From NCBI RefSeq assembly GCF_037975215.1, contig NZ_CP150239.1:596001-660000 (forward strand): DNA of 64,000 nucleotides, read 5' to 3'. Source of the stretch: Solibacillus sp. FSL R5-0449 (GTDB taxonomy: Bacteria; Bacillota; Bacilli; Bacillales_A; Planococcaceae). The notes under the pieces were generated by a model that made no database searches, was not told where the DNA came from, and was given only the letters and a program-made list of their open reading frames with translations. Below are positions 1 through 64,000 of this stretch, one piece after another. Numbering within the stretch: the first letter of the stretch is position 1; each line of letters begins with the position of its first letter. Both the position numbers and the translations under genes were made by a program.

Positions 1-1
1 T

Positions 2-910
2 TGTATACCTACATATAATAGGGCACATACAATTATAAGAACCCTAGAAAGTTTAGTGAATCAAACTTGTAAGGATTTTGAAGTTTTAATTATTGACGAT
101 GGATCTTATGATGATACAGAGAACCAGGTTAATCACTACCTAGATAATTTAATCAATGTATATACTGATTTTAAATATATAAAGAAAGCAAATGGAGGTA
201 AATATACCGCTATTAATTTAGGCTTAGATAATGCTGATGGGGAGTATTTTATGATTTTAGATTCTGATGATTGGTTGCCTAATAATAGTGTTGATATTTT
301 GAGAAATTTAGCACTTGAAATAAAGAATGAGGGTAGCTATTCAGGTATTATTGGGAAGTGTTCAGATCCTAATGGGGAATTAATAGGTGATGTATTTCCG
401 GATGAGTCACTTACCTATATAGAAATGCATTTTCCTGAAAAACGTAGATTTAATTTTAAAGATTGTTGTGAAATCAATCGTACAGATATTTTAAGAAGAT
501 TTAAATTTCCAGAATATAAAGATGTAAAATTCATCCCGGAAGCATATATGTTTGATCAAGTTGGATTAGAGTACAAACTATACTGTACCAATTCATTGCT
601 AAAGATTGTTGAGTATCAAGAAGATGGGATTACGCTGAATAATCAGTTTAAACAAAATAATATAAAAGGCTATTTAATTAATTATCAATTACGTCTCAAA
701 AAAATTATACCAAATTTAACTCATCGAAAGGTCTTTTATGAAACAATTGCTTGGTGGAGATTTTGGGATGCTTATAATCGAAGCGGAAGGCCTAAAGAAT
801 TGAGAGTCTCTAAATTAAGCTTAATAGGTAGATTAATTAGATTGGGAATGCCAATTTTAAATTTAATATATAGATTAACACAAAAAGAACTTTATAAAAG
901 TGGGAGATAA
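2..910 (+). CDS. Glycosyltransferase family 2 (5' end cut off by window)
   Basis: A GT2 (GT-A fold) glycosyltransferase that would add a sugar from a nucleotide-sugar donor during assembly of a cell-surface polysaccharide on the inner membrane face. The reading frame is open from base 2. It begins IPTYNRAHTI and runs through LVNQTCKDFEVLIIDDGS, the classic GT2 N-terminus, so the GTG at 56 is internal and the real start lies before the window. The DSDD motif (base ~260) is the expected metal and nucleotide binding site. The C-terminal third is basic and hydrophobic. The flippase gene follows after 14 bp, so it belongs to the same operon. The acceptor and sugar cannot be told from sequence. Confidence 0.9.
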   Translation, partial: CIPTYNRAHTIIRTLESLVNQTCKDFEVLIIDDGSYDDTENQVNHYLDNLINVYTDFKYIKKANGGKYTAINLGLDNADGEYFMILDSDDWLPNNSVDILRNLALEIKNEGSYSGIIGKCSDPNGELIGDVFPDESLTYIEMHFPEKRRFNFKDCCEINRTDILRRFKFPEYKDVKFIPEAYMFDQVGLEYKLYCTNSLLKIVEYQEDGITLNNQFKQNNIKGYLINYQLRLKKIIPNLTHRKVFYETIAWWRFWDAYNRSGRPKELRVSKLSLIGRLIRLGMPILNLIYRLTQKELYKSGR

Positions 911-924
911 TAGTAGGGATAGCT

Positions 925-2148
925 ATGTATAAAAAATTATGGGTTTTATTTAGTGGAACAATGTTAGCACAAATAATTCCGTTATTTACATTACCAATAA
1001 TTACCCGTCTTTTCGGACCCGAAGAAATAGGTATATATTCTTTGTATTTAACCGTGGTTTCTATAGGGGTTATATTTACTACGATGCGATTTGAAATGGC
1101 AATACCTCTTGTAAGTCATAAGAAAATAAAACAAGTGCTAAAAAATATTATTTATATTAATTTTATAGCTGCTATTTTATTCGCATTTTTTTTAACTATA
1201 TTCTTAAACAATATAAATTTGTTTAGTCATTACAACCCTTATAGTATAGGCATCTTAGCATTTATTTCTGTAAATTCAGTAGGTATTTATCAAGTTTTCT
1301 ATCAGTATGGAATAAAGAATACAGAATTTAAAGTAGTGTCTACTAACAAAGTAACGAATCAAATAAATATAGCGATATTTTCCTTGATAATAGGTTATTT
1401 TTTAAATTCATATTTAATTTGGGCTGTTGTTATAGCTCAAATTCTTTGTATCATTACCTTAAAATTTAGATTAAAACTAGACTTTGTAGATACAGTTTTT
1501 TCCTTTAAGCAACTTAAAGAAACTATAATTGAATATAGAAAATTTCCTCTATTGCAATTGCCTATACAATTACTGAGTACTTTATCATCAAATTCAATAT
1601 TATTAGCTACTTCATTTTTATTTACTTCTCAAGAATTGGGATTTTATAGTCTCACGGAAAGAATATTGAGGAGTCCTATAAGTATTTTAGGAAGTGGATC
1701 AGCAGATTTATTCAAGAATATGGCTACCAAAGAGATGGAATACAAAGGTAATTGCGCAAAATCATATAAAAAAATTCTGGTATTTAATTTTATAACGGGT
1801 ATACCAATTTTTGTTGTATTGTATTTTATTATTGATTTAGTTATATATTATTTCTTTGGAGAAATATGGATGGAATCGGCGAGGTATTCAAAGATATTAA
1901 TACCTAGTTTATTTGCTATGTATATCGTTTACCCTGTTAATTACTTGTTTATTTTATATGATTATCAAAATATAGAATTTTATATACAGGCAGTTCAGCT
2001 TTTAGCAATTGTTTTAGCGGTACTTTGGATTTTTAACAAAAATTTAAATATTACAGATTTATTAATAATATATGCTGTAATATCAACTTTAATTTCAATA
2101 GTAACAGGGGTATTAGGTTTTTTAATTATAAAACTTAGTAGAAGGTAG
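925..2148 (+). CDS. Polysaccharide flippase (Wzx / MATE-like exporter)
   Basis: A 407-residue, very hydrophobic protein with about 12 predicted membrane segments. It begins with the YKKLWVLFSGTMLAQIIPL and LPIITRLFGPEEIG patterns typical of the polysaccharide_synt / Wzx family. These proteins flip undecaprenyl-linked repeat units to the outer face of the membrane. Length matches the family (400-480 residues). It sits between two glycosyltransferase genes, which supports a Wzx/Wzy-type export route. No Wzy polymerase or Wzz length regulator is seen in the window, so these may lie upstream. The ATG at 925 follows a GGGATAG-type weak site. The family is clear; the substrate is unknown. Confidence 0.85.
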   Translation: MYKKLWVLFSGTMLAQIIPLFTLPIITRLFGPEEIGIYSLYLTVVSIGVIFTTMRFEMAIPLVSHKKIKQVLKNIIYINFIAAILFAFFLTIFLNNINLFSHYNPYSIGILAFISVNSVGIYQVFYQYGIKNTEFKVVSTNKVTNQINIAIFSLIIGYFLNSYLIWAVVIAQILCIITLKFRLKLDFVDTVFSFKQLKETIIEYRKFPLLQLPIQLLSTLSSNSILLATSFLFTSQELGFYSLTERILRSPISILGSGSADLFKNMATKEMEYKGNCAKSYKKILVFNFITGIPIFVVLYFIIDLVIYYFFGEIWMESARYSKILIPSLFAMYIVYPVNYLFILYDYQNIEFYIQAVQLLAIVLAVLWIFNKNLNITDLLIIYAVISTLISIVTGVLGFLIIKLSRR

Positions 2149-2274
2149 AATGTATATGCTAATAAGAAGTCATATCAATTCCTGGGTAAATGTATTGAGC
2201 TTCCGGCTGAGCACAAACAAAAATGCAAATGTATTTTACACAAAATTCTGCAATTGACTTAGGAGGTAATAAAT

Positions 2275-3372
2275 TTGATATACATCTTAACTCAAAATTA
2301 TCCGAGCGAGAAAGATAAATATGCTATGTCGTATGTACATAGTCGAAATTTAATATATCAAGAGCAAAAATTGGAATTTACTGTGGTGTCTATGGTAGCT
2401 GTTGAAAATTATTATTTTGAGGGGATTAAAGTAATAACAAAGAATAATTTTTTAGCTTTAATTAAAGCAGATAAATTAAGTATGAAGGATATAATTGTTT
2501 CTCATGCACCTAACTTAAAAAATCATATTACTTTAATAAATAAAATTTATTTTAAGGTTAAGAAGGTTATTGTATTTTTTCACGGTCATGAGGTCTTAAA
2601 AACTTCCGATTACTATCCGAAAAATTATAAATTTAATAAGGAAAGTTATGTTAAATTAATCCTTCGAGATTTGTATGACGAAGTAAAATTAAAAATAATG
2701 AAGCAATTTATTGAAAAATTAACCCGGGCAGATAAATTAACTATTATATGTGTTAGTAATTGGATGAAAAAGCACGCTTCTTTATGTTTGGGTATAGATT
2801 TTAAAAAGGTTGAGTATAAGATAATTAATAATAACGCTAATCAAGTCTTTGTAAATAGTCATTACCATTTAGATGATGAATCTTTGGCTGATTTTGTTAC
2901 GGTTAGGCCCTTAGATGTTTCTAAGTATGCAATTGACCTTGTCGTAAAGTTTGCTATATCAAACCCTGAATTTAAATTCCATGTATATGGAAAAGGTGAG
3001 TATTTTAATTACAATAAATTGCCTAAAAATATGAAAGTGATTAATGAATTTATTAGTCAAAAGGATTTTCCTGCATTGTTGAATAAATACAGATGTTGCT
3101 TGATGCCTACAAGATTAGATGCCCAAGGCGTAATGGTTTGTGAAATGGCTACATATGGAATCCCCGTAATAACTTCCAAATTAGAAGTATGTGAAGAAAT
3201 GTTAGGGGATTTTACAAATGTATATTTAGCAGAAGAAGATTTCTTTAGTAAAAATACAGATCGAGATTTTATTAATCAGCTCTCAAGCGTACATGACTCG
3301 TTCAACAAATTTAGTATTGAGAACACAGTGCTAAAAGAGGTGAATTTATTAAAAGATTTACAAAAAAAATAA
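2275..3372 (+). CDS. Glycosyltransferase, family 4-like
   Basis: A 365-residue GT-B-type glycosyltransferase. The visible support is the FHGHEVL segment, the CVSNWMKKH acceptor-side helix near residue 160, and the C-terminal donor-binding block MPTRLDAQGVMVCEMATYG followed by IPVITS, where E is the usual donor-phosphate contact. It starts with TTG, but the AGGAGG at 2261-2266 is at good spacing and fixes this start. A 126-bp gap separates it from the flippase gene, long for this operon and with no recognisable gene. Acceptor and sugar are unknown. Confidence 0.8.
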   Translation: MIYILTQNYPSEKDKYAMSYVHSRNLIYQEQKLEFTVVSMVAVENYYFEGIKVITKNNFLALIKADKLSMKDIIVSHAPNLKNHITLINKIYFKVKKVIVFFHGHEVLKTSDYYPKNYKFNKESYVKLILRDLYDEVKLKIMKQFIEKLTRADKLTIICVSNWMKKHASLCLGIDFKKVEYKIINNNANQVFVNSHYHLDDESLADFVTVRPLDVSKYAIDLVVKFAISNPEFKFHVYGKGEYFNYNKLPKNMKVINEFISQKDFPALLNKYRCCLMPTRLDAQGVMVCEMATYGIPVITSKLEVCEEMLGDFTNVYLAEEDFFSKNTDRDFINQLSSVHDSFNKFSIENTVLKEVNLLKDLQKK

Positions 3373-3423
3373 GTTTAAATATAATTTAATTATTTTTAAC
3401 AAAAGACAATTAAGAGGTATAAC

Positions 3424-4656
3424 ATGAAAATATTATTAGTTTATCAGTATTTCTTAGATAAAGATGAATCAGGATTATCAAGGTTTAACAAAATGATTGA
3501 ACATTGGGAACGTGAGGGGCATGAAATTACTGTTATTGCTGGAAATGTAAATTATACGTCAGGTACAAAAAAGGAAAAGTATAAAGGGAAATTATACACA
3601 ATGGAGCAGTATTCTGAAAAAACAACTTTATATAGAACTTATGTATCAGAGTCCTATAATAAATCATTGTTGGGAAGGTTATGGGGTTATTTTTCTTTCA
3701 CATTTTCCTCTTCACTTATAGGTTTGTTAAAGTTAAAGAAGCACGATGTTGTAATTGTGAGTTCACCACCATTATTTGTTGGAATTACGGGAGTTCTTTT
3801 AAAATTTTTTAAGAGGATGCCATTAGTTTTTGAAGTTAGAGATATTTGGCCGGAATCAGCAATAGAATTAGGCCTTCTAAATAGTAAGCTATTAATAAAG
3901 CTTTCATATTTAGGAGAAAAGTTATTTTATAAATATGCAGATAAAATAAATGTTTTAACACCTGCTTTTAAAGATTTTTTAATTAATAAAAAGAGGGTCG
4001 ATAAAAACAAAATAATATATATTCCCAATGGCGCCGATTTAGATGTTTTTTATCCGCAAAGCAATAACCAAAGATTAGAACAACTAAAGAAAGAATATAA
4101 GGGGAAATTTATTGTTTCTTATTTTGGATCACATAGTACTGCAAATAAATTAGAACAACTTTTAGATGTTGCAAAAGTATGTTCAAAAGATGAGAATATA
4201 CATTTTTTGCTAATTGGCAATGGCAAAGAAAAAGAAAATTTAATAAAAAAAGCAAAAGAAGAAAAAATAAATAACGTTACATTTTTAGGGCAACAACCAC
4301 GTGAAAAAATTAATGACTATTGTGCAATTTCCGCTATAGGAACAGCAATTTTACCTAAAATTGATATATTTAAAACTGTATATCCTAGTAAAGTTTTTGA
4401 TTACCTTAGTGCTGGTAAACCTGTTGTTATTGGTGTGGATGGTGTTTCGCGAGAGCTTGTAGAAGGGAATAACTGTGGGATTTATGCGAATCCAGAAAAT
4501 CCAAATGAATTTAGAGAAGCCATTTTAAAAATATTAGATAATAATAGTTTGCGTATCTCAATGGGAGAAAATGGACGTTTATTAATGGAAAAAGAATTTT
4601 CACGTCAATATTTATCATTAAAATATTTGGATGAGTTAATTAAATTAAAGAGGTAG
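3424..4656 (+). CDS. Glycosyltransferase family 4 (WcaI/WbuB-like)
   Basis: A 410-residue GT4 enzyme of the kind annotated WcaI or WbuB in capsule, colanic acid and O-antigen clusters. The N-terminus (MKILLVYQYFLDKDESGLSR, then HWEREGHEITVIAG) has the GT-B Rossmann glycine region. FEVRDIWPES near residue 140 is characteristic of this subgroup. PNGADLDVFYP begins the C-terminal domain. A GLxExxAxG-like donor motif is replaced by VFDYLSAGKPVV near residue 325. Length is normal. The AGAGGTATAAC just before the ATG is a plausible ribosome site. It is followed after 34 bp by the initiating transferase, consistent with one operon. Confidence 0.88.
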   Translation: MKILLVYQYFLDKDESGLSRFNKMIEHWEREGHEITVIAGNVNYTSGTKKEKYKGKLYTMEQYSEKTTLYRTYVSESYNKSLLGRLWGYFSFTFSSSLIGLLKLKKHDVVIVSSPPLFVGITGVLLKFFKRMPLVFEVRDIWPESAIELGLLNSKLLIKLSYLGEKLFYKYADKINVLTPAFKDFLINKKRVDKNKIIYIPNGADLDVFYPQSNNQRLEQLKKEYKGKFIVSYFGSHSTANKLEQLLDVAKVCSKDENIHFLLIGNGKEKENLIKKAKEEKINNVTFLGQQPREKINDYCAISAIGTAILPKIDIFKTVYPSKVFDYLSAGKPVVIGVDGVSRELVEGNNCGIYANPENPNEFREAILKILDNNSLRISMGENGRLLMEKEFSRQYLSLKYLDELIKLKR

Positions 4657-4690
4657 TATTTACTATTTGTAGGAAATTGGAGGTTTTATT

Positions 4691-6031
4691 TTGGGTGATA
4701 TAAGGAGTACCAGCACTCAAAAGTTTACGATTATTTTTGTAGATTTATTTTTGATGTTTATAGCATATATACTTGCGTTTAATTTTCGCTTTCAAGATAT
4801 AAAAACAGAAAACTGGAGTGCGTTTTTGTCATTAGTACCATGGATTTTATTAATTACATTGTTTTTTATTATGATGTATGAGCTTTATACAGTAGATAGT
4901 AAAAGTAAATGGGATATCATTCGCAATGTCTTTGTAGCTTCAACATTAATGATGTTTTTAACAATGGCGGCATCATTTTTATTTCGGGAATTTGCTTTGC
5001 CACGGTCTGTTATTTTAATTGCTTATATAATAGGGAATTTCCTGCTTATCATTTGGAAATTTATTATTTATGCGTTTATCTCTAAAAAAATTCATACTGT
5101 ACTTTTTATTGGTGAGTATGAAGAAAAAGAAAAAATAGCATATCAAATGGAATTTCAGTTTGGAAAAAATACAGATATTAACCATTTATCAGAGAGCGCC
5201 TCACTAGATACAATTTTATGGGAATTAGACGATATTGATTATGTGGTAATAGGGTCTAAAGTTGAGAATAATTTGAAATCACAAATTATATATGAAGCAA
5301 TTAAAAATGGAAAAATAGTATATGTTATACCGGATTTTTATGATGCGTTATTATCACAATCTATTATTACAACAATTGATGATACGATGGTAATGGGTGT
5401 AAAACCATTTGGCTTGTCAATTTCTCAGACTATAATAAAAAGAGGATACGATATAGTAATTTCTTCTATAGCTTTAATAAGTCTATCTGTATTTTTTTTA
5501 ATTGTAGTTATCATTATGAAAATTAAAGAACCCAAGGGAAGTATATTTTATAAACAAGCTCGTTTAGGGCAAAATAATAAAGAGTTTACGATTTATAAAT
5601 TTAGATCAATGGTTGAAGGCGCTGAAAAGTTAACAGGTCCTGTATTAGCAGGTCAAAATGACCCACGAATTACAAAGTTTGGCCATTTCATTAGAAGGAC
5701 TCGAATAGATGAGTTGCCTCAATTCTTAAATGTTTTAAAAGGTGATATGTCGATTGTAGGTCCACGCCCGGAGAGGGAATTTTTTATCAAACAGTTTGAA
5801 AAGGAGCATAATTCATATACATACCGAAGTACTGTAAAACCAGGTATTACAGGTTATGCACAAATCATGGGTAAATATACTACGACTGTTGAAGATAAGT
5901 TACGATTTGATTTATTCTATATTCGTAATTATTCTTTTATACTAGATTTGATTATTCAGTTTAGAACAATAATTGTAATGTTAGATAAAACTAAATCAGA
6001 GGGGAATAAAAATAAGAAAGAAACTTTTTAG
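4691..6031 (+). CDS. Polyprenyl glycosylphosphotransferase (initiating sugar transferase)
   Basis: A 446-residue membrane enzyme that would transfer a hexose-1-phosphate from a UDP-sugar to undecaprenyl phosphate, the first step in building the glycan unit. It has an N-terminal multi-span domain (four to five membrane segments, residues 10-135), a CoA-binding-like Rossmann region, a further membrane helix (~255-278), and the C-terminal bacterial sugar transferase domain. That domain shows the YKFRSM, RRTRIDELPQ and GDMSIVGPRPE motifs, which include the catalytic DE pair. The start is TTG at 4691, fixed by GGAGG at 4679-4683. The type (WcaJ/WbaP/PssY-like) and length are normal. Confidence 0.92.
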   Translation: MGDIRSTSTQKFTIIFVDLFLMFIAYILAFNFRFQDIKTENWSAFLSLVPWILLITLFFIMMYELYTVDSKSKWDIIRNVFVASTLMMFLTMAASFLFREFALPRSVILIAYIIGNFLLIIWKFIIYAFISKKIHTVLFIGEYEEKEKIAYQMEFQFGKNTDINHLSESASLDTILWELDDIDYVVIGSKVENNLKSQIIYEAIKNGKIVYVIPDFYDALLSQSIITTIDDTMVMGVKPFGLSISQTIIKRGYDIVISSIALISLSVFFLIVVIIMKIKEPKGSIFYKQARLGQNNKEFTIYKFRSMVEGAEKLTGPVLAGQNDPRITKFGHFIRRTRIDELPQFLNVLKGDMSIVGPRPEREFFIKQFEKEHNSYTYRSTVKPGITGYAQIMGKYTTTVEDKLRFDLFYIRNYSFILDLIIQFRTIIVMLDKTKSEGNKNKKETF

Positions 6032-6152
6032 AAAGAACAACTGCACTATATAAAGAAATAATTATAATTGGCAAATTAAACTTATATAATCAAAATGAGA
6101 CTGAAACATATAAAAAGGGTAGGACTGAATAATTAAAGGAGTATAATTTCTT

Positions 6153-7142
6153 ATGACTATTTTGGTAACTGGAGGGCTTGGTTTTATAGGCTCTCATACA
6201 GTAGTAGCGTTAATAGAAGAAGGGTTTAAAGTAGTAATCGCAGATAATTTAAGTAATAGCAGTCTAGAAGTGTTATCTTCTTTAGAAGATATTACGAAAG
6301 AAAATATACCTTTTCATGAAATAGATATTGCTGACGAGAAAGTAGTTATTAGTTTATTTGAAGAATATGACTTTAATGGAGTAATACATTTTGCTGGCTA
6401 TAAGGCAGTTGGTGAATCAGTTTCAGAACCAATAAAATATTATAGGAATAATTTATTAACTACACTTACTTTAGCTGATGTATGTAAGAAATATGGTGTA
6501 ACAAAATTCATTTTTAGTTCATCTGCTACTGTTTATGGAGATAATAATGTACCATTTGATGAAACGATGCAATTGCTTCCAACGACTAATCCATACGGAG
6601 AAACTAAGGCCATCTGTGAACGTATTTTAACAGATTTAGCGAATGCAAATACAGATTTTGAAGTAGCTTTATTGCGTTATTTTAATCCAATTGGAGCTCA
6701 CCCAAGTGCTGTAATTGGAGAATTGCCGAAGGGGATTCCAAATAATTTAATGCCTTATATAACACAAGTAGCAAAAGGAAATTTAAAAGAACTTCAGATA
6801 TTTGGTGATGATTACCCAACCCAAGATGGCACGGGAGTTCGGGATTATATTCATGTAATGGACTTAGCTGAAGGTCATGTTGCTGCTTTGAAAAATATAA
6901 CTACTGGGGTTCATATATATAACTTAGGGACAGGGCAAGGAACTAGTGTGCTAGAAATTGTAAAAACTTTTGAATCTGTGAATAATATAAAAATTCCTTA
7001 TAAAATAGTAGACCGTCGATCAGGGGATATTGCTTTTAGTTATGCAGATGTGTCAAAAGCTAAAAAAGAGTTAAATTGGTCAGCGAAAAGAAATTTAGAA
7101 AATATGTGTAGAGACTCATGGAATTTTATACAAGCTTTATAA
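6153..7142 (+). CDS. galE: UDP-glucose 4-epimerase
   Basis: A 329-residue short-chain dehydrogenase that interconverts UDP-glucose and UDP-galactose (or the N-acetyl forms) using bound NAD. The NAD-binding GGLGFIG is at residues 7-13, the catalytic serine lies in FSSSATVYG (~122-129), and the YxxxK pair is Y148/K152 in NPYGETK. The distal part (GTGVRDYIHVMDLAEGH) matches GalE closely. AAAGGAG lies 11 bases before the ATG. It is the last gene of the glycan operon, 121 bp after the initiating transferase, and would supply galactose-type precursors. It cannot be told whether it prefers Glc/Gal or GlcNAc/GalNAc. Confidence 0.95.
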   Translation: MTILVTGGLGFIGSHTVVALIEEGFKVVIADNLSNSSLEVLSSLEDITKENIPFHEIDIADEKVVISLFEEYDFNGVIHFAGYKAVGESVSEPIKYYRNNLLTTLTLADVCKKYGVTKFIFSSSATVYGDNNVPFDETMQLLPTTNPYGETKAICERILTDLANANTDFEVALLRYFNPIGAHPSAVIGELPKGIPNNLMPYITQVAKGNLKELQIFGDDYPTQDGTGVRDYIHVMDLAEGHVAALKNITTGVHIYNLGTGQGTSVLEIVKTFESVNNIKIPYKIVDRRSGDIAFSYADVSKAKKELNWSAKRNLENMCRDSWNFIQAL

Positions 7143-7400
7143 TTGAATTAGGGAATATCTTCTTCTGAAAAAGTTGTAACCGTCAAGTAGAATAGGTTCT
7201 TACACACTTTTGGTGATTAAATACGAATATATGTATATTTTTAAAACAATTATCTCAAAATATTATCAGAAGCGGTATTGCATTCGTTTTTCAAGTAAAG
7301 CTGGTTTGCTCGGTAAACCCTTAATATAAAAGTAAACGTCAAATAGCGCCCACCTGTTTTTCCAGGGGGGGCATGTTATGCTATATATTAGTTCGTTTAG

Positions 7401-8052
7401 GTAAGGGGCAGTTGGACGGGGAATATCAATTCTGCGTATATCAATACTATGGCATTAACACTATCTGGACGTGTTCTTAGGGAATGCGACAGCTTCAGCA
7501 CATATTTTCGAAGTACCAGAAGGAGAAGGGACAGAGATTTACTGGAACGTATTTGATTTAGTTGTAACGAATAATGGTGAAAAAGTTGAAGTGCGTCCAG
7601 TTAATACCTTATCGGAGCCTCGAGAGCCGTACGTTGAAAATGAAGATCCGGATGAAAACATGGATGAACCAGTTGGAGAAAATGAAAATCCAGATGAAAA
7701 CACAGATAATACAGACGAAGGTACTGGGTCACCAGAAACTACTACAAATGATACTGCAGGTGTAATCACAACTACTGCGGATACTATGAATATTGCATTT
7801 ACGAACACAGAAATTACGCAATTGACGACAATTGATTCAATAGAATTAATTTCTGGTACAACTGCAGATACTGTAACTGTTACAAGTGAAGACAGGATAG
7901 CTGTAACAACTTCTCCAGATGGAAAATTGAGTATCACATTCAATAAAACAAGATTTACAGATTTAGTTGAAACAGACATTATAAAAGTAACTATCCGTTT
8001 CCGTGATGTAAATGGTGAAGTAAAAGAGCTTGAAGTAAATATTAATCAATAA
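7401..8052 (+). pseudogene. Frameshifted remnant of a surface protein
   Basis: An open frame from GTG 7471 to 8052 encodes an acidic, Thr/Glu-rich tail with no signal peptide, and no ribosome site precedes it. In another frame, bases 7401-7473 read as a matching upstream segment (GSWTGNINSAYINTMALTLS then GRV). Restoring one T in GTGTTC near 7473 would join it smoothly to FLGNATASAHIFEVPEGEG. I therefore read this as the 3' remnant of a larger exported protein with a one-base frameshift and a lost 5' end. A perfect terminator directly follows the stop. The family is not recognised. A sequencing error at 7473 would explain the shift but not the stop at 7398-7400 or the missing start. Confidence 0.55.
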
Positions 8053-8060
8053 AAATGGAA

Positions 8061-8099
8061 ACTGCGTGAACCTAGATTTTAGGTTCACGCAGTTTTTTA
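8061..8099 (+). terminator. Rho-independent terminator after the remnant
   Basis: A perfect 13-bp stem ACTGCGTGAACCT / AGGTTCACGCAGT (8061-8073 and 8081-8093) with a 7-base loop and a T run. It starts 8 bp after the stop at 8052. Such an intact terminator on a decayed gene suggests recent decay. Confidence 0.92.
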
Positions 8100-8361
8100 C
8101 TTATAACAGGAAAAGTTATAAAATCCAAAATAATTTAATTTGAGAAATAACTCTTTTGAAATTTATAAAATAGAAAGTAAAAGTAGTTCAATTTACATTT
8201 TAGATTTATTTATCGGTTAATTATAGTGAAAATTATCCTAACAAAAATAAATAAAAATCCAATAACATAGAAAATTGGTAAATAATAGGGTACAATGGAT
8301 TATATTCACCATTGGTGGAAATTTACTATTATTTTAGGAAATTGGAGGTATTTATTTAGGT
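8100..8361 (+). other. AT-rich leader upstream of the large SLH gene
   Basis: No gene is seen. The stretch is very AT-rich. A TACAAT that could be a -10 element lies near 8291-8296, without a convincing -35. A GGAGG at about 8346 precedes the ATG at 8362 with a rather long spacing of about 12 bases, as also seen at the paralogue starting at 17649. Confidence 0.4.
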
Positions 8362-11300
8362 ATGAATAAAAGACAAAAATCGAAGTTCATAAAAGCTACA
8401 ACAGCAGCAGCGGTTGCAGCTTCAGTTGTAGCAGTTGCCGCACCAATCGCACCTGAAGCAAGTTCATTCAAAGATGTATCTTCATCAAACCAATTTTTTG
8501 ATGCAATTAAGAGTTTAAGTGATCGTGGCATCATTAATGGTTATCAAGATGGTACATTTAAACCAGGACAAAACTTGACGCGTGGTCAAGCAGCAAAAAT
8601 TATTGCTGGTGTACTAGGTTTAGATACAACTAATGTAGTTAATCCCAACTTCAAAGATATCCCAAGTAATCATCAATACTACGGAGCAATTGCTGCGTTA
8701 AAACAAGCAGGTATTATTGATGGTTATGAAGATGGTACTTTCCGCCAAGGAGCAAATATCCAACGTAATCACGTAGCGAAGATTATTGCCAATGCATTAA
8801 ATTTAAAATCTACTAATGTTGATGCATTACCATTTACAGACGTACGTGAAGATTATAAAGAAGCAATTGCTGCTCTATATGAAAATAAAGTAACAACAGG
8901 AAAAACAGCTACTAAATTTGATGGTGCTTCTAATGTAACACGTGGTCAAATGGCAGCATTTATTACACGTGCAGAAGCTGTAGTTTCATCAACTCCTGAA
9001 ACACCTCAAACTGTAACTTTCAAACTGGATGATTACACAACAGCCAGTCTTGTTGTGAATGGAACAACTTATTCATACGATAATTCTGTGAAATCAATAT
9101 TTACAGAGGATAATAAAGAAGCATTAAATGACGCTTCCATTGTCGCTACAGTTACAAATGGTGTTATTACAAGTATTGATTCTCTAATACTGAATAATGC
9201 GGGTACAGTAGATAAGGCAGTAGTTTTCAAGTCTGATGCAATAATTAATGCACTAACGATTAATGCTGATTATGTATTCGTTTCTGGATTGACAGTAACA
9301 GGTAACGCAACCGTAACAACAAATGTTGAAAATTCAGTCGAGTTAGATGGCACTACAGTTAAAGGAGATTTAATCATAGATGACGCAATTTTCGGTAAAA
9401 TTGCCTCGTTAGATAATAAGTTTGCCAACGAAGAGAAAAAAGGACCGAATGTAAAATTAAGAAATTTTAAAGCCGGAAAAGTTCATGTAAAGCGTAACGA
9501 TATTGCTATTGAATCGGATTCCGTAATTACTGAAATTACAGTAGCTGCTTCAGTTTCAATAATCAATGTCGATGGAACAGTTTCAAAAGTTACGATTGAA
9601 TCGACAGCGAAACTGGAATTGACAGGTAATGCTAATATCGCACAGCTATTATTAACAACTGCGGCAGAACTTGCCTTAAAAATTTCAGGGACAGTAGAGG
9701 CTTTGGCAGTTTCAAATCCAGCTGCACAAATAACAGTTGGTACAAATTTGAAAATAAATGAATTGACTGTCCCATCTGGCTCAACAGCTGCAGGAATTGT
9801 TTCAAACTTTGCGGCAATAGCGTCACAAATTGTGAATGTCATTGTTGGGACAGCGCCGAATGCAGGTGCACCTAGTACAGGTGGAGGAGGAGGCGGTGGT
9901 GCTGGTGGTGGTGCTGGTGGAAATGTACAAACACCAACACCAGGTGCGGACGCATTAGCGGCAGCGAAGTTCGCGGCATCAAAGCTAATAGCAACGGACT
10001 ACACTCCATCCTCATACCGTGCAGTAACAAATGCAGTGGCAGCAGCAGGTTTAGCAACAACAGATGTTGAAAAATTAGCGGCGGCAAAAGCAATTACTGA
10101 TGCGATTGCAGCGCTAGTAGCGATAACTGAATCTACAATTGTACAAAGTGCTACTGTAAGTACAAATGATGCAACAGAAGATAGCAAAGGGGAATGGACT
10201 TTTGTTATTACTCCGACTACGGCTTTAGTTGAAGGAGACCAACTTATTATTTCATCAAAAGATTTTGATTTAAGCCAATTAGCTAACAGCGATATCAGCG
10301 CTAATACTGCAGATACAGAAAGCGTTAAATCTAGAATTCATATTCAAAACAGTACTATCTCAGGTCACCATGATCTTGTAATTTATTTAAATACGGCAAT
10401 TGATGCGGGAGAGGCTATCACGGTTACTATTGTTGATGAAAAAATCACTAATCCTAAAGCAGGATTATATGAAAAGGCATTTGTTATAGCGACTTCAAAG
10501 GATGTAAAAGCCAAATACGTACCAGTTACCATTTCGAAAAGTGAAATTTTGGAAACTTACCCAGTGACATTTACGAGTGCGGATGGGGCGACAATCGTAG
10601 TAAGAGATAGTGCAGGCAACAAAGTTACTGATTTAACAAAAGTAGCTAATGGTATCTATAGTTATACAGTAACAAAAGAAGGTTACAAAACAATAGAAGG
10701 AACATTTACTGTAGAAGGTGCAGCTAAAGAAGTAGTAATTACATTAGAGGCTGACATAGTTCCAGTAGCAACATACCCAGTAACATTTACAAGTGCGGAC
10801 GGGGCAACAATTGTAGTAAGGGATAGTGCAGGCAACGAAGTTACTGATTTATCAAAACTAGCTAATGGTATCTATAGTTATACAGTAACAAAAGCAGGTT
10901 ACAAAACAGTAGAAGGAACATTTACTGTAGAGGGTGCCGCGAAAGAAGTAATAATTACATTAGAGGCTGAAGAAAATGGACAAACAGCATCTACACCAAT
11001 ATTAATTGGAGATTCTACAATTACATCAGGTGATACAATAAAATTATCTGTAACAACAGGAGATACAGTTTATTATACTTTAGATGGGTCAACTCCAACA
11101 ACAAGTTCAGATTCTGTGACAGTGACAAATGGTGAAGCAATTATTCCTGTAACAGGAGACGGCCTTGTAAAATTAAAAGCCTTTGCGGTTATTAATGGTG
11201 GAACAAATAGTAGTGTTGCAGTTATTCCGTTAGAAGTGAAAAATGTAACAACAACTGCAAATGTAAAAAATCTTGACGAATTAAAATTAGCGTTAGCGAA

Positions 11301-13917
11301 TGAAGAGATTACAACAATCAACATTACAGAAGATATTTTGGATATCACAGAAGCGCTACATGTAAACCGCAAGGTAACAATCAACGGTGAAGGAAAGACG
11401 TTGTCTTTCACAACAGCCCTTAATACATTAGCAAATGGAAAAAGACAAGGGGTTTTAGTAACAGCAGATGATATAGTACTGAATGGCTTGACAGTAAAAA
11501 TGGCAGGTGAACTGGGATGGCAGGGCGTTTACGGAATCCAGGTTTATGACGCAACTAACGTGACGCTTAATAATGTAACGACAGTAGGAGCAGATGGCGG
11601 TATTTTAGTAAACGGATCTGCAGTAGAGTTAACAGGAACAACAACAGTTAGTGGAAATGAATTTGGTGGAATTGAAGTATCTAAAGGTACTGCAACAGGC
11701 CTCTCAAACACAATACTAACAGTAACTGGGACTGTAACAAACGATACTGAAAGCTACGGTCAACCAACAGTTTGGGTGGTAACTGGTCAAGGAACGGTGA
11801 CGGGAGTAGGGGGATGGAAAACCAATACAACAATCAAGCCCGATCAAACACAGTATTACCAAGTATCTGAAAATGCGGATGCCCCAGTAGCAACAACTGC
11901 AAATGTAAAAAATCTTGACGAATTAAAATTAGCATTAGCGAATGAAGAGATTACAACAATCAACATTACAGAAGATATTTTGGATATCACAGAAGCGCTA
12001 CATGCAGACCGCAAGGTAACAATCAACGGTGAGGGAAAGACGTTGTCTTTCACAACAGCCCTTAATACATTAGCAAATGGAAAAAGACAAGGGGTTTTAG
12101 TAACAGCAGATGATGTAGTACTGAATGGCTTGGCAGTAAAAATGGCAGGTGAATTGGGATGGCAGGGCGTTTACGGAATCCAGGTTTATGACGCAACTAA
12201 CGTGACGCTTAATAATGTAACGACAGTAGGAGCAGATGGCGGTATTTTAGTAAACGGATCTGCAGTAGAGTTAACAGGAACAACAACAGTTAGTGGAAAT
12301 GAATTTGGTGGAATTGAAGTATCTAAAGGTACTGCAACAGGCCTCTCAAACACAATACTAACAGTAACTGGGACTGTAACAAACGATACTGAAAGCTACG
12401 GTCAACCAACAGTTTGGGTGGTAACTGGTCAAGGAACGGTGACGGGAGTAGGGGGATGGAAAACCAATACAACAATCAAGCCCGATCAAACACAGTATTA
12501 CCAAGTATCTGAAAATGCGGATGCCCCAGTAGCAACAACTGCAAATGTAAAAAATCTTGACGAATTAAAATTAGCATTAGCGAATGAAGAGATTACAACA
12601 ATCAACATTACAGAAGATATTTTGGATATCACAGAAGCGCTACATGCAGACCGCAAGGTAACAATCAACGGTGAGGGAAAGACGTTGTCTTTCACAACAG
12701 CCCTTAATACATTAGCAAATGGAAAAAGACAAGGGGTTTTAGTAACAGCAGATGATGTAGTACTGAATGGCTTGGCAGTAAAAATGGCAGGTGAATTGGG
12801 ATGGCAGGGCGTTTACGGAATCCAGGTTTATGACGCAACTAACGTGACGCTTAATAATGTAACGACAGTAGGAGCAGATGGCGGTATTTTAGTAAACGGA
12901 TCTGCAGTAGAGTTAACAGGAACAACAACAGTTAGTGGAAATGAATTTGGTGGAATTGAAGTATCTAAAGGTACTGCAACAGGCCTCTCAAACACAATAC
13001 TAACAGTAACTGGGACTGTAACAAACGATACTGAAAGCTACGGTCAACCAACAGTTTGGGTGGTAACTGGTCAAGGAACGGTGACGGGAGTAGGGGGATG
13101 GAAAACCAATACAACAATCAAGCCCGATCAAACACAGTATTACCAAGTATCTGAAAATGCGGATGCCCCAGTAGCAACAACTGCAAATGTAAAAAATCTT
13201 GACGAATTAAAATTAGCATTAGCGAATGAAGAGATTACAACAATCAACATTACAGAAGATATTTTGGATATCACAGAAGCGCTACATGTAAACCGCAAGG
13301 TAACAATCAATGGTGAGGGAAAGACGTTGTCTTTCACAACAGCCCTTAATACATTAGCAAATGGAAAAAGACAAGGGGTTTTAGTAACAGCAGATGATGT
13401 AGTACTGAATGGCTTAACAGTAAAAATGGCAGGTGAACTGGGATGGCAGGGCGTTTACGGAATCCAGGTTTATGACGCAACTAACGTGACGCTTAATAAT
13501 GTAACGACAGTAGGAGCAGATGGCGGTATTTTAGTAAACGGATCTGCAGTAGAGTTAACAGGAACAACAACAGTTAGTGAAAATGAATTTGGTGGAATTG
13601 AAGTATCTAAAGGTACTGCAACAGGCCTCTCAAACTCAATACTAACAGTAACTGGGACTGTAACAAACGATACTGAAAGCTACGGTCAACCAACAGTTTG
13701 GGTGGTAACTGGTCAAGGAACGGTGACGGGAGTAGGGGGATGGACAACCAATACAACAATCAAGCCCGATCAAACACAATATTACCAAGCAGCTGAAAAT
13801 GTGGATGCCCCATTAGTAACCAAATTAGTAGAGGAAGAAAGTGAAGTACAAGTTGCAACTAATTTAATTATGGGGATAAATTTTATAATTCAGAATGGTC
13901 TTGTTAAATTTATTTAG
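8362..13917 (+). CDS. Giant SLH-anchored adhesin-like protein with four long repeats
   Basis: A 1851-residue exported protein with a signal peptide (1-~34). Three SLH domains follow (~36-88, 97-148, 157-206), which bind pyruvylated wall polymer in this family. Residues ~215-500 form a beta-rich region shared with the protein at 17649. A glycine-rich linker (~505-522) leads to an alanine-rich helical segment (~529-590), a beta region, and two PEGA-like repeats starting YPVTFTSADG (733 and 805). A chitobiase C-terminal-like domain (~875-955, YYTLDGSTPT) precedes four near-identical 214-residue repeats (964-1819) resembling a parallel beta-helix. The last 32 residues (VEEESEVQ... GLVKFI) match no repeat and are oddly hydrophobic. 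No catalytic motif is seen; adhesion or a structural role is inferred. Confidence 0.9.
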   Translation: MNKRQKSKFIKATTAAAVAASVVAVAAPIAPEASSFKDVSSSNQFFDAIKSLSDRGIINGYQDGTFKPGQNLTRGQAAKIIAGVLGLDTTNVVNPNFKDIPSNHQYYGAIAALKQAGIIDGYEDGTFRQGANIQRNHVAKIIANALNLKSTNVDALPFTDVREDYKEAIAALYENKVTTGKTATKFDGASNVTRGQMAAFITRAEAVVSSTPETPQTVTFKLDDYTTASLVVNGTTYSYDNSVKSIFTEDNKEALNDASIVATVTNGVITSIDSLILNNAGTVDKAVVFKSDAIINALTINADYVFVSGLTVTGNATVTTNVENSVELDGTTVKGDLIIDDAIFGKIASLDNKFANEEKKGPNVKLRNFKAGKVHVKRNDIAIESDSVITEITVAASVSIINVDGTVSKVTIESTAKLELTGNANIAQLLLTTAAELALKISGTVEALAVSNPAAQITVGTNLKINELTVPSGSTAAGIVSNFAAIASQIVNVIVGTAPNAGAPSTGGGGGGGAGGGAGGNVQTPTPGADALAAAKFAASKLIATDYTPSSYRAVTNAVAAAGLATTDVEKLAAAKAITDAIAALVAITESTIVQSATVSTNDATEDSKGEWTFVITPTTALVEGDQLIISSKDFDLSQLANSDISANTADTESVKSRIHIQNSTISGHHDLVIYLNTAIDAGEAITVTIVDEKITNPKAGLYEKAFVIATSKDVKAKYVPVTISKSEILETYPVTFTSADGATIVVRDSAGNKVTDLTKVANGIYSYTVTKEGYKTIEGTFTVEGAAKEVVITLEADIVPVATYPVTFTSADGATIVVRDSAGNEVTDLSKLANGIYSYTVTKAGYKTVEGTFTVEGAAKEVIITLEAEENGQTASTPILIGDSTITSGDTIKLSVTTGDTVYYTLDGSTPTTSSDSVTVTNGEAIIPVTGDGLVKLKAFAVINGGTNSSVAVIPLEVKNVTTTANVKNLDELKLALANEEITTINITEDILDITEALHVNRKVTINGEGKTLSFTTALNTLANGKRQGVLVTADDIVLNGLTVKMAGELGWQGVYGIQVYDATNVTLNNVTTVGADGGILVNGSAVELTGTTTVSGNEFGGIEVSKGTATGLSNTILTVTGTVTNDTESYGQPTVWVVTGQGTVTGVGGWKTNTTIKPDQTQYYQVSENADAPVATTANVKNLDELKLALANEEITTINITEDILDITEALHADRKVTINGEGKTLSFTTALNTLANGKRQGVLVTADDVVLNGLAVKMAGELGWQGVYGIQVYDATNVTLNNVTTVGADGGILVNGSAVELTGTTTVSGNEFGGIEVSKGTATGLSNTILTVTGTVTNDTESYGQPTVWVVTGQGTVTGVGGWKTNTTIKPDQTQYYQVSENADAPVATTANVKNLDELKLALANEEITTINITEDILDITEALHADRKVTINGEGKTLSFTTALNTLANGKRQGVLVTADDVVLNGLAVKMAGELGWQGVYGIQVYDATNVTLNNVTTVGADGGILVNGSAVELTGTTTVSGNEFGGIEVSKGTATGLSNTILTVTGTVTNDTESYGQPTVWVVTGQGTVTGVGGWKTNTTIKPDQTQYYQVSENADAPVATTANVKNLDELKLALANEEITTINITEDILDITEALHVNRKVTINGEGKTLSFTTALNTLANGKRQGVLVTADDVVLNGLTVKMAGELGWQGVYGIQVYDATNVTLNNVTTVGADGGILVNGSAVELTGTTTVSENEFGGIEVSKGTATGLSNSILTVTGTVTNDTESYGQPTVWVVTGQGTVTGVGGWTTNTTIKPDQTQYYQAAENVDAPLVTKLVEEESEVQVATNLIMGINFIIQNGLVKFI
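11251..13818 (+). repeat. Four tandem 642-bp in-frame repeats
   Basis: Units start at 11251, 11893, 12535 and 13177, exactly 642 bp (214 codons) apart. They are almost identical at base level, including third positions. Units 2 and 3 look the same throughout (LHADRK, NGLAVKMAG). Units 1 and 4 share LHVNRK and NGLTVKMAG and differ at a few other sites. Each unit encodes NVKNLDELKLALANEEITTI followed by short beta-helix-type rungs. The pattern fits recent duplication and gene conversion, and copy number should be prone to change. Confidence 0.95.
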
Positions 13918-14363
13918 TAGTTAATATTTAATTTATTAGTAGGATATCGAATTATTTTGGGGTGACTCTCTTTTCCATTCTCTAAAACAGTCATTATCCT
14001 ATATATTATTCTATTCATAGAATAGTTATTCTAGTTTGCCTAGCTCTAATCCTTTTGAAGGATTAGGGCTATTTTTAATTGGTCAGGCATTCCCAAGATG
14101 GGTAGTGAAAAGTTTCTAAATGCATGGCAATTGGAGTGATTAATGAGAGATGATTAAATTAATGATGATAGTGAAATTAAAGATGTAAGAAAAAATTTTA
14201 TATATTTTATTAACCATATGAAGTTTTTTATATTCATGAAAGAGAGACGTAATATGTGCTTTATGAAATGGAACGTATTTAAACTAAAAAATAATATTAT
14301 AGTAGTACTAAACTCTCTAAGAGATATGATATGTTATATATAAAGTAGAATTGAGGTAGAAAT
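13918..14363 (+). other. Intergenic region between SLH protein and protease
   Basis: No gene was found in 446 bp. It holds the terminator at 14041-14078 and a small AT-rich hairpin near 14009-14028. The rest is AT-rich and should contain the protease promoter, but no clear -35/-10 pair could be assigned. Confidence 0.4.
14041..14078 (+). terminator. Rho-independent terminator
   Basis: A 14-bp stem TAGCTCTAATCCTT / AAGGATTAGGGCTA with one G-T wobble, a 3-base loop and a TTTTT tail. It lies 124 bp after the stop of the 1851-residue SLH gene. Confidence 0.8.
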
Positions 14364-16364
14364 GTGAGAAAAATAATGTTCTTACTGATGTTATTTGCAT
14401 GGAGTTTTATAATAAGTCCAACACCTATAGCAGAAGCATCGTCAACAGAATTTCAAAAAAGCGTTATTGTAAAATACCCAACAGAAACCAGCAAACAAAT
14501 AATCATTCAAAATGCTGATGCTGTCATAGAAGAGTTTGAACATTTACCAATGGTGGCTGTAAAAATTTCAAATGAACGGTTAAAAAATCTTAAAAGCGAA
14601 GGGCATATCGAGTTTTACGAAGAAAACCAACAATTCACCCTGCAAAATCAATTTAAAGTTGCGAATTTGTCTTCCGCTGAATTAGAGCGCTGGAATTTGA
14701 AGGCAATGGATGTGCAAAATGGCTGGAGTCATGGCTATACAGGTAAAGGGGTTAAAATAGCCATTATTGATTCGGGGGTAGCTAACCATTCGGACCTGAC
14801 GATTGCGGGTGGCAAATCATTTGTCGGGGAAAGTTATGATGATGACCATGGCCATGGAACCCATGTTGCAGGAATTATTGCAGGAAAGCATAATGGAGTT
14901 GGTGTAGCAGGAGTTGCACCAAATGCTGATGTTTATGCAGTAAAGGCGATAAAGAGTGATGGGGTTGGTGATGTTCGAGTTGTGTTACAGGCAATCGACT
15001 GGGCGATCGATAATCATATGGATATCATTAATTTGAGCTTTGGAGATTTGGAATATGCGAAATCCTTGCATGAAGGGATTAAAAAGGCATCTGAACATGG
15101 TTTACTGATTGTTGCAGCGAGTGGCAATGAAGGAAATGATAACGGAACGGGAAATACGATTAATTACCCGGCACGGCATGAGGAAGTAATATCAGTTACC
15201 TCAATTAATCGTTATTTCAAACGTTCTTCATTTAGCGGAACGGGTGATACGAATGATTTTGCAGCACCGGGAGAAGAAATTTACAGTACATATTTAAACG
15301 GACAATATGCTACATACAATGGTACTTCGATGGCGACACCACATATAACGGGAATGTTAGCATTGTTGATGGAACAATATCCATATGCAACCCCTACTGA
15401 ATTGCGCGAAGGTTTGCGTTATATTGCAGAAGACTTAGGCGATGTGGGTTTGGATGCTTTATACGGGTATGGGCTGCCTAAATACAGACTTCCGAATTTT
15501 CAAGTTGTAGAGGGATTTTTGAATAGTGGATTATCTGCTGAAGCTTTGAATAAAAAAATTGATTCAATGCCTGACTCGATTGAAAAACTAGCTTTAAAAA
15601 ATGAACAAAATAAAGCAGAGCAAACGGTTATTAAAGAAATCGATCAATTATTAGGTACCCTTGAAAAAGAACCTACTGAACAACTTTGGAATGAATTACA
15701 AGCACTATTAGCAAAACTGGTTGCTGCTGATGTAAAAGAACAAAAGCAAAAAGAAGCAGATGCTGTTATTGAGAGACTACTTGAACCTGCAACAAATGCA
15801 GTAAGAACCTTTACTAAAAATAAAACAGTCTATAACTATAAAAAGGCAGAGGTAGAATTAAATAAATTACCTTCATTAAATAAGAAGAAGGATCTAGAAG
15901 AAACGCTAAATGTGGCACTAAAAGAGTTTGCGAAAAATGCAATTGACAGTTTAGCACAATTTGAAAAGAACCCTACCAAAAATCAATATAGTTATACGAA
16001 CTTTTCCATTAATAGCTTACCAGATTCCAAAATTAAAACTGAGCTACTCGAAAAGTTAGCAAAGCAAGTACAAACTGCTGTAAAAACAGCAAAGACGAAT
16101 ATTGCAGCATATGAAAAAGTCCAAACACTGAAAAATTACAATAAAGCAGTAAAGGCTATTCAATCTGTATTTGATGAAAAACAGCGTGAACTGCTGGAAA
16201 AAAGAATTCAGAAAACGGTCAACAATAATACAGCTAAAGCGAAAACACGTGTAGCCAATTATGAAAAGAAAAAAACAAAAGCTAACCGGAACTTAGCGAT
16301 GAAATTAGTACAAGAACTGCCAAACGGAAAAGAAAAACAACAGTTATTGAAAAGACTAAAATAA
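14364..16364 (+). CDS. Secreted subtilisin-like serine protease (S8) with helical repeat tail
   Basis: A 666-residue extracellular endopeptidase. It has a signal peptide (1-25), an inhibitor I9-type propeptide (~30-95), and an S8 catalytic domain (~115-375) with the full triad: D136 (IAIIDSG), H164 (HGHGTHVAG) and S322 (NGTSMATPH). N255 is the likely oxyanion residue. The C-terminal ~270 residues are lysine-rich and helical. About four repeats of ~50 residues (near 487, 535, 585 and 636) carry a pattern like NYxxAxxxIxxLPxxxxKxxLxxRL. No SLH or LPXTG anchor is present, so this tail may bind the wall. The start is GTG at 14364, because the ATG at 14362 is followed directly by a stop. Upstream GAGGT serves as ribosome site. 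Confidence 0.92.
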   Translation: MRKIMFLLMLFAWSFIISPTPIAEASSTEFQKSVIVKYPTETSKQIIIQNADAVIEEFEHLPMVAVKISNERLKNLKSEGHIEFYEENQQFTLQNQFKVANLSSAELERWNLKAMDVQNGWSHGYTGKGVKIAIIDSGVANHSDLTIAGGKSFVGESYDDDHGHGTHVAGIIAGKHNGVGVAGVAPNADVYAVKAIKSDGVGDVRVVLQAIDWAIDNHMDIINLSFGDLEYAKSLHEGIKKASEHGLLIVAASGNEGNDNGTGNTINYPARHEEVISVTSINRYFKRSSFSGTGDTNDFAAPGEEIYSTYLNGQYATYNGTSMATPHITGMLALLMEQYPYATPTELREGLRYIAEDLGDVGLDALYGYGLPKYRLPNFQVVEGFLNSGLSAEALNKKIDSMPDSIEKLALKNEQNKAEQTVIKEIDQLLGTLEKEPTEQLWNELQALLAKLVAADVKEQKQKEADAVIERLLEPATNAVRTFTKNKTVYNYKKAEVELNKLPSLNKKKDLEETLNVALKEFAKNAIDSLAQFEKNPTKNQYSYTNFSINSLPDSKIKTELLEKLAKQVQTAVKTAKTNIAAYEKVQTLKNYNKAVKAIQSVFDEKQRELLEKRIQKTVNNNTAKAKTRVANYEKKKTKANRNLAMKLVQELPNGKEKQQLLKRLK

Positions 16365-16401
16365 AGCTTTCATTCACTTAAATAGAGTAATCTAAACTTA
16401 A

Positions 16402-16462
16402 AGCCCCAATTGTGCATTTCTGGTATATAGAACCAGCTATTTTGTACAAAAGGGGCTATTTT
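16402..16462. terminator. Shared terminator between convergent genes
   Basis: A long imperfect hairpin with outer arms AGCCCC / GGGGCT (16402-16407 and 16452-16457), an inner TTGT/ACAA pair and a nested CTGGT/ACCAG-type stem. T runs are present on the plus strand, and it could serve both converging genes. Confidence 0.7.
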
Positions 16463-16491
16463 TATTAATAAATATTATAAATACGCATTAC

Positions 16492-17385
16492 TTATCCAGT
16501 CACCAACGGACAACTCTCATCCGCCGCCCACTCATTCAACGACCCATCATAAACTGCCACATTTTCCTGGCCTAATTTATTCAGCAATAATGCATTCCAA
16601 GTTGCAGCAATTCCGCCACCGCAATAAGTAATCACTTTTTTAGAAGGATCAAGCGCCCCTAATTTTTCAAACGTAGCGCGTAATGTAGCATCATCGTTCA
16701 GTAAACGTGTTTCCGGATTTGAATGAGATCCGAAAAAGGCATGCTTGCTTCCTGGAATATGACCAGGGCGCGGGTATGTTGTTGTTTCACCTCGGAAGTC
16801 TGCCTCTGACAAACTGTTGATCAATACAGTATTTTCATCCCCTAAAGCTGCTTTTACCTCTTCTTTTGATACGATCAGATGCTCACGGCGTTCTCCTGGA
16901 AATGGCGCAGGTTCATAGTTGGAGATTCCTGATTCAGTTGGACGACCATCCAGCTTCCACTTGCGGAATCCGCCATCGAGTACAGCTACATTATCAAAAC
17001 CTTCATACTTTAACTGCCAGCGTAAACGTGCTGACCAGTCGGATGCTAAAATATCAACATTTACTAAAGGGCCGCGGTCATAAATAACTACATAAGTTTC
17101 TTCGGTAATTCCTAAAGGTTCCACAGCTCTTAGAAATTGCTCTCTTGTTGCAATTGTAAATGGTGCCTTTCCTTCAGGGTTAGTGAAATCCTTCAGTAAA
17201 TCAGCATAAGCGGCTCCTGGAATATGTTCTTCTTTATAAGCCTCAAAGCCGGACCAAAGTTCTGGAAACCCTTCACCTTCAGGAATTTTTAAGAATGTTG
17301 ATGCATCGATTAAGCGTAAGTTCGGGTCATCTAGTCGTGCCTGTAACCAGTCACCATCCACTAAATATGGAATATTTCTCATCAT
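16492..17385 (-). CDS. Sulfurtransferase (two-domain rhodanese / MST-like)
   Basis: A cytoplasmic tandem-rhodanese enzyme (~297 residues) that would move sulfane sulfur from thiosulfate or 3-mercaptopyruvate to a thiol acceptor. An N-terminal inactive rhodanese domain (~10-130, with YDRGP) is followed by a catalytic domain (~165-295) whose loop reads YCGGGIAAT, with the active cysteine. The CGGG loop differs from the CGSGVTA of MST and the CRxGxR of classic rhodanese, so the substrate is left open. I start at the ATG at 17385 because AAAGGAG sits 7 bases before it. The upstream in-frame TTG at 17391 lies too close to that site. It is a single gene converging on the protease. Confidence 0.88.
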   Translation of the reverse strand: MMRNIPYLVDGDWLQARLDDPNLRLIDASTFLKIPEGEGFPELWSGFEAYKEEHIPGAAYADLLKDFTNPEGKAPFTIATREQFLRAVEPLGITEETYVVIYDRGPLVNVDILASDWSARLRWQLKYEGFDNVAVLDGGFRKWKLDGRPTESGISNYEPAPFPGERREHLIVSKEEVKAALGDENTVLINSLSEADFRGETTTYPRPGHIPGSKHAFFGSHSNPETRLLNDDATLRATFEKLGALDPSKKVITYCGGGIAATWNALLLNKLGQENVAVYDGSLNEWAADESCPLVTG

Positions 17386-17648
17386 TATCAAGCTCCTTTG
17401 CGCCTATTAAAACTGAATTGTTTTTCATAAATATTACCTTATCATAAATTTTTAGTTAATTCTAACTAATGGAATTTTTTATGCTCATAGATAATTATAC
17501 TCAAAAAAACATTTTTAACATTAATTTACATAGTTTTTGGCATTAATCTGTTAGAATTATTTTGTTAATAGAAATATAGTGAGGAAAAATCTACTATATT
17601 CTCAATTAAAAGAATTACAAAATCGGAGTGGAGGTATTTTTATAATTA

Positions 17649-19528
17649 TGAGTAAAAGGCAATCTTCGAAGTATTTTAAAGCAATAACAGCAATGGCAGT
17701 TGCTTCATCAGCAATTGTGGTAGTGGCACCTACCGCACCAGAAGCAAGTAGTTTTAATGATGTCAAAGCCTCTCATCAATTTTATGATGCAATTCAAAGT
17801 CTAAGTGAACGAGGTATTATTAACGGTTTCCAAGATGGTACTTTTAAACCAGGACAAAATTTGACGCGAGGACAAGCGGCAAAAATTATTGCGGGCGTCC
17901 TGCAGTTAGATACAAAGAATGTAAAGAATCCTAATTTTAAAGATATCCCTGCATCTCACCAGTATTATGGAGCGATTGCAGCCTTAAAACAGGCTGGGAT
18001 TATCGATGGTTATGAAGATGGGACATTCCGCCAAGGCGCAAATATTCAGCGTAATCACGTTGCAAAAATTATTGCTAATGCTTTAAATTTAAAAGCTGTA
18101 AATATAGATTCCCTTCCTTTTACAGATGTGCGTACAGATTATAAAGAAGCAATTGCAGCTTTATTTGAAAACAAAGTTACAACGGGTAAGACTGCTACAT
18201 TATTTGATGGGTCTTCCAATGTGACACGTGGACAAATGGCCGCGTTTATCACACGCGCAGAAGCAGTAACAAATCAAAAGCCACAACCTGCTCAAAGTGT
18301 CACATTTAAAGTGGAAGATTATACAGCTTCAGGGGTTGTTATTAACGGTTCTGACTATTCACTCCATTCTTCTATATCTTCAATCTTTACTGAGAAAAAC
18401 AAAACTGCTTTAGCGGGTGCTGTAATTACAGCAACTGTTGAAAATGGCGTCCTTACTAAAATTGATAACGTAACAATATATAAATCAGGGACAGCCGAAT
18501 CCCCTGTTGTGTTTGATTCAACGGCAACAATCGGATCGTTAATAATCAATGCTGATTATGTATCGGTAAAAAATGTATCATTAACAGGGAATGCTACAGT
18601 CACTTCAGCTGTAATGTCAGAGGTGGAATTTGAAGGTGCAAAAATTACAGGTGATTTAATTGTTGATAATCAGGTAGTCGGTTCAACCGCTTCAATCAAT
18701 AATAAATTTGCTGATGATGGAAAAGCGGGTCCTAAATTGATTTTGAAAAACTCTCTTGCTGATATAGTTCAGGTAAAACGTAATGCAGTTACTCTTGAGT
18801 CAGATAGAGCAATTCCCCAGGTCAATGTGACAGCAACGGTTACCTCTATCATGCTGAACGGGATATTTTCACGAGTAATCGTGGAGTCAGCAACAAAACT
18901 GGAGATTGGAGGGGATGCAACGTTTGGTCAAATAGTGTTAATCCCCCCAGTAGAACTGTTTCTAAGAGGGGGTGGGACTGTGAATACATTAACAGTTAAC
19001 AATCCCGCAGCTCAAATTATGATCGATGGCAATTTGAAAATAAATGAACTGCAAATCCCGAAAGATTCAATAGCAACTAAAATCATCCAAAACTATGCTG
19101 CAGTCGCTTCAAAAATAGGTGTGGTGATTGTAGGAAATGTGCCAAACAAGCCGACACCAGATCCGGGAACACCGAACACGGGTGGGGGAAAGGATACATC
19201 GAATCCGCCGGCGAACGACAATAAGCTGGATGTAAAGACTTTAACAGAACTGAATGAAGCGTTAAAAACAGCCAAAAAGGGAGAAACAATCAAATTGTTG
19301 GCTTCGATAACGGGTGACATTAATCTGACGAGTCTTGTGAATCTTGATTTCAATGGCCATACATTAACAGGAAATGTGACAATCAATGATCCTACAGCAA
19401 CGGGGACGTATTCATTTGCGCCAACTGGTGGAAATGGGACGATTACAGGCAACCTCGTCATTAATGCGCCATATGTAAATATTAATATTGATGGATTAAC
19501 AGTAGAAGGCGAGACAGTTATAAATTAA
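17649..19528 (+). CDS. SLH-domain surface protein, paralogue of the 1851-residue protein
   Basis: A 626-residue exported protein with a signal peptide (1-~34) and three SLH domains (~36-206). These are nearly the same in protein sequence as those of the gene at 8362 (NGFQDGTFKPGQNLTRGQAA and IDGYEDGTFRQGANIQRNHV). The shared beta-rich region follows to ~500. After a Pro/Thr/Gly linker comes a short beta-solenoid segment (~525-626, LDFNGHTLTGNVTIND) that ends abruptly. The GTG at 17579 is in frame, but the signal peptide and GGAGG near 17631 favour ATG 17649. It has no enzyme domain. Its stop is 48 bp from the nuclease gene, suggesting co-transcription and perhaps a cell-surface partner role. 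Confidence 0.9.
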
Positions 19529-19576
19529 ACGGAAGTTTTTACAGAACAAGCTAAAAAATAATAAGGAGCTAATCAA

Positions 19577-22500
19577 ATGAAAAATAGTGGATTCCATTTC
19601 GTTTCCAAAATTGCTTTATCATTTTTACTTGTAATTTCCATGATTTTGCCTCACTTTGCGGTTGCGAAGGCAGAGACAACAGGTGCTATTGGAGTTGGAG
19701 ACGCGATCGGTCAGTTTAATCCCGCTTCAGCTATACCTGGTGTAACAGTAGAGGGTTATATAGTAGGGTTTGTGAAAAGTGAAACTTCTGTTTTAAAAGA
19801 AGCAGAAACCGATACGAATATTGCCATAGCGGATACGCCAGAGGAAACAGATTTAGCAAAAATGCTTTACATTCAATTACCAAGTTCACCCGCTGCAATT
19901 AGAGCTGAATTTGGATTGAAATCGAATCCTGGCAACCTTGGCAAAAAAGTAGTAATTACAGGTTCGCTGGAAAAATACTTTGGTAACCATGCAGGTTTAA
20001 AAGCACCTCTTACGCTCATTCAATTTGTTGATGATACATCTGATCCGGAAGAACCAACACAGGTAGCAACTGTTAAAGCTTCCCCAACAGCCGGAGAAGT
20101 ATATGAAGGAACAAAAGTAACTTTGTCAACGGCTACAACAGATGCAACGATTTATTACACAACAGATGGTACTGAACCAACGACAGAAAGCGCAGTTTAT
20201 AATGCATCATCAGATATTTTAATCAATGAACCGACAACGATTAAAGCATTTGCAACAGCAGCAGATTTGGATGATAGCGAAGTTGCAACATTTACCTACA
20301 CAATTAAATCAGCGCCAACAGCTATTTCTATTGAAGAAGCACGCAATAAAGCTATCGGCGATGAAGTAATCGTTTCGGGTATTGTCACAGCAAAACTGGA
20401 AACAGCGACAGCACATATCCAGGATGAAACGGGCGCAGCAATTGCAATTTACCCTGCGGACAGCCTTTCAGCAAATGTAGGAGAGCTTGTTACGGTTCAA
20501 GGGAAAGTTGATGAATACAGCGGGCTTAAACAGCTAACGAAGATTTCTCTTATTAGTAAATCAGCGGCGACATTACCAGAGCCGCAAGTTGTAACAAGTA
20601 AGGGTATTTCAGAAGATAATGAATCGCGATTAGTAACATTAAAAGATGTAGCGATTACTGGTTCAGGGCAAAACTTTACGGGATCAGATGCAGCCGGTAC
20701 ATTTGCAATTTATGATAAATTAAGAGATTCAGGTTTAGTAAGTGGAAAAACGTACGGAGAAATTACAGGGATTGTTGGTCAGTTTACTAACCATCAGCTT
20801 CTTCCAATCCGTATTATTGAAGATACGTCTAAAGTACAGGATATCCAAGCTTCACATTCAGGCTATGTAACAGCCGGCACGAGTGTAACACTATCTACAC
20901 TTACTGAAGGTGCGAAAATTTATTACACAGTGGATGGTTCACTACCTACTACAGCAAGTACAGTATATACGGAACCTATTACAATCAATGACCGGATGAC
21001 GATTAAAGCTATTGGAGTCAAAGAAGGCTTAACGGGCAGCGCGGTTGCAACATTCGTTTATGAAATCATTAATCTGGAAAATGCGACAATCAGTGACATT
21101 CAAGGGGCAAGTCATACTTCGCCTTATGCAGGATTACAAGTGAATGATGTTGACGGAATTGTTACATTTGTAATTGATAGTTCGAACTTCATTATGCAGG
21201 AAAATACACTGTTCGATGGTGTGAAATCAACTGCAATTAAAGTGAACAAATCCTCGCATGGTGTAACGGCAGGAGATGCAGTGAAAGTAACGGGTATTGT
21301 AAATGAGGTTGGCGGCAATACGCGTTTAAAAGATACGCAGATTGCAGCCGTAACGGTTGTAAAAACAGGTACGGATACTGTTCCTGAAACACTTGTGATC
21401 GGTGAAGATTTAACCCCGCCTAACAAAATTATCGATAATGACAGTTTTGCAATTTTTGATCCAAAAGAAGACGGAATCGACTTTTGGGAGTCAATCGAAT
21501 ATATGCTTATGTCATTCCCTGATGCAAGAGTAGTAGGACCGATGTATAACAATGATTCACCAATTGTCGTTCCTAATACAACAAACAATACGTTTAACGA
21601 TAATGGCGGTCTAAATATCGCTGCCGATGATTACAATCCTGAAAAGATTATGCTTGAAGGAGTATCAGGAAAAAACTATGAATCAGGCGACCGTTTTAAT
21701 GATGCGCTGATCGGTTTTGTGGAAAACTTTTCTGACGGTTACCGACTGAATACGAATAAATTTTTCCCGGAAGTAACGAAGGGGAACATTGAGCAGGAAG
21801 TAACACATCTCGAACCGGTTGAGAACAAGTTGAATGTTGCAGCATATAATATCGAAAACTTCTCAAATAACAAGGATAATACATCCGATGAAAAAGCGGC
21901 GAAAATTGCTTCAACTTTCGTAAACAATATGAAGTCACCGGACATTATTACATTAGTGGAAGTACAGGATAATGACGGACAAACAGATTCAGGAAATTCC
22001 GATGCATCGGAAAGTTATATGCGTTTAATCAATGCAATAACAGCTGCTGGTGGTCCTGCGTATGACTGGATCGATGTTATGCCGATAAATAATACAAGCG
22101 GTGGTGCACCAGGCGGAAATATCCGTGTAGGGTACTTGTACAATCCGGAACGAGTTTCACTTGTTGACGGGACAAGAGGAACAGGTACTCAGGCGAATGA
22201 ATGGACAGAAGAAGGCAGTCTTGCATTGAATCCAGGTTTTGTGAATCCTTCAAAGTTTGAAGATACACGTAAACCGATTGCGGCAGAATTTGAATTCCAG
22301 GAAGAACGCGTTGTTGTGATTGGCGCACATTTAAATTCTAAAGGTGGAGACGATTCATTATGGGGCCCAAAACAGCCACCAGTTTTAGGGTCTGAAGCAG
22401 AACGTATTGAGCTTGCCCAAGTAATCAATGACTTTATCGTTGATGGACTTGCCAAAAATCCAGAAATAAATATTGTTGTAGCAGGTGATATGAATGACTT

Positions 22501-23110
22501 TGAATTTACACCGGCTCTTCAAGCATTAAAAGGGAACGTTTTAACGAATATGGTGGACAAGGCTCCAGTGGAAGATCGCTTCAGCTACTATTTCCAAGGA
22601 AATAACCAAGTGCTTGATCATATTTTAGTTTCTAATAATCTTGCGGAAGTAACTGAAATTGATATGATTCATATTAATGCGAACTTTACTGAAGCACAGG
22701 GCCGCGCATCAGACCACGATCCTGTATTAGTTCAAATTGATTTGAAGTATGGAAAAGAAGAAACACCGGAGCCAATTATTCCGGAAGACATATATAACTA
22801 TAAAAACTATAAAACAGGCAAGCTAATTATGAACCGCCCTAGTATTTCACTTACATTAGGTGAAAACACAGATATTAAAAACGGGATTGCGGTATTCAGT
22901 GAATATGCGGAATTCCACGGAACAGGTTTTGCAGATAAAACGGTGACGATCAGTCCGAAAAAAGGAAATGCGATAATTGATTTTAAAGGAACAAAAATCG
23001 GTAAGATCATTATTGAAGGCAACAATGTAAAAGAGATACGTAATCTGCCATCCGATGCGAACATTACGTATACAAAAGGAGCATCACCGGATTCAATTGA
23101 GTTCAAATAA
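19577..23110 (+). CDS. Secreted multidomain nuclease/phosphoesterase (EEP family)
   Basis: A 1177-residue extracellular protein. The signal peptide cleaves near AKA-ET (32). An OB-fold-like domain (~36-150, similar to DUF6359) comes first. Two chitobiase C-terminal-like domains (~165-245 and ~425-500; IYYTTDGTEPTT and IYYTVDGSLPTT) alternate with OB-fold segments of the YhcR type. An endonuclease/exonuclease/phosphatase domain (~750-1055) carries AAYNIENF, E in ITLVEVQD, GAHLNSK, VAGDMNDF and SDHDPV, matching the metal-binding and catalytic set. The C-terminal ~110 residues are beta-rich. This is the ExeM/YhcR style of secreted DNase or nucleotidase, likely for scavenging DNA and phosphate. 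It has no SLH or sortase motif. AAGGAG precedes the ATG. Confidence 0.9.
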   Translation: MKNSGFHFVSKIALSFLLVISMILPHFAVAKAETTGAIGVGDAIGQFNPASAIPGVTVEGYIVGFVKSETSVLKEAETDTNIAIADTPEETDLAKMLYIQLPSSPAAIRAEFGLKSNPGNLGKKVVITGSLEKYFGNHAGLKAPLTLIQFVDDTSDPEEPTQVATVKASPTAGEVYEGTKVTLSTATTDATIYYTTDGTEPTTESAVYNASSDILINEPTTIKAFATAADLDDSEVATFTYTIKSAPTAISIEEARNKAIGDEVIVSGIVTAKLETATAHIQDETGAAIAIYPADSLSANVGELVTVQGKVDEYSGLKQLTKISLISKSAATLPEPQVVTSKGISEDNESRLVTLKDVAITGSGQNFTGSDAAGTFAIYDKLRDSGLVSGKTYGEITGIVGQFTNHQLLPIRIIEDTSKVQDIQASHSGYVTAGTSVTLSTLTEGAKIYYTVDGSLPTTASTVYTEPITINDRMTIKAIGVKEGLTGSAVATFVYEIINLENATISDIQGASHTSPYAGLQVNDVDGIVTFVIDSSNFIMQENTLFDGVKSTAIKVNKSSHGVTAGDAVKVTGIVNEVGGNTRLKDTQIAAVTVVKTGTDTVPETLVIGEDLTPPNKIIDNDSFAIFDPKEDGIDFWESIEYMLMSFPDARVVGPMYNNDSPIVVPNTTNNTFNDNGGLNIAADDYNPEKIMLEGVSGKNYESGDRFNDALIGFVENFSDGYRLNTNKFFPEVTKGNIEQEVTHLEPVENKLNVAAYNIENFSNNKDNTSDEKAAKIASTFVNNMKSPDIITLVEVQDNDGQTDSGNSDASESYMRLINAITAAGGPAYDWIDVMPINNTSGGAPGGNIRVGYLYNPERVSLVDGTRGTGTQANEWTEEGSLALNPGFVNPSKFEDTRKPIAAEFEFQEERVVVIGAHLNSKGGDDSLWGPKQPPVLGSEAERIELAQVINDFIVDGLAKNPEINIVVAGDMNDFEFTPALQALKGNVLTNMVDKAPVEDRFSYYFQGNNQVLDHILVSNNLAEVTEIDMIHINANFTEAQGRASDHDPVLVQIDLKYGKEETPEPIIPEDIYNYKNYKTGKLIMNRPSISLTLGENTDIKNGIAVFSEYAEFHGTGFADKTVTISPKKGNAIIDFKGTKIGKIIIEGNNVKEIRNLPSDANITYTKGASPDSIEFK

Positions 23111-23122
23111 TTTTTAGATAGG

Positions 23123-23163
23123 AGCATCGCCAAATCAAGAAATGATTTGGTGGTGCTTTTTTA
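23123..23163 (+). terminator. Rho-independent terminator after nuclease gene
   Basis: A 15-bp stem AGCATCGCCAAATCA / TGATTTGGTGGTGCT with one wobble, a 5-base loop and a run of six T. It starts 13 bp after the stop. Confidence 0.92.
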
Positions 23164-23238
23164 CTGGTTGAAATCACAATTTCCCAACAGGATTGTCATA
23201 AATATGTTCCATAAACTGCTATCTGATTAGTGCTGCTA

Positions 23239-23247
23239 TGTTATAAT
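23239..23247 (+). promoter_or_regulatory. Extended -10 promoter for first diguanylate cyclase
   Basis: TGTTATAAT matches the extended -10 consensus TGnTATAAT exactly. No good -35 hexamer is seen 17 bp upstream, as is usual for extended -10 promoters. It lies 57 bp before the ATG at 23304. Confidence 0.55.
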
Positions 23248-23303
23248 ACTAGCAATTATATTAAATCAAATATATCTGTCTATATTTGGAATGGGAGATT
23301 GTA

Positions 23304-24869
23304 ATGTTTTCGCTACGGAATTTCATTAAATTAAAATATTTATTCATATCAGTCATTGCTCTTGCCTTTGTACTCTCAACGCTTATCAGTGTTTACAGCA
23401 GCTACAAAGGGAATATGGAGTTAATGCAAAAACAGACACTGGAAAATAATCGGGTGTACGCGCTGAAATTGGCGGAAACAGTCGATAAATTTATTATTAA
23501 TTCATCAAACACGATGCGTTATAATGCAGCAGAGCTTGCCTATGACTTTGAAAATAGAAATAAATTGCAGGAAGTAGCAAACCGTCTTTATTTACAAGGG
23601 GATACATTCAGCTCTGTGCTCATTGTTGATGCGGAAGGCAATATTATGGTGAATGCACCGGAATCTCTTGGTGAAGCTGGAAAGAAGGTTCTCTCCATAA
23701 AGGGACTGGAAAATTATAATAAGCATGAACCTTTTATCTCGGATCCATATGTTTCGCCGACAGGACGTAAAGTAATCGTCATTTCAATGCCTATTTATGA
23801 TGGAATTGGCGAATTTAAAGGGGTTTTAAGCGGTACTATCTACCTTTATGATTCCAATATTTTTGAATCGATTTTAGGTGAGCACCCTTATGAAAATGGG
23901 TCTTATGTGTACGTTGTCGATAATAAAGGGAAAATTATTTATCATCCTCAAAAAGATAGATTAGGGGTAGATGCTTCTACAAGCGAAGTAGTTGTTCAAT
24001 TATTAAAAGAAAAACATGGTGCTTTAGAAGCTGTGAATGTATTTGACCAGCCGATGCTCGCGGGTTATAGCCAAAGTGAAAAAACACGTTGGGGGATTAT
24101 TGTCCAAACACCGTATGATGAAGCACTTAGTATGGTAGGGCAACAAGTGGTAAGTGTATTTAAAATCGGTTTACCTTTCATTATATTTTCTACAATTGTC
24201 GTATTTTTATTGGCCAGCCATATTGTTCGTCCCCTTGAAAAAATAGCGGAAATCTCGGAAAACAGTGTGAAAGATCAAGAGATGAAAAAGCTGAAGGGAA
24301 TCCGGGCATGGTATTACGAAGTGTATAAAATACAAGAAGCACTCATCCATAGTTTTTCGGTTTTACATGGTAAAGTGAATACACTGAAAGAAGAAACATC
24401 AATAGATTCACTAACTAAGCTATTGAACCGCCATACTTTTGAAAAGAGAGTTAAAGTGTTTTCAGATCAGCAAAAAAACTATACGCTCGTCATGTTGGAC
24501 GTGGACTGGTTTAAAGCTATTAATGATACGTACGGGCATATTGCAGGAGATGAAGTACTGCAAGCTTTAGCAAGCAAATTAAAAGAATCGCTACAAGAAG
24601 ATGATTTGGCATGTCGTTACGGGGGAGAAGAATTTATTCTTGTCTTTACAGAAACAACGATTGAAGAGGCTTATGAACGTGTTGAATCGCTTCGGGCAAG
24701 TGTTCAGCAAATTATCAGTTCTGAAGGGAAACCTCTAACATTTTCGGCTGGTATTGCAAATTATCCGCTACATGGTGATGAACTAAAAGACATTATTGCA
24801 AAAGCGGATGAAGCTTTATATCAAGCGAAAGAAAACGGGCGTAACCGTGTGGAAGTGACATATGCATAA
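23304..24869 (+). CDS. Membrane diguanylate cyclase with dCache sensor (copy 1)
   Basis: A 521-residue enzyme that would make cyclic di-GMP from two GTP. TM1 is at ~10-30, an extracellular dCache-type sensor domain at ~35-280 (DPYVSPTGRKVIVISMPIYD), TM2 at ~285-305, a short linker, then a GGDEF domain (~350-521). GGEEF is at 440-444 and the metal/GTP site is LDVDWFKAINDTYGHIAGD. The product-inhibition I-site (RxxD, R nine residues before GGEEF) is absent; that position is Q. I use ATG 23304 because GGGAG precedes it and the protein then aligns with copy 2 from residue 1. The TTG at 23286 is too early. The ligand is unknown. Confidence 0.93.
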   Translation: MFSLRNFIKLKYLFISVIALAFVLSTLISVYSSYKGNMELMQKQTLENNRVYALKLAETVDKFIINSSNTMRYNAAELAYDFENRNKLQEVANRLYLQGDTFSSVLIVDAEGNIMVNAPESLGEAGKKVLSIKGLENYNKHEPFISDPYVSPTGRKVIVISMPIYDGIGEFKGVLSGTIYLYDSNIFESILGEHPYENGSYVYVVDNKGKIIYHPQKDRLGVDASTSEVVVQLLKEKHGALEAVNVFDQPMLAGYSQSEKTRWGIIVQTPYDEALSMVGQQVVSVFKIGLPFIIFSTIVVFLLASHIVRPLEKIAEISENSVKDQEMKKLKGIRAWYYEVYKIQEALIHSFSVLHGKVNTLKEETSIDSLTKLLNRHTFEKRVKVFSDQQKNYTLVMLDVDWFKAINDTYGHIAGDEVLQALASKLKESLQEDDLACRYGGEEFILVFTETTIEEAYERVESLRASVQQIISSEGKPLTFSAGIANYPLHGDELKDIIAKADEALYQAKENGRNRVEVTYA

Positions 24870-24909
24870 CTAGAAAACACATCTCCCTTTACAAGTAAGA
24901 AGAAATATT

Positions 24910-24941
24910 ACTCTACATGGCTTTGCTGTGTAGAGTTTTTA
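24910..24941 (+). terminator. Rho-independent terminator after cyclase copy 1
   Basis: Arms ACTCTACA / TGTAGAGT (24910-24917 and 24929-24936) with a T-rich tail, 40 bp after the stop. The two cyclase genes are therefore likely separate transcripts. Confidence 0.8.
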
Positions 24942-25158
24942 TATTTTTGCATAAAAGAATAGTAAAAATTATTTAAATCTACAGATAGGGTTCCAGTTAA
25001 TTGATAAATGACCAAGAAATGGTATGCTGAAATTATACAAAGTTTGTATGTATAAATTAAGCAGATTTTTATTTAGTTTAATTTTGCTTGGACTTAAATG
25101 TTAATCAAAATGTAGAATGCAACAAACTTAAAAATATTTTATTCTTAAGGAGAACTGC

Positions 25159-26724
25159 ATGATTTCATTAAAAAAATATATGAAATTAAAATACTTAATT
25201 GTCGCGGTTATTTCCCTTGCCTTTTTACTTTCGGCTATTGTCAGTACGTATAGTAGCTATCAAGGAAATGTGAAATTTATGGAAGAACAGGCATTGGAAA
25301 ATAACCGTGTATATGCTTTGAAATTATCTGAAACTATTGACCAATTCATCGGTGATACAAACCGGGTTCTGCGTTATAGTGCAGCAGAAATTGGTGAAGA
25401 CTTTAATAATATGGAAAATCTGCAACAAGAGGTTAACCGTCTTTATTCGCAGGAAAATACATTTAATTCAGTTGTTGTTGTGGATGCAAGTGCGAATATT
25501 TTAGTCAATGCACCACAAGATCTTGGTCTGGCTGGTAGTAAGATAACAACAAAAGAAGGGCTTGATGTGCTAAAAGGGCGTGCGGCTTATATTACCGATC
25601 CTTATATGTCACCGACTGGTCATGAACTCATTCTTCTCTCCATGCCCGTTTATAATAAAGAAGGCATATTTAAAGGGATTGTGAACGGGACGATTTATTT
25701 GCATGAGTCGGACATTTTTGAAATGGTTTTAGGTCGGCACCCTTATGAAAACGGTTCTTATGTATATGTTGTTGATAAAAATGGAAAAATCATTTATCAC
25801 CCGGACAAAGCACGACTAGGGGAAAATGTCTCGCAAAATGATATTGTAGAAGATCTGCTAGAGAAAAAAAGCGGAGCAAAGGAAATTGTCAATGCTCTTG
25901 ATCAGCCAATGCTTGCCGGGTATAGCTCCACGGAAAGAACACGTTGGGGAATTGTAGTTCAGACACCATATGATGAAGCAATAAATGCTGTGGGAAAACA
26001 AGTATCGGATGTTTTTACGCGAGGTTTACCATTTCTTATTCTCTCAACTATTTTCGTTTTTATTCTTGCAACACGTATTGTCCGTCCACTTCAAAGTATG
26101 GCGGAAATAGCAGGGAACAGTGCACAGGAGCAGGAGATGAACAAACTCAAAGACATTCGCGCATGGTATTTTGAAGTTTATAAAATCCGGGAAGCTCTTA
26201 TTCAAAGCTTTTCAATTTTACATGGACAAGTCAATACACTTAAAAAAGAATCCTCAACAGATCCGTTAACAAAGCTGTTGAATCGCCGAACTTTCGATAA
26301 AATAATTAACTTATGGACCGAACAGCAAAAGCCATATACATTAGTAATTTTAGATGTGGATTACTTTAAAAAAGTCAATGATTCTTATGGTCACACTATA
26401 GGGGATGAGGTATTACAGTTTATAGCGGATAAATTAAAAGAAGTTGTTGGTGCAGAAGATTTAGCTTGTCGTTATGGTGGGGAAGAATTTATACTTCTGT
26501 TTTCCGAAGAGACGGTAGGTAACGCCTATAGCCGGATAGAAGCACTCCGGGAGGATATTTCACGGCTTATTAGTCCAACGGGGGAAGAAATTACATTCTC
26601 AGCCGGAATCGCAAATTATCCGTTGCACGGGGATCAGCCAAAAATTATATTGGAAAAAGCGGACGCAGCATTATATGAAGCCAAAAAGAACGGGCGAAAC
26701 CGTGTGGAAGTGACAAATGCATAA
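25159..26724 (+). CDS. Membrane diguanylate cyclase with dCache sensor (copy 2)
   Basis: A 521-residue tandem paralogue of the gene at 23304, with identical length and domain order: TM1 ~10-30, dCache ~35-280, TM2 ~285-305, GGDEF ~350-521. GGEEF is again at 440-444, with LDVDYFKKVNDSYGHTIGD upstream. The I-site arginine is again missing (G in its place). The cytoplasmic half and second membrane helix are very similar between copies. The sensor domains differ more (for example FIGDTNRVLRYSAAEIGEDF against FIINSSNTMRYNAAELAYDF), suggesting different ligands or affinities. AAGGAG precedes the ATG. It has its own 289-bp upstream region and a terminator before and after. Confidence 0.93.
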   Translation: MISLKKYMKLKYLIVAVISLAFLLSAIVSTYSSYQGNVKFMEEQALENNRVYALKLSETIDQFIGDTNRVLRYSAAEIGEDFNNMENLQQEVNRLYSQENTFNSVVVVDASANILVNAPQDLGLAGSKITTKEGLDVLKGRAAYITDPYMSPTGHELILLSMPVYNKEGIFKGIVNGTIYLHESDIFEMVLGRHPYENGSYVYVVDKNGKIIYHPDKARLGENVSQNDIVEDLLEKKSGAKEIVNALDQPMLAGYSSTERTRWGIVVQTPYDEAINAVGKQVSDVFTRGLPFLILSTIFVFILATRIVRPLQSMAEIAGNSAQEQEMNKLKDIRAWYFEVYKIREALIQSFSILHGQVNTLKKESSTDPLTKLLNRRTFDKIINLWTEQQKPYTLVILDVDYFKKVNDSYGHTIGDEVLQFIADKLKEVVGAEDLACRYGGEEFILLFSEETVGNAYSRIEALREDISRLISPTGEEITFSAGIANYPLHGDQPKIILEKADAALYEAKKNGRNRVEVTNA

Positions 26725-26776
26725 AAAAAATTATTCTCTCTGTTATTACGTATGTAATAGGTACAGACAAATACGG

Positions 26777-26817
26777 CGGCTTGAATCCTTCATAATATAG
26801 GTTCAAGCCGTTGTTTA
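26777..26817. terminator. Terminator between cyclase copy 2 and aspartase gene
   Basis: Arms CGGCTTGAATCC / GGTTCAAGCCG (one bulge) at 26777-26788 and 26800-26810, with a T-rich 3' side. It lies between convergent genes and may work in both directions. Confidence 0.75.
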
Positions 26818-26895
26818 TTTAAATATATAAAGATTCGAGAGCATCTGTCAGGAAATTCCTGTCGTTCTTCATCAATTAGTAGTCTAAAAGTAAAT

Positions 26896-28287
26896 TTACT
26901 TTGCCTGCAATGTCGTCATCCTGAAAGGGTCTAACATAATATCGATTTGGGCTTCAGTGAATAATCCTTGTTTTAAACAAAGGGATCGAACTGACTCACC
27001 GGTTATTAATGCTTCTCTTGCTAAGTTGGAAGCCATTTCGTAGCCTATATAAGGAGCGATTGCTGTAACAACCCCAATTGAGCGTTCGACATTATCACGT
27101 AATATTGTTTCATTTGCTTTAATGTCCATTAGACAGTAGTTTGTGAAAGCTGTGAAGCCGTTCGACATAATGCGGATTGAGTGTAATAAGTTATACACTA
27201 GCACAGGCTCCATAACATTTAATTCGAATTGTCCCGCTTCGGAAGCCATGCTAATCGTCGCATCATTCCCGACAACTTGGAATGCAATCTGGTTAATTAC
27301 TTCCAGCATGACAGGGTTTACTTTACCAGGCATTATGGAAGAACCAGGTTGACGCTCAGGCAGTAAAATTTCGGCAAATCCTGTTTTCGGACCGGATGCC
27401 ATTAAACGAAGGTCATTACAAATTTTCGACATGTTCAACATACAGATTTTCAGTGCACTTGAAACTTCTGTATAAATATCTGTATTTTGAGTCCCGTCTA
27501 CATGATTTTCGCATTGAGTGAACGGCAGACCAGTATTTTCTGCTACAAATTCTACCGCTGATTTAATGTAGGCGGCATCGGCATTTAGGCAAGTGCCGAT
27601 TGCAGTTGCTCCTAAGTTAATGGCATATAAGTCTTCCTTTGACTGGGAAATTCGTTTCATATCTCGACGCAGCACTTTCGCATAAGCAAGGAATTCCTGC
27701 CCGAGACGAATCGGAACAGCATCCTGTAAATGCGTTCGTCCCATTTTAATGACGTGATCAAATTCTTTTGCTTTTAAATCAAAAACCGAAACCATGTATT
27801 CCATTACTTTTAATAATTCGATTAATAAATGGACAGTTGAAATATGAATTGCGGTAGGGAATGTATCATTTGTGGATTGAGCCATATTGACATGGGAATT
27901 AGGGCTGACTTTCGCATAGTTGCCCTTTTCATAACCTATAATTTCTAATGCCCGGTTAGCGATTACCTCATTAGTATTCATATTTAAAGAGGTGCCGGCT
28001 CCTCCTTGAATCGGATCTACTACGAATTGGTCATGCCATTGTCCCAAAATAATTTCATCAGCTGCTTGAATAATGGCACAGGCAATGACCTTATCTAAAT
28101 TTCCTACTTTTACATTGGCCTGTGCGCTGGATTTTTTGACAATTGCCATAGCCCGAATCAATTCCCGGTCAACGGTTAATCCGGTAATCGGGAAGTTTTG
28201 AATAGCGCGCATTGTTTGAATTCCATAATATTGATCTGCAGGGATTTCCATTGTTCCTAAAAAATCTTTTTCGATTCGAATTTTCAT
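26896..28287 (-). CDS. aspA: Aspartate ammonia-lyase (aspartase)
   Basis: A 463-residue member of the fumarase/aspartase superfamily, catalysing L-aspartate to fumarate plus ammonia as a cytoplasmic tetramer. The signature GSSIMPGKVNP is at 315-325 with the catalytic-loop serine. THLQDA (185-190) and the SxxNDTFPTA segment (~138-146) match aspartase. The N-terminus RIEKDFLGTMEIPADQYYGI favours aspartase over fumarase, though the family is hard to split by eye. AAGGAG lies 10 bases before the ATG. It is downstream of the EutB-like gene on the same strand, 81 bp apart. Next to an ectoine route that ends in aspartate, it would carry nitrogen and carbon into the TCA cycle. Confidence 0.9.
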   Translation of the reverse strand: MKIRIEKDFLGTMEIPADQYYGIQTMRAIQNFPITGLTVDRELIRAMAIVKKSSAQANVKVGNLDKVIACAIIQAADEIILGQWHDQFVVDPIQGGAGTSLNMNTNEVIANRALEIIGYEKGNYAKVSPNSHVNMAQSTNDTFPTAIHISTVHLLIELLKVMEYMVSVFDLKAKEFDHVIKMGRTHLQDAVPIRLGQEFLAYAKVLRRDMKRISQSKEDLYAINLGATAIGTCLNADAAYIKSAVEFVAENTGLPFTQCENHVDGTQNTDIYTEVSSALKICMLNMSKICNDLRLMASGPKTGFAEILLPERQPGSSIMPGKVNPVMLEVINQIAFQVVGNDATISMASEAGQFELNVMEPVLVYNLLHSIRIMSNGFTAFTNYCLMDIKANETILRDNVERSIGVVTAIAPYIGYEMASNLAREALITGESVRSLCLKQGLFTEAQIDIMLDPFRMTTLQAK

Positions 28288-28368
28288 AGAAAGAACGCTC
28301 CTTCATCATTAGTGGTATGGAAAAAGACAGTAGAAAGATCATGAATGATTTATGAAATTCTGATAGAT

Positions 28369-29370
28369 TTAATCTAAATAAGCACGGACAGCCTCGTAAT
28401 GGGCATCTAAATCCACGTTGGAACCACTGATGATAACAACAACGTTTGCCCCTTCTTTAACGGGTACTTTATTATTTAACAGTGCGCCGACCCCTACAGC
28501 CGCAGCCCCTTCCACAGCAATTTTATGTTCCTTATATAGATAGGCCATACCCATTTTTATATGTTCTTCGGAAATCAAAATACTGTAATCCATATATTGT
28601 TTTACAAAGTTAAATGTATATTGATTATTGTCCCCAATTCCTCCTAATAAGCTGTCTGCCAATGAAAATGGTTCATCGACGATTGTCGGGCGACCCTGTT
28701 TTAAGCTTTCATGCATTGCAGCACCGTGCTCCATGGATATACCAATGACACCAATTTTAGGGTTGATTTTTTTCATGACAGCCCCTATTCCGGAGACCAG
28801 ACCTCCACCGGATAAACCTGCAATGACGTCGGTCGTAATTGGAAGATCTTCTATTATCTCTAAAGCTGTAGTTCCTTGCCCCGCGATAATATCCAAATGG
28901 TCAAAAGGGGGGATGATCATAAAACCTTCACTCTTCGCCAGTTCATAGCAGCGTGCCTCCGCTTCATCCTGGCTATTACCGTAAATTTCTAATTCCGTTC
29001 CCAAATCTACCATTCGATCCGTTTTGGCCCGCGGAACATTTTTAGATACGCAGACGATGGCACGGATATTTAATTTTTTTGCCGCTAATGCTAGAGCATA
29101 TCCATGATTACCGGTTGAAAAGGTAATCACACCTTTCTGCTTTTGTGCTTCGGTTAAATTGTTCAACGCATTAAGGGCACCTCTGTATTTAAATGAACCA
29201 CTTTCATGAAAATGCTCATATTTTAAATAAATATTGGCGTTTAATAGTTGTGACAACTTCTTCGAATATACTAAAGGAGTTTTTTGAGTATAGGGTTCAA
29301 TTCTTTCTCTGGCTAGATAGAAGTCTTGTAGTTCTAATGTCTCTGTAAGTAATTCTGTCCCGAAATTCAT
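28369..29370 (-). CDS. eutB: Threonine-dehydratase-like PLP enzyme, EutB-like (hydroxyectoine utilisation)
   Basis: A 333-residue fold-type II PLP enzyme of the serine/threonine dehydratase family. K61 in GSFKYRGALNAL should bind PLP, STGNHGYALA (~84) contacts the cofactor carboxylate, and GLSGGGLVSG (~183-192) is the phosphate loop. There is no ACT regulatory domain, so it is not biosynthetic IlvA. Alone it could be any serine/threonine or 3-hydroxyaspartate dehydratase. It is read as EutB because of its place: directly divergent from an ectoine hydrolase gene that is followed by an ornithine-cyclodeaminase-like gene, the EutB/EutC pair seen in hydroxyectoine-degrading bacteria. The symbol rests on this context. 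Confidence 0.7.
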   Translation of the reverse strand: MNFGTELLTETLELQDFYLARERIEPYTQKTPLVYSKKLSQLLNANIYLKYEHFHESGSFKYRGALNALNNLTEAQKQKGVITFSTGNHGYALALAAKKLNIRAIVCVSKNVPRAKTDRMVDLGTELEIYGNSQDEAEARCYELAKSEGFMIIPPFDHLDIIAGQGTTALEIIEDLPITTDVIAGLSGGGLVSGIGAVMKKINPKIGVIGISMEHGAAMHESLKQGRPTIVDEPFSLADSLLGGIGDNNQYTFNFVKQYMDYSILISEEHIKMGMAYLYKEHKIAVEGAAAVGVGALLNNKVPVKEGANVVVIISGSNVDLDAHYEAVRAYLD

Positions 29371-29559
29371 AGATAAAACCTCTCTTCTTTTGATTGTTTA
29401 ACTGTTTATAACTTACAATCGTTTATTTACCAGGAATAGTCAATGTGTCAAATTGTAAAAAAAATCAGATAATTTTTATACAATATTACGAATTGAATAA
29501 GAAGTTTACAGAAAATAGAATTAAATAAATATCGATTTATTATAAAAGGGGGAAAAACA

Positions 29560-30747
29560 ATGCCGGTATTTGAAATTTCAGAGTATCAAAAACGTCTGCA
29601 AGAAACGAAAAAAAGAATGATTCAACAAGAAATCGAAGTTTTAATCGTAACAGATCCAGCGAACATGAACTATTTAACTGGGTATGACGGGTGGTCGTTT
29701 TATGTACACCAATGTCTAATTGTACTGTTGGATGAAAAGGAGCCATTTTGGATCGGCAGAGGACAGGATTCCAATGGGGCAAGAGTTACGACTTTCCTGA
29801 ATGATGATCATATTTTGCCTTATGCTGACAATTACGTTCAATCATTAGAAAGACACCCTATGGATTTTGTTTGCAATTTCCTGATGGAAATAGGTAAACA
29901 TAAGTCGACTATCGGTATAGAAATGGATACGTATTATTTTACAGCAAAATGTTATAAACAATTATCTTTCGGAATGCCTCAAGCAACATTTAAAGATGCT
30001 ACAAATTTAGTTAATTATGTACGGTTGATTAAATCGGATAATGAGATTGAATATATTAGAAAAGCTGCAAAAATTGTAGATCATGCGATGAATACAGGAA
30101 TTGAAGCCATTGAAGAGGGAGTAAGAGAGTGTGATGTAGTGGCAAAAATCATGCATGCTCAAATTTCCGGTACGGTAGAGTTTGGTGGAGATTACCCGGC
30201 TATCATGCCTTTATTACCTGCAGGCGAAAGAACATCAACGCCACATTTAACTTGGACTGACAATAAATATCCGTCCGATATTCCAGTCATTTTAGAATTG
30301 GCAGGTTGCTATAATCGTTACCACGCACCTCTTTCAAGAACAGTCTACATCGGTGAACCAGATCCAAAAGTTAAATACTTGGCAGATGTTGTGATTGAAG
30401 GGTTAAATACGACATTGGATGCGATTAAACCAGGAATCACATGTGAAGAAGTGGAAGAGGTTTGGAGAAAAACCATTTCTAAGAGCGGTTTTGAAAAAGA
30501 ATCACGTATAGGTTATTCTATGGGATTAAATTATCCTCCTGATTGGGGCGAGCACACAGCCAGCTTAAGACAAGGTGATAAAACAGTCCTGCAGCCAAAC
30601 ATGACATTCCATTGTATTCCGGGAATTTGGCTGGATAAATATGGAGTGGAGTTAAGTGAATCATTTAGAGTAACCGAGACAGGTATTGAAGTATTTGCTA
30701 CAGTACCTAGACAATTATTTGTAAAGAATACCACTAAAATCTATTAA
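29560..30747 (+). CDS. doeA: Ectoine hydrolase (DoeA / EutD, M24 family)
   Basis: A 395-residue cytoplasmic enzyme expected to open the ectoine ring to N-acetyl-2,4-diaminobutyrate. It has the creatinase/prolidase (M24) fold with an N-terminal creatinase-like domain (~1-155). Features I associate with the DoeA/EutD group include TDPANMNYLTGYDGWSFYVH (residues ~31-50), IGRGQDSNGA, YVQSLERHPMD, FGGDYPAIMPLLPAGE, PHLTW and NYPPDWGEHTASLR. The usual M24 metal-ligand set does not appear intact, as expected for this non-peptidase group. Length agrees with known proteins (~390-400). AAGGGGGA precedes the ATG. It is the first gene of the plus-strand operon. The assignment is from remembered family patterns, not a search. 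Confidence 0.85.
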   Translation: MPVFEISEYQKRLQETKKRMIQQEIEVLIVTDPANMNYLTGYDGWSFYVHQCLIVLLDEKEPFWIGRGQDSNGARVTTFLNDDHILPYADNYVQSLERHPMDFVCNFLMEIGKHKSTIGIEMDTYYFTAKCYKQLSFGMPQATFKDATNLVNYVRLIKSDNEIEYIRKAAKIVDHAMNTGIEAIEEGVRECDVVAKIMHAQISGTVEFGGDYPAIMPLLPAGERTSTPHLTWTDNKYPSDIPVILELAGCYNRYHAPLSRTVYIGEPDPKVKYLADVVIEGLNTTLDAIKPGITCEEVEEVWRKTISKSGFEKESRIGYSMGLNYPPDWGEHTASLRQGDKTVLQPNMTFHCIPGIWLDKYGVELSESFRVTETGIEVFATVPRQLFVKNTTKIY

Positions 30748-30761
30748 TTTAGGATGTGAGG

Positions 30762-31739
30762 ATGTTGAAAGTTTTCTTAGAGGATGAAATAAGAAACGTG
30801 ATCAAAGTAGATGCGAGAGCAATAGAAGAAATCGAAAAAGGGTTTACTGCCTATTCAGATGGAAAAGTGCAAGTACCGCCGATTTTAAGACTCGATTTTC
30901 CGAATGTACAAGGTGAAATCGATGTGAAAACTGCGGTGATTGAAGACTTGGATTCTTTTGCCCTAAAAGTTTCTTCAGGATTTTTCGATAATCACAAATT
31001 AAATTTACCAAGTCTAAGTGGATTAATGATGTTGTTCAGTTCTCAAACAGGAATGCTAAAAACAATTTTCCTGGACAATGGTTATTTAACGGATGTGAGG
31101 ACAGGAATCGCGGGAGCAATAGCTGCAAAATATTTGGCAAAACAACAAATCAGCAGTGTAGGCGTAATAGGAACTGGTGTACAGGCCAGATATCAGGTTG
31201 AAGCCCTGAGTTTAGTTAGAGATTTCGATACGGTACATGTTTTTGGCAGAAATGAACGTGCTGCAAAGAAATATGCAGAAGATATTTCCGCCACATTAGG
31301 CAAGCAGGTGATAGTTCACCAAGATATTGAATCAGTTGTAAAAAACAGTGATATCGTCATTACGACAACGCCAGCTACTGTTCCGCTTATCAAATCTGAA
31401 TGGTTACACCCAGGTGTTCATATTACTGCTGTAGGATCAGATGCAGAACATAAGCAGGAATTGGAACCTGAAGTATTTTCAAAGGCGGATTTAGTAGCAT
31501 GTGACATTCGGGAGCAGTGCGTCCGTCTTGGAGAATTACACCATGCAAATGAACACCTGACAGATTTTGATTTGCAAAGTGTAGTCGAATTAGGAGATAT
31601 CATTTCTGAAAAAACTGAAGGAAGAGTATCTGATGAACAGATTACAGTTTGTGACTTAACAGGTACAGGAATTCAAGATACAGCAATAGCCCGGTTAGCT
31701 TTTAAATTATTGGAAAATTCAAAAGAAAAAGTAAAGTGA
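30762..31739 (+). CDS. eutC: Ornithine-cyclodeaminase-like protein, EutC-like
   Basis: A 325-residue member of the ornithine cyclodeaminase / mu-crystallin family with an NAD(P)-binding Rossmann motif VGVIGTGVQARYQVEAL (~130-147) and the DVRTGIAGAIAAKYL segment just before it. The family includes ornithine cyclodeaminase, alanine dehydrogenase and ketimine reductases, so sequence alone does not fix the reaction. Following DoeA it matches EutC of hydroxyectoine clusters, thought to act with EutB in processing hydroxyectoine. The ATG at 30762 is preferred over the GTG at 30756, because TTTAGGA then sits at workable spacing. The gap to doeA is 14 bp. Confidence 0.75.
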   Translation: MLKVFLEDEIRNVIKVDARAIEEIEKGFTAYSDGKVQVPPILRLDFPNVQGEIDVKTAVIEDLDSFALKVSSGFFDNHKLNLPSLSGLMMLFSSQTGMLKTIFLDNGYLTDVRTGIAGAIAAKYLAKQQISSVGVIGTGVQARYQVEALSLVRDFDTVHVFGRNERAAKKYAEDISATLGKQVIVHQDIESVVKNSDIVITTTPATVPLIKSEWLHPGVHITAVGSDAEHKQELEPEVFSKADLVACDIREQCVRLGELHHANEHLTDFDLQSVVELGDIISEKTEGRVSDEQITVCDLTGTGIQDTAIARLAFKLLENSKEKVK

Positions 31740-31768
31740 TTTTTTATACAAACTTTTTAGGGGAGTAG

Positions 31769-33013
31769 ATGATCATTTTGAATAACAATGTCCTTTCTAA
31801 AGTGGAAAGTCTAAGTAATCAAATCATTGAATGGCGCCGGGAACTTCACAAGCATCCGGAGTTAAGCTTTCAAGAATACAACTCAGCAAGGTTTATCGCA
31901 AACCAGCTTTCAACAATCAAAAATGTGAAAGTAGAGGTTGGAGTAGGGCTGCCCACAGCTGTAATTGGTACTTTATCGAAAGGAATTGGTCCAACCATCG
32001 CGATTAGAGCAGATATTGATGCCTTGCCGATCCAGGAAGAAAATACCCATTCCTATACTTCAGAAACCGCGGGAGTCATGCATGCCTGTGGACATGATGC
32101 CCATACAGCCATTGCAATAGGTGTCGCAACGATTATGAGTGAACTATTCGAAGAACTGGATTTAAATGGTACTGTCAAATTTATTTTTCAGCCGGCTGAA
32201 GAAACGGTTGATGAATTCGGGAAAACAGGCTCCCCTTATCTAATAGAATCCGGTATTTTAGCGGATGTGGATTGTGTATTGGCGTTGCATATGAACCCTG
32301 AAAAAGAAGTCGGTACGGTCTTAGTTCATGACGGTTACAGTATGGCAAATGTCGATGTATTTGAAGCAACGATATCCGGTACAGGAGGTCATGGAGCTTA
32401 CCCGCATTTAACGATTGATCCCATCTCTTTGCTTGGACAAGTGATTCAGTCCATCAATCAAATTGTATCCCGAAAAGTGTCACCATTAGATGCGGCAGTC
32501 ATCAGTATTTGTGAAATTAAAGCCGGGTCGGCAAGTAATATCATACCAAAAGAGGCCTATTTATCAGGTACGTTAAGAAGTTACAAGCCGGAAGTCAGAA
32601 AAGAAATAATAGAGCATCTGTATAATTCATTTGAACTTACGCGCCTCTTCGGTGGAGATTACGAACTGAAGATTATAGAAGGAGAGCCTGCCCTGTTTAA
32701 TAACGTGGAAGTTAATGCAGTCATTAGAGATTCCATAAAAGAAGCACTTCCAAACATGGTCATTGAAAATATTCCTTTTGGTTTAGGTGGAGAAGATTTC
32801 TCTCATATGGTAAATAAAGTACCAGGCGCAATGATCTTCTTAGGTTGTGCAATAGACGATGATGTAAAAAGAGAACTTCATACACCGATTTTTGACATTG
32901 ATGAAAAAGCATTGTCACTTGGGGTAACAATTTTCTGTCATACTTTATTAAAGTATTTTACAAGCAATGCGTTATTACCAACTAAAACCGCATTAGAGAA
33001 AATTGAAAATTAG
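31769..33013 (+). CDS. M20 amidohydrolase, candidate N-acetyl-diaminobutyrate deacetylase
   Basis: A 414-residue M20D-type metalloamidase. Metal ligands are visible in MHACGHDAH (C107, H109, H112) and in FQPAEE (E144/E145), with the later GHGAYPHLTIDP (His of the dimerisation domain) and GGEDFSHM. Relatives remove acyl groups from amino acids (hippurate, N-acetyl-diaminopimelate, IAA-amino acids). In this operon the missing step is deacetylation of N-acetyl-2,4-diaminobutyrate. That step is usually done by DoeB/EutE of the aspartoacylase family, which is absent here. I infer this M20 enzyme fills that place; an M20 form called DoeB2 may be its class. The start is ambiguous (ATG 31769 or TTG 31778). 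Confidence 0.78.
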   Translation: MIILNNNVLSKVESLSNQIIEWRRELHKHPELSFQEYNSARFIANQLSTIKNVKVEVGVGLPTAVIGTLSKGIGPTIAIRADIDALPIQEENTHSYTSETAGVMHACGHDAHTAIAIGVATIMSELFEELDLNGTVKFIFQPAEETVDEFGKTGSPYLIESGILADVDCVLALHMNPEKEVGTVLVHDGYSMANVDVFEATISGTGGHGAYPHLTIDPISLLGQVIQSINQIVSRKVSPLDAAVISICEIKAGSASNIIPKEAYLSGTLRSYKPEVRKEIIEHLYNSFELTRLFGGDYELKIIEGEPALFNNVEVNAVIRDSIKEALPNMVIENIPFGLGGEDFSHMVNKVPGAMIFLGCAIDDDVKRELHTPIFDIDEKALSLGVTIFCHTLLKYFTSNALLPTKTALEKIEN

Positions 33014-33057
33014 TGGACTTATAAAAAACTATAATACTAGATTGGGTGGTGTGTTAG

Positions 33058-34491
33058 TTGATAAATACTTATGAGAACAAAAAGATGCTCGTGGCGGGAA
33101 ATTGGGTAGAACGTGAGAAAACAATTAAAGTATTTAACCCTGAAAATCAGGAATTGATTGCAACAGTTCCATCAGCAAGTAAAGAAGATGTGGCTCTGGC
33201 AATTGAGGAAGGAATAAAAGGGGCAGAAATTGCAAGGAAATTGTCTACTAACGAAAGAATGACGATTTTAAATAATGTCGTGAAATGGATTGAGGAAAAC
33301 CAAGATCTGTTTCTAACAACATTGGTGAATGAAAGCAGCAAAACGATTAGAGAAGCTAAAAAAGAAGTAAAACGATGCATTGAAACAATTAAAATCAGTG
33401 CGGAAGAAGCAAGAAGAATTCACGGTAAAACAATCCCTTTTGATCAAATGGAAGGGAATGAAAATCGATTAGGATATTATATGAAAGTTCCCGTTGGATT
33501 AATCGTTGCGATTACTCCGTTTAACGACCCATTAAATCTGGTTGCTCATAAGCTGGGTCCTGCGATTGCAAGCGGGAATGCAATTATTTTAAAACCTTCC
33601 AGTGAAACACCTCTTAGTGCCCTTTTACTTGCCAGAGCGTTTAAAGAAAGCGGATTGCCAAATGAAATGTTATCCGTCATTACAGGATCTTCCAGAGAAA
33701 TCGGTGAAGTGCTGGTCACACATGAAGCCATTAGAATGATTACCTTTACGGGCGGTTATGAAGCAGGCGAGGATATTTTTTCTAAAGCAAAAGTGAAAAA
33801 AATCAGCATGGAATTGGGATCCAATTCACCTTGTATTGTTTTAAAGGATGCTGATTTTAATTTAGCTGTAAACTCAATTGTATCGGGAGCTTTTTGGGCA
33901 GCAGGTCAAAACTGTCTAGGAGTTCAGCGGGTTTACATTGAAGAAGACATTTTTGATAAATTCAAACATGAATTAGTTTTAAAAACAAGTTTTATGAAAG
34001 TCGGATCCAAATTAGAGGAAACTTCGGATATGGGACCTCTTATTAATGAGAAAGAAGCAATTCGTGTGGAACGTTTAGTTGAAAGCGCAAAGGAATGCGG
34101 CGCTGAATGTCTAATTGGGGGGAAACGTAACGGAACGTATTATTTGCCTACAGTGTTGACGAATGTTCCTCCTGACCATGAAATCGTTACTCAAGAAATT
34201 TTTGGGCCAGTAGTAATTATTGAACCAATCATTAACTTAGAGGAAGGAATTGAAAAAGCGAATAATGTTTCTTATGGTCTTCAAGCAGGGATTTTCACTA
34301 AAAATATTGAGAATGCCTTTCATGCGGTGAACACCCTTAATTACGGTGGTGTGATGGTCAATGACAGCAGCGACTTCAGAATCGATGCAATGCCATTTGG
34401 CGGAATGAAGAAATCCGGAATAGGGAGAGAAGGGGTTCCTTTCACTATTGAAGAAATGACTGAAACTAGAGTAGTTTGCTTTAAAATTTAA
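33058..34491 (+). CDS. NAD(P)-dependent aldehyde dehydrogenase (candidate aspartate-semialdehyde oxidation)
   Basis: A 477-residue ALDH-superfamily enzyme with catalytic C286 (AAGQNCLGVQ), E252 (MELGSN) and N156 (ITPFNDP), all in place. It resembles succinate-semialdehyde or lactaldehyde dehydrogenases. In ectoine clusters an Ssd/DoeC enzyme oxidises aspartate 4-semialdehyde to aspartate, which fits this position. This is inference from context, as ALDH specificity is not readable by eye. The start is TTG with GGTGG upstream. It lies 44 bp after the M20 gene and 19 bp before ehuB, so it is in the same operon. Confidence 0.85.
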   Translation: MINTYENKKMLVAGNWVEREKTIKVFNPENQELIATVPSASKEDVALAIEEGIKGAEIARKLSTNERMTILNNVVKWIEENQDLFLTTLVNESSKTIREAKKEVKRCIETIKISAEEARRIHGKTIPFDQMEGNENRLGYYMKVPVGLIVAITPFNDPLNLVAHKLGPAIASGNAIILKPSSETPLSALLLARAFKESGLPNEMLSVITGSSREIGEVLVTHEAIRMITFTGGYEAGEDIFSKAKVKKISMELGSNSPCIVLKDADFNLAVNSIVSGAFWAAGQNCLGVQRVYIEEDIFDKFKHELVLKTSFMKVGSKLEETSDMGPLINEKEAIRVERLVESAKECGAECLIGGKRNGTYYLPTVLTNVPPDHEIVTQEIFGPVVIIEPIINLEEGIEKANNVSYGLQAGIFTKNIENAFHAVNTLNYGGVMVNDSSDFRIDAMPFGGMKKSGIGREGVPFTIEEMTETRVVCFKI

Positions 34492-34510
34492 AATAAGAAA
34501 GGAGAACTTT

Positions 34511-35374
34511 ATGATAAAAAATGTTAAATATATTTTAGTTGGATTAATGGTTTTATTTTTAGCTGCCTGTGGGAATGAGGCTGAGGGCTCAGGAGATAAG
34601 TTGGCGCAACTTCAGGAAAAAGGGGTTGTGAAAATAGGTTTTGCAAATGAAATTCCTTATGCTTATGAAGAAAATGGTGAAATTAAAGGGGCAAACGTTG
34701 AAATTGCAAAAGCTGTATTTAAGGAGTTAGGAATCGAAAAATTTGATGCTAGTTTAAGTGACTTCAGTCAACTAATTCCAAGTATTCAAGCTAAGCAGTT
34801 CGATATAGTAACTGCTGGTATGGCGATAAAACCGGATAGATGTGAAAAAGTACTATTTAGTGAACCGGAAATGAAATATGGTGAAGGATTAATTGTAAAC
34901 AAAGGAAACCCACTTAATTTGCAAAGTTATAAAGACATTGCAGCAAATCCGAAAGTTAAGGTAGTTGTAATGGAAGGGGCAACAGAAATAGGGTTCCTTC
35001 AGCAGGAAGGCGTAGATCCGAGCCAGATTCTAATTGTACCGGATATTTCAGCAACATTCTCCGCTTTATTATCTGGCCGTGCAGATGCTACAACTGGAAC
35101 AGAAATGACAGTAAAGCTTGCTTGGAAATCATTGAATAATGATAAATTGGAATTTGTGGAGACATTTGAACAACCGGATGTTGAAGGTGTCCCAAGTTAT
35201 GGTGGAAGCGTATTTAATCTTGCGGATGAAACTTTAAGAGATGCTTATAACGAAAAACTAGCTGAACTAAAGGAAAATGGAACAGTGGCAAAAATATTGG
35301 AAGATAACGGATTTAGCGAGATTAGTAACATGGCAGAAGACGTAACAACAGAACAAATTTGTAATCCATCATAA
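34511..35374 (+). CDS. ehuB: Ectoine/hydroxyectoine-binding lipoprotein EhuB
   Basis: A 287-residue solute-binding lipoprotein of the polar amino acid family, with a lipobox ending LAAC at C20. The mature part, VKIGFANEIPYAYEENGEIK, then ANVEIAKAV, FSQLIPSIQAKQFDIVTAGM, PDRCEKVLFSEP and KGNPLNLQSYKDI, follows the EhuB pattern closely. The C-terminal VTTEQICNPS parallels the end of characterised EhuB. It captures ectoines outside the membrane and delivers them to EhuCD. GAAAGGAG precedes the ATG. The next gene starts 20 bp later. It could be another amino-acid binder, but the motifs and neighbours agree. Confidence 0.85.
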   Translation: MIKNVKYILVGLMVLFLAACGNEAEGSGDKLAQLQEKGVVKIGFANEIPYAYEENGEIKGANVEIAKAVFKELGIEKFDASLSDFSQLIPSIQAKQFDIVTAGMAIKPDRCEKVLFSEPEMKYGEGLIVNKGNPLNLQSYKDIAANPKVKVVVMEGATEIGFLQQEGVDPSQILIVPDISATFSALLSGRADATTGTEMTVKLAWKSLNNDKLEFVETFEQPDVEGVPSYGGSVFNLADETLRDAYNEKLAELKENGTVAKILEDNGFSEISNMAEDVTTEQICNPS

Positions 35375-35394
35375 TTTGAAGGGAATGGTTAGGT

Positions 35395-36054
35395 ATGGGC
35401 CCCATATTTGAAATACTACCACAACTCCTAAGGGGACTCAGTGTAACTCTTTCAGTGTTAATTGCTGCAGTTCTGATTGCATATTTAGTAGCGTTTATAA
35501 CGGGTTTTGCAAAGCTTTCCAAAAATAAAACTGTTTTTAGAGTTACAACTGCATTTGTTGAATTTTTCCGAGGTACTTCCCTTATCGTCCAGTTATTTTG
35601 GCTGTATTATGCCATTCCGATGCTGCTTGGCATTCAGTTAGGTTCGAATTGGTGGGCTGGAGTCATTGCAATCGGATTAAACTATGGTGCTTACATGTCT
35701 GAGGTTGTGAGAACTTCCATATTAGCGATTGATAAAGGACAGGATGAGGCGGGAACTGCACTGAATTTTTCGAAGTATAAAAAAATGAGATATATTATTT
35801 TACCGCAGGCAATCAAAATGATGATTCCGGACTTTGGAAGCTATACGATTCAAATAATGAAAGCTACTCCGCTCGTATCGCTTATAGGTTTACGAGATAT
35901 TTTATACTATGGTGACATCTTGAGAAATACTAATTTATCACTATCACCGTTAATCTATTTGATCATTCTGCTTATCTATTTTGTAATCGCATTACCAATT
36001 ATATATATTACGAAAAAAACTGAGGTATTAGCGAAGAAAGGAGTTGCTAACTGA
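35395..36054 (+). CDS. ehuC: Ectoine ABC transporter permease EhuC
   Basis: A 219-residue inner-membrane permease of the His/Glu/Gln family with about five membrane helices. The cytoplasmic EAA-type loop is AYMSEVVRTSILAIDKGQ followed by DEAGTALNFSK, which docks on the ATPase. FFRGTSLIVQLFWLYYAIP is the family N-terminal signature. It pairs with the permease that overlaps its stop codon (TGATG at 36052-36056). The operon position between ehuB and ehuD supports the name. Confidence 0.83.
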   Translation: MGPIFEILPQLLRGLSVTLSVLIAAVLIAYLVAFITGFAKLSKNKTVFRVTTAFVEFFRGTSLIVQLFWLYYAIPMLLGIQLGSNWWAGVIAIGLNYGAYMSEVVRTSILAIDKGQDEAGTALNFSKYKKMRYIILPQAIKMMIPDFGSYTIQIMKATPLVSLIGLRDILYYGDILRNTNLSLSPLIYLIILLIYFVIALPIIYITKKTEVLAKKGVAN

Positions 36055-36806
36055 TGAATGGTAACTGGAGTTGGAACACTTTCCTTGAGTCTATTCCTTA
36101 CATTGTAAAAGGAATCCCGATTACGATAGGACTAACTATAGCTTGTTTTCTGGTTGCGTTAATATTTGGTTTTGTATGGGTCATCAATAGTTATATCCCA
36201 TTAAATTTTATTAAAAAACCTGTTCAATTTCTCAGAATGTTTATTTATTCGACACCTCCATTGGTTCAATTATTCTTCTTATTCTATGCGCTGCCGATGG
36301 TGCCTGTAATTGGAGTAACGCTAAACCCTTATGTATGTGCTGTTTTAGGGCTGGGAATACACTACAGCACTTATATAGGGGAAATTTACAGATCCGGTAT
36401 CGAAAGTGTTGATAAGGGGCAATGGGAAGCAGCCACAGCTTTGAATTTCAGTAAAAGGGATAAATGGATAAAAATTATATTTCCGCAAGCGATTCCGCCT
36501 ACAATTCCTATGCTAGGAAACTATTTGATTATTATGTTTAAAGAAGTGCCGATAACAGCAATTATTGGTGTTGTAGGAATTTTATCTTTAGCTAATTCTT
36601 TTGGAGCATTAAATTTCGCATACTTAGAACCGTTAACAGTTGTAGGGATTATTTTCTTAGTATTAAGTGTACCTGCTTCGATATTGGTAAACAAAATTGA
36701 GTCCAAAATTAATAATAAAGATTTATTTGCAGTAAAAAATAAAAAGAAAAATTCAGATGAAAAACTGAAGGATCTTTCAGCAGAGAGGAGCAATCAAGTT
36801 GTATAA
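36054..36806 (+). CDS. ehuD: Ectoine ABC transporter permease EhuD
   Basis: A 250-residue second permease of the same family as EhuC. It has about five membrane helices, the signature FIYSTPPLVQLFFLFYALP, and the EAA loop YIGEIYRSGIESVDKGQ followed by WEAATALNFSK. A charged lysine-rich tail of about 35 residues after the last helix is longer than in EhuC. The ATG overlaps the EhuC stop, and its own stop overlaps the ehuA start by 8 bp, pointing to translational coupling of the importer subunits. Confidence 0.83.
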   Translation: MNGNWSWNTFLESIPYIVKGIPITIGLTIACFLVALIFGFVWVINSYIPLNFIKKPVQFLRMFIYSTPPLVQLFFLFYALPMVPVIGVTLNPYVCAVLGLGIHYSTYIGEIYRSGIESVDKGQWEAATALNFSKRDKWIKIIFPQAIPPTIPMLGNYLIIMFKEVPITAIIGVVGILSLANSFGALNFAYLEPLTVVGIIFLVLSVPASILVNKIESKINNKDLFAVKNKKKNSDEKLKDLSAERSNQVV

Positions 36807-37617
36807 ATTAGAAGAGAATATTGTTGGCGCACAGAATGTAGCTGAAAAATCTCCTCTTGTACAATACCGGGATGTCAAAAAATCTTTTGGGGAAGTTCAG
36901 ATTTTAAATGGCATCGATTTAGATATATATGCTGGAGAAAAAATAGCGATAATCGGTCCTAGCGGATCAGGTAAGACGACACTGATCAGACTATTAATGA
37001 CTTTAGAACAGCCGAATTCGGGCACTATATTAGTTGAAGGAAACAACTTATGGGAAATGGAGAAGAATAATAAAATGATTCCAGCCAATGAAAGACATCT
37101 CCGGAATATAAGAGGTGATATAGGCATGGTGTTCCAACATTTTAACTTATTCCCCCATATGACAATTTTGGAAAACTGTACGATAGCCCCGGTTCAAGTA
37201 AAGAAGGAAAATAAAGAAGTCGTAAAAAAACGGGCAATTGAAATGTTGGAAAGAGTTGGATTAGGTAATAAGCTAGATCATTATCCAAGCCAGCTTTCAG
37301 GAGGTCAAAAGCAACGTGTTGCAATGGCCAGAGCACTTGTTATGAAGCCTAAGATTATGCTGTTTGATGAAGTTACTTCAGCATTGGATCCGGAATTGGT
37401 GGGAGAAGTTTTGGAAGTAATCAGAGACATTGCGAAAAATGAGGACATGGCAATGGTTTTAGTTACGCATGAAATGGACTTTGCATTGGATATTGCGGAT
37501 AAAGTTCTATTTTTGGACCGAGGCGTAATAGCGGAGCAAGGAACAGCTTCAGAAGTCTTGGAGCATTCAAGTAATGAAAGGGTTCAAAATTTCTTAAAGA
37601 GATTTAGACAGAACTAA
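36799..37617 (+). CDS. ehuA: Ectoine ABC transporter ATP-binding protein EhuA
   Basis: A 272-residue ABC ATPase. Walker A is GPSGSGKTT (53-61), the Q-loop lies in VFQHFNLFPHMT, the signature is LSGGQKQR, Walker B is IMLFDEVTSALDPE, and the H-switch is THEMDF. These are exactly the features of the polar amino acid uptake group (GlnQ/EhuA). The TTG start lies inside the end of ehuD, with GAGAGGAG upstream. An unusual N-terminal extension of ~20 residues precedes the first beta strand. It is the last gene of the operon, followed by a terminator at 37693. Confidence 0.85.
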   Translation: MYKLEENIVGAQNVAEKSPLVQYRDVKKSFGEVQILNGIDLDIYAGEKIAIIGPSGSGKTTLIRLLMTLEQPNSGTILVEGNNLWEMEKNNKMIPANERHLRNIRGDIGMVFQHFNLFPHMTILENCTIAPVQVKKENKEVVKKRAIEMLERVGLGNKLDHYPSQLSGGQKQRVAMARALVMKPKIMLFDEVTSALDPELVGEVLEVIRDIAKNEDMAMVLVTHEMDFALDIADKVLFLDRGVIAEQGTASEVLEHSSNERVQNFLKRFRQN

Positions 37618-37692
37618 TTCAAAAATTGGTATTGGTTCTCTAGAGAAATCAGGGATATTTAAAATGATAATAGAACTATATATTGTAAAATT

Positions 37693-37740
37693 AAAATGCA
37701 GGCTTATACACATCGTGTACAGAAGCCTGCATTTTTGTAT
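37693..37740. terminator. Bidirectional terminator between ehuA and the PucR-type gene
   Basis: Arms AAAATGCAGGCTT / AAGCCTGCATTTT (37693-37705 and 37723-37735) with a nested ACAC/GTGT hairpin. T or A runs on both sides suit both converging operons. Confidence 0.88.
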
Positions 37741-37749
37741 GAGAAAATT

Positions 37750-39393
37750 TTATTGCTTTGTATGCTTTAACCAAGTTCGTACACTTAGCTCGAGTAAAAA
37801 CAAGTCTTCAGATTCATTTAATAAAAGACCTGTCAAAGACTCAATTTTTTTTAAGCGATATAATAATGATTGCCTATGTAGGTTAAGAGCCCGTGCCGTC
37901 TGACTAACATTTCGACTATTCTCATTGTAGGAAATAAAAGTATGTAATAATTCCATGCCTCTTCTTTCGTCATACTCTACCAATGAAGAAATCGTATCTG
38001 AAATGATGGTCTGGATATCGGGGTTATTATTGAGATCTATAAAAAGCCGATCTATTTTTGTGTCTTCATAATAAATACGCATACCTTTCCCTTTTTGTTT
38101 TCTGCCGATATCTACTGCGATGCTCGCTTTTTTGTAGCTCTCATGAAAACACATCTTACCTTGCTCATGTTTTCCGATGCCCCAGGAAATAATGATTCCC
38201 GGTGCAACACTATGCAGCCGTCTTTCTATCAAATCCAGAATCTGATTGATTGGGCTGTTTAATGATGACTCACGTGCTTCGAGAAAGATTAAAATTTCTC
38301 CTTCATCAAAAGCGAAGATAGTTTTATATCCATATGATTTTGAAATGAAATCCAATTCATTTTGAATGTAGGAAGATAACCAGACGAGCCATGATTCTTT
38401 TGTATCCAGATTATTTTTATTCTTCAGGAAAAATGAAAGAGAATCTTCTAAATAGCCTACAATACATTCATATGACAGTTCGAAATTGTAGCCTTGTGCT
38501 TCTAATTTTGAAACCTGATTATAGTTATTATGTTTTGCGAGATTTATGACATACTCATTTTGCTTTAAAAACTTCGGTTCTTCCGCTTCTTTTTGGCTTG
38601 AAAACCATAATGCTGAAATTAATATGGTCTGTTCCATAATGTTTAATTGTTCAGATGTTAGTGATAGGGAGTTAGGGGCCAATACGAAAAAGTACCCGTG
38701 AATTTGGTCTTTTGAGCTAATTGTGGAACAGTAAGCAGTTGCTGTATCAATTTTCACTTTATTGATACTGGAATAAAAATCGTGATAGGTGAAATCATTG
38801 AAAAATTCAAGCTTGAAATTACTCTGGATTTTATTGAAATCCGCGGAACCTGATATGTACTTGCCGTTCCTATCCACAATTAATAAGGAGAGGTTTAATT
38901 CTAATTCCACAAAGTCAATAATATCTTTATAAGGTTTTTTGCTCATAAACATTTCTACAAGTTGTTTTTGGAAATCTTTGATGATAGACAGTTCTTTTTG
39001 TTGGGATTTATGAAGCATTTTGTTGACTTCCTCAATAATATCTGCAAACCTGATTTCCCATGGGATTTCGATTATAGTGAAATTTTTACTGTTTGCAAAT
39101 TCAATAATTTCTTTAGGGATGTCTATTAGATAAAATCCTCCTGTAGCAAAAGCTAATGCAGCAGCACCTGATTGATAGACTTCATTGGCGAAATTTAAAA
39201 GCGACTCTGTATTGTCATGACAGCCTATTCCGGAGCTTAAGACAAACTCGTTTTCCTTTATAAAATTTTCAACAGGTCCTTCAATTACCGATACTCTGCT
39301 GACCTTTATATTTTCAAGAACTAATTGATCATTTAAGATTTTGGCTTGTTGGAGAACAGGGGAATTAATAATTTCTTCTAAATATATGCTCAT
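37750..39393 (-). CDS. PucR-family transcriptional regulator
   Basis: A 547-residue cytoplasmic regulator. The N-terminal PucR domain (~1-130) has VIEGPVENFIKENEFVLSSG and GFYLIDIPKEIIEFANS. A central GAF/GGDEF-like region (~280-430) comes next. The C-terminal PucR helix-turn-helix (~485-540) reads NVSQTARALNLHRQSLLYRL. PucR proteins typically control nitrogen catabolism (purines, GABA, proline). Here it is convergent to the ehu operon and next to ald, so it probably controls the island in response to an ectoine breakdown product. Ectoine clusters of Proteobacteria use EnuR (MocR type) instead. AAGGAGG precedes the ATG. A possible operator lies just upstream (39424-39445). Confidence 0.88.
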   Translation of the reverse strand: MSIYLEEIINSPVLQQAKILNDQLVLENIKVSRVSVIEGPVENFIKENEFVLSSGIGCHDNTESLLNFANEVYQSGAAALAFATGGFYLIDIPKEIIEFANSKNFTIIEIPWEIRFADIIEEVNKMLHKSQQKELSIIKDFQKQLVEMFMSKKPYKDIIDFVELELNLSLLIVDRNGKYISGSADFNKIQSNFKLEFFNDFTYHDFYSSINKVKIDTATAYCSTISSKDQIHGYFFVLAPNSLSLTSEQLNIMEQTILISALWFSSQKEAEEPKFLKQNEYVINLAKHNNYNQVSKLEAQGYNFELSYECIVGYLEDSLSFFLKNKNNLDTKESWLVWLSSYIQNELDFISKSYGYKTIFAFDEGEILIFLEARESSLNSPINQILDLIERRLHSVAPGIIISWGIGKHEQGKMCFHESYKKASIAVDIGRKQKGKGMRIYYEDTKIDRLFIDLNNNPDIQTIISDTISSLVEYDERRGMELLHTFISYNENSRNVSQTARALNLHRQSLLYRLKKIESLTGLLLNESEDLFLLELSVRTWLKHTKQ

Positions 39394-39705
39394 AGGAAGT
39401 GCCTCCTTATCGAATATTATTTAAAATTTCTGATGGATTTAGACTGTACAAGATATATTTTTAAATAATGTTTTGATCACTCCTAATTGTTTGGATAATA
39501 ATCCAATGTACATTTTCAATTCAAATTATTGAATAATTTAAAATTTTACAAAAACTACCTATAACAAATATATTTAAAATTTATTAAAATGTCAATTTAA
39601 CATTTATCAATATATTATTGTCTGAATAGTATAAGAGCTAGTCGTAAGGTCACAACTAGCTCTCGATGTCCAATAACTTTTACATATAAAAGTTATTGTA
39701 TTGTA
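39394..39705. other. Intergenic region between pucR-type gene and ald
   Basis: No gene was found in 312 very AT-rich bases. It contains the possible operator at 39424-39445, and two hairpins downstream of ald: GAGCTAGT / AACTAGCTC near 39642-39664 and AATAACTTTTA / TAAAAGTTATT at 39672-39697. The second may end ald transcription, but it lacks a T run on the minus strand. Confidence 0.45.
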
Positions 39706-40830
39706 TTAAATTGGTTGTTTGGAAAGTAAAGAATCAATGGATGTGAACTGATAATTCAAATCTCTTGCAATTGCTTCATGTGTGATACGTCCGGCAAATA
39801 CATTTGTACCGGATTTTAAAGCCGCACTTTCTTCAATTGCTCTATATAACCCTTTATTCGCAATTTGTAAGGCATATGGAATAGTATTATTCGTTAACGC
39901 TATTGTTGATGTACGAGGTACAGCACCTGGCATATTGGCAACTGTATAATGCACCACGCCATGTTTTACGAATGTCGGGTTGTCGTGTGTCGTAACCTTT
40001 TCGGATGTTTCAAAACAACCTCCCTGATCAATCGCAATATCGACAACTACAGACCCTGGAACCATTGATTTAATCATCTCTTCCGTGACAAGCTTCGGAG
40101 CCTTGGCACCTGGAATTAATACAGAACCGATTACTAAGTCTGCTTCTTCTACAGCTTTCGCGATATTAAACGGGTTTGAAATTAATGTTTGGACATCTCT
40201 TCCGAAAATTTCTTCCAGCTGACGTAGACGGTCTGCGCTTAAATCAATAATGGTTACAGCTGCGCCCATACCAACTGCGATTTTAGCAGCATTCGTACCG
40301 GCAATACCCCCGCCGATAATAGTCACTTTACTGCGTTGTACGCCTGAAACGCCGCCTAATAAAATTCCTTTACCTTCATTTAATTTTTCAAGACAATGCG
40401 CCCCAATTTGGACAGACATTTTACCGGCTACTTCACTCATTGGCGTTAATAATGGAAGAGCATTATTGACTTTTACTGTTTCATAAGCAATGGCACTTAC
40501 ACTTGCTTCCACTAAAGCTTTTGTAAGTTCCGGCTCAGCAGCTAAGTGAAGGTAAGTGAATAGAATAAGGTTTTCACGGAAATATTTATACTCCGATGAA
40601 AGAGGTTCTTTTACTTTTATTACCATATCCGCTTTCCATACTTCTTCCGCAGTATCCAGAATTGAAGCTCCAGCATTGACATACTCTAAATCAGTAAAAC
40701 CGCTGCCTAATCCTGCCCCTTTTTCAATAAGGACTTTATGGCCGGCTTTAATAAATCCATCAACTCCAGCAGGTGTAATTGCAACACGGTTTTCGTTGTT
40801 TTTTAATTCCTTAGGCACACCAATAATCAT
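39706..40830 (-). CDS. ald: Alanine dehydrogenase
   Basis: A 374-residue NAD-dependent enzyme for L-alanine to pyruvate plus ammonia, reversible. The N-terminus [21 protein letters not shown]74 in VIKVKEP and H95 in YLHLAAEP are the known catalytic pair. The Rossmann motif [13 protein letters not shown] is at ~173. Length is standard. Ribosome site GGAGGAG precedes the ATG. It lies between the PucR-type gene and the 2-hydroxyacid dehydrogenase gene, all on the minus strand. In this island it could recycle amino groups that the aminotransferase puts on pyruvate, if pyruvate is the acceptor. That link is inferred. Confidence 0.93.
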
Positions 40831-40985
40831 ACTAACACTCCTCCAGAATAATAATTTTCTTTAGAATTAAGCGTTTAACTCTATTAAAAAAATTTTATAT
40901 GTGGAAGGGTCTGGTAACAATATGAAAAATGTATGAAAGATATTTGTTGATTTTATACACTATTATTCAGAATAAATTTAATGCT

Positions 40986-41975
40986 TTATTTGGCACTGTT
41001 CCAGTTAGGAAACGCTTCCGGATTAATTAGATTGGCCGGACGTTCTCCTGTTAAACCAGAAATCAAATTACTGTAAGCTGTTTTTGACATTTCTAATTCT
41101 GTTTCATAAGTTGACGAACCGATGTGAGGAGTAGTCACTACATTATCCAATTTTAATAACGGATTATCCGGATTAATTGGCTCCATTTGAAAAACATCCA
41201 GCGCTGCGCCATAAATTTCTTTATTTTCCAGTGCGAATATAAGAGCTTCTTCGTCGACCACATGACCTCTTGAGCCATTAATGAAAATACAGGTTTCTTT
41301 CATTAGTTTAAATTCTTTTTCACCGATTAAATGGTATGTTTCAGGGGATAACGGTGTCATTACGCAAACAAAATCCGCATTCTCCAATAAGAATTCCATA
41401 CTACAATAATTAGCATTAAACTCATTTTCAATTTCGAAATTACGAGAACGGTTATGATAAAGTATGTCCATATCAAAACCAAGATGGGCCCTCTTTGCGA
41501 TTTTGGTCCCAATTTTCCCCATACCGATTATCCCTAAAGTTTTTTTGTGGATATTTACTCCAAACATATTTGGAGGGAGGACATTAGTCCATTTACCTTC
41601 TTTCATATATCGATCCAATTTTGATATTCTTCTGGCGGCGGAAATCATTATCCCCATTATTAAATCTGCAGTCGTATCTTCTACAATTCCCGGTGTGTTG
41701 GTGGCAAGTATATTTCTCTTCGTCATTTCGCCGATATCTAAATTATTATAACCAGTTGACACATTCGAGACTATTTTAAGACTTGGTGCCTTGTCCAGCA
41801 AGTCTTTATCCACTGGTAGATCGAGTCCTATAATTCCTTCAGCCTGCTTAAGAGAATTGAGAAAAACGGTATTGTTTTTAGGATCAATGTTTTCAAAATA
41901 CTCCACATCATAAATTGCAGAGAGCTTTTCTAAAACAGTACTGTCTAAACGATTATAAGCAATTATTTTTTTCAT
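40986..41975 (-). CDS. D-isomer 2-hydroxyacid dehydrogenase
   Basis: A 329-residue NAD(P)-dependent reductase of 2-oxoacids such as glyoxylate, hydroxypyruvate or 2-ketogluconate. The nucleotide motif GMGKIG is at 151-156. Catalytic R236 (NGSRG), E265 (FQMEP) and H284 (TPHIGSS) are all present. It resembles the YvcT/GyaR group. Its gene is divergent from the class III aminotransferase gene, with 226 bp between. The role in the island is unclear: it might reduce a 2-oxoacid released from hydroxyectoine, or be a bystander. The ribosome site TAGGAGC lies before the ATG. Confidence 0.88.
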   Translation of the reverse strand: MKKIIAYNRLDSTVLEKLSAIYDVEYFENIDPKNNTVFLNSLKQAEGIIGLDLPVDKDLLDKAPSLKIVSNVSTGYNNLDIGEMTKRNILATNTPGIVEDTTADLIMGIMISAARRISKLDRYMKEGKWTNVLPPNMFGVNIHKKTLGIIGMGKIGTKIAKRAHLGFDMDILYHNRSRNFEIENEFNANYCSMEFLLENADFVCVMTPLSPETYHLIGEKEFKLMKETCIFINGSRGHVVDEEALIFALENKEIYGAALDVFQMEPINPDNPLLKLDNVVTTPHIGSSTYETELEMSKTAYSNLISGLTGERPANLINPEAFPNWNSAK

Positions 41976-42201
41976 CTGGAAATCAGCTCCTAATAAATTT
42001 ATTGGTTAGAAACTTTACCTTATAAATAATGAAGAAGTCAATATTATTTTCCTGAAGAATTTATGCTGTATCAGGTTCAATTTTTAATGTATACATACTG
42101 TCTAAATATCAAGAAAATATTTCATACATTAGTTAGAATGTTCTTTTAATAACGACAATCTATAATTATTTTAAATCCAATAAAAACTGGGGGGTAACAA
42201 G

Positions 42202-43539
42202 ATGGAAACTAATTTAGTAGAAAGAGTATCTGTAGAAACATTAATTGAATGGGATAAAAAGCATGTATTGCATCCAAATACTTCTATTCCTCAACATCAA
42301 AAATTCGGACCGAGTATCATCTTTACAGAAGGAGAAGGCATTTATTTAAAGGATGTTCATGGAAATAAATATATTGATAGTTTATCGTGTCTATGGAATG
42401 TAAATATTGGACACGGACGTTCCGAGCTGGGGCAGGTAGCTTCTGATCAGTTAGCAAAACTAGGGTTTAGCTCGATTTTTTCAGCTCAAAGTCATGATTT
42501 AGTAATCCGTTTAGCGAAAAAAGTGGCTGAGTGGACTCCTGGTGATTTAAATACAACATTCTTTACTTCAGGTGGTTCAGAAGCTAACGATACAGCTTTT
42601 AAAACAGTCCGCAATTACTGGAAAATAAAAGGTCAGCCTGAGAAAACGAAAATAATTTCAAGAAATAAATCCTATCATGGTGTGGCAATGGGATCTACAA
42701 GCGCTACGGGGTTACCGGCGTTCAGAGATTTCACTACTTCTTTAGCTCCTAACTTCATTTATGTAGATTCTTCAATTAATGCATTAAAAGAGTTAATTGA
42801 AAAAGAGGGTGCGGAAACAATTGCCGCATTTATTTCTGAGCCTGTACAAGGTTCGGGTGGAGTGAATTTACCACCGGAAAATTATTTTAAAGAAGTAAGA
42901 AAAATCTGCGACGAGAATAATATTTTATTTATCGTTGATGAAGTCATTTGTGCTTTCGGTAGAACAGGAGAGAAATTTGGAATGGACTTGTTTGAAGTTG
43001 TTCCGGATATTATGTGTATTGCCAAAGGACTGACAAGCGGGTATGCACCACTAGGCGGCATGGTTATTAGCGATAAAATTAAAAATGAACTGGAAGAACA
43101 TTCTCAAGGGATTTTTTACCATGGATATACGTACAGCGGACATCCTTTATGCAGTGCGATTGCTTTGAAGAACCTGGAAATCATCGAAAAAGAAGATTTG
43201 ATCACGAATGTTAAAAACATGGGTGCTGAATTGCAAAAAGGCTTAAACTGGTTACAGGAGAAGCATGATTTGCTAGGAGAGGTGCGTGGGGTCGGTTTAT
43301 TAGGCGCAATTGAAGTATTGAAAAATAAAGAAACAAAAGAACGATATGAAGACCGGGTTTCTCCAAAGGTTGTGGAAGAAGCATTCAAACGCGGACTGAT
43401 TCTACGCAGTATTGTATACGGAGAACAGGATACGCTGGCATTTGCTCCACCGTTCATCATTACAAAACAAGAAGTGGAAACAATTATTTCGATTGTTGAT
43501 GATTCCTTTATTACAGTGAAAAACAGCCTTGGTTTATAA
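42202..43539 (+). CDS. Class III aminotransferase, candidate 2,4-diaminobutyrate transaminase
   Basis: A 445-residue PLP aminotransferase (omega-amino acid type). The PLP lysine is K275 (CIAKGLTSGYAPLGG), the cofactor-ring aspartate is D246 (FIVDEV), and the phosphate contacts are in TSGGSEAND. The N-terminus WDKKHVLHPNTSIPQHQKFG is typical of omega-amino-acid:pyruvate and related enzymes. In ectoine clusters, Atf/DoeD converts 2,4-diaminobutyrate to aspartate semialdehyde, which feeds the aldehyde dehydrogenase. It fits that missing step, although beta-alanine or GABA transamination cannot be excluded. GGGGGG lies before the ATG. It is a single gene with its own promoter region and terminator. 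Confidence 0.82.
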   Translation: METNLVERVSVETLIEWDKKHVLHPNTSIPQHQKFGPSIIFTEGEGIYLKDVHGNKYIDSLSCLWNVNIGHGRSELGQVASDQLAKLGFSSIFSAQSHDLVIRLAKKVAEWTPGDLNTTFFTSGGSEANDTAFKTVRNYWKIKGQPEKTKIISRNKSYHGVAMGSTSATGLPAFRDFTTSLAPNFIYVDSSINALKELIEKEGAETIAAFISEPVQGSGGVNLPPENYFKEVRKICDENNILFIVDEVICAFGRTGEKFGMDLFEVVPDIMCIAKGLTSGYAPLGGMVISDKIKNELEEHSQGIFYHGYTYSGHPLCSAIALKNLEIIEKEDLITNVKNMGAELQKGLNWLQEKHDLLGEVRGVGLLGAIEVLKNKETKERYEDRVSPKVVEEAFKRGLILRSIVYGEQDTLAFAPPFIITKQEVETIISIVDDSFITVKNSLGL

Positions 43540-43575
43540 TTAGTTATTAATTTATAGAAAAGCATATAAAAAAGT

Positions 43576-43616
43576 ATCCAGTCCCTTGTTCATCAAGAAT
43601 AGGGGACTGGATTTAT
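43576..43616. terminator. Terminator between aminotransferase and CAP-SLH gene
   Basis: Perfect arms ATCCAGTCCC / GGGACTGGAT (43576-43585 and 43603-43612) followed by TTATT, between convergent genes. Confidence 0.82.
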
Positions 43617-43620
43617 TAGT

Positions 43621-45096
43621 TTAATAGAAATTAATCGTAAAGTAAGGACTCTTTTTGCTGCTGTACTCCAAGCCTACAATGGCGTTTTTATAGGCAGGCT
43701 GTAATAAATTGTCCCGGTGTCCTTTACTGTTCATAAAGCCTTCATGTGCATAAATCACATTGTAGTGACCGTACGAAATATTTTCTCCCCAAGTACTAAG
43801 GTCGGATTTACTCATCCCACCGCTGATCATGCGGTCATATGGTGTTGTACCAGTAAGACCAGTATGAGAGAAATAGTTGTTATCGATCATATCTTTACTA
43901 TGGTTACGTGCAATTGCTGCCCATTGCGGTGAATGTGTAAGCGGAGCAACACCTTCTGCAGCACGTGCCTGATTCATCAGCTCAACCATCAACTGTTCGG
44001 AATGCTTTTGCGTATTCGATATATCGCCGTAATAGCCATCTTTATTTATTTCATAGTCTTTATGGACATAAAGGATTGAGCGAATAGCATTCTTTTTATG
44101 AATATCATAGAAGAATGTTACATAATAGTCATCTATTAAATAGAAATTATATTCGTTGGAAGAAGGCGTATTGTAGATTACATTACCGCGACGCACATTT
44201 GCATTTTTTGTACCGTATTTCGCCTTTACATCACTTGCCGTATTTTTACCGATTTGAAGTTCTTGTGCAGCGAAGAAACTTTTCCCTTGTTTAGTCATGT
44301 ATCGTGCAACTATCTTATCGTTGTCGACACCTTCTAATTCAAAGTCCAGATTTTTGCCTGTTTGTTTCCATGCAAAGTCATATTCACTATTGTATGTTGC
44401 TGCACCTGCATCCGGTTTTTCGGCAGGTGGAGGAGTTGGCTCGCTGATTACTTCACCTGTCGTTTTATAACTGAGTGCCCGATACAGGAATGTGGCCATT
44501 TGTGCGCTTGTCACATTGTTATTCGGTAAAAACTGATTGTTTTCATTGCCGGTCGTAATACCATGGCTTGCTAAAATATTTACATAGTCATAGTACCAGC
44601 TCGATTTTGAGACGTCTTTAAAGTTAACTATTGTACCGCCGTTTAATTTCAGGCTTTCTACTAAAATTTTTGATAGATGTGAGCGTTTTACTGGCTGATC
44701 CGGATTGAAGTTGCCGTATTCATCTCCATCAAAAATACCTGATTCATAGGCCCAAGTAATTTCTTGTGCAAAAGGAGTCGAATCCGTTACATCTTTAAAC
44801 TTCCCGTTGTAAGAACGTTCTTTTGGAATGGCAAGGGCCGAATCGCTTGAAAGAACTTTCTGGAGAATTTTCGATGCCTCTGCGCGTGATACAGGTTTGC
44901 TGAAATTAAATTGATTGCCGGATTTATAATCATAAACATTTAAGCTATTTAAATATTGGATGGCTTCTGTATGGGAGTTGCTGCTGTTTTCAACATCATA
45001 AAAAGTCTTTTTTGCAAAGGCGTCATCGCCCGCCACAAACAATGCGGAAGCAAACAAAGTAGAAGCTATGAAACTTTTCGTTATTCTTTTTTTCAT
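43621..45096 (-). CDS. SLH-anchored CAP-domain (SCP-like) surface protein
   Basis: A 491-residue exported protein with a signal peptide (1-28, cleaving after DAFA). Three SLH domains follow (~31-85, 98-150, 156-212), then a Pro-rich linker, a CAP-associated domain (~235-355; KYGTKNANVRRGNVIYNTPS), and a C-terminal CAP domain (~365-491). The CAP domain carries ELMNQARAAEGVAPLTHSP, HSKDMIDNNYFSH, WGENISYGH and GHRDNLL. CAP proteins such as YkwD are secreted in Bacillus, but their biochemical role is largely unknown; the conserved His/Glu cavity suggests metal binding. AAAGGAG lies 9 bases before the ATG. Confidence 0.93.
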   Translation of the reverse strand: MKKRITKSFIASTLFASALFVAGDDAFAKKTFYDVENSSNSHTEAIQYLNSLNVYDYKSGNQFNFSKPVSRAEASKILQKVLSSDSALAIPKERSYNGKFKDVTDSTPFAQEITWAYESGIFDGDEYGNFNPDQPVKRSHLSKILVESLKLNGGTIVNFKDVSKSSWYYDYVNILASHGITTGNENNQFLPNNNVTSAQMATFLYRALSYKTTGEVISEPTPPPAEKPDAGAATYNSEYDFAWKQTGKNLDFELEGVDNDKIVARYMTKQGKSFFAAQELQIGKNTASDVKAKYGTKNANVRRGNVIYNTPSSNEYNFYLIDDYYVTFFYDIHKKNAIRSILYVHKDYEINKDGYYGDISNTQKHSEQLMVELMNQARAAEGVAPLTHSPQWAAIARNHSKDMIDNNYFSHTGLTGTTPYDRMISGGMSKSDLSTWGENISYGHYNVIYAHEGFMNSKGHRDNLLQPAYKNAIVGLEYSSKKSPYFTINFY

Positions 45097-45196
45097 TCAT
45101 CACGACTCCTTTATAGATAATTCTATTTTCCGTAACTATTATTTTTTTGTCTTTACCCGAATAGAAAAGCACTAAAACACGGAGTATGTATATATA

Positions 45197-45236
45197 ATAA
45201 AACGGCAGGAAAGTAGAGTATGTTCCCGCCGTTTTA
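45197..45236 (-). terminator. Terminator after the HlyD-like gene
   Basis: Hairpin with arms AAAACGGCAGGAA / TTCCCGCCGTTTT (one mismatch) at 45199-45211 and 45223-45235. It lies just beyond the stop at 45241 and is also upstream of the CAP-SLH gene start region. Confidence 0.6.
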
Positions 45237-45240
45237 TATT

Positions 45241-46671
45241 TTATTTAATTAAATACCATAGAGCATCTTTCCATGTCGCATCAACATAAGTCCATTCGAA
45301 CGTACGTAATGGGTATGGTCGGAATGTAGGGGCGAACAGATTTTTTTCGTCACCGTCAATGAATATTTGCTGTGGTGCGATTGGAGCTGTAAATACTGCC
45401 GTATCCTCTAAACCCTCGTCCTTCTTAGCAGCATCCTCTTTTTTGGAATCTTCCAGCTCAACAGTTTGGATGCGCGGTTCAGTAACTACAGTATCTTCAA
45501 GTACTTCCTCTTCAATAGTTTCCTCAATCGGTTCGCCGTACATGAACTCTTCTTGCTGTATTTCAGCTTTATGCTTGAACAGTAGGTCAACAGGTTCTAA
45601 TCTAGTTTTCCCATCTTCTCCGACTGTATAAATAAGGTTTACAGAATTGTCCTGTTCATATTTTACAAGCCAATCTTCATTTACTTGGAAGCTGTCATTT
45701 GCTTCAAACGTCGTAATTGACGCATCTGCAAGTATACCAATCGGTGTTTCCGTTAATTGATCAATTGGTTCGATACTAACTTCATAAACCGTATCGTCTG
45801 GCTTTACTTTATCGTTCTTTTTCATTTCATTGAACGCAATGGAATCACGTGCTGGAATTTGCTGTTTTTCCAGTACATCTCCATCAATGACCAGTTCGTC
45901 TTCTTTGCCTTCATTCAATAGAACAGAAGCCTTTTGACCGATTTCGATTTCCTTCCAGTCTTCATGTTCCACATAGGCAACGAATTTCTTTTCAAGTGAT
46001 TGGATTTGGAAAATAATCGAATCGCCTTCAAGAACAATATCTTTAACGATTCCATCCACCGGTGTAGTTAAAGAATTATTGTTATTTAACTGAGATATCA
46101 TACTGTCCAAAATACTGATTTGACGCTCTGTTTCCGCAATGGAACGTTGAATAATGGCAATACCTTCAGCTGTTGGCGTGTTTTGTTCAATACCAAGCTC
46201 CAGTGTTAAATTAATGTTCCAGTTTTCGTTGTCGCCAAGCGTTGTTGAATCGGTTGCAGTACTCGGTGAGGAATTACTGCTTTCGTACTGTAATTCCGAA
46301 ACGATTCTTTCCAATTCCGATAGCTCGTTTTCATAAGCATCACGGTCCGTCTCAAGACGTGTAATTTCACGTTCAGCCTCTTCAGGTTTATAAATGGCCA
46401 GCTCTGTTAAGACGCTGACACTCTGTCCTTGTGTAACAAGAACTTCGCTTATCGATTGTACAGGGGCTGCGATGAAATGCTCCTGCTTCGCTGCCACCAC
46501 TGCATCGGTTTCCAATATTTTTTCATGATAATCCGCTACGGCAAACTGCACATTATTAATATAGTAGTTTTTCATAATAATATCGTTGTCTTTTAATAGT
46601 AAATAACCATTCACTAAAACAAAAACTAAGGCAACAGCACTAAAAATTTTTACTTTTTTCGTCATACGCAT
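45241..46671 (-). CDS. HlyD-like membrane-anchored adaptor protein
   Basis: A 477-residue protein with one N-terminal membrane helix (~8-28). It then shows a split barrel-sandwich (biotinyl-lipoyl) domain (AAPVQSISEVLVTQGQSVSV and LTTPVDGIVKDIVLEGDSII), interrupted by a long coiled coil (~105-205). A beta-barrel domain and an acidic, Glu-rich segment (~375-425) follow. This is the shape of membrane-fusion/adaptor subunits of efflux or export machines (HlyD, YknX). No ABC ATPase or MFS partner is next to it. Its likely partner is the 6-TM protein encoded just upstream, whose stop overlaps its start (TAATG). The start at 46671 follows AAGGGTGG. Function unknown. Confidence 0.75.
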   Translation of the reverse strand: MRMTKKVKIFSAVALVFVLVNGYLLLKDNDIIMKNYYINNVQFAVADYHEKILETDAVVAAKQEHFIAAPVQSISEVLVTQGQSVSVLTELAIYKPEEAEREITRLETDRDAYENELSELERIVSELQYESSNSSPSTATDSTTLGDNENWNINLTLELGIEQNTPTAEGIAIIQRSIAETERQISILDSMISQLNNNNSLTTPVDGIVKDIVLEGDSIIFQIQSLEKKFVAYVEHEDWKEIEIGQKASVLLNEGKEDELVIDGDVLEKQQIPARDSIAFNEMKKNDKVKPDDTVYEVSIEPIDQLTETPIGILADASITTFEANDSFQVNEDWLVKYEQDNSVNLIYTVGEDGKTRLEPVDLLFKHKAEIQQEEFMYGEPIEETIEEEVLEDTVVTEPRIQTVELEDSKKEDAAKKDEGLEDTAVFTAPIAPQQIFIDGDEKNLFAPTFRPYPLRTFEWTYVDATWKDALWYLIK

Positions 46672-47351
46672 TACAGACCAAGCCACCCTTCGATCCAAGT
46701 TAAAACAGGAAGAATGCTATATAACGCAACAAGCGATGCCAATACGATTTGAATAAGAATTAACTTAAACAGCAACGCTTTCGGGCGATCTGTCCAATTC
46801 GATAAAAATATGTATTGAATCCATACCGCAATGATTGATGCGACTGTCAGTTGATTCAGGAAGAACAATAAATATTCATGATAATAGACGTACGCCATCA
46901 TAGGTGCCAATGAAAACATCGTGAACTGTGTAGAGTATCCTGCTATTGCAAAAATTATTACCGTCACCAGTTTTTCAAGAACAATGAAAAAGATCACATA
47001 TAGCTGTATTTTTCGAATCCAGCCATAATCGATATTTGTCAGTAAATGAATTAAATATGTAATGACATAATAATGAATGATAAAAAATAAAATTCCTGCT
47101 AGAATCGCGCCGATTAATGACATCAGTCTGGCGAAACTATATAAATCCCCTTCACCATTTACAAGCAATGCAGTTAAATCCGTTGTATTCATCCCCCAGA
47201 AGTTACGGACGATAAAAAACAGTAGTGTAAAACCAAAAATAGCCAGCAAAACTTTCCGATACCCTATAAGTCTTTGATCTTCGCTACGTTCAATATTATG
47301 TATGAGTTGCGATGGGTTTGAAAGATGATGCCAAAACTTGTACTCGAACAT
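46671..47351 (-). CDS. Multi-pass membrane protein (Yip1-like), unknown function
   Basis: A 226-residue protein with about five to six hydrophobic helices and a short cytoplasmic N-terminus (FWHHLSNPSQLIHNIERSED). The layout resembles Yip1/YIP-domain-like bacterial membrane proteins, but no diagnostic motif is certain. It is the first gene of a two-gene operon with the HlyD-like adaptor, and its stop codon overlaps the next start. The pair may form an envelope assembly or export unit near the S-layer genes. That role is inferred only from location. Confidence 0.7.
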   Translation of the reverse strand: MFEYKFWHHLSNPSQLIHNIERSEDQRLIGYRKVLLAIFGFTLLFFIVRNFWGMNTTDLTALLVNGEGDLYSFARLMSLIGAILAGILFFIIHYYVITYLIHLLTNIDYGWIRKIQLYVIFFIVLEKLVTVIIFAIAGYSTQFTMFSLAPMMAYVYYHEYLLFFLNQLTVASIIAVWIQYIFLSNWTDRPKALLFKLILIQIVLASLVALYSILPVLTWIEGWLGL

Positions 47352-47865
47352 AAATTCACCTCAATATTTTTATTAACATATTCTTATTACCCTTATTTAG
47401 AGTAAATAACACATATATTAACAGTGTATTAGAAAATATAATTTTATTATAAACCTTATCGCAAATTAAGTGTAAAAAGTATGTAAATTATGAGGAATAG
47501 TCTAGGTTAAGCGAGAGAGAAGTGTGACTTTTAGTTAAGTTTGGTGGGAAAAATATGGTATTCCACTTCGAAAAATCTTCAGGACCTAACTTGCGGTTTA
47601 AACTGATATCCATTAGCGGATCAACTGCTTACCAGATTGTAGTAAAGCAATTGTTGCTCATGCAATTATCAGAAAGATAAACAAGCCTTACCAGGACCAA
47701 TATTTATATTTGTAACTTACAATAGGAAGAGCAATGAACGTAGAGAAGATTTTGGATTAGCTGAACTCTAAGTTGTCACCGTGCTAGCATACTGAAAGCT
47801 GCCCCTGTGAAAAGTCGTTGTTAGGGGAGCGACAGCCGAGGGAGTACTAATATAGAAGAATGTGA

Positions 47866-47896
47866 AGCTATCTCTAAAGTTTGAGATGGCTTTTTA
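47866..47896 (+). terminator. Orphan rho-independent terminator
   Basis: Arms AGCTATCTC / GAGATGGCT (47866-47874 and 47883-47891) with an 8-base loop and TTTTT. There is no gene upstream on this strand, so it may end a non-coding transcript from the 47500-47860 region. Confidence 0.75.
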
Positions 47897-48146
47897 TGTC
47901 TATGTAGCGAGGATTAAATTTTTGAAACGTATTAAATATGAGGTAAAGAGAAAAATTGGAGTTAAGGTGTTATTTGTGGGATTTTTATACTAATTAGGAA
48001 ATCATATAAGTGTTATTTTAAAGTTTAATGTTATAATTCTGAAAATAAAAATATTATATCTAAAAACTAATTATTACCATGTAAATAAGTTATTACCAAA
48101 TAATATTACACAAAGTACTGATAAATAAGGTATTGGTAATACTGAT

Positions 48147-48160
48147 GTTACAAGTGTAAC
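48147..48160. promoter_or_regulatory. Palindromic operator candidate upstream of the S-layer promoter
   Basis: GTTACAAGTGTAAC is a perfect inverted repeat (6+2+6) ending 21 bp before the -35 box. Further upstream, TATTACCAAATA (48091 on) and TATTGGTAATA (48131-48141) form a second inverted pair. The binding protein is unknown. Confidence 0.5.
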
Positions 48161-48181
48161 TATATCCTAACTAAAATAACG

Positions 48182-48210
48182 TTGACATTAAAATATCTTA
48201 CTAATATACT
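48182..48210 (+). promoter_or_regulatory. Consensus SigA promoter of the main S-layer gene
   Basis: The -35 TTGACA (48182-48187) is perfect, the spacer is exactly 17 bp, and the -10 is TATACT (48205-48210). The predicted leader is about 70 nt, with GGAGG at 48273-48277. Strength fits a very abundant surface protein. Confidence 0.88.
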
Positions 48211-48287
48211 TATAATTGTTATCGTAATATACGAGACAACATTTACTAAAATGATAAAAAATTGTTTTATTTGGAGGAAATCATTCT

Positions 48288-51002
48288 ATGGCTAACCAAC
48301 CTAAGAAATATACTAAATTTGTAGCAACTGCTGCTACAGCTACTCTTGTAGCATCTGCAATCGTTCCTGTAGCTTCAGCTGCTGGTTTTTCTGATGTAGC
48401 AGACACTAACTCACACGCTGTGAACATTAACGCATTAGTTGACGCTGGTATTATCCAAGGATACCCAGACGGTACATTCAAACCAAACCAAGAATTAACT
48501 CGTGGTCAAGTTGTTAAAATGTTAGGTAAATGGGTAGAAGCTCAAGGTTTCGAAATCCCAGCTGACTATGCTACTAAAGCTCGTTTCAACGACATTAAAG
48601 TAGATGCTAAAGACCAAGAATTAGTAAAATATGCTGCATTAGTAGCTGATACTGGTGTATTCAACGGTTCTAACGGCGAATTAAACGCTTCTGGCAAAAT
48701 CACTCGTGAAAACATGGCTTTAGTTTTAGACCGTGCTTTCAAAGCAATCAACGATACTACTTTAGTAGAATTAGCTGCTGAAATCGAAGACGTTAAAGTT
48801 GCTGACTTAACAACAGCTAAAGCTGAAGCTCGCGAAGCTATCCAAGCTTTACGTGACCTAGGTATTACTGTAGTTGAAAACTTCAACCCTAAAAACACAG
48901 TAACTCGTGGTCAATTCGCTTCATTCTTAAACAAAACAATCAACACTGATGCAGTTGTTGAATTAACTGTTAAAGAAGCGGTAGCAGTAGATGCTAACAC
49001 TTTAAACGTTACTTTATCTGATGATTCTACTCATGTAGTAGCATTAGAAAAAGCTTTAGAAGCTAACGAAGCAACTAAAGTAACTTTCACAATCGACGGT
49101 AAAGAATATACTGCTACAGTAACTTTCAAAGTTGAAGCCCCAAAAGTAATGTCAGTTAACATCGTTGACGGCGTAACTGTTGAAGTAAAATTCAGTGAAG
49201 CAGTATTAAAATCAGATATTAACAACAAAGTATCAATTCAAGGTACAACTTTAGATACAGCTACATTATCTGAAGACGGCAAAACTTTAACTTTAAACTC
49301 TGCAACTGCAATCAACGTTAAAGATGCTGCAGTAGTAGTAGAACCAATCCGTACTGCTAAAGATCGTTTAGTGAAAACTGCTAAGTATGTTTCTGTAGTA
49401 ACTTACAAAGACGAAGTTGCTCCAACAATCGCTTCAGTAAAAGCTACAACTAAAGGTAAAGCTACTGATACAGTAGTAGTTACATTATCTGAAAAAGCAT
49501 CAATTGGTTCTGCAAAAATTAACGGTGTAGATGTTGCATCTGGAAAAATTACAGTTGACGGTAAAACTGTTACTTTAGAAGGTGTTACTGTTGAAGCTGG
49601 TAAATCTCACACTGTTGAGTTATTCAACGTTGTAGATACAGCTGGTAACAAAACAGTTAAAGCTTCAAAAGCATTTGAAGTAACTGTAGACACTGTTGCA
49701 CCAACAGCTACAATCGAAGCAGCTGGCGACAACACAATTTTAGTAACTTTCGATAAATCAATGAATGTTGATTCTGTTAAAAATGCTTTAGTTAACGGTA
49801 TTGTGAAAGATGAATTATTAGGTGCTGTAACAAGCGATACTGCAACTGTTGTTGAAAAATCTGACAACAAACAATTCTTAGTTGAATTAAAAGACAACAC
49901 AATCTTTGCTAACAAAGATTCACGTACTTTCACTGTAGTATTAGGCGGTACAATGACTGACGCTTTAGGTAACAAATTTGCTGCTACTACAAAATCTGTA
50001 ACATTAACAAAAGACGCTGTTAAACCAGTAGCTACTGGCTATGACATCATTGTTGATGAAGATGGTAAAGTAGAAGAAATCGTTGTAGAATTCAACGAAG
50101 CATTAGCTGAAAAATCTGGCATTAACTTCGGTTCAGTAGCAACTGTAGTAAACGCTGAAGGTAAAGTTGACTCTACATTAGATACTTTGACTGGTTCAGT
50201 GGAAAAAGGTTCTAAGAAAGTATCATTCAAGTTTGGTACTCCTGTATTAGTAGAAGGTAAATTAGCTGTAACATTCAACAAAGAGTTAGTTACAGACTTA
50301 GCATTAGCTGCAAATAAATCAGATGCATTCAATATGACATTTGATTTCGGTACTGCTAAAACTTCTACTGAGTTCGAAATGGCTGCAGGTGCATTCGATA
50401 CAACAACTGCTGACACAATCGTAGTTACTTTCCCAGAAGCAGTAAAAGGTGGCGCAGTAGCAGGTTCTGCAACTGATTTAGCTAACTACACTTTAGACGG
50501 TAAAACTTTAACTGGTGCGACTATTACTATCTCTGCTGATAACAAAGTAGCAACAATTAAATTAGCTGAAGGTACAATTACTGCTGATAACAGCTCAGCT
50601 GTAATGAAAGTATCTAACGTTCAAAACTTAGCTGGTACAAAAACAGTTAAAGCTTATGAGCAAACAATCGCTGTTCAAGATACAAAAGCTCCAGAATTAA
50701 CTTCTGCTGTAATTGTTGATAACGAAACTATCGAATTAACTTATAATGAAGCAGTTGAAGTTAACGGTACATTTGCTTCTGACTTCTCATTAATCGTTGA
50801 TGGTCAAGTATCTTCAAAAACTTTAGCTTCTGCAACTCCAGTAGCTGGTAAAGATAACACATTACGTGTAACTCTATCTGCACCAATCAACTTCTCATTA
50901 GTAGATACTGTAGCTGTAAAAGTTATCGATAACGCATCTGTAACTGATAAAGGCGCACGTGCTAACGCTCAAAAATTAAACATCGAAGTAACAGCTAAAT
51001 AA
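48288..51002 (+). CDS. Main S-layer protein (SLH type)
   Basis: A 904-residue exported protein with a signal peptide cleaving near ASA-AG (31). Three SLH domains (~33-85, 93-150, 155-215) hold the layer to wall polymer. About 680 residues of Ig-like and Big-type beta domains follow, with repeated patterns such as VTFSEA, KVATIKLAEG and DTVAVKV. It has no cysteine visible and a low pI composition. Codon use is extremely biased (TTA for Leu, GCT/GCA for Ala, AAC, CGT), unlike its neighbours, indicating very high expression. The strong promoter and terminator form a single-gene unit. I infer that this is the lattice-forming S-layer protein and the next two genes are minor or alternative versions. 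Confidence 0.9.
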   Translation: MANQPKKYTKFVATAATATLVASAIVPVASAAGFSDVADTNSHAVNINALVDAGIIQGYPDGTFKPNQELTRGQVVKMLGKWVEAQGFEIPADYATKARFNDIKVDAKDQELVKYAALVADTGVFNGSNGELNASGKITRENMALVLDRAFKAINDTTLVELAAEIEDVKVADLTTAKAEAREAIQALRDLGITVVENFNPKNTVTRGQFASFLNKTINTDAVVELTVKEAVAVDANTLNVTLSDDSTHVVALEKALEANEATKVTFTIDGKEYTATVTFKVEAPKVMSVNIVDGVTVEVKFSEAVLKSDINNKVSIQGTTLDTATLSEDGKTLTLNSATAINVKDAAVVVEPIRTAKDRLVKTAKYVSVVTYKDEVAPTIASVKATTKGKATDTVVVTLSEKASIGSAKINGVDVASGKITVDGKTVTLEGVTVEAGKSHTVELFNVVDTAGNKTVKASKAFEVTVDTVAPTATIEAAGDNTILVTFDKSMNVDSVKNALVNGIVKDELLGAVTSDTATVVEKSDNKQFLVELKDNTIFANKDSRTFTVVLGGTMTDALGNKFAATTKSVTLTKDAVKPVATGYDIIVDEDGKVEEIVVEFNEALAEKSGINFGSVATVVNAEGKVDSTLDTLTGSVEKGSKKVSFKFGTPVLVEGKLAVTFNKELVTDLALAANKSDAFNMTFDFGTAKTSTEFEMAAGAFDTTTADTIVVTFPEAVKGGAVAGSATDLANYTLDGKTLTGATITISADNKVATIKLAEGTITADNSSAVMKVSNVQNLAGTKTVKAYEQTIAVQDTKAPELTSAVIVDNETIELTYNEAVEVNGTFASDFSLIVDGQVSSKTLASATPVAGKDNTLRVTLSAPINFSLVDTVAVKVIDNASVTDKGARANAQKLNIEVTAK

Positions 51003-51021
51003 TAGTAGTAATTTCGATTTT

Positions 51022-51054
51022 AGCTCCCTCTATTTAATAGAGGGAGCTTTTTTG
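51022..51054 (+). terminator. Strong terminator after the main S-layer gene
   Basis: Perfect 11-bp stem AGCTCCCTCTA / TAGAGGGAGCT (51022-51032 and 51038-51048) with a 5-base loop and six or more T. Confidence 0.95.
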
Positions 51055-51113
51055 TATGAAAATTTGTAAATTTACATAGAATTCTATACAATATTTACTA
51101 TGGAGGGATTTTT

Positions 51114-51362
51114 ATGCAATTCTTTAGTCAATTGAAAATAAATGGACTTCTTTTAGATGTTCAAGGCTATTTTCAAACGAAAATGAATATCCTGGAAGTT
51201 CATTGTATGGAAGTTATATCGCTGTTTAGAAATTGGAGATATGAAGAGATAATAGTTGAGGAATTAGCTTTTATCGATAAAGAACAAACTATTTATTTAG
51301 ATAGCGTAAATCTAGTAATCTCCGAAGTTAGTCATAATCAAATAAAGTTTCTACATATATAA
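51114..51362 (+). CDS. Small unrecognised protein between S-layer genes
   Basis: An 82-residue protein with no signal peptide or membrane helix. It starts MQFFSQLKINGLLLDVQGYF and ends with a beta-rich, hydrophobic stretch. GGAGGG lies 6 bases before the ATG, an excellent ribosome site, and the coding frame runs to 16 bp before the TTG/GGAGG of the next S-layer gene. This supports a real gene, co-transcribed with that paralogue. No family was recognised. Confidence 0.6.
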   Translation: MQFFSQLKINGLLLDVQGYFQTKMNILEVHCMEVISLFRNWRYEEIIVEELAFIDKEQTIYLDSVNLVISEVSHNQIKFLHI

Positions 51363-51392
51363 ATAAGAGAATTAAAATTGGAGGCGTTACAT

Positions 51393-54167
51393 ATGAAAAA
51401 GCATTCTAAGTTTCTAGCATCTGCATCAGCAGCTGTTCTAGCAGCAACGGCAATCGTTCCTGTAGCTAGTGCGGCATCGTTTTCGGATATTAAAGGCAGT
51501 GGTCATGAGAACGCGATTACTATATTATCTGAGCAAGGCATTATCGGGGGGTATCCCGATGGAACATTTAAACCAAATCAAAATTTGACACGTTCAGATG
51601 TTGTAAAACTATTAGGGAAATATTTAGTTTCATTGGGACATGAAGTACCGGAAGATTATAAAACGAAAATGCGTTTCACAGATTTAACTGCCAAATCTCA
51701 GGACGAGTTATTGCAGTATGCGGCATTAGTGAAGGATGTTGGAGTATTCCAAGGAAGTAATGGTGCTTTAATGCACCGTGATCAGTTACGCCGTGACCAA
51801 ATGGCAACGGTTTTAGTACGTGCATTTAAAGTAATCAATGAATATGATTATGTAGAAGCGATGAAAGAAACTGAATATAAATCAAACATTAGTGACTTAA
51901 ACCGCACAACTGTAGAACATCAGGAGTCAATTGAAACACTGGCTTACTATGCAGTAACAAAGCAAAAGACATTCAATCCGAAAGATCCGACAAAGCGCGG
52001 TCAGTTCGCTACTTTCCTTTATAATATGCTACAAATTGAAGTGCCGACGCCTGAACCCGAAAAACCAGTTTTAACAGTTAAAACAGTAGAAGTACAGGCT
52101 GCAGACAAATTGCGTGTAACGCTTTCTGATGATAAGGCTTATATTGTGACATTAAAAACACCTTTAGTGGAGAATGTTGAAACTGAAGTTACTTTTGAAG
52201 TTGGGGAACAGACGTTCACAACAAAAGTGAAATTCGAAGTGCCGGATCTGAAGGTATCTTCTGTTACAAATCCCAATGGGGGTCAAGTTGCAATCACATT
52301 CAATCAGCCTGTAAAGCTGGGAACTGAGTTAAATACTGCAGCCATTAATAAATTGGTGGCGGTTACGGGTGTCGATCGTCTTGGACAAGTACAATTGTCA
52401 AAAGGACAGTTAAGTGAAGATAAACGCACATTGACGGTGACTATTAATGCAACAGCTGGACTTGAAGGACGCTACCGTGTTGTTGTGGATGGCATTGAAT
52501 CAGCAACATCAAAAAAGCTTATTAAATATGATGATATCGCAACTTTCTTACCTGATAAGACATCTCCGGGCGTATTAAAGGTAGAAAATGTATCGGCTAC
52601 TAAAGTAAAAGTGATTTTTACAGAACCAGTTACAAATCCGATTGGGGTTACGCAATTTAAATTAGCAAATGGTACCGTTGTATCAGGTATTCAAGGAACA
52701 ATTGAAAAAAACGCAACAGAAGTTATTTATGATCTATCGGCTGCTACTGCTAAAGGGCAGATTTTAGCACCAGGCACAGCGATTACGGTCACATTTGGAA
52801 CACTTATTGATATTTCAAATAACTTATCTTCACCAAATCCTTTAACTACGTATATTACAAAAGGGGATAAGGATGGGGTTGTACCAACATTAACGAATGT
52901 TACACAATTAGGAGCTAAAAAATTTAAGTTAACATTCTCTGAAGAAGTACGTACAATCGTACCGGCAGATATCACAATCGCTCAAAATACGTATTCACCG
53001 GGAATTACTAGTATTATAAAAGATAAAGATGATGTCAATTCCTATATTGTTACGACAAGTGGTTCATTAAACGGCTATACAACAATTTCAACGACACCTG
53101 GAAAATATATTACTGATGTTTCTGGAGAAGTAAACGTATTCTCAACAGCTTACAACTTTGTTGCTGATACAACAATCCCGTCTGTTGTCAGTACGAATGT
53201 TGTAAAAGATAAAGGAATTGAATATTTAGAATTTACATTTGACCGCAATGTAGAAACAGCAGCCTTTGCGCAAGTGACACTAACGGGCAGCTATATTTTA
53301 AACGGATACACGTATCCATTAAAGGATTCTTTAGTAGGGCAGCTTGAAAAATCAGCAACGAATGACAAAACAATCCGTGTTCGTCTAAGTACATTAACTG
53401 GGCTGACAGCAAATTCCGGCTACACATATTCAGTTGGCGCTACATTTACAGGGGTAACGAGTGAATATGGGCAAGCGGTAAACCCGGCCTACCAAGTGAA
53501 TTTTGTGCGTGGTTCGGATTTTGCGCAAAATGAGGAAAAGCTTTCTGTATTAAGTGTGGAAACGTCATATAATGCAAGACAAGGTACAGTAATTGATAAT
53601 AAAACAATTGTTATAACGTTCTCGACATATGTAGATGGTGTTACGGCATCAAACCTGCAAAACTATGTATTGGACGGTATGACAATCCAGCGTGCTGTAG
53701 TAAATCATAATGAACCTCATAAAGTTTATTTAACGGTCAAAGAAGGGGATATTGCTTACCCACGAGGAACAAATTTGACAATCAGTAATCTACGGGCGTT
53801 AAATTCAATTGTAACGATGGAACCAAAAACAGAATTGGTTTATTTAAATGAAAATGTCGCACCGCAATATGTGTATCATAATATTACTGGTACTGATACG
53901 ATCATCCTTTCATTTAATGAGTCTGTTAAAAATGCTTTAAATCATTCGTTTGAAGTAAAAGTGGGCGATTTAGCTGTGCCGATTTCACAAATTTATTCAA
54001 CTGGTACAAATAATGAACAAGTTGCAATTCGATTAGCTCAACCGTTAAAATCAAACCAAGTTGTCACTGTTTCACAAACTGCGACTTCGACAGTTAGTGA
54101 TCTAGCAAATAATAAACTTGTTTTCTCACCACTTCAGTTTACTGTTCCTACGAATATCAATTACTAA
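51393..54167 (+). CDS. S-layer paralogue 2 (SLH protein)
   Basis: A 924-residue exported protein. Signal peptide to ~28 (VPVASAASFSD), three SLH domains (~28-215; GGYPDGTFKPNQNLTRSDVV), then Ig-like/Big_5-type domains (KVIFTEPV, KLTFSEEV, EFTFDRNV, ITFSTYVDG, ILSFNESV) that share one beta-sandwich pattern. Residue-level likeness to the 54331 protein is high in the SLH part (KTKMRFTDL, DELLQYAALVKD). Codon use is less biased than in the main S-layer gene, so expression is probably lower. ATG 51393 is the start, since the in-frame TTG at 51378 overlaps the GGAGG site. Confidence 0.9.
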   Translation: MKKHSKFLASASAAVLAATAIVPVASAASFSDIKGSGHENAITILSEQGIIGGYPDGTFKPNQNLTRSDVVKLLGKYLVSLGHEVPEDYKTKMRFTDLTAKSQDELLQYAALVKDVGVFQGSNGALMHRDQLRRDQMATVLVRAFKVINEYDYVEAMKETEYKSNISDLNRTTVEHQESIETLAYYAVTKQKTFNPKDPTKRGQFATFLYNMLQIEVPTPEPEKPVLTVKTVEVQAADKLRVTLSDDKAYIVTLKTPLVENVETEVTFEVGEQTFTTKVKFEVPDLKVSSVTNPNGGQVAITFNQPVKLGTELNTAAINKLVAVTGVDRLGQVQLSKGQLSEDKRTLTVTINATAGLEGRYRVVVDGIESATSKKLIKYDDIATFLPDKTSPGVLKVENVSATKVKVIFTEPVTNPIGVTQFKLANGTVVSGIQGTIEKNATEVIYDLSAATAKGQILAPGTAITVTFGTLIDISNNLSSPNPLTTYITKGDKDGVVPTLTNVTQLGAKKFKLTFSEEVRTIVPADITIAQNTYSPGITSIIKDKDDVNSYIVTTSGSLNGYTTISTTPGKYITDVSGEVNVFSTAYNFVADTTIPSVVSTNVVKDKGIEYLEFTFDRNVETAAFAQVTLTGSYILNGYTYPLKDSLVGQLEKSATNDKTIRVRLSTLTGLTANSGYTYSVGATFTGVTSEYGQAVNPAYQVNFVRGSDFAQNEEKLSVLSVETSYNARQGTVIDNKTIVITFSTYVDGVTASNLQNYVLDGMTIQRAVVNHNEPHKVYLTVKEGDIAYPRGTNLTISNLRALNSIVTMEPKTELVYLNENVAPQYVYHNITGTDTIILSFNESVKNALNHSFEVKVGDLAVPISQIYSTGTNNEQVAIRLAQPLKSNQVVTVSQTATSTVSDLANNKLVFSPLQFTVPTNINY

Positions 54168-54174
54168 TAATTGG

Positions 54175-54205
54175 AGCATATCTATTTCGATAGATATGCT
54201 TTTTT
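54175..54205 (+). terminator. Terminator with TTCG loop after S-layer paralogue 2
   Basis: Perfect 11-bp stem AGCATATCTAT / ATAGATATGCT around a TTCG tetraloop, then TTTTT. It lies 8 bp after the stop. Confidence 0.93.
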
Positions 54206-54330
54206 ATGTTTTTATAATACTTTATAGTCATTTTCTCTAAAATATGTTTATATTCAGATAATTAGTGGAAATGCATAGGTTGTAGGTATGGGAATTACTA
54301 AATGTTTTACAAACTAGGAGGTTAATAAAG

Positions 54331-57246
54331 ATGCAGAAAAAGTACAAGAAGTTTTTGACGACGGCGGCTACTACAACATTGGTAGCATCAGCCATTGTTC
54401 CGGCAGCAAGTGCGGCAAGTTTTTCGGATACAGCGGGAAATACTCACGAACTGGCAATTGAATCACTCGTAAGCCAAGGCATCATTTCAGGATATCCGGA
54501 TGGCACATTTAAACCGAATCGTACATTGACGCGATCGGATGTTGTAAAACTATTAGGGAAATACTTAGTATCTCAAGGTTATAAAATACCTTCAGATTAT
54601 AAAACAAATATGCGCTTTTCAGACTTGCGCAGCACATCACAGGACGAACTATTGCAATATGCGGCATTAGTAAAAGACAACGGTGTATTTAACGGAAGTA
54701 ACGGAAACCTGTTACCTGCAGACCCGATTACACGTGAAAATATGGCGGTTGTTTTAGTGCGCGCTTATACGAATATTAAAAACTTTGACTTCCTTGGACA
54801 TATTTTGAATCAAAATTTCAATGAGGATGTCATTGATTATAATAGAGCAAAGGCTGAGGCACGTTCTGCGATTAGAGTTTTAGATTACTATAATGTAACG
54901 GGCGTTCCTAACTTCAATCCGAAAGGGAACACAACACGCGGGCAGTTCTCTTCATTCCTGTATAAAATGCTTCAAATTTCTGTGCCGGGCGAAGGGCTAA
55001 AAGCGATTGAAGTAGTTGATGCATCAACATTGAAAGTCACGCTTACGGACAATACAGAACATACGGTGAAATTGGATACACCATTGGAAGCCGGGAAGGA
55101 AACGCCTGTTAAGTTTACGATTAACGGTAAAGAGTATTCAACTTCTGTCACATATAATGTTGCATTAACAGTAAAAACAGCAGAAGCTACTGCGGCAAAT
55201 AAATTGAAAGTTACATTAAGCGACAACTCCGAGCATGAAGTAACTTTAGAGAATAATCTTCCTGAAAATGAGGAAACAACAGTTGAATTTAAAATTGACG
55301 GTAAAGATTATTCGGCAAAAGTAACATATGTCGTGACGGAAGTGAAAGTCGCATCTGTGAAAGCGCTTAATGCAGGACAAATTGAAGTGAAATTCAATCA
55401 AAGAGTAGATTTGCCTGCGAGTTTAACATCTGCACAATTGGCAAACTATGTGACAGTTTCGGGTGTGGACAATAATGGCGTCACACTTTCAAGAGGACAG
55501 TTAAGCGAAGATGGCCGTACTTTGACAATCTCTACAAACGGGGCTGCAGCTTTATCAGGACGCTATCTTGTAAAAGTAAATAATGTGAAAAATGCAGCGG
55601 GAACAACAGTTACTCCATATGATGATGTTGTCAATTTCGGTACAGATACTGTGGCACCGACATTGATCAGTACAGTAAACCGAGACGCAAAAACAGTTCG
55701 CGTTACATTCTCTGAGCCTTTGCGTGCATTTAGTAACAGCAGTATTACATTCAGACTAGCAAATGGCACGAATGTAACGGGCATTACCGGTGAAATTGCA
55801 GCGGGTGCTACTTATGCAGACTTTGATTTATCAAATGCGATGGTAAATGGTCAGCCATTAGCGGCAAATACTGCAGTTACAGCAACCTTTGCAGGACTGC
55901 GTGATATTGCAGGTAACTTCAGTACACCCAACCCGTTAACGACAAGCTTTGCAATGGGCGGAGCTGATGGAGTTAAACCAACGTTAACAAGTATTTCACA
56001 AACAGGTCCGAAGACATTCAGACTGACATTCTCCGAGCGAATTCAAAAACCGGCAATCGGTGATCTGGAGTTACGTTTAGGTAATTCGGCAAATGCGATT
56101 ACGGCAATTGATGCAGTTCCGGGCGATGACCGTTCATTTATCGTTACTGCTACAAATGATTTATCCGGTGTCTATAATATTGGTACAGCAGCCGGTAAAA
56201 CAATTACCGATATTTCAGGTGAAACGAATACATTCATGACGACACATTCATTCTCACTGGATACAGTTGCACCTGAAGTGACATCAACTTCTGTAACACG
56301 AGAAGGGAATTTCGAGTATTTAAATATTACACTCAATAAACCAGTAGATTTAGTGAATGCTTCTCGTATTACTGCTTCCGGTAACTATGTTAAAGGTGGC
56401 GTTACACATACATTTAATGGTACCGCAACAGCGTTAGAGTATCGGGAGAACGGCAATCGTACTGTAGTGCGCGTGAAACTGGACGATTTACTAGGTACTG
56501 GGGACGCTGATAATGCAACGTACAATGTGACGTTATCATTCACAGAAGTAGATAGTGCATATGGTGTGAATACAGCAAATAAAGCAGTCACTTTCCAACG
56601 TACATCGGATTACTCTAATAATGAAAATGTACTGACAGCGCCTACTGTTACTACTTCAGTGGCGGATTCAACACTAACGAACAATCAAGTGCGATTGAAG
56701 TTTAACCATGTATTGGATGCACCTTCAGCATCTGTTGCGAGCAATTACTCGATTCCAAATGCCAGAATTACGAATGCTCAAGTTCCAAGTGATGCATTGG
56801 ATACAGTTATTCTGACATTGGCGCCGAATGAAACAACAACAACTGGCCCACGTGAATTAACGATTAGAAATGTTAGAGCGAAAGATTCAGTTGCGGCTCA
56901 GCCAAATATAACGACTGAAGTCAATTTGAAGGAAAATATTCGCCCGGTCTTAAACTCCGCTGAATTTACAGCTGCTAACCAAATCGAGTTTACTTTTAGC
57001 GAGAATGTAAGCGGTCTTGATACAGATTCATTTGTAATTGTAAATGCTGCAGGAGCAACGGTAGGCATTGCATCAGTAGCGGGATCGACGACAGACAATA
57101 AAGTAACGGTTACTTTAGCATCGAATCAAACAGTAAATACATCTGTTACGATTACAGCAGGTGCAGGAATTGAAGATGTAGTTGATGAAGCAGGAAATGC
57201 GGTTGTTCACCCGTTCACTTTATCACCAACATTAACAACAAACTAG
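54331..57246 (+). CDS. S-layer paralogue 3 (SLH protein)
   Basis: A 971-residue exported protein with a signal peptide (to ~28), three SLH domains (~28-215; SGYPDGTFKPNRTLTRSDVV) and a long array of Ig-like beta-sandwich domains (VTFSEPL, LTFSERI, ITLNKPVD, LKFNHVLD, FTFSENVSG). It carries two copies of a short module (LKVTLTDNTEHTVKLDTPLE and LKVTLSDNSEHEVTLENNLP), while the main S-layer gene and paralogue 2 show one each. AGGAGG lies 9 bases before the ATG. It is its own unit, with terminators before and after. Confidence 0.9.
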   Translation: MQKKYKKFLTTAATTTLVASAIVPAASAASFSDTAGNTHELAIESLVSQGIISGYPDGTFKPNRTLTRSDVVKLLGKYLVSQGYKIPSDYKTNMRFSDLRSTSQDELLQYAALVKDNGVFNGSNGNLLPADPITRENMAVVLVRAYTNIKNFDFLGHILNQNFNEDVIDYNRAKAEARSAIRVLDYYNVTGVPNFNPKGNTTRGQFSSFLYKMLQISVPGEGLKAIEVVDASTLKVTLTDNTEHTVKLDTPLEAGKETPVKFTINGKEYSTSVTYNVALTVKTAEATAANKLKVTLSDNSEHEVTLENNLPENEETTVEFKIDGKDYSAKVTYVVTEVKVASVKALNAGQIEVKFNQRVDLPASLTSAQLANYVTVSGVDNNGVTLSRGQLSEDGRTLTISTNGAAALSGRYLVKVNNVKNAAGTTVTPYDDVVNFGTDTVAPTLISTVNRDAKTVRVTFSEPLRAFSNSSITFRLANGTNVTGITGEIAAGATYADFDLSNAMVNGQPLAANTAVTATFAGLRDIAGNFSTPNPLTTSFAMGGADGVKPTLTSISQTGPKTFRLTFSERIQKPAIGDLELRLGNSANAITAIDAVPGDDRSFIVTATNDLSGVYNIGTAAGKTITDISGETNTFMTTHSFSLDTVAPEVTSTSVTREGNFEYLNITLNKPVDLVNASRITASGNYVKGGVTHTFNGTATALEYRENGNRTVVRVKLDDLLGTGDADNATYNVTLSFTEVDSAYGVNTANKAVTFQRTSDYSNNENVLTAPTVTTSVADSTLTNNQVRLKFNHVLDAPSASVASNYSIPNARITNAQVPSDALDTVILTLAPNETTTTGPRELTIRNVRAKDSVAAQPNITTEVNLKENIRPVLNSAEFTAANQIEFTFSENVSGLDTDSFVIVNAAGATVGIASVAGSTTDNKVTVTLASNQTVNTSVTITAGAGIEDVVDEAGNAVVHPFTLSPTLTTN

Positions 57247-57256
57247 ATTTGGGTGG

Positions 57257-57290
57257 GGCATACATGCGTAATGGCGTGTATGCCTTTCTA
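57257..57290 (+). terminator. Terminator after S-layer paralogue 3
   Basis: Arms GGCATACATGC / GCGTGTATGCC (57257-57267 and 57274-57284) with one wobble, a 6-base loop and TTTCT. The 21-bp array begins directly after it. Confidence 0.85.
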
Positions 57291-57293
57291 GTT

Positions 57294-57611
57294 TTCTAAT
57301 AAGAGTGGTTAATTTTCTAATAAACATGAAAAAGTTCTAATAAGTTGTCCGTTTTCTAATAAAAAGTTACTTTCTTCTAATAAGAATGCTTGATCTTCAA
57401 ATATCTCTATTGAAAGTTCAAATAAGTGAGTCAGAACTTCTAATATAGATGCTAACTGTTCTAATAAAGTTTATAGAGCGACTTAATTAGCCTTATTATG
57501 GCGTAGATGTAGTTGAATTTTATTGCAAATATATCAAATTTCTAATATAAGTTATGGAAGTGCTAATAAAGTGTATAAATCATCTAATATAATCAAAATT
57601 CTTTCTAATAA
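57294..57611. repeat. 21-bp-period TTCTAATAA array (array 1)
   Basis: The core TTCTAATAA, or close variants, starts at 57294, 57315, 57335, 57354, 57375, 57396, 57417, 57438, 57459, then 57540, 57561, 57582 and 57603. Eight of the intervals are 21 bp and two more are 20 or 19. The 81-bp gap is close to four periods and may hold decayed copies. The ~12 bases between cores are unrelated, so this is not a plain tandem duplication. The flanking region to 57716 holds no gene; a TATAAT at 57676-57681 may serve the SLH-only gene. Confidence 0.85.
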
Positions 57612-57716
57612 AATGACGTAAATTTAAAGAGAGGCCCTCTGTAAGTAATCATCTACATAAAAAGATAAACTATTGTATAATTATACTAACCAGTTTAAGA
57701 GGAAGGATTGAAATAA

Positions 57717-58376
57717 ATGAAGAGATATTTCTATGGCTCAATACTTATTGCAGCATTTGTCATTATTTCAAGTGTTATAGGAAGTAGTCATTCAGTACAG
57801 GCAGCTACAAATCCGTTTACCGATGTAAAAGAAACAAATTCCCATGCAAACGCAATCGTAACCTTATATAATGAAGGAATTATTACAGGTGTAACGAGCA
57901 AAACTTACGAGCCGGGTAAATCGGCAACACGTGGGGATGCGGCATTATATTTAGCAAATGCATTAAACCTGCAAAATAGTACTGCGTCCAATCCAGGGTT
58001 CAAAGACGTTCCAACATCAAGCAAATATTACAAGGCTATCGCTGCATTAAATAAAGCAGGTGTTGTGAACGGCTATGGTGATGAATTCCGTCCGAACGCT
58101 ACATTGACTCGCTCCCAGTTGGCGAAGATGTTAACGATGGGCTTTGAGTTGGAGCAATCTACTACTGCAAAAACGAAATTTACCGATGTTAATAAGTTAA
58201 CGGATACTGCAACAAAGAAATACATTCAAACATTAGTAGATTACGGGATTACGAAAGGTACGACAGCTACTACATTCAGCCCGAATATGAAATTAACGCG
58301 CGCCCAGTTAGCAACATTTTTATATAATGCGATTGAAGCAACTTCAGATGACTTTATCGTAATTGGAGTAGAATAG
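57717..58376 (+). CDS. Short SLH-only exported protein
   Basis: A 219-residue protein made of a signal peptide (1-~31, VQAATNPF) and three SLH domains (~32-85, 92-145, 150-207), with only ~12 residues after them. It has no effector domain, so it may act as a competitor or spacer for SLH binding sites on the wall polymer, or may be a truncated relic of a larger protein. A clean ribosome site (GAGGAAGGA) and a good terminator support a working gene. It is flanked by two inverted 21-bp-period arrays. Confidence 0.88.
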   Translation: MKRYFYGSILIAAFVIISSVIGSSHSVQAATNPFTDVKETNSHANAIVTLYNEGIITGVTSKTYEPGKSATRGDAALYLANALNLQNSTASNPGFKDVPTSSKYYKAIAALNKAGVVNGYGDEFRPNATLTRSQLAKMLTMGFELEQSTTAKTKFTDVNKLTDTATKKYIQTLVDYGITKGTTATTFSPNMKLTRAQLATFLYNAIEATSDDFIVIGVE

Positions 58377-58385
58377 CTTTTTGTG

Positions 58386-58422
58386 CACTTGAGTCTTTTA
58401 TAGGGCTCAAGTGTTTTCTTTT
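58386..58422 (+). terminator. Terminator after the SLH-only gene
   Basis: Arms CACTTGAG / CTCAAGTG (58386-58393 and 58406-58413) with TTTTCTTTT after. Array 2 begins ~30 bp downstream. Confidence 0.88.
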
Positions 58423-58452
58423 GAGATAAAGAGGTAAGTGGGATAGAAAAAG

Positions 58453-58590
58453 TAGAATATTTATCGAAAGAATTAGAAATTTTGTGCCTGAAAGTAGAAA
58501 TTCAGTGTGAATATGTAGAAAATCCTCACCTAAAAGTAGAACCTTTTTTTCGAAATGTAGAACTATAAAGTGCAAAAGTAGAATCGCATT
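58453..58590. repeat. 21-bp-period AAGTAGAA array (array 2, inverted relative to array 1)
   Basis: TAGAA starts at 58453, 58474, 58495, 58516, 58537, 58558 and 58579: seven copies exactly 21 bp apart. Most read AARTAGAA or AATGTAGAA. One extra TAGAA lies off-phase at 58444. Intervening bases are unrelated. On the opposite strand the core reads TTCTACTT, like the TTCTAATA of array 1, so the two arrays face each other across the SLH-only gene. The remaining bases to 58790 hold no gene. TATAAT at 58748-58753 and AAAGGAGGG at 58772-58780 serve the next gene. Confidence 0.87.
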
Positions 58591-58790
58591 TCCACAGACG
58601 AGAATATCAAAATTTTAATAAAGAAATACCTACTAAAGAAAGCGAGAATTACCATCGCTTCACGACAAGTGGCGTGCTACACTTAATTTGAATATTACTA
58701 TTCTATTAAAAGTTGTACATTGCAGTGAAATATATGGCGATATTCGGTATAATTTATACGTTATTGAAATAAAAGGAGGGAATCTGTCGA

Positions 58791-61376
58791 ATGTTGAAAA
58801 TAAGATCAGCACTGTTAGCCTCGCTACTATTTATATCCACAGCGCTACCAACCGCAACGTATGCAAATGTACAAGGCACAGTTGAAGCTGAAAATCCAAC
58901 AGTACAAAATTCAACCACTACTACGACTCAAACTACGGATCCCGGTAATAATCCGATAGTTCAAGAGGAAACGGTTACAAATGAACAGGAAGCGGAATCT
59001 ACTTCTGCCGACAAAAATGCTGAACAGACAACAACACCTGCTCAGCCAGAAGAACCACAGACAGAAACATCTCCGGAAAACGAAGAATCAGTAGAGCAAG
59101 ATTCTCCGGCAAATACTGAACAGCCTGCAACTGATGCAGAACAAAATGAAGTATCAGAACAAAATGAAGTGTCAGAACAGCCCGCTAATCAGCCGCTATC
59201 AGGCGAGAAGTTAACGGTTAAGCAGAAACTTGCGGATGTACCGGATAGTTTCTGGGCAAAAAATGAAGTAATGCAGCTTGTGGAGATGGGCGTAATCGGT
59301 GGTTATCCGGATGCACAGTTCCGACCAAACCTTAACATTAACCGTGGTCAGGCAGCAAACTTGTTTAAAGGTGCATTAAAGCTTCCGGACGGTAAGTATC
59401 AAAATAAGTTTTCAGATGTAAGTACGAAATCTAGCTTTTTACAAGGTGTGTTTTCTACATATGAAGCTGGTATTTTTGGTGGTAAACCAGACGGACGTTT
59501 CGGTGTAGCGGATGCGTTAACACGTGAACAAATGGCAACGACTTTAGTGCGTGCATTTGATTTGAAAGACACAGGTAAAGAACTGACATTTAAAGACTGG
59601 AATAAAATCAGTGAGTCACACCGCGAAAATGTTAAAATTTTAGCGCAGCACGGAATCACAACTGGGCGTGAAGACGGCACTTTTGATCCGAAAGCAACGG
59701 TTAACCGTGTGACATTCTCGGTAATGCTTCACCGTGCCCTTGTCGCGACAAATCAAATTGCGAAAAACGAATATAAAGTACAAGCAGCGGAAGTATCCAG
59801 TAATTTTAAAAACAATCGTGAAGAAATGAACTTTGCACAAGTAACTTCTGATGCAAACCCGCTATACCTGCGTTCAACAGCAGCGATTGTATTTAAAGGC
59901 ACAACAACTGAAACTTTCGGTGTTGCAAAAGATACTGTTTATAATTATGCAGTCGGCAACCAAGGCGCAACAGTAAAAGTAACGGTGCGTGCATTGGAAA
60001 ACGGCGATGATTTTGTATTTACAACATTAGCAAACAAAGGGAAATCAAAGCTGACTGTGGATCTATTCCAGAAAGCATCGAACGTAACGAATTTCCGTCT
60101 ATACCGTTATGATCGTTTCCCGATCGAAAAAAATTCAGCCGATGTATTTGGATATGATTCTTCTTCATACCCTACTGGATTATTACGCATTATGGCGAAC
60201 GAAAAGCTGGCGACAGATCGTATGGTCGGACAGGCATATCGTTCAAAACAATTAACTCAAAGCTATAAAGATACTGGCGGTACAAGTTATATGCGTGACT
60301 TGGAATCTGAGTACGAAGCTTATTCACAAGCATGGCTTGGCGAAGATTTATTCAGCTACTATACACTCGTTTCTAACGGGAACGACATTGTTGATACTTG
60401 GTATATGGATTCAAATGAGCGTTTATTTGAAACAGATGAAAATATGAATGGCTGGATGCTTGAAACAGCGCTTAACTATAAAAAACGTAACAACTGGTAC
60501 ACAGCTGAAGGTCCATACAATAAAATGGCGACAACGACAGAACCAATGCCAAAATCTTACCAAGGGTTCGGGCGTAATCTATTGTTGGTAAAAGAAGACC
60601 GCGCACTTGTTTTATTTAAGGAACAGGGCGACCGTTATTTTGCCAACTTAGTGAAAAACTCGTTCATTAACTTGAATAAGTTTAAAGGCGATGCGACTTA
60701 CTGGAAGACTGAAGTAACAAGTACGTATTTGAAAAACCTATTTGGCATTACAGCACCGTTTATCGATACGCGCTTTAATGAGCAGATTGCGTTATTCTAC
60801 TATAATTCCGGTGCAGAGTTTAATATGCCGAATTATAAAGAACCGTTACGTAATTATGCAGATCTTTTAGCATCGCGAAAACAGGCAGGGCATGTAATTG
60901 GTGTGGCAAAAGATGCTTATTACATTTCGGATTACTTCCCTGTGAATCAGCAGGTGACAACACATGCATCGATGAACCATGTACTTGGTGGGATGAATGT
61001 TCTGTTGTTGGCATATAAAGAATTCCAGGATCCTAAATATTTAGAAGCGGCAAAATCAATTAGCCATGCATTACAAATTGAGAAGAACAAGTGGATCCGT
61101 TCAAACGGAGATATCTGGTACCGCGTAAATCCAAAAGGTGAATTTGCCGGTGATGATTATCAGCACTTAACGCTCGAAGACTTGATCAACGCTTATAAAA
61201 ACTGGAAAGATGTAGATCCATCACAATTACCGGTATTTGAAGAGATGCTGATTTCAAAAGCGAATTATTTATCGAAAAACCGTTTAGGTCACACATACAA
61301 AATTAAAAATGGTCTGGAAGAAATCGGCATGTCCGAGTATTTACCGGAAGGCAAATTATATACAGACGCATTATAA
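58791..61376 (+). CDS. SLH protein with large C-terminal domain (possible alpha/alpha-barrel)
   Basis: An 861-residue exported protein. The signal peptide (1-~24) is followed by an unusual Glu/Thr/Gln-rich linker (~26-140), which puts the three SLH domains (~146-320) away from the N-terminus. A beta-rich segment (~340-430) and a ~430-residue C-terminal part complete it. The C-terminal part has aromatic, helix-rich stretches (TTHASMNHVLGGMNVLLLAY, then KEFQDPKYLEAAKSI and WIRSNGDIWYRVNPKG), which recall alpha/alpha-toroid enzymes such as glucuronyl C5-epimerase or glycan lyases. No catalytic residue can be named, so activity is only suggested. AAAGGAGGG lies 10 bases before the ATG. Confidence 0.85.
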   Translation: MLKIRSALLASLLFISTALPTATYANVQGTVEAENPTVQNSTTTTTQTTDPGNNPIVQEETVTNEQEAESTSADKNAEQTTTPAQPEEPQTETSPENEESVEQDSPANTEQPATDAEQNEVSEQNEVSEQPANQPLSGEKLTVKQKLADVPDSFWAKNEVMQLVEMGVIGGYPDAQFRPNLNINRGQAANLFKGALKLPDGKYQNKFSDVSTKSSFLQGVFSTYEAGIFGGKPDGRFGVADALTREQMATTLVRAFDLKDTGKELTFKDWNKISESHRENVKILAQHGITTGREDGTFDPKATVNRVTFSVMLHRALVATNQIAKNEYKVQAAEVSSNFKNNREEMNFAQVTSDANPLYLRSTAAIVFKGTTTETFGVAKDTVYNYAVGNQGATVKVTVRALENGDDFVFTTLANKGKSKLTVDLFQKASNVTNFRLYRYDRFPIEKNSADVFGYDSSSYPTGLLRIMANEKLATDRMVGQAYRSKQLTQSYKDTGGTSYMRDLESEYEAYSQAWLGEDLFSYYTLVSNGNDIVDTWYMDSNERLFETDENMNGWMLETALNYKKRNNWYTAEGPYNKMATTTEPMPKSYQGFGRNLLLVKEDRALVLFKEQGDRYFANLVKNSFINLNKFKGDATYWKTEVTSTYLKNLFGITAPFIDTRFNEQIALFYYNSGAEFNMPNYKEPLRNYADLLASRKQAGHVIGVAKDAYYISDYFPVNQQVTTHASMNHVLGGMNVLLLAYKEFQDPKYLEAAKSISHALQIEKNKWIRSNGDIWYRVNPKGEFAGDDYQHLTLEDLINAYKNWKDVDPSQLPVFEEMLISKANYLSKNRLGHTYKIKNGLEEIGMSEYLPEGKLYTDAL

Positions 61377-61385
61377 TGAACAACG

Positions 61386-61424
61386 CTGTCTAGAAAGTGT
61401 AAAAACTTTTTAGGCAGTTTTTTT
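61386..61424 (+). terminator. Terminator after the 861-residue SLH gene
   Basis: Arms CTGTCTAGAAAGT / ACTTTTTAGGCAG with two non-Watson-Crick positions, followed by seven T. Confidence 0.85.
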
Positions 61425-61566
61425 GTTGTAGAAGTTTTTTTCATTGTTAAATTTGGCAAAGCTAATATTATCCAGATAAACTAACAAACTGTGAGAATAT
61501 GCCGATAATTATCCTATGAATAGAAACAATATATGAAGTACTACCCATGAAGGAAGGGATAAAACG

Positions 61567-64000
61567 ATGAAGAAAAACTTGAAGGTTGGTTTGATGGCGG
61601 GGCTTTTAATTACTCCCGCAATCGTTGCTCAGGCTGGTGAGGCAGCAGCGAACGAAATACCGACTCCCGTTAATGCCGAGCTTACTGCAGAGGAATTTTT
61701 GAAAGGTTTTAAAACAGCCAATGAAGAATCATCGATAGCAGTAATTACTCAAGATAGAACAATCTATAATAAATTCAAAGATAATGAATCCTATGCGGAT
61801 ATCATGCCGCTAATTGATGCGAAACTGACATATTTAGAAAAGTACATTCAGTTAAAGCAGGATGCCGAAGAAGTAAAAATTTTAATTTCCAAACTTACAA
61901 CTGTCAATAATAATTTAGTTGAAGATAGAAAAGTAGCGGAGGAGGCACTTGAAAAATTAAATGAGGATTTAGACAATGCCAATAGTGAGCTAAGTAATTC
62001 TATAACAGGTGATGCAGGTACATTTTTAGAGACATTACTGTATTACGGTAAAAGTGATGAAAACGATGAAAAAAACTTCATCAATAAATACGTTACTGAA
62101 ACTTCTATTAAATTTCTTGAATCATTGGAGACACAAACGGAAGCTATCGAACAATTTATAGAAGAAAATATTAGCCCGATCACGTCATTAACAAGCGAAG
62201 GCATGTTAAGTAAGGAAAGCTACATAGATCTTGTTGTTAAAGCGCGGAATGAATTTAATAATATAACGGACCTTGCCTTGAAAAACCTATTGAAAATTCA
62301 ATTAGTGGAAAATAATATTGGTCTTGAACAATTCATCAAAAATGCAGAATCGGATATCAAAAAAGCACAATCGGTAGAAGATAAAATTAAAAATTTAGTA
62401 GAAAATCCACCTACCGCATCAACGTTTAATTCCAAAGTTAATACACTTGTAACTGAATATGAACAATTAACAGAATTACAGAAGAAATTAGTATCTAATG
62501 CGGATGATTTACAGCCTTATGAAAGTGTCTTAATTGTCGTAAATGAGATTATTAGAATTTCAAAATTATCAGTGTACACAGAAGAGTTCCGTGAACAAGC
62601 AATAAAAGTAGGTGAACTTTATGATGCACTTGATCCGCTTAATACACGCTTGGTTGTAAACTTTGATAAATTGTTTGAAATGCAACAGGCTATTGAAAAT
62701 GCCAAAAAAGTCGAACTAGAAATCTCGAAAATTAATCAGGCTGCATTTGAAGAGAAAAGCACAATCGTTGCAGATGCAAGAGCAGCTTATAATGCATTAC
62801 CGAGTAAAGATCGTAAATATGTATTAAAAGAATTAACAGATTTACTTTCATCATGGGAAAAGTCTACTGCAACAGCAGCAACAATCAATAAACAAATCGA
62901 AGCGATTAAAACAGATGTATTTGTGAATATGAATGATGAAAAACAGACAGATTCGAAAAAGCGTTCAACTACGACATCATTTATAACAAAGGTTCGAACT
63001 GCAGAATCTTCTTATGCAAAAATTAAAGAAAATGAGCAGCAAAAAGCTTTAGTTACTAAAAGAGAGATTCTCGAGGCATTTATTCCAATTGTGAATATTG
63101 CAGATAAAGTAATTAATTTGAATGTATCAAGCACTACCTATGCAAAGGATTTAGAAGAAGCGGAAGATGAATTGAACAAGTGGGGTTCTTACAAAAATGC
63201 TATCCCTTCAAGCGATGCAGGAAATATTGAAAAGCTTTATCAATTTTTAACGACCTATTTGCAATTGCAAAAACAGGAGCAATCTGTTGCTGCTCAACTG
63301 GAAGCTGATATTTTAACATTCCAAAATGCTGAAACGATTGATTTACAGCAAATTAGTGCAGCTCGTGAAAAATATAATTCATTATCTTCAAATGCCAAGC
63401 GTTTAGTAAAAAATATAAAAACGTTAACAGAAATTGAAAAGGCCAATAAAACAGCATTAAATGCGATTCAGGCTATCGATAAAATTGACGTAAATGCAAA
63501 GGATTTTACACGTAAAACGACTACTGCCGAAACGTCTTTCAACAAACTGACAGAGCCAATGAAAACGAATGTCTATAATAAAGCCAAACTGGATGATTTT
63601 TTACCTATTGCAAAGTTAATGATAGAAATTGATGCAATACGTACGACTGCAAAAGATTTTAAAGAGAAATTATCAACTGCACAGAATAAGTTTATAGAAT
63701 TCTTAAAAGGATACACAGCACCAGAAAATCCTAAAACAGATTTAGATGTTATTAAATCGAAATTACAAACTGAATACGGTGAAAAGCTGGATGGTTTCAA
63801 TCAAGTTGTCAGTACTGCATTTTCTATCGAGCAAAGAATTGATGCACTGCAAACAAAATCAGGTGAAGCGTTCATCACTGATTTAGCAGAAGTCTCTGCT
63901 GCATACAAGAATCTTGATTCCGCAACGAAACGCAATGTCAGCAATGCCAAAGTTTTAACAGGCCTTGAACGGGACTACAAAGCATCATTGAAAGTAATCA
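61567..64000 (+). CDS. Large helical-repeat surface protein (3' end cut off by window)
   Basis: An open frame of at least 811 codons runs off the right edge. It has a signal peptide (MKKNLKVGLMAGLLITPAIV, cleaving near QAGEAAA), a Glu/Asn/Lys-rich helical region, and then repeats of about 55-60 residues with a pattern like YxxLxxxxKxLVxNxxxL. Examples are YEQLTELQKKLVSNADDL (base 62458), YNALPSKDRKYVLKEL (62788), YNSLSSNAKRLVKNIKTL (63373) and YKNLDSATKRNVSNAKVL (63904). Such repeats are common in Firmicute wall proteins as stalks. No SLH domain is seen in the visible part; one might lie at the C-terminus. The ribosome site AAGGAAGGGAT precedes the ATG. Confidence 0.85.
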   Translation, partial: MKKNLKVGLMAGLLITPAIVAQAGEAAANEIPTPVNAELTAEEFLKGFKTANEESSIAVITQDRTIYNKFKDNESYADIMPLIDAKLTYLEKYIQLKQDAEEVKILISKLTTVNNNLVEDRKVAEEALEKLNEDLDNANSELSNSITGDAGTFLETLLYYGKSDENDEKNFINKYVTETSIKFLESLETQTEAIEQFIEENISPITSLTSEGMLSKESYIDLVVKARNEFNNITDLALKNLLKIQLVENNIGLEQFIKNAESDIKKAQSVEDKIKNLVENPPTASTFNSKVNTLVTEYEQLTELQKKLVSNADDLQPYESVLIVVNEIIRISKLSVYTEEFREQAIKVGELYDALDPLNTRLVVNFDKLFEMQQAIENAKKVELEISKINQAAFEEKSTIVADARAAYNALPSKDRKYVLKELTDLLSSWEKSTATAATINKQIEAIKTDVFVNMNDEKQTDSKKRSTTTSFITKVRTAESSYAKIKENEQQKALVTKREILEAFIPIVNIADKVINLNVSSTTYAKDLEEAEDELNKWGSYKNAIPSSDAGNIEKLYQFLTTYLQLQKQEQSVAAQLEADILTFQNAETIDLQQISAAREKYNSLSSNAKRLVKNIKTLTEIEKANKTALNAIQAIDKIDVNAKDFTRKTTTAETSFNKLTEPMKTNVYNKAKLDDFLPIAKLMIEIDAIRTTAKDFKEKLSTAQNKFIEFLKGYTAPENPKTDLDVIKSKLQTEYGEKLDGFNQVVSTAFSIEQRIDALQTKSGEAFITDLAEVSAAYKNLDSATKRNVSNAKVLTGLERDYKASLKVI

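Follow-up and report, generated by a model that had tools for sequence, protein, structure and literature searches.

The phased array analysed here is probably one of many dispersed chromosomal arrays of a two-part system whose other part would be a NERD-domain protein, a system that resembles RAYT/REPIN in its logic while being unrelated to it. The array lies in a window of 64,000 nucleotides from Solibacillus sp. FSL R5-0449 (NZ_CP150239.1), which covers positions 596001-660000 of a 3.58-Mb chromosome starting at dnaA (dnaA, dnaN, recF and gyrB were identified by eye from translations). We incline slightly towards a wider reading as well, in which such arrays belong to an undescribed class of elements, where a NERD/PD-(D/E)XK protein with a fast-changing DNA-reading domain would be coupled to its own dialect of phased array, later multiplied over the chromosome. 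Because protein and dialect would change together, the bacterial family would then hold dozens of parallel systems, several per genome.

All thirteen copies of the 9-bp core named in the preliminary description of this DNA were found where it had placed them (Table 1). Their consensus is TTCTAATAW; relative to TTCTAATAA, seven cores are exact, four have one mismatch and two have two mismatches. Successive cores of this array, array A, start 21, 20, 19, 21, 21, 21, 21, 21, 81, 21, 21 and 21 bp apart, and the single 81-bp gap splits it into nine and four cores. The steps of 19-21 bp described earlier thus hold for most of the array, while the exact 21-bp steps number nine rather than eight and the gap had gone unmentioned. 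Shuffled DNA had been proposed as the refuting comparison: array A contains 8 phased 6-mer pairs, whereas the maximum among 1000 dinucleotide shuffles was 3, and none of 4560 control windows (20 control stretches, 234 kb, same genome) reached 3. The array as observed is real and far above chance, and its earlier interpretation is partly supported. It starts 48 bp past the last base of the gene for the 971-aa SLH-domain protein, with a terminator-like hairpin, recognised by eye only, between the two. Four consecutive SLH-domain genes occupy the plus strand at 51378-61376 of the window. TRF also reports a 21-bp tandem repeat of 2.1 copies at 46557-46602 and a 216-bp tandem repeat of 1.9 copies at 10554-10970 of the window.

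Table 1. Array features and flanking genes, in window coordinates
Feature	Position	Strand	Basis
Array A core starts	57294, 57315, 57335, 57354, 57375, 57396, 57417		
Array A core starts, continued	57438, 57459, 57540, 57561, 57582, 57603		
Array A block 1, nine cores, steps 21, 20, 19, 21, 21, 21, 21, 21	57294..57467	+	core positions, step comparison
Linker without recognised cores, core-to-core 81 bp	57468..57539	+	core positions, chain gaps
Array A block 2, four cores, 21-bp steps	57540..57611	+	core positions
Array B, seven-core chain, TTCTACWTT, 21-bp steps, next intergenic region	58449..58583	-	
Flanking gene, SLH-domain protein, 971 aa	54331..57246	+	
Flanking gene, SLH-domain protein, 219 aa	57717..58376	+	

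The same layout recurs over the chromosome. A periodic-core search of this genome, as proposed in the preliminary description, found 80 exact type A core pairs separated by 10-13 bases; allowing up to two mismatches at a spacing of exactly 21 bp gave 320 pairs, and the reversed pattern gave 0 in both cases. Among the matches listed, type A forms 43 array groups, the window's included, a count that may miss loci having weak minus-strand pairs alone, and 40 of the 43 have no overlapping ORF of at least 90 aa. The usual A chain consists of nine cores at steps of 20/21, 20, 19, 21, 21, 21, 21 and 20/21 bp and often continues with an 81/82-bp gap (seen 21 times) and four further cores. Across 450 A cores, one base makes up at least 95% at each of positions 1-3 and 5-8; T occupies position 4 in 397 cores, and 447 have A or T at position 9. 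For step comparison, 44 A blocks were selected in which a 19-bp step precedes one of 21 bp: step 2 was 20 bp in 40/44 and step 5 was 21 bp in 43/44, with agreement in 43/44 at step 6 and 42/43 at step 7. Type B (TTCTACWTT) has about 15 loci among the matches listed, one of them in the window and one, at 0.686 Mb, counted from the listing with its sequence left out; 14 fall within 0.33-1.12 Mb, a region of 0.79 Mb on one replichore, and the remaining locus is at 2.005 Mb. A coding role for the A arrays was rejected: reverse frame 0, which would give LLE heptads, has stops in 39 of 316 21-bp units and the steps of 19 and 20 bp break the frame, while the other five frames have stops in 32 to 297 of the 316 units.

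Comparison between species supports selection on the core and its phase, as was originally supposed. The focal locus and the uvrB locus each have an orthologous array in four species (G004 and G006, whose uvrB-locus array is short and decayed, were excluded from the core and spacer count). Of 336 comparisons made per locus over the seven strict core positions, 3 show a difference, whereas spacers differ in 138/486 (28%) at the focal locus and 72/486 at uvrB. Steps among the first eight cores are unchanged across the four species at both loci, and spacer 4 is itself conserved (5/72 and 3/72, respectively). The additional claim that recent duplication was not involved needs correcting. Two A arrays about 1.1 Mb apart (L054 and L060) have a spacer identity of 0.88 and a linker in common, with flanks that are not shared; whole arrays have been copied, or converted, between distant sites. 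In taxonomic range, exact A pairs were found in 11 of 16 genomes of the genus and in 0 of 45 other genomes sampled. A search of genome contigs gave 119 matches, of which 76 of the 80 listed have one pair; among these 80, one record (L148) has two, and Ureibacillus manganicus has two loci with four pairs apiece (L094, L147), both real arrays with the A core; Solibacillus merdavium has a pair. A metagenome-assembled genome of Odoribacteraceae (Bacteroidota, an unrelated phylum) contains nine TTCTAATAA pairs at 42-bp steps (L109 4492-4815). In viral contigs, 80 of 80 records among the matches listed hold a single pair.

The arrangement of steps is informative about helical phase. The best one-turn period is 10.28 bp for type A (43 arrays) and 10.34 bp for type B (9 arrays); the coherence R of A arrays is 0.88 at 10.28 bp and 0.53 at 10.5 bp, and for the 18 gapped A arrays 0.85 and 0.32, respectively. 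The suggestion that all cores lie on the same helix face is supported, with a period of 10.28 rather than 10.5 bp per turn: the pattern of 20/21, 20, 19 and then 21s holds the cores in phase at the former value and not at the latter. Bent DNA, also raised earlier, is not supported, the mean intrinsic curvature of 43 A arrays, computed from wedge parameters, having a z of 0.00. The 22 NERD-adjacent arrays of at least five periods average 20.59 bp (range 20.0-21.17, steps beyond about 19-22 bp and multiples being left unchained). Mean periods elsewhere are 20.58 in U. manganicus (2 arrays), 20.66 in the g14-type TTCTATCC (29 arrays), 20.76 in L203, 20.88 in G188 (3 arrays), 20.92 in G076 of g3 (8 arrays) and 21.06 in L226, so that short steps among 21s are common across dialects and not universal. 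The near-uniform 21-bp steps of G076 and the uncorrected L226 speak against a general phase correction. One G076 array (L280, G076:C1:1885227-1886153) extends over about 930 bp as near-perfect 42-bp dimers, with 21-bp steps and a single 61-bp gap.

A NERD-domain gene (315 aa) adjoins a type A array (L063, by cluster annotation); further NERD genes have as neighbours a type B array (L072) and, in two other genera, the arrays at L258 and L269. The genome of the window array has six NERD genes, the A-type one at about 2.877 Mb. Three of the six adjoin a phased array, each of a different core, and all three are within the four scoring >60 bits. The third core, TTGRCTAAAT (type C), is present on both flanks of the third gene (L433 1150-1260 and 2345-2475), with no other copy in 0.55 Mb of own-genome sequence, overlaps counted. 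Against the two-part reading, the other three genes have no array, and one of them (L434) is in sequence close to the array-bearing ones.

Adjacency was surveyed for 60 NERD genes, 300-400 aa long and drawn from 16 genera in listing order. With a threshold of at least 3 phased 6-mer pairs in the fetched locus, an array was present in 41/60 loci, compared with 2/30 loci of another NERD subfamily (its 30 best-scoring ones) and 0/58 control pieces, all from the own genome; at 4 or more pairs the counts were 27/60 and 1/30. Scanning the gene flanks alone gave an array in 40/60 loci and 13 of the 16 genera. A Fisher test of these 40/60 flanks against the 2/30 whole loci gave p=2.5e-8, to be read with the reservation that the loci are not fully independent, since the 60 include several per genome as well as orthologues. 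Two observations count against the two-part reading: 19/60 loci (20/60 by flanks) fell below the threshold, and one A array (L444, in G008) adjoins a NERD gene of the other subfamily.

As judged from sequence comparison, the core dialect follows the NERD protein. The same core was found in 14 of 18 protein pairs with at least 70% identity, in 2/43 at 50-70%, 3/73 at 35-50% and 15/856 below 35%; all 18 of the closest pairs are within a single genus, so shared locus ancestry contributes to this relationship. In two genomes (G001 and G015) the sole exact A pair adjoins an A-type NERD gene, the protein of which is 64-65% identical to that of the window's genome, and this gene with its array looks like the founding unit before multiplication.

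The array-side protein appears to combine a PD-(D/E)XK-type nuclease-like core, a zinc ribbon and an HTH-like C-terminus. Four array-side proteins match Pfam NERD (PF08378) at 57.5-67.2 bits against a cut-off of 22.1; this is their sole match above cut-off, zinc-finger matches being sub-threshold. All 66 proteins have residues E47, D82, E95 and K97 (D, E and K belonged to the motif by which reading frames were picked, which 0 of 66 loci failed, and E47 did not), and each of four zinc-ribbon cysteines is present in 56 or 57 of the 66. The HTH-like part is recognised from the alignment and resembles a winged helix by eye, and a Pfam search of it in the four proteins gave no match. A PDB search returned five weak matches (E of at least 0.19), four of them to ribosomal zinc-ribbon proteins; in PADLOC and NCBIfam the NERD portions of PglW and MAD6 were matched weakly. 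Among viral contigs, 14 pattern matches to NERD relatives were obtained and 0 were confirmed. Little was found in print on what NERD proteins do: SmdA of Staphylococcus has been described (PMC9040797), and NERD is listed among phage-defence domains (PMC10952713). The open-access literature yielded neither a reported function for the array-type NERD protein nor a report of its pairing with a phased array.

The two-part system would probably operate as follows. A NERD gene neighbours one array of matching dialect, and its product, a strong candidate for the binding protein suggested earlier, would read each core through the C-terminal part, with one molecule per two helical turns. The steps of 19 and 20 bp would serve as corrections, holding every molecule to the same DNA face at about 10.28 bp per turn, so that a row of proteins could form along the array. 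From such a gene-array pair, arrays would multiply in trans, and gene-less copies would spread in the way that REPINs depend on RAYTs. Binding to DNA, nuclease activity and protein-driven spread are all predictions, and array-only copies could also come from gene conversion between existing arrays.

Related dialects appear to be widespread in the family. A generic pattern of three TTCTA motifs at 20-21 bp occurs in 133 of 200 family genomes, with tens to >100 matches in some of them, and its reversed control is about 0 in most and high in some; lineage-specific continuations of TTCTA include TTCTATGAGCGC, TTCTATCCGTCACTTT, TTCTATTA and TTCTACCGAAAT. Across 299 genomes of the class the pattern is rare outside the family, the highest counts there being 25+10 in G409 (control 2+9) and 15+10 in G043 (control 2+8), followed by 7+11 in G454 (simple 7-bp repeats) and 0+10 in G337 (control 0+1). 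In G409 and G043, which belong to other families, TTCTA-phased matches are thus accompanied by raised reversed-pattern counts. Array type differs by lineage at the slot upstream of uvrB (L044, L233, L243, L250), which holds A arrays, a GGATAGAA-type array in G009 and a CGCTCATAAAAG-type array in g14, and has no array in G089 and G074. In-place change of the core at a fixed site was considered here and is weakened: the cores of the own A array, the G009 array and the g14 array are different, the first two are also in different orientation, and G089 and G074 lack an array. Variation in orientation among lineages, also seen at L042/L254, is a point against the two-part reading. Tentative same-slot matches across genera were noted at L048/L224, L037/L229 and L042/L254; L256/L046 was discarded as a same slot, being similar-looking and on the opposite side of the gene.

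Position suggests a different explanation, in which the arrays belong to the host, have no link to NERD and act as insulators or sinks at gene ends, for example as antisense terminators or topoisomerase sites. Convergent regions are favoured (15/43 A groups against 18/117 control intergenic regions of at least 60 bp, p=0.014) and divergent ones are rare (3/43 against 24/117, p=0.056). The downstream gene faces the array in 31/43 A groups and in 42/57 groups when A and B are combined; 19 of the 31 have their stop 50-90 bp from the array, and terminator-like hairpins at the facing stops were seen by eye in several A groups. Composition flips from G/T-rich before an A array to C/A-rich after it, and in the antisense-terminator version the C-rich, G-poor end would supply Rho sites; it also fits that a few slots hold different dialects in different lineages. 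Such an explanation is nevertheless unlikely, as it leaves the lineage-specific cores, the several dialects per genome and the tie between dialect and NERD unexplained. Pairing of the G/T-rich left flank with the C/A-rich right flank into a stem was rejected (permutation p=0.07, own partner not clearly better than other partners), the signal being one of composition only. BIME/REP elements are extragenic, lie near gene 3' ends and consist of palindromes in alternating orientation, and BIMEs serve as terminator or topoisomerase sites at gene ends; the arrays described here are likewise extragenic and near gene 3' ends, whereas BIMEs are palindromic. Very unlikely is a NERD protein acting as a local autoregulator, with the adjacent array as operator and the dispersed arrays as regulon: a median gene-array distance of 70 bp (45 of 66 loci with array) would suit it, but 32 of 40 flank arrays are downstream of the NERD gene, with 8/40 upstream, and few A arrays occupy divergent regions, which are rich in promoters. 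Plasmid iterons, too, are direct repeats spaced by about two turns, and the gene for the protein that recognises them lies alongside; here the arrays are chromosomal, dozens of copies are gene-less and a replication initiator is absent. The focal array had no match in 72,556 plasmid records, and a phage search returned only 34-35-bp matches, to 15 Campylobacter phages, none convincing. Neutral tandem repeats homogenised by slippage or gene conversion, to which the long near-perfect 21/42-bp arrays of some lineages (G076) would conform, are hardly credible, given cores much better conserved than spacers, a retained step pattern and gene adjacency.

A guide-like function, in which transcribed arrays with spacers of about 12 nt would direct RNA-guided targeting by the NERD protein in the manner of TIGR-Tas, is distinctly unlikely, although the resemblance is instructive. 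As described in PMC12045711 and PMC10910872, TIGR loci combine short repeats and 9-12-nt spacers with a nuclease-like gene, the array being up- or downstream of it; the repeat is constant per locus and variable between loci, as here, and spacers are short and variable. TIGR RNAs, however, are 36 nt long with two alternating repeats, and their proteins have a Nop domain (PMC12045711), whereas the present arrays have a single repeat type with one core per 19-21 bp (about 20.6), many are without an adjacent gene, and the four array-side NERD proteins gave no Nop match at E 0.1, Pfam showing NERD and sub-threshold zinc fingers. Further points against guides are the 43 A groups for only six NERD genes in the own genome, orthologous spacers that differ by point substitutions with the step retained, and steps that track helical phase, which RNA does not need. 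Structured RNA was rejected as well, the mean fold z being -0.09 on one strand and +0.08 on the other (43 arrays); in 56000-59500 of the window Rfam gave one match, outside the array, which scored 21 bits where the gathering score is 52. A broader likeness exists to non-CRISPR interspaced repeat systems, in which genes for nucleic-acid proteins, one of them with a PD-(D/E)XK nuclease, the fold predicted here, are linked to arrays (PMC10910872). An AddB-like nuclease/helicase and a GGDEF system are named there, and NERD has a single mention in the text consulted, where the legend of a figure gives it as a putative auxiliary gene of CRISPR.

The two-part reading is closest in logic to RAYT/REPIN, where, according to PMC3116915, several extragenic repeat types coexist in a genome, each near its own protein gene, the RAYT being a tyrosine transposase and the REPIN a palindromic hairpin. 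Both features of that organisation, a nuclease-type gene near each repeat type and non-autonomous copies genome-wide, have counterparts here, in the NERD gene beside an array at 41/60 loci, including types A, B and C of the own genome (the tie being observed for these and the surveyed loci, not for every dialect), and in the 43 dispersed extragenic A groups. The components differ: the four proteins searched against Pfam are NERD/PD-(D/E)XK without a Y1/HUH transposase, and the repeats are phased and direct, without hairpins by the fold values above.

If the two-part reading is true, bacterial genomes would have, besides RAYT/REPIN and unrelated to it, a second way of keeping dispersed non-coding repeats, and this type of NERD protein would gain a testable DNA target. 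The family would amount to a natural library of protein-DNA code pairs, dozens in number, where genome neighbourhood would suffice to assign a nuclease-like protein its target word, and a helical repeat of about 10.3 bp would be readable from sequence.
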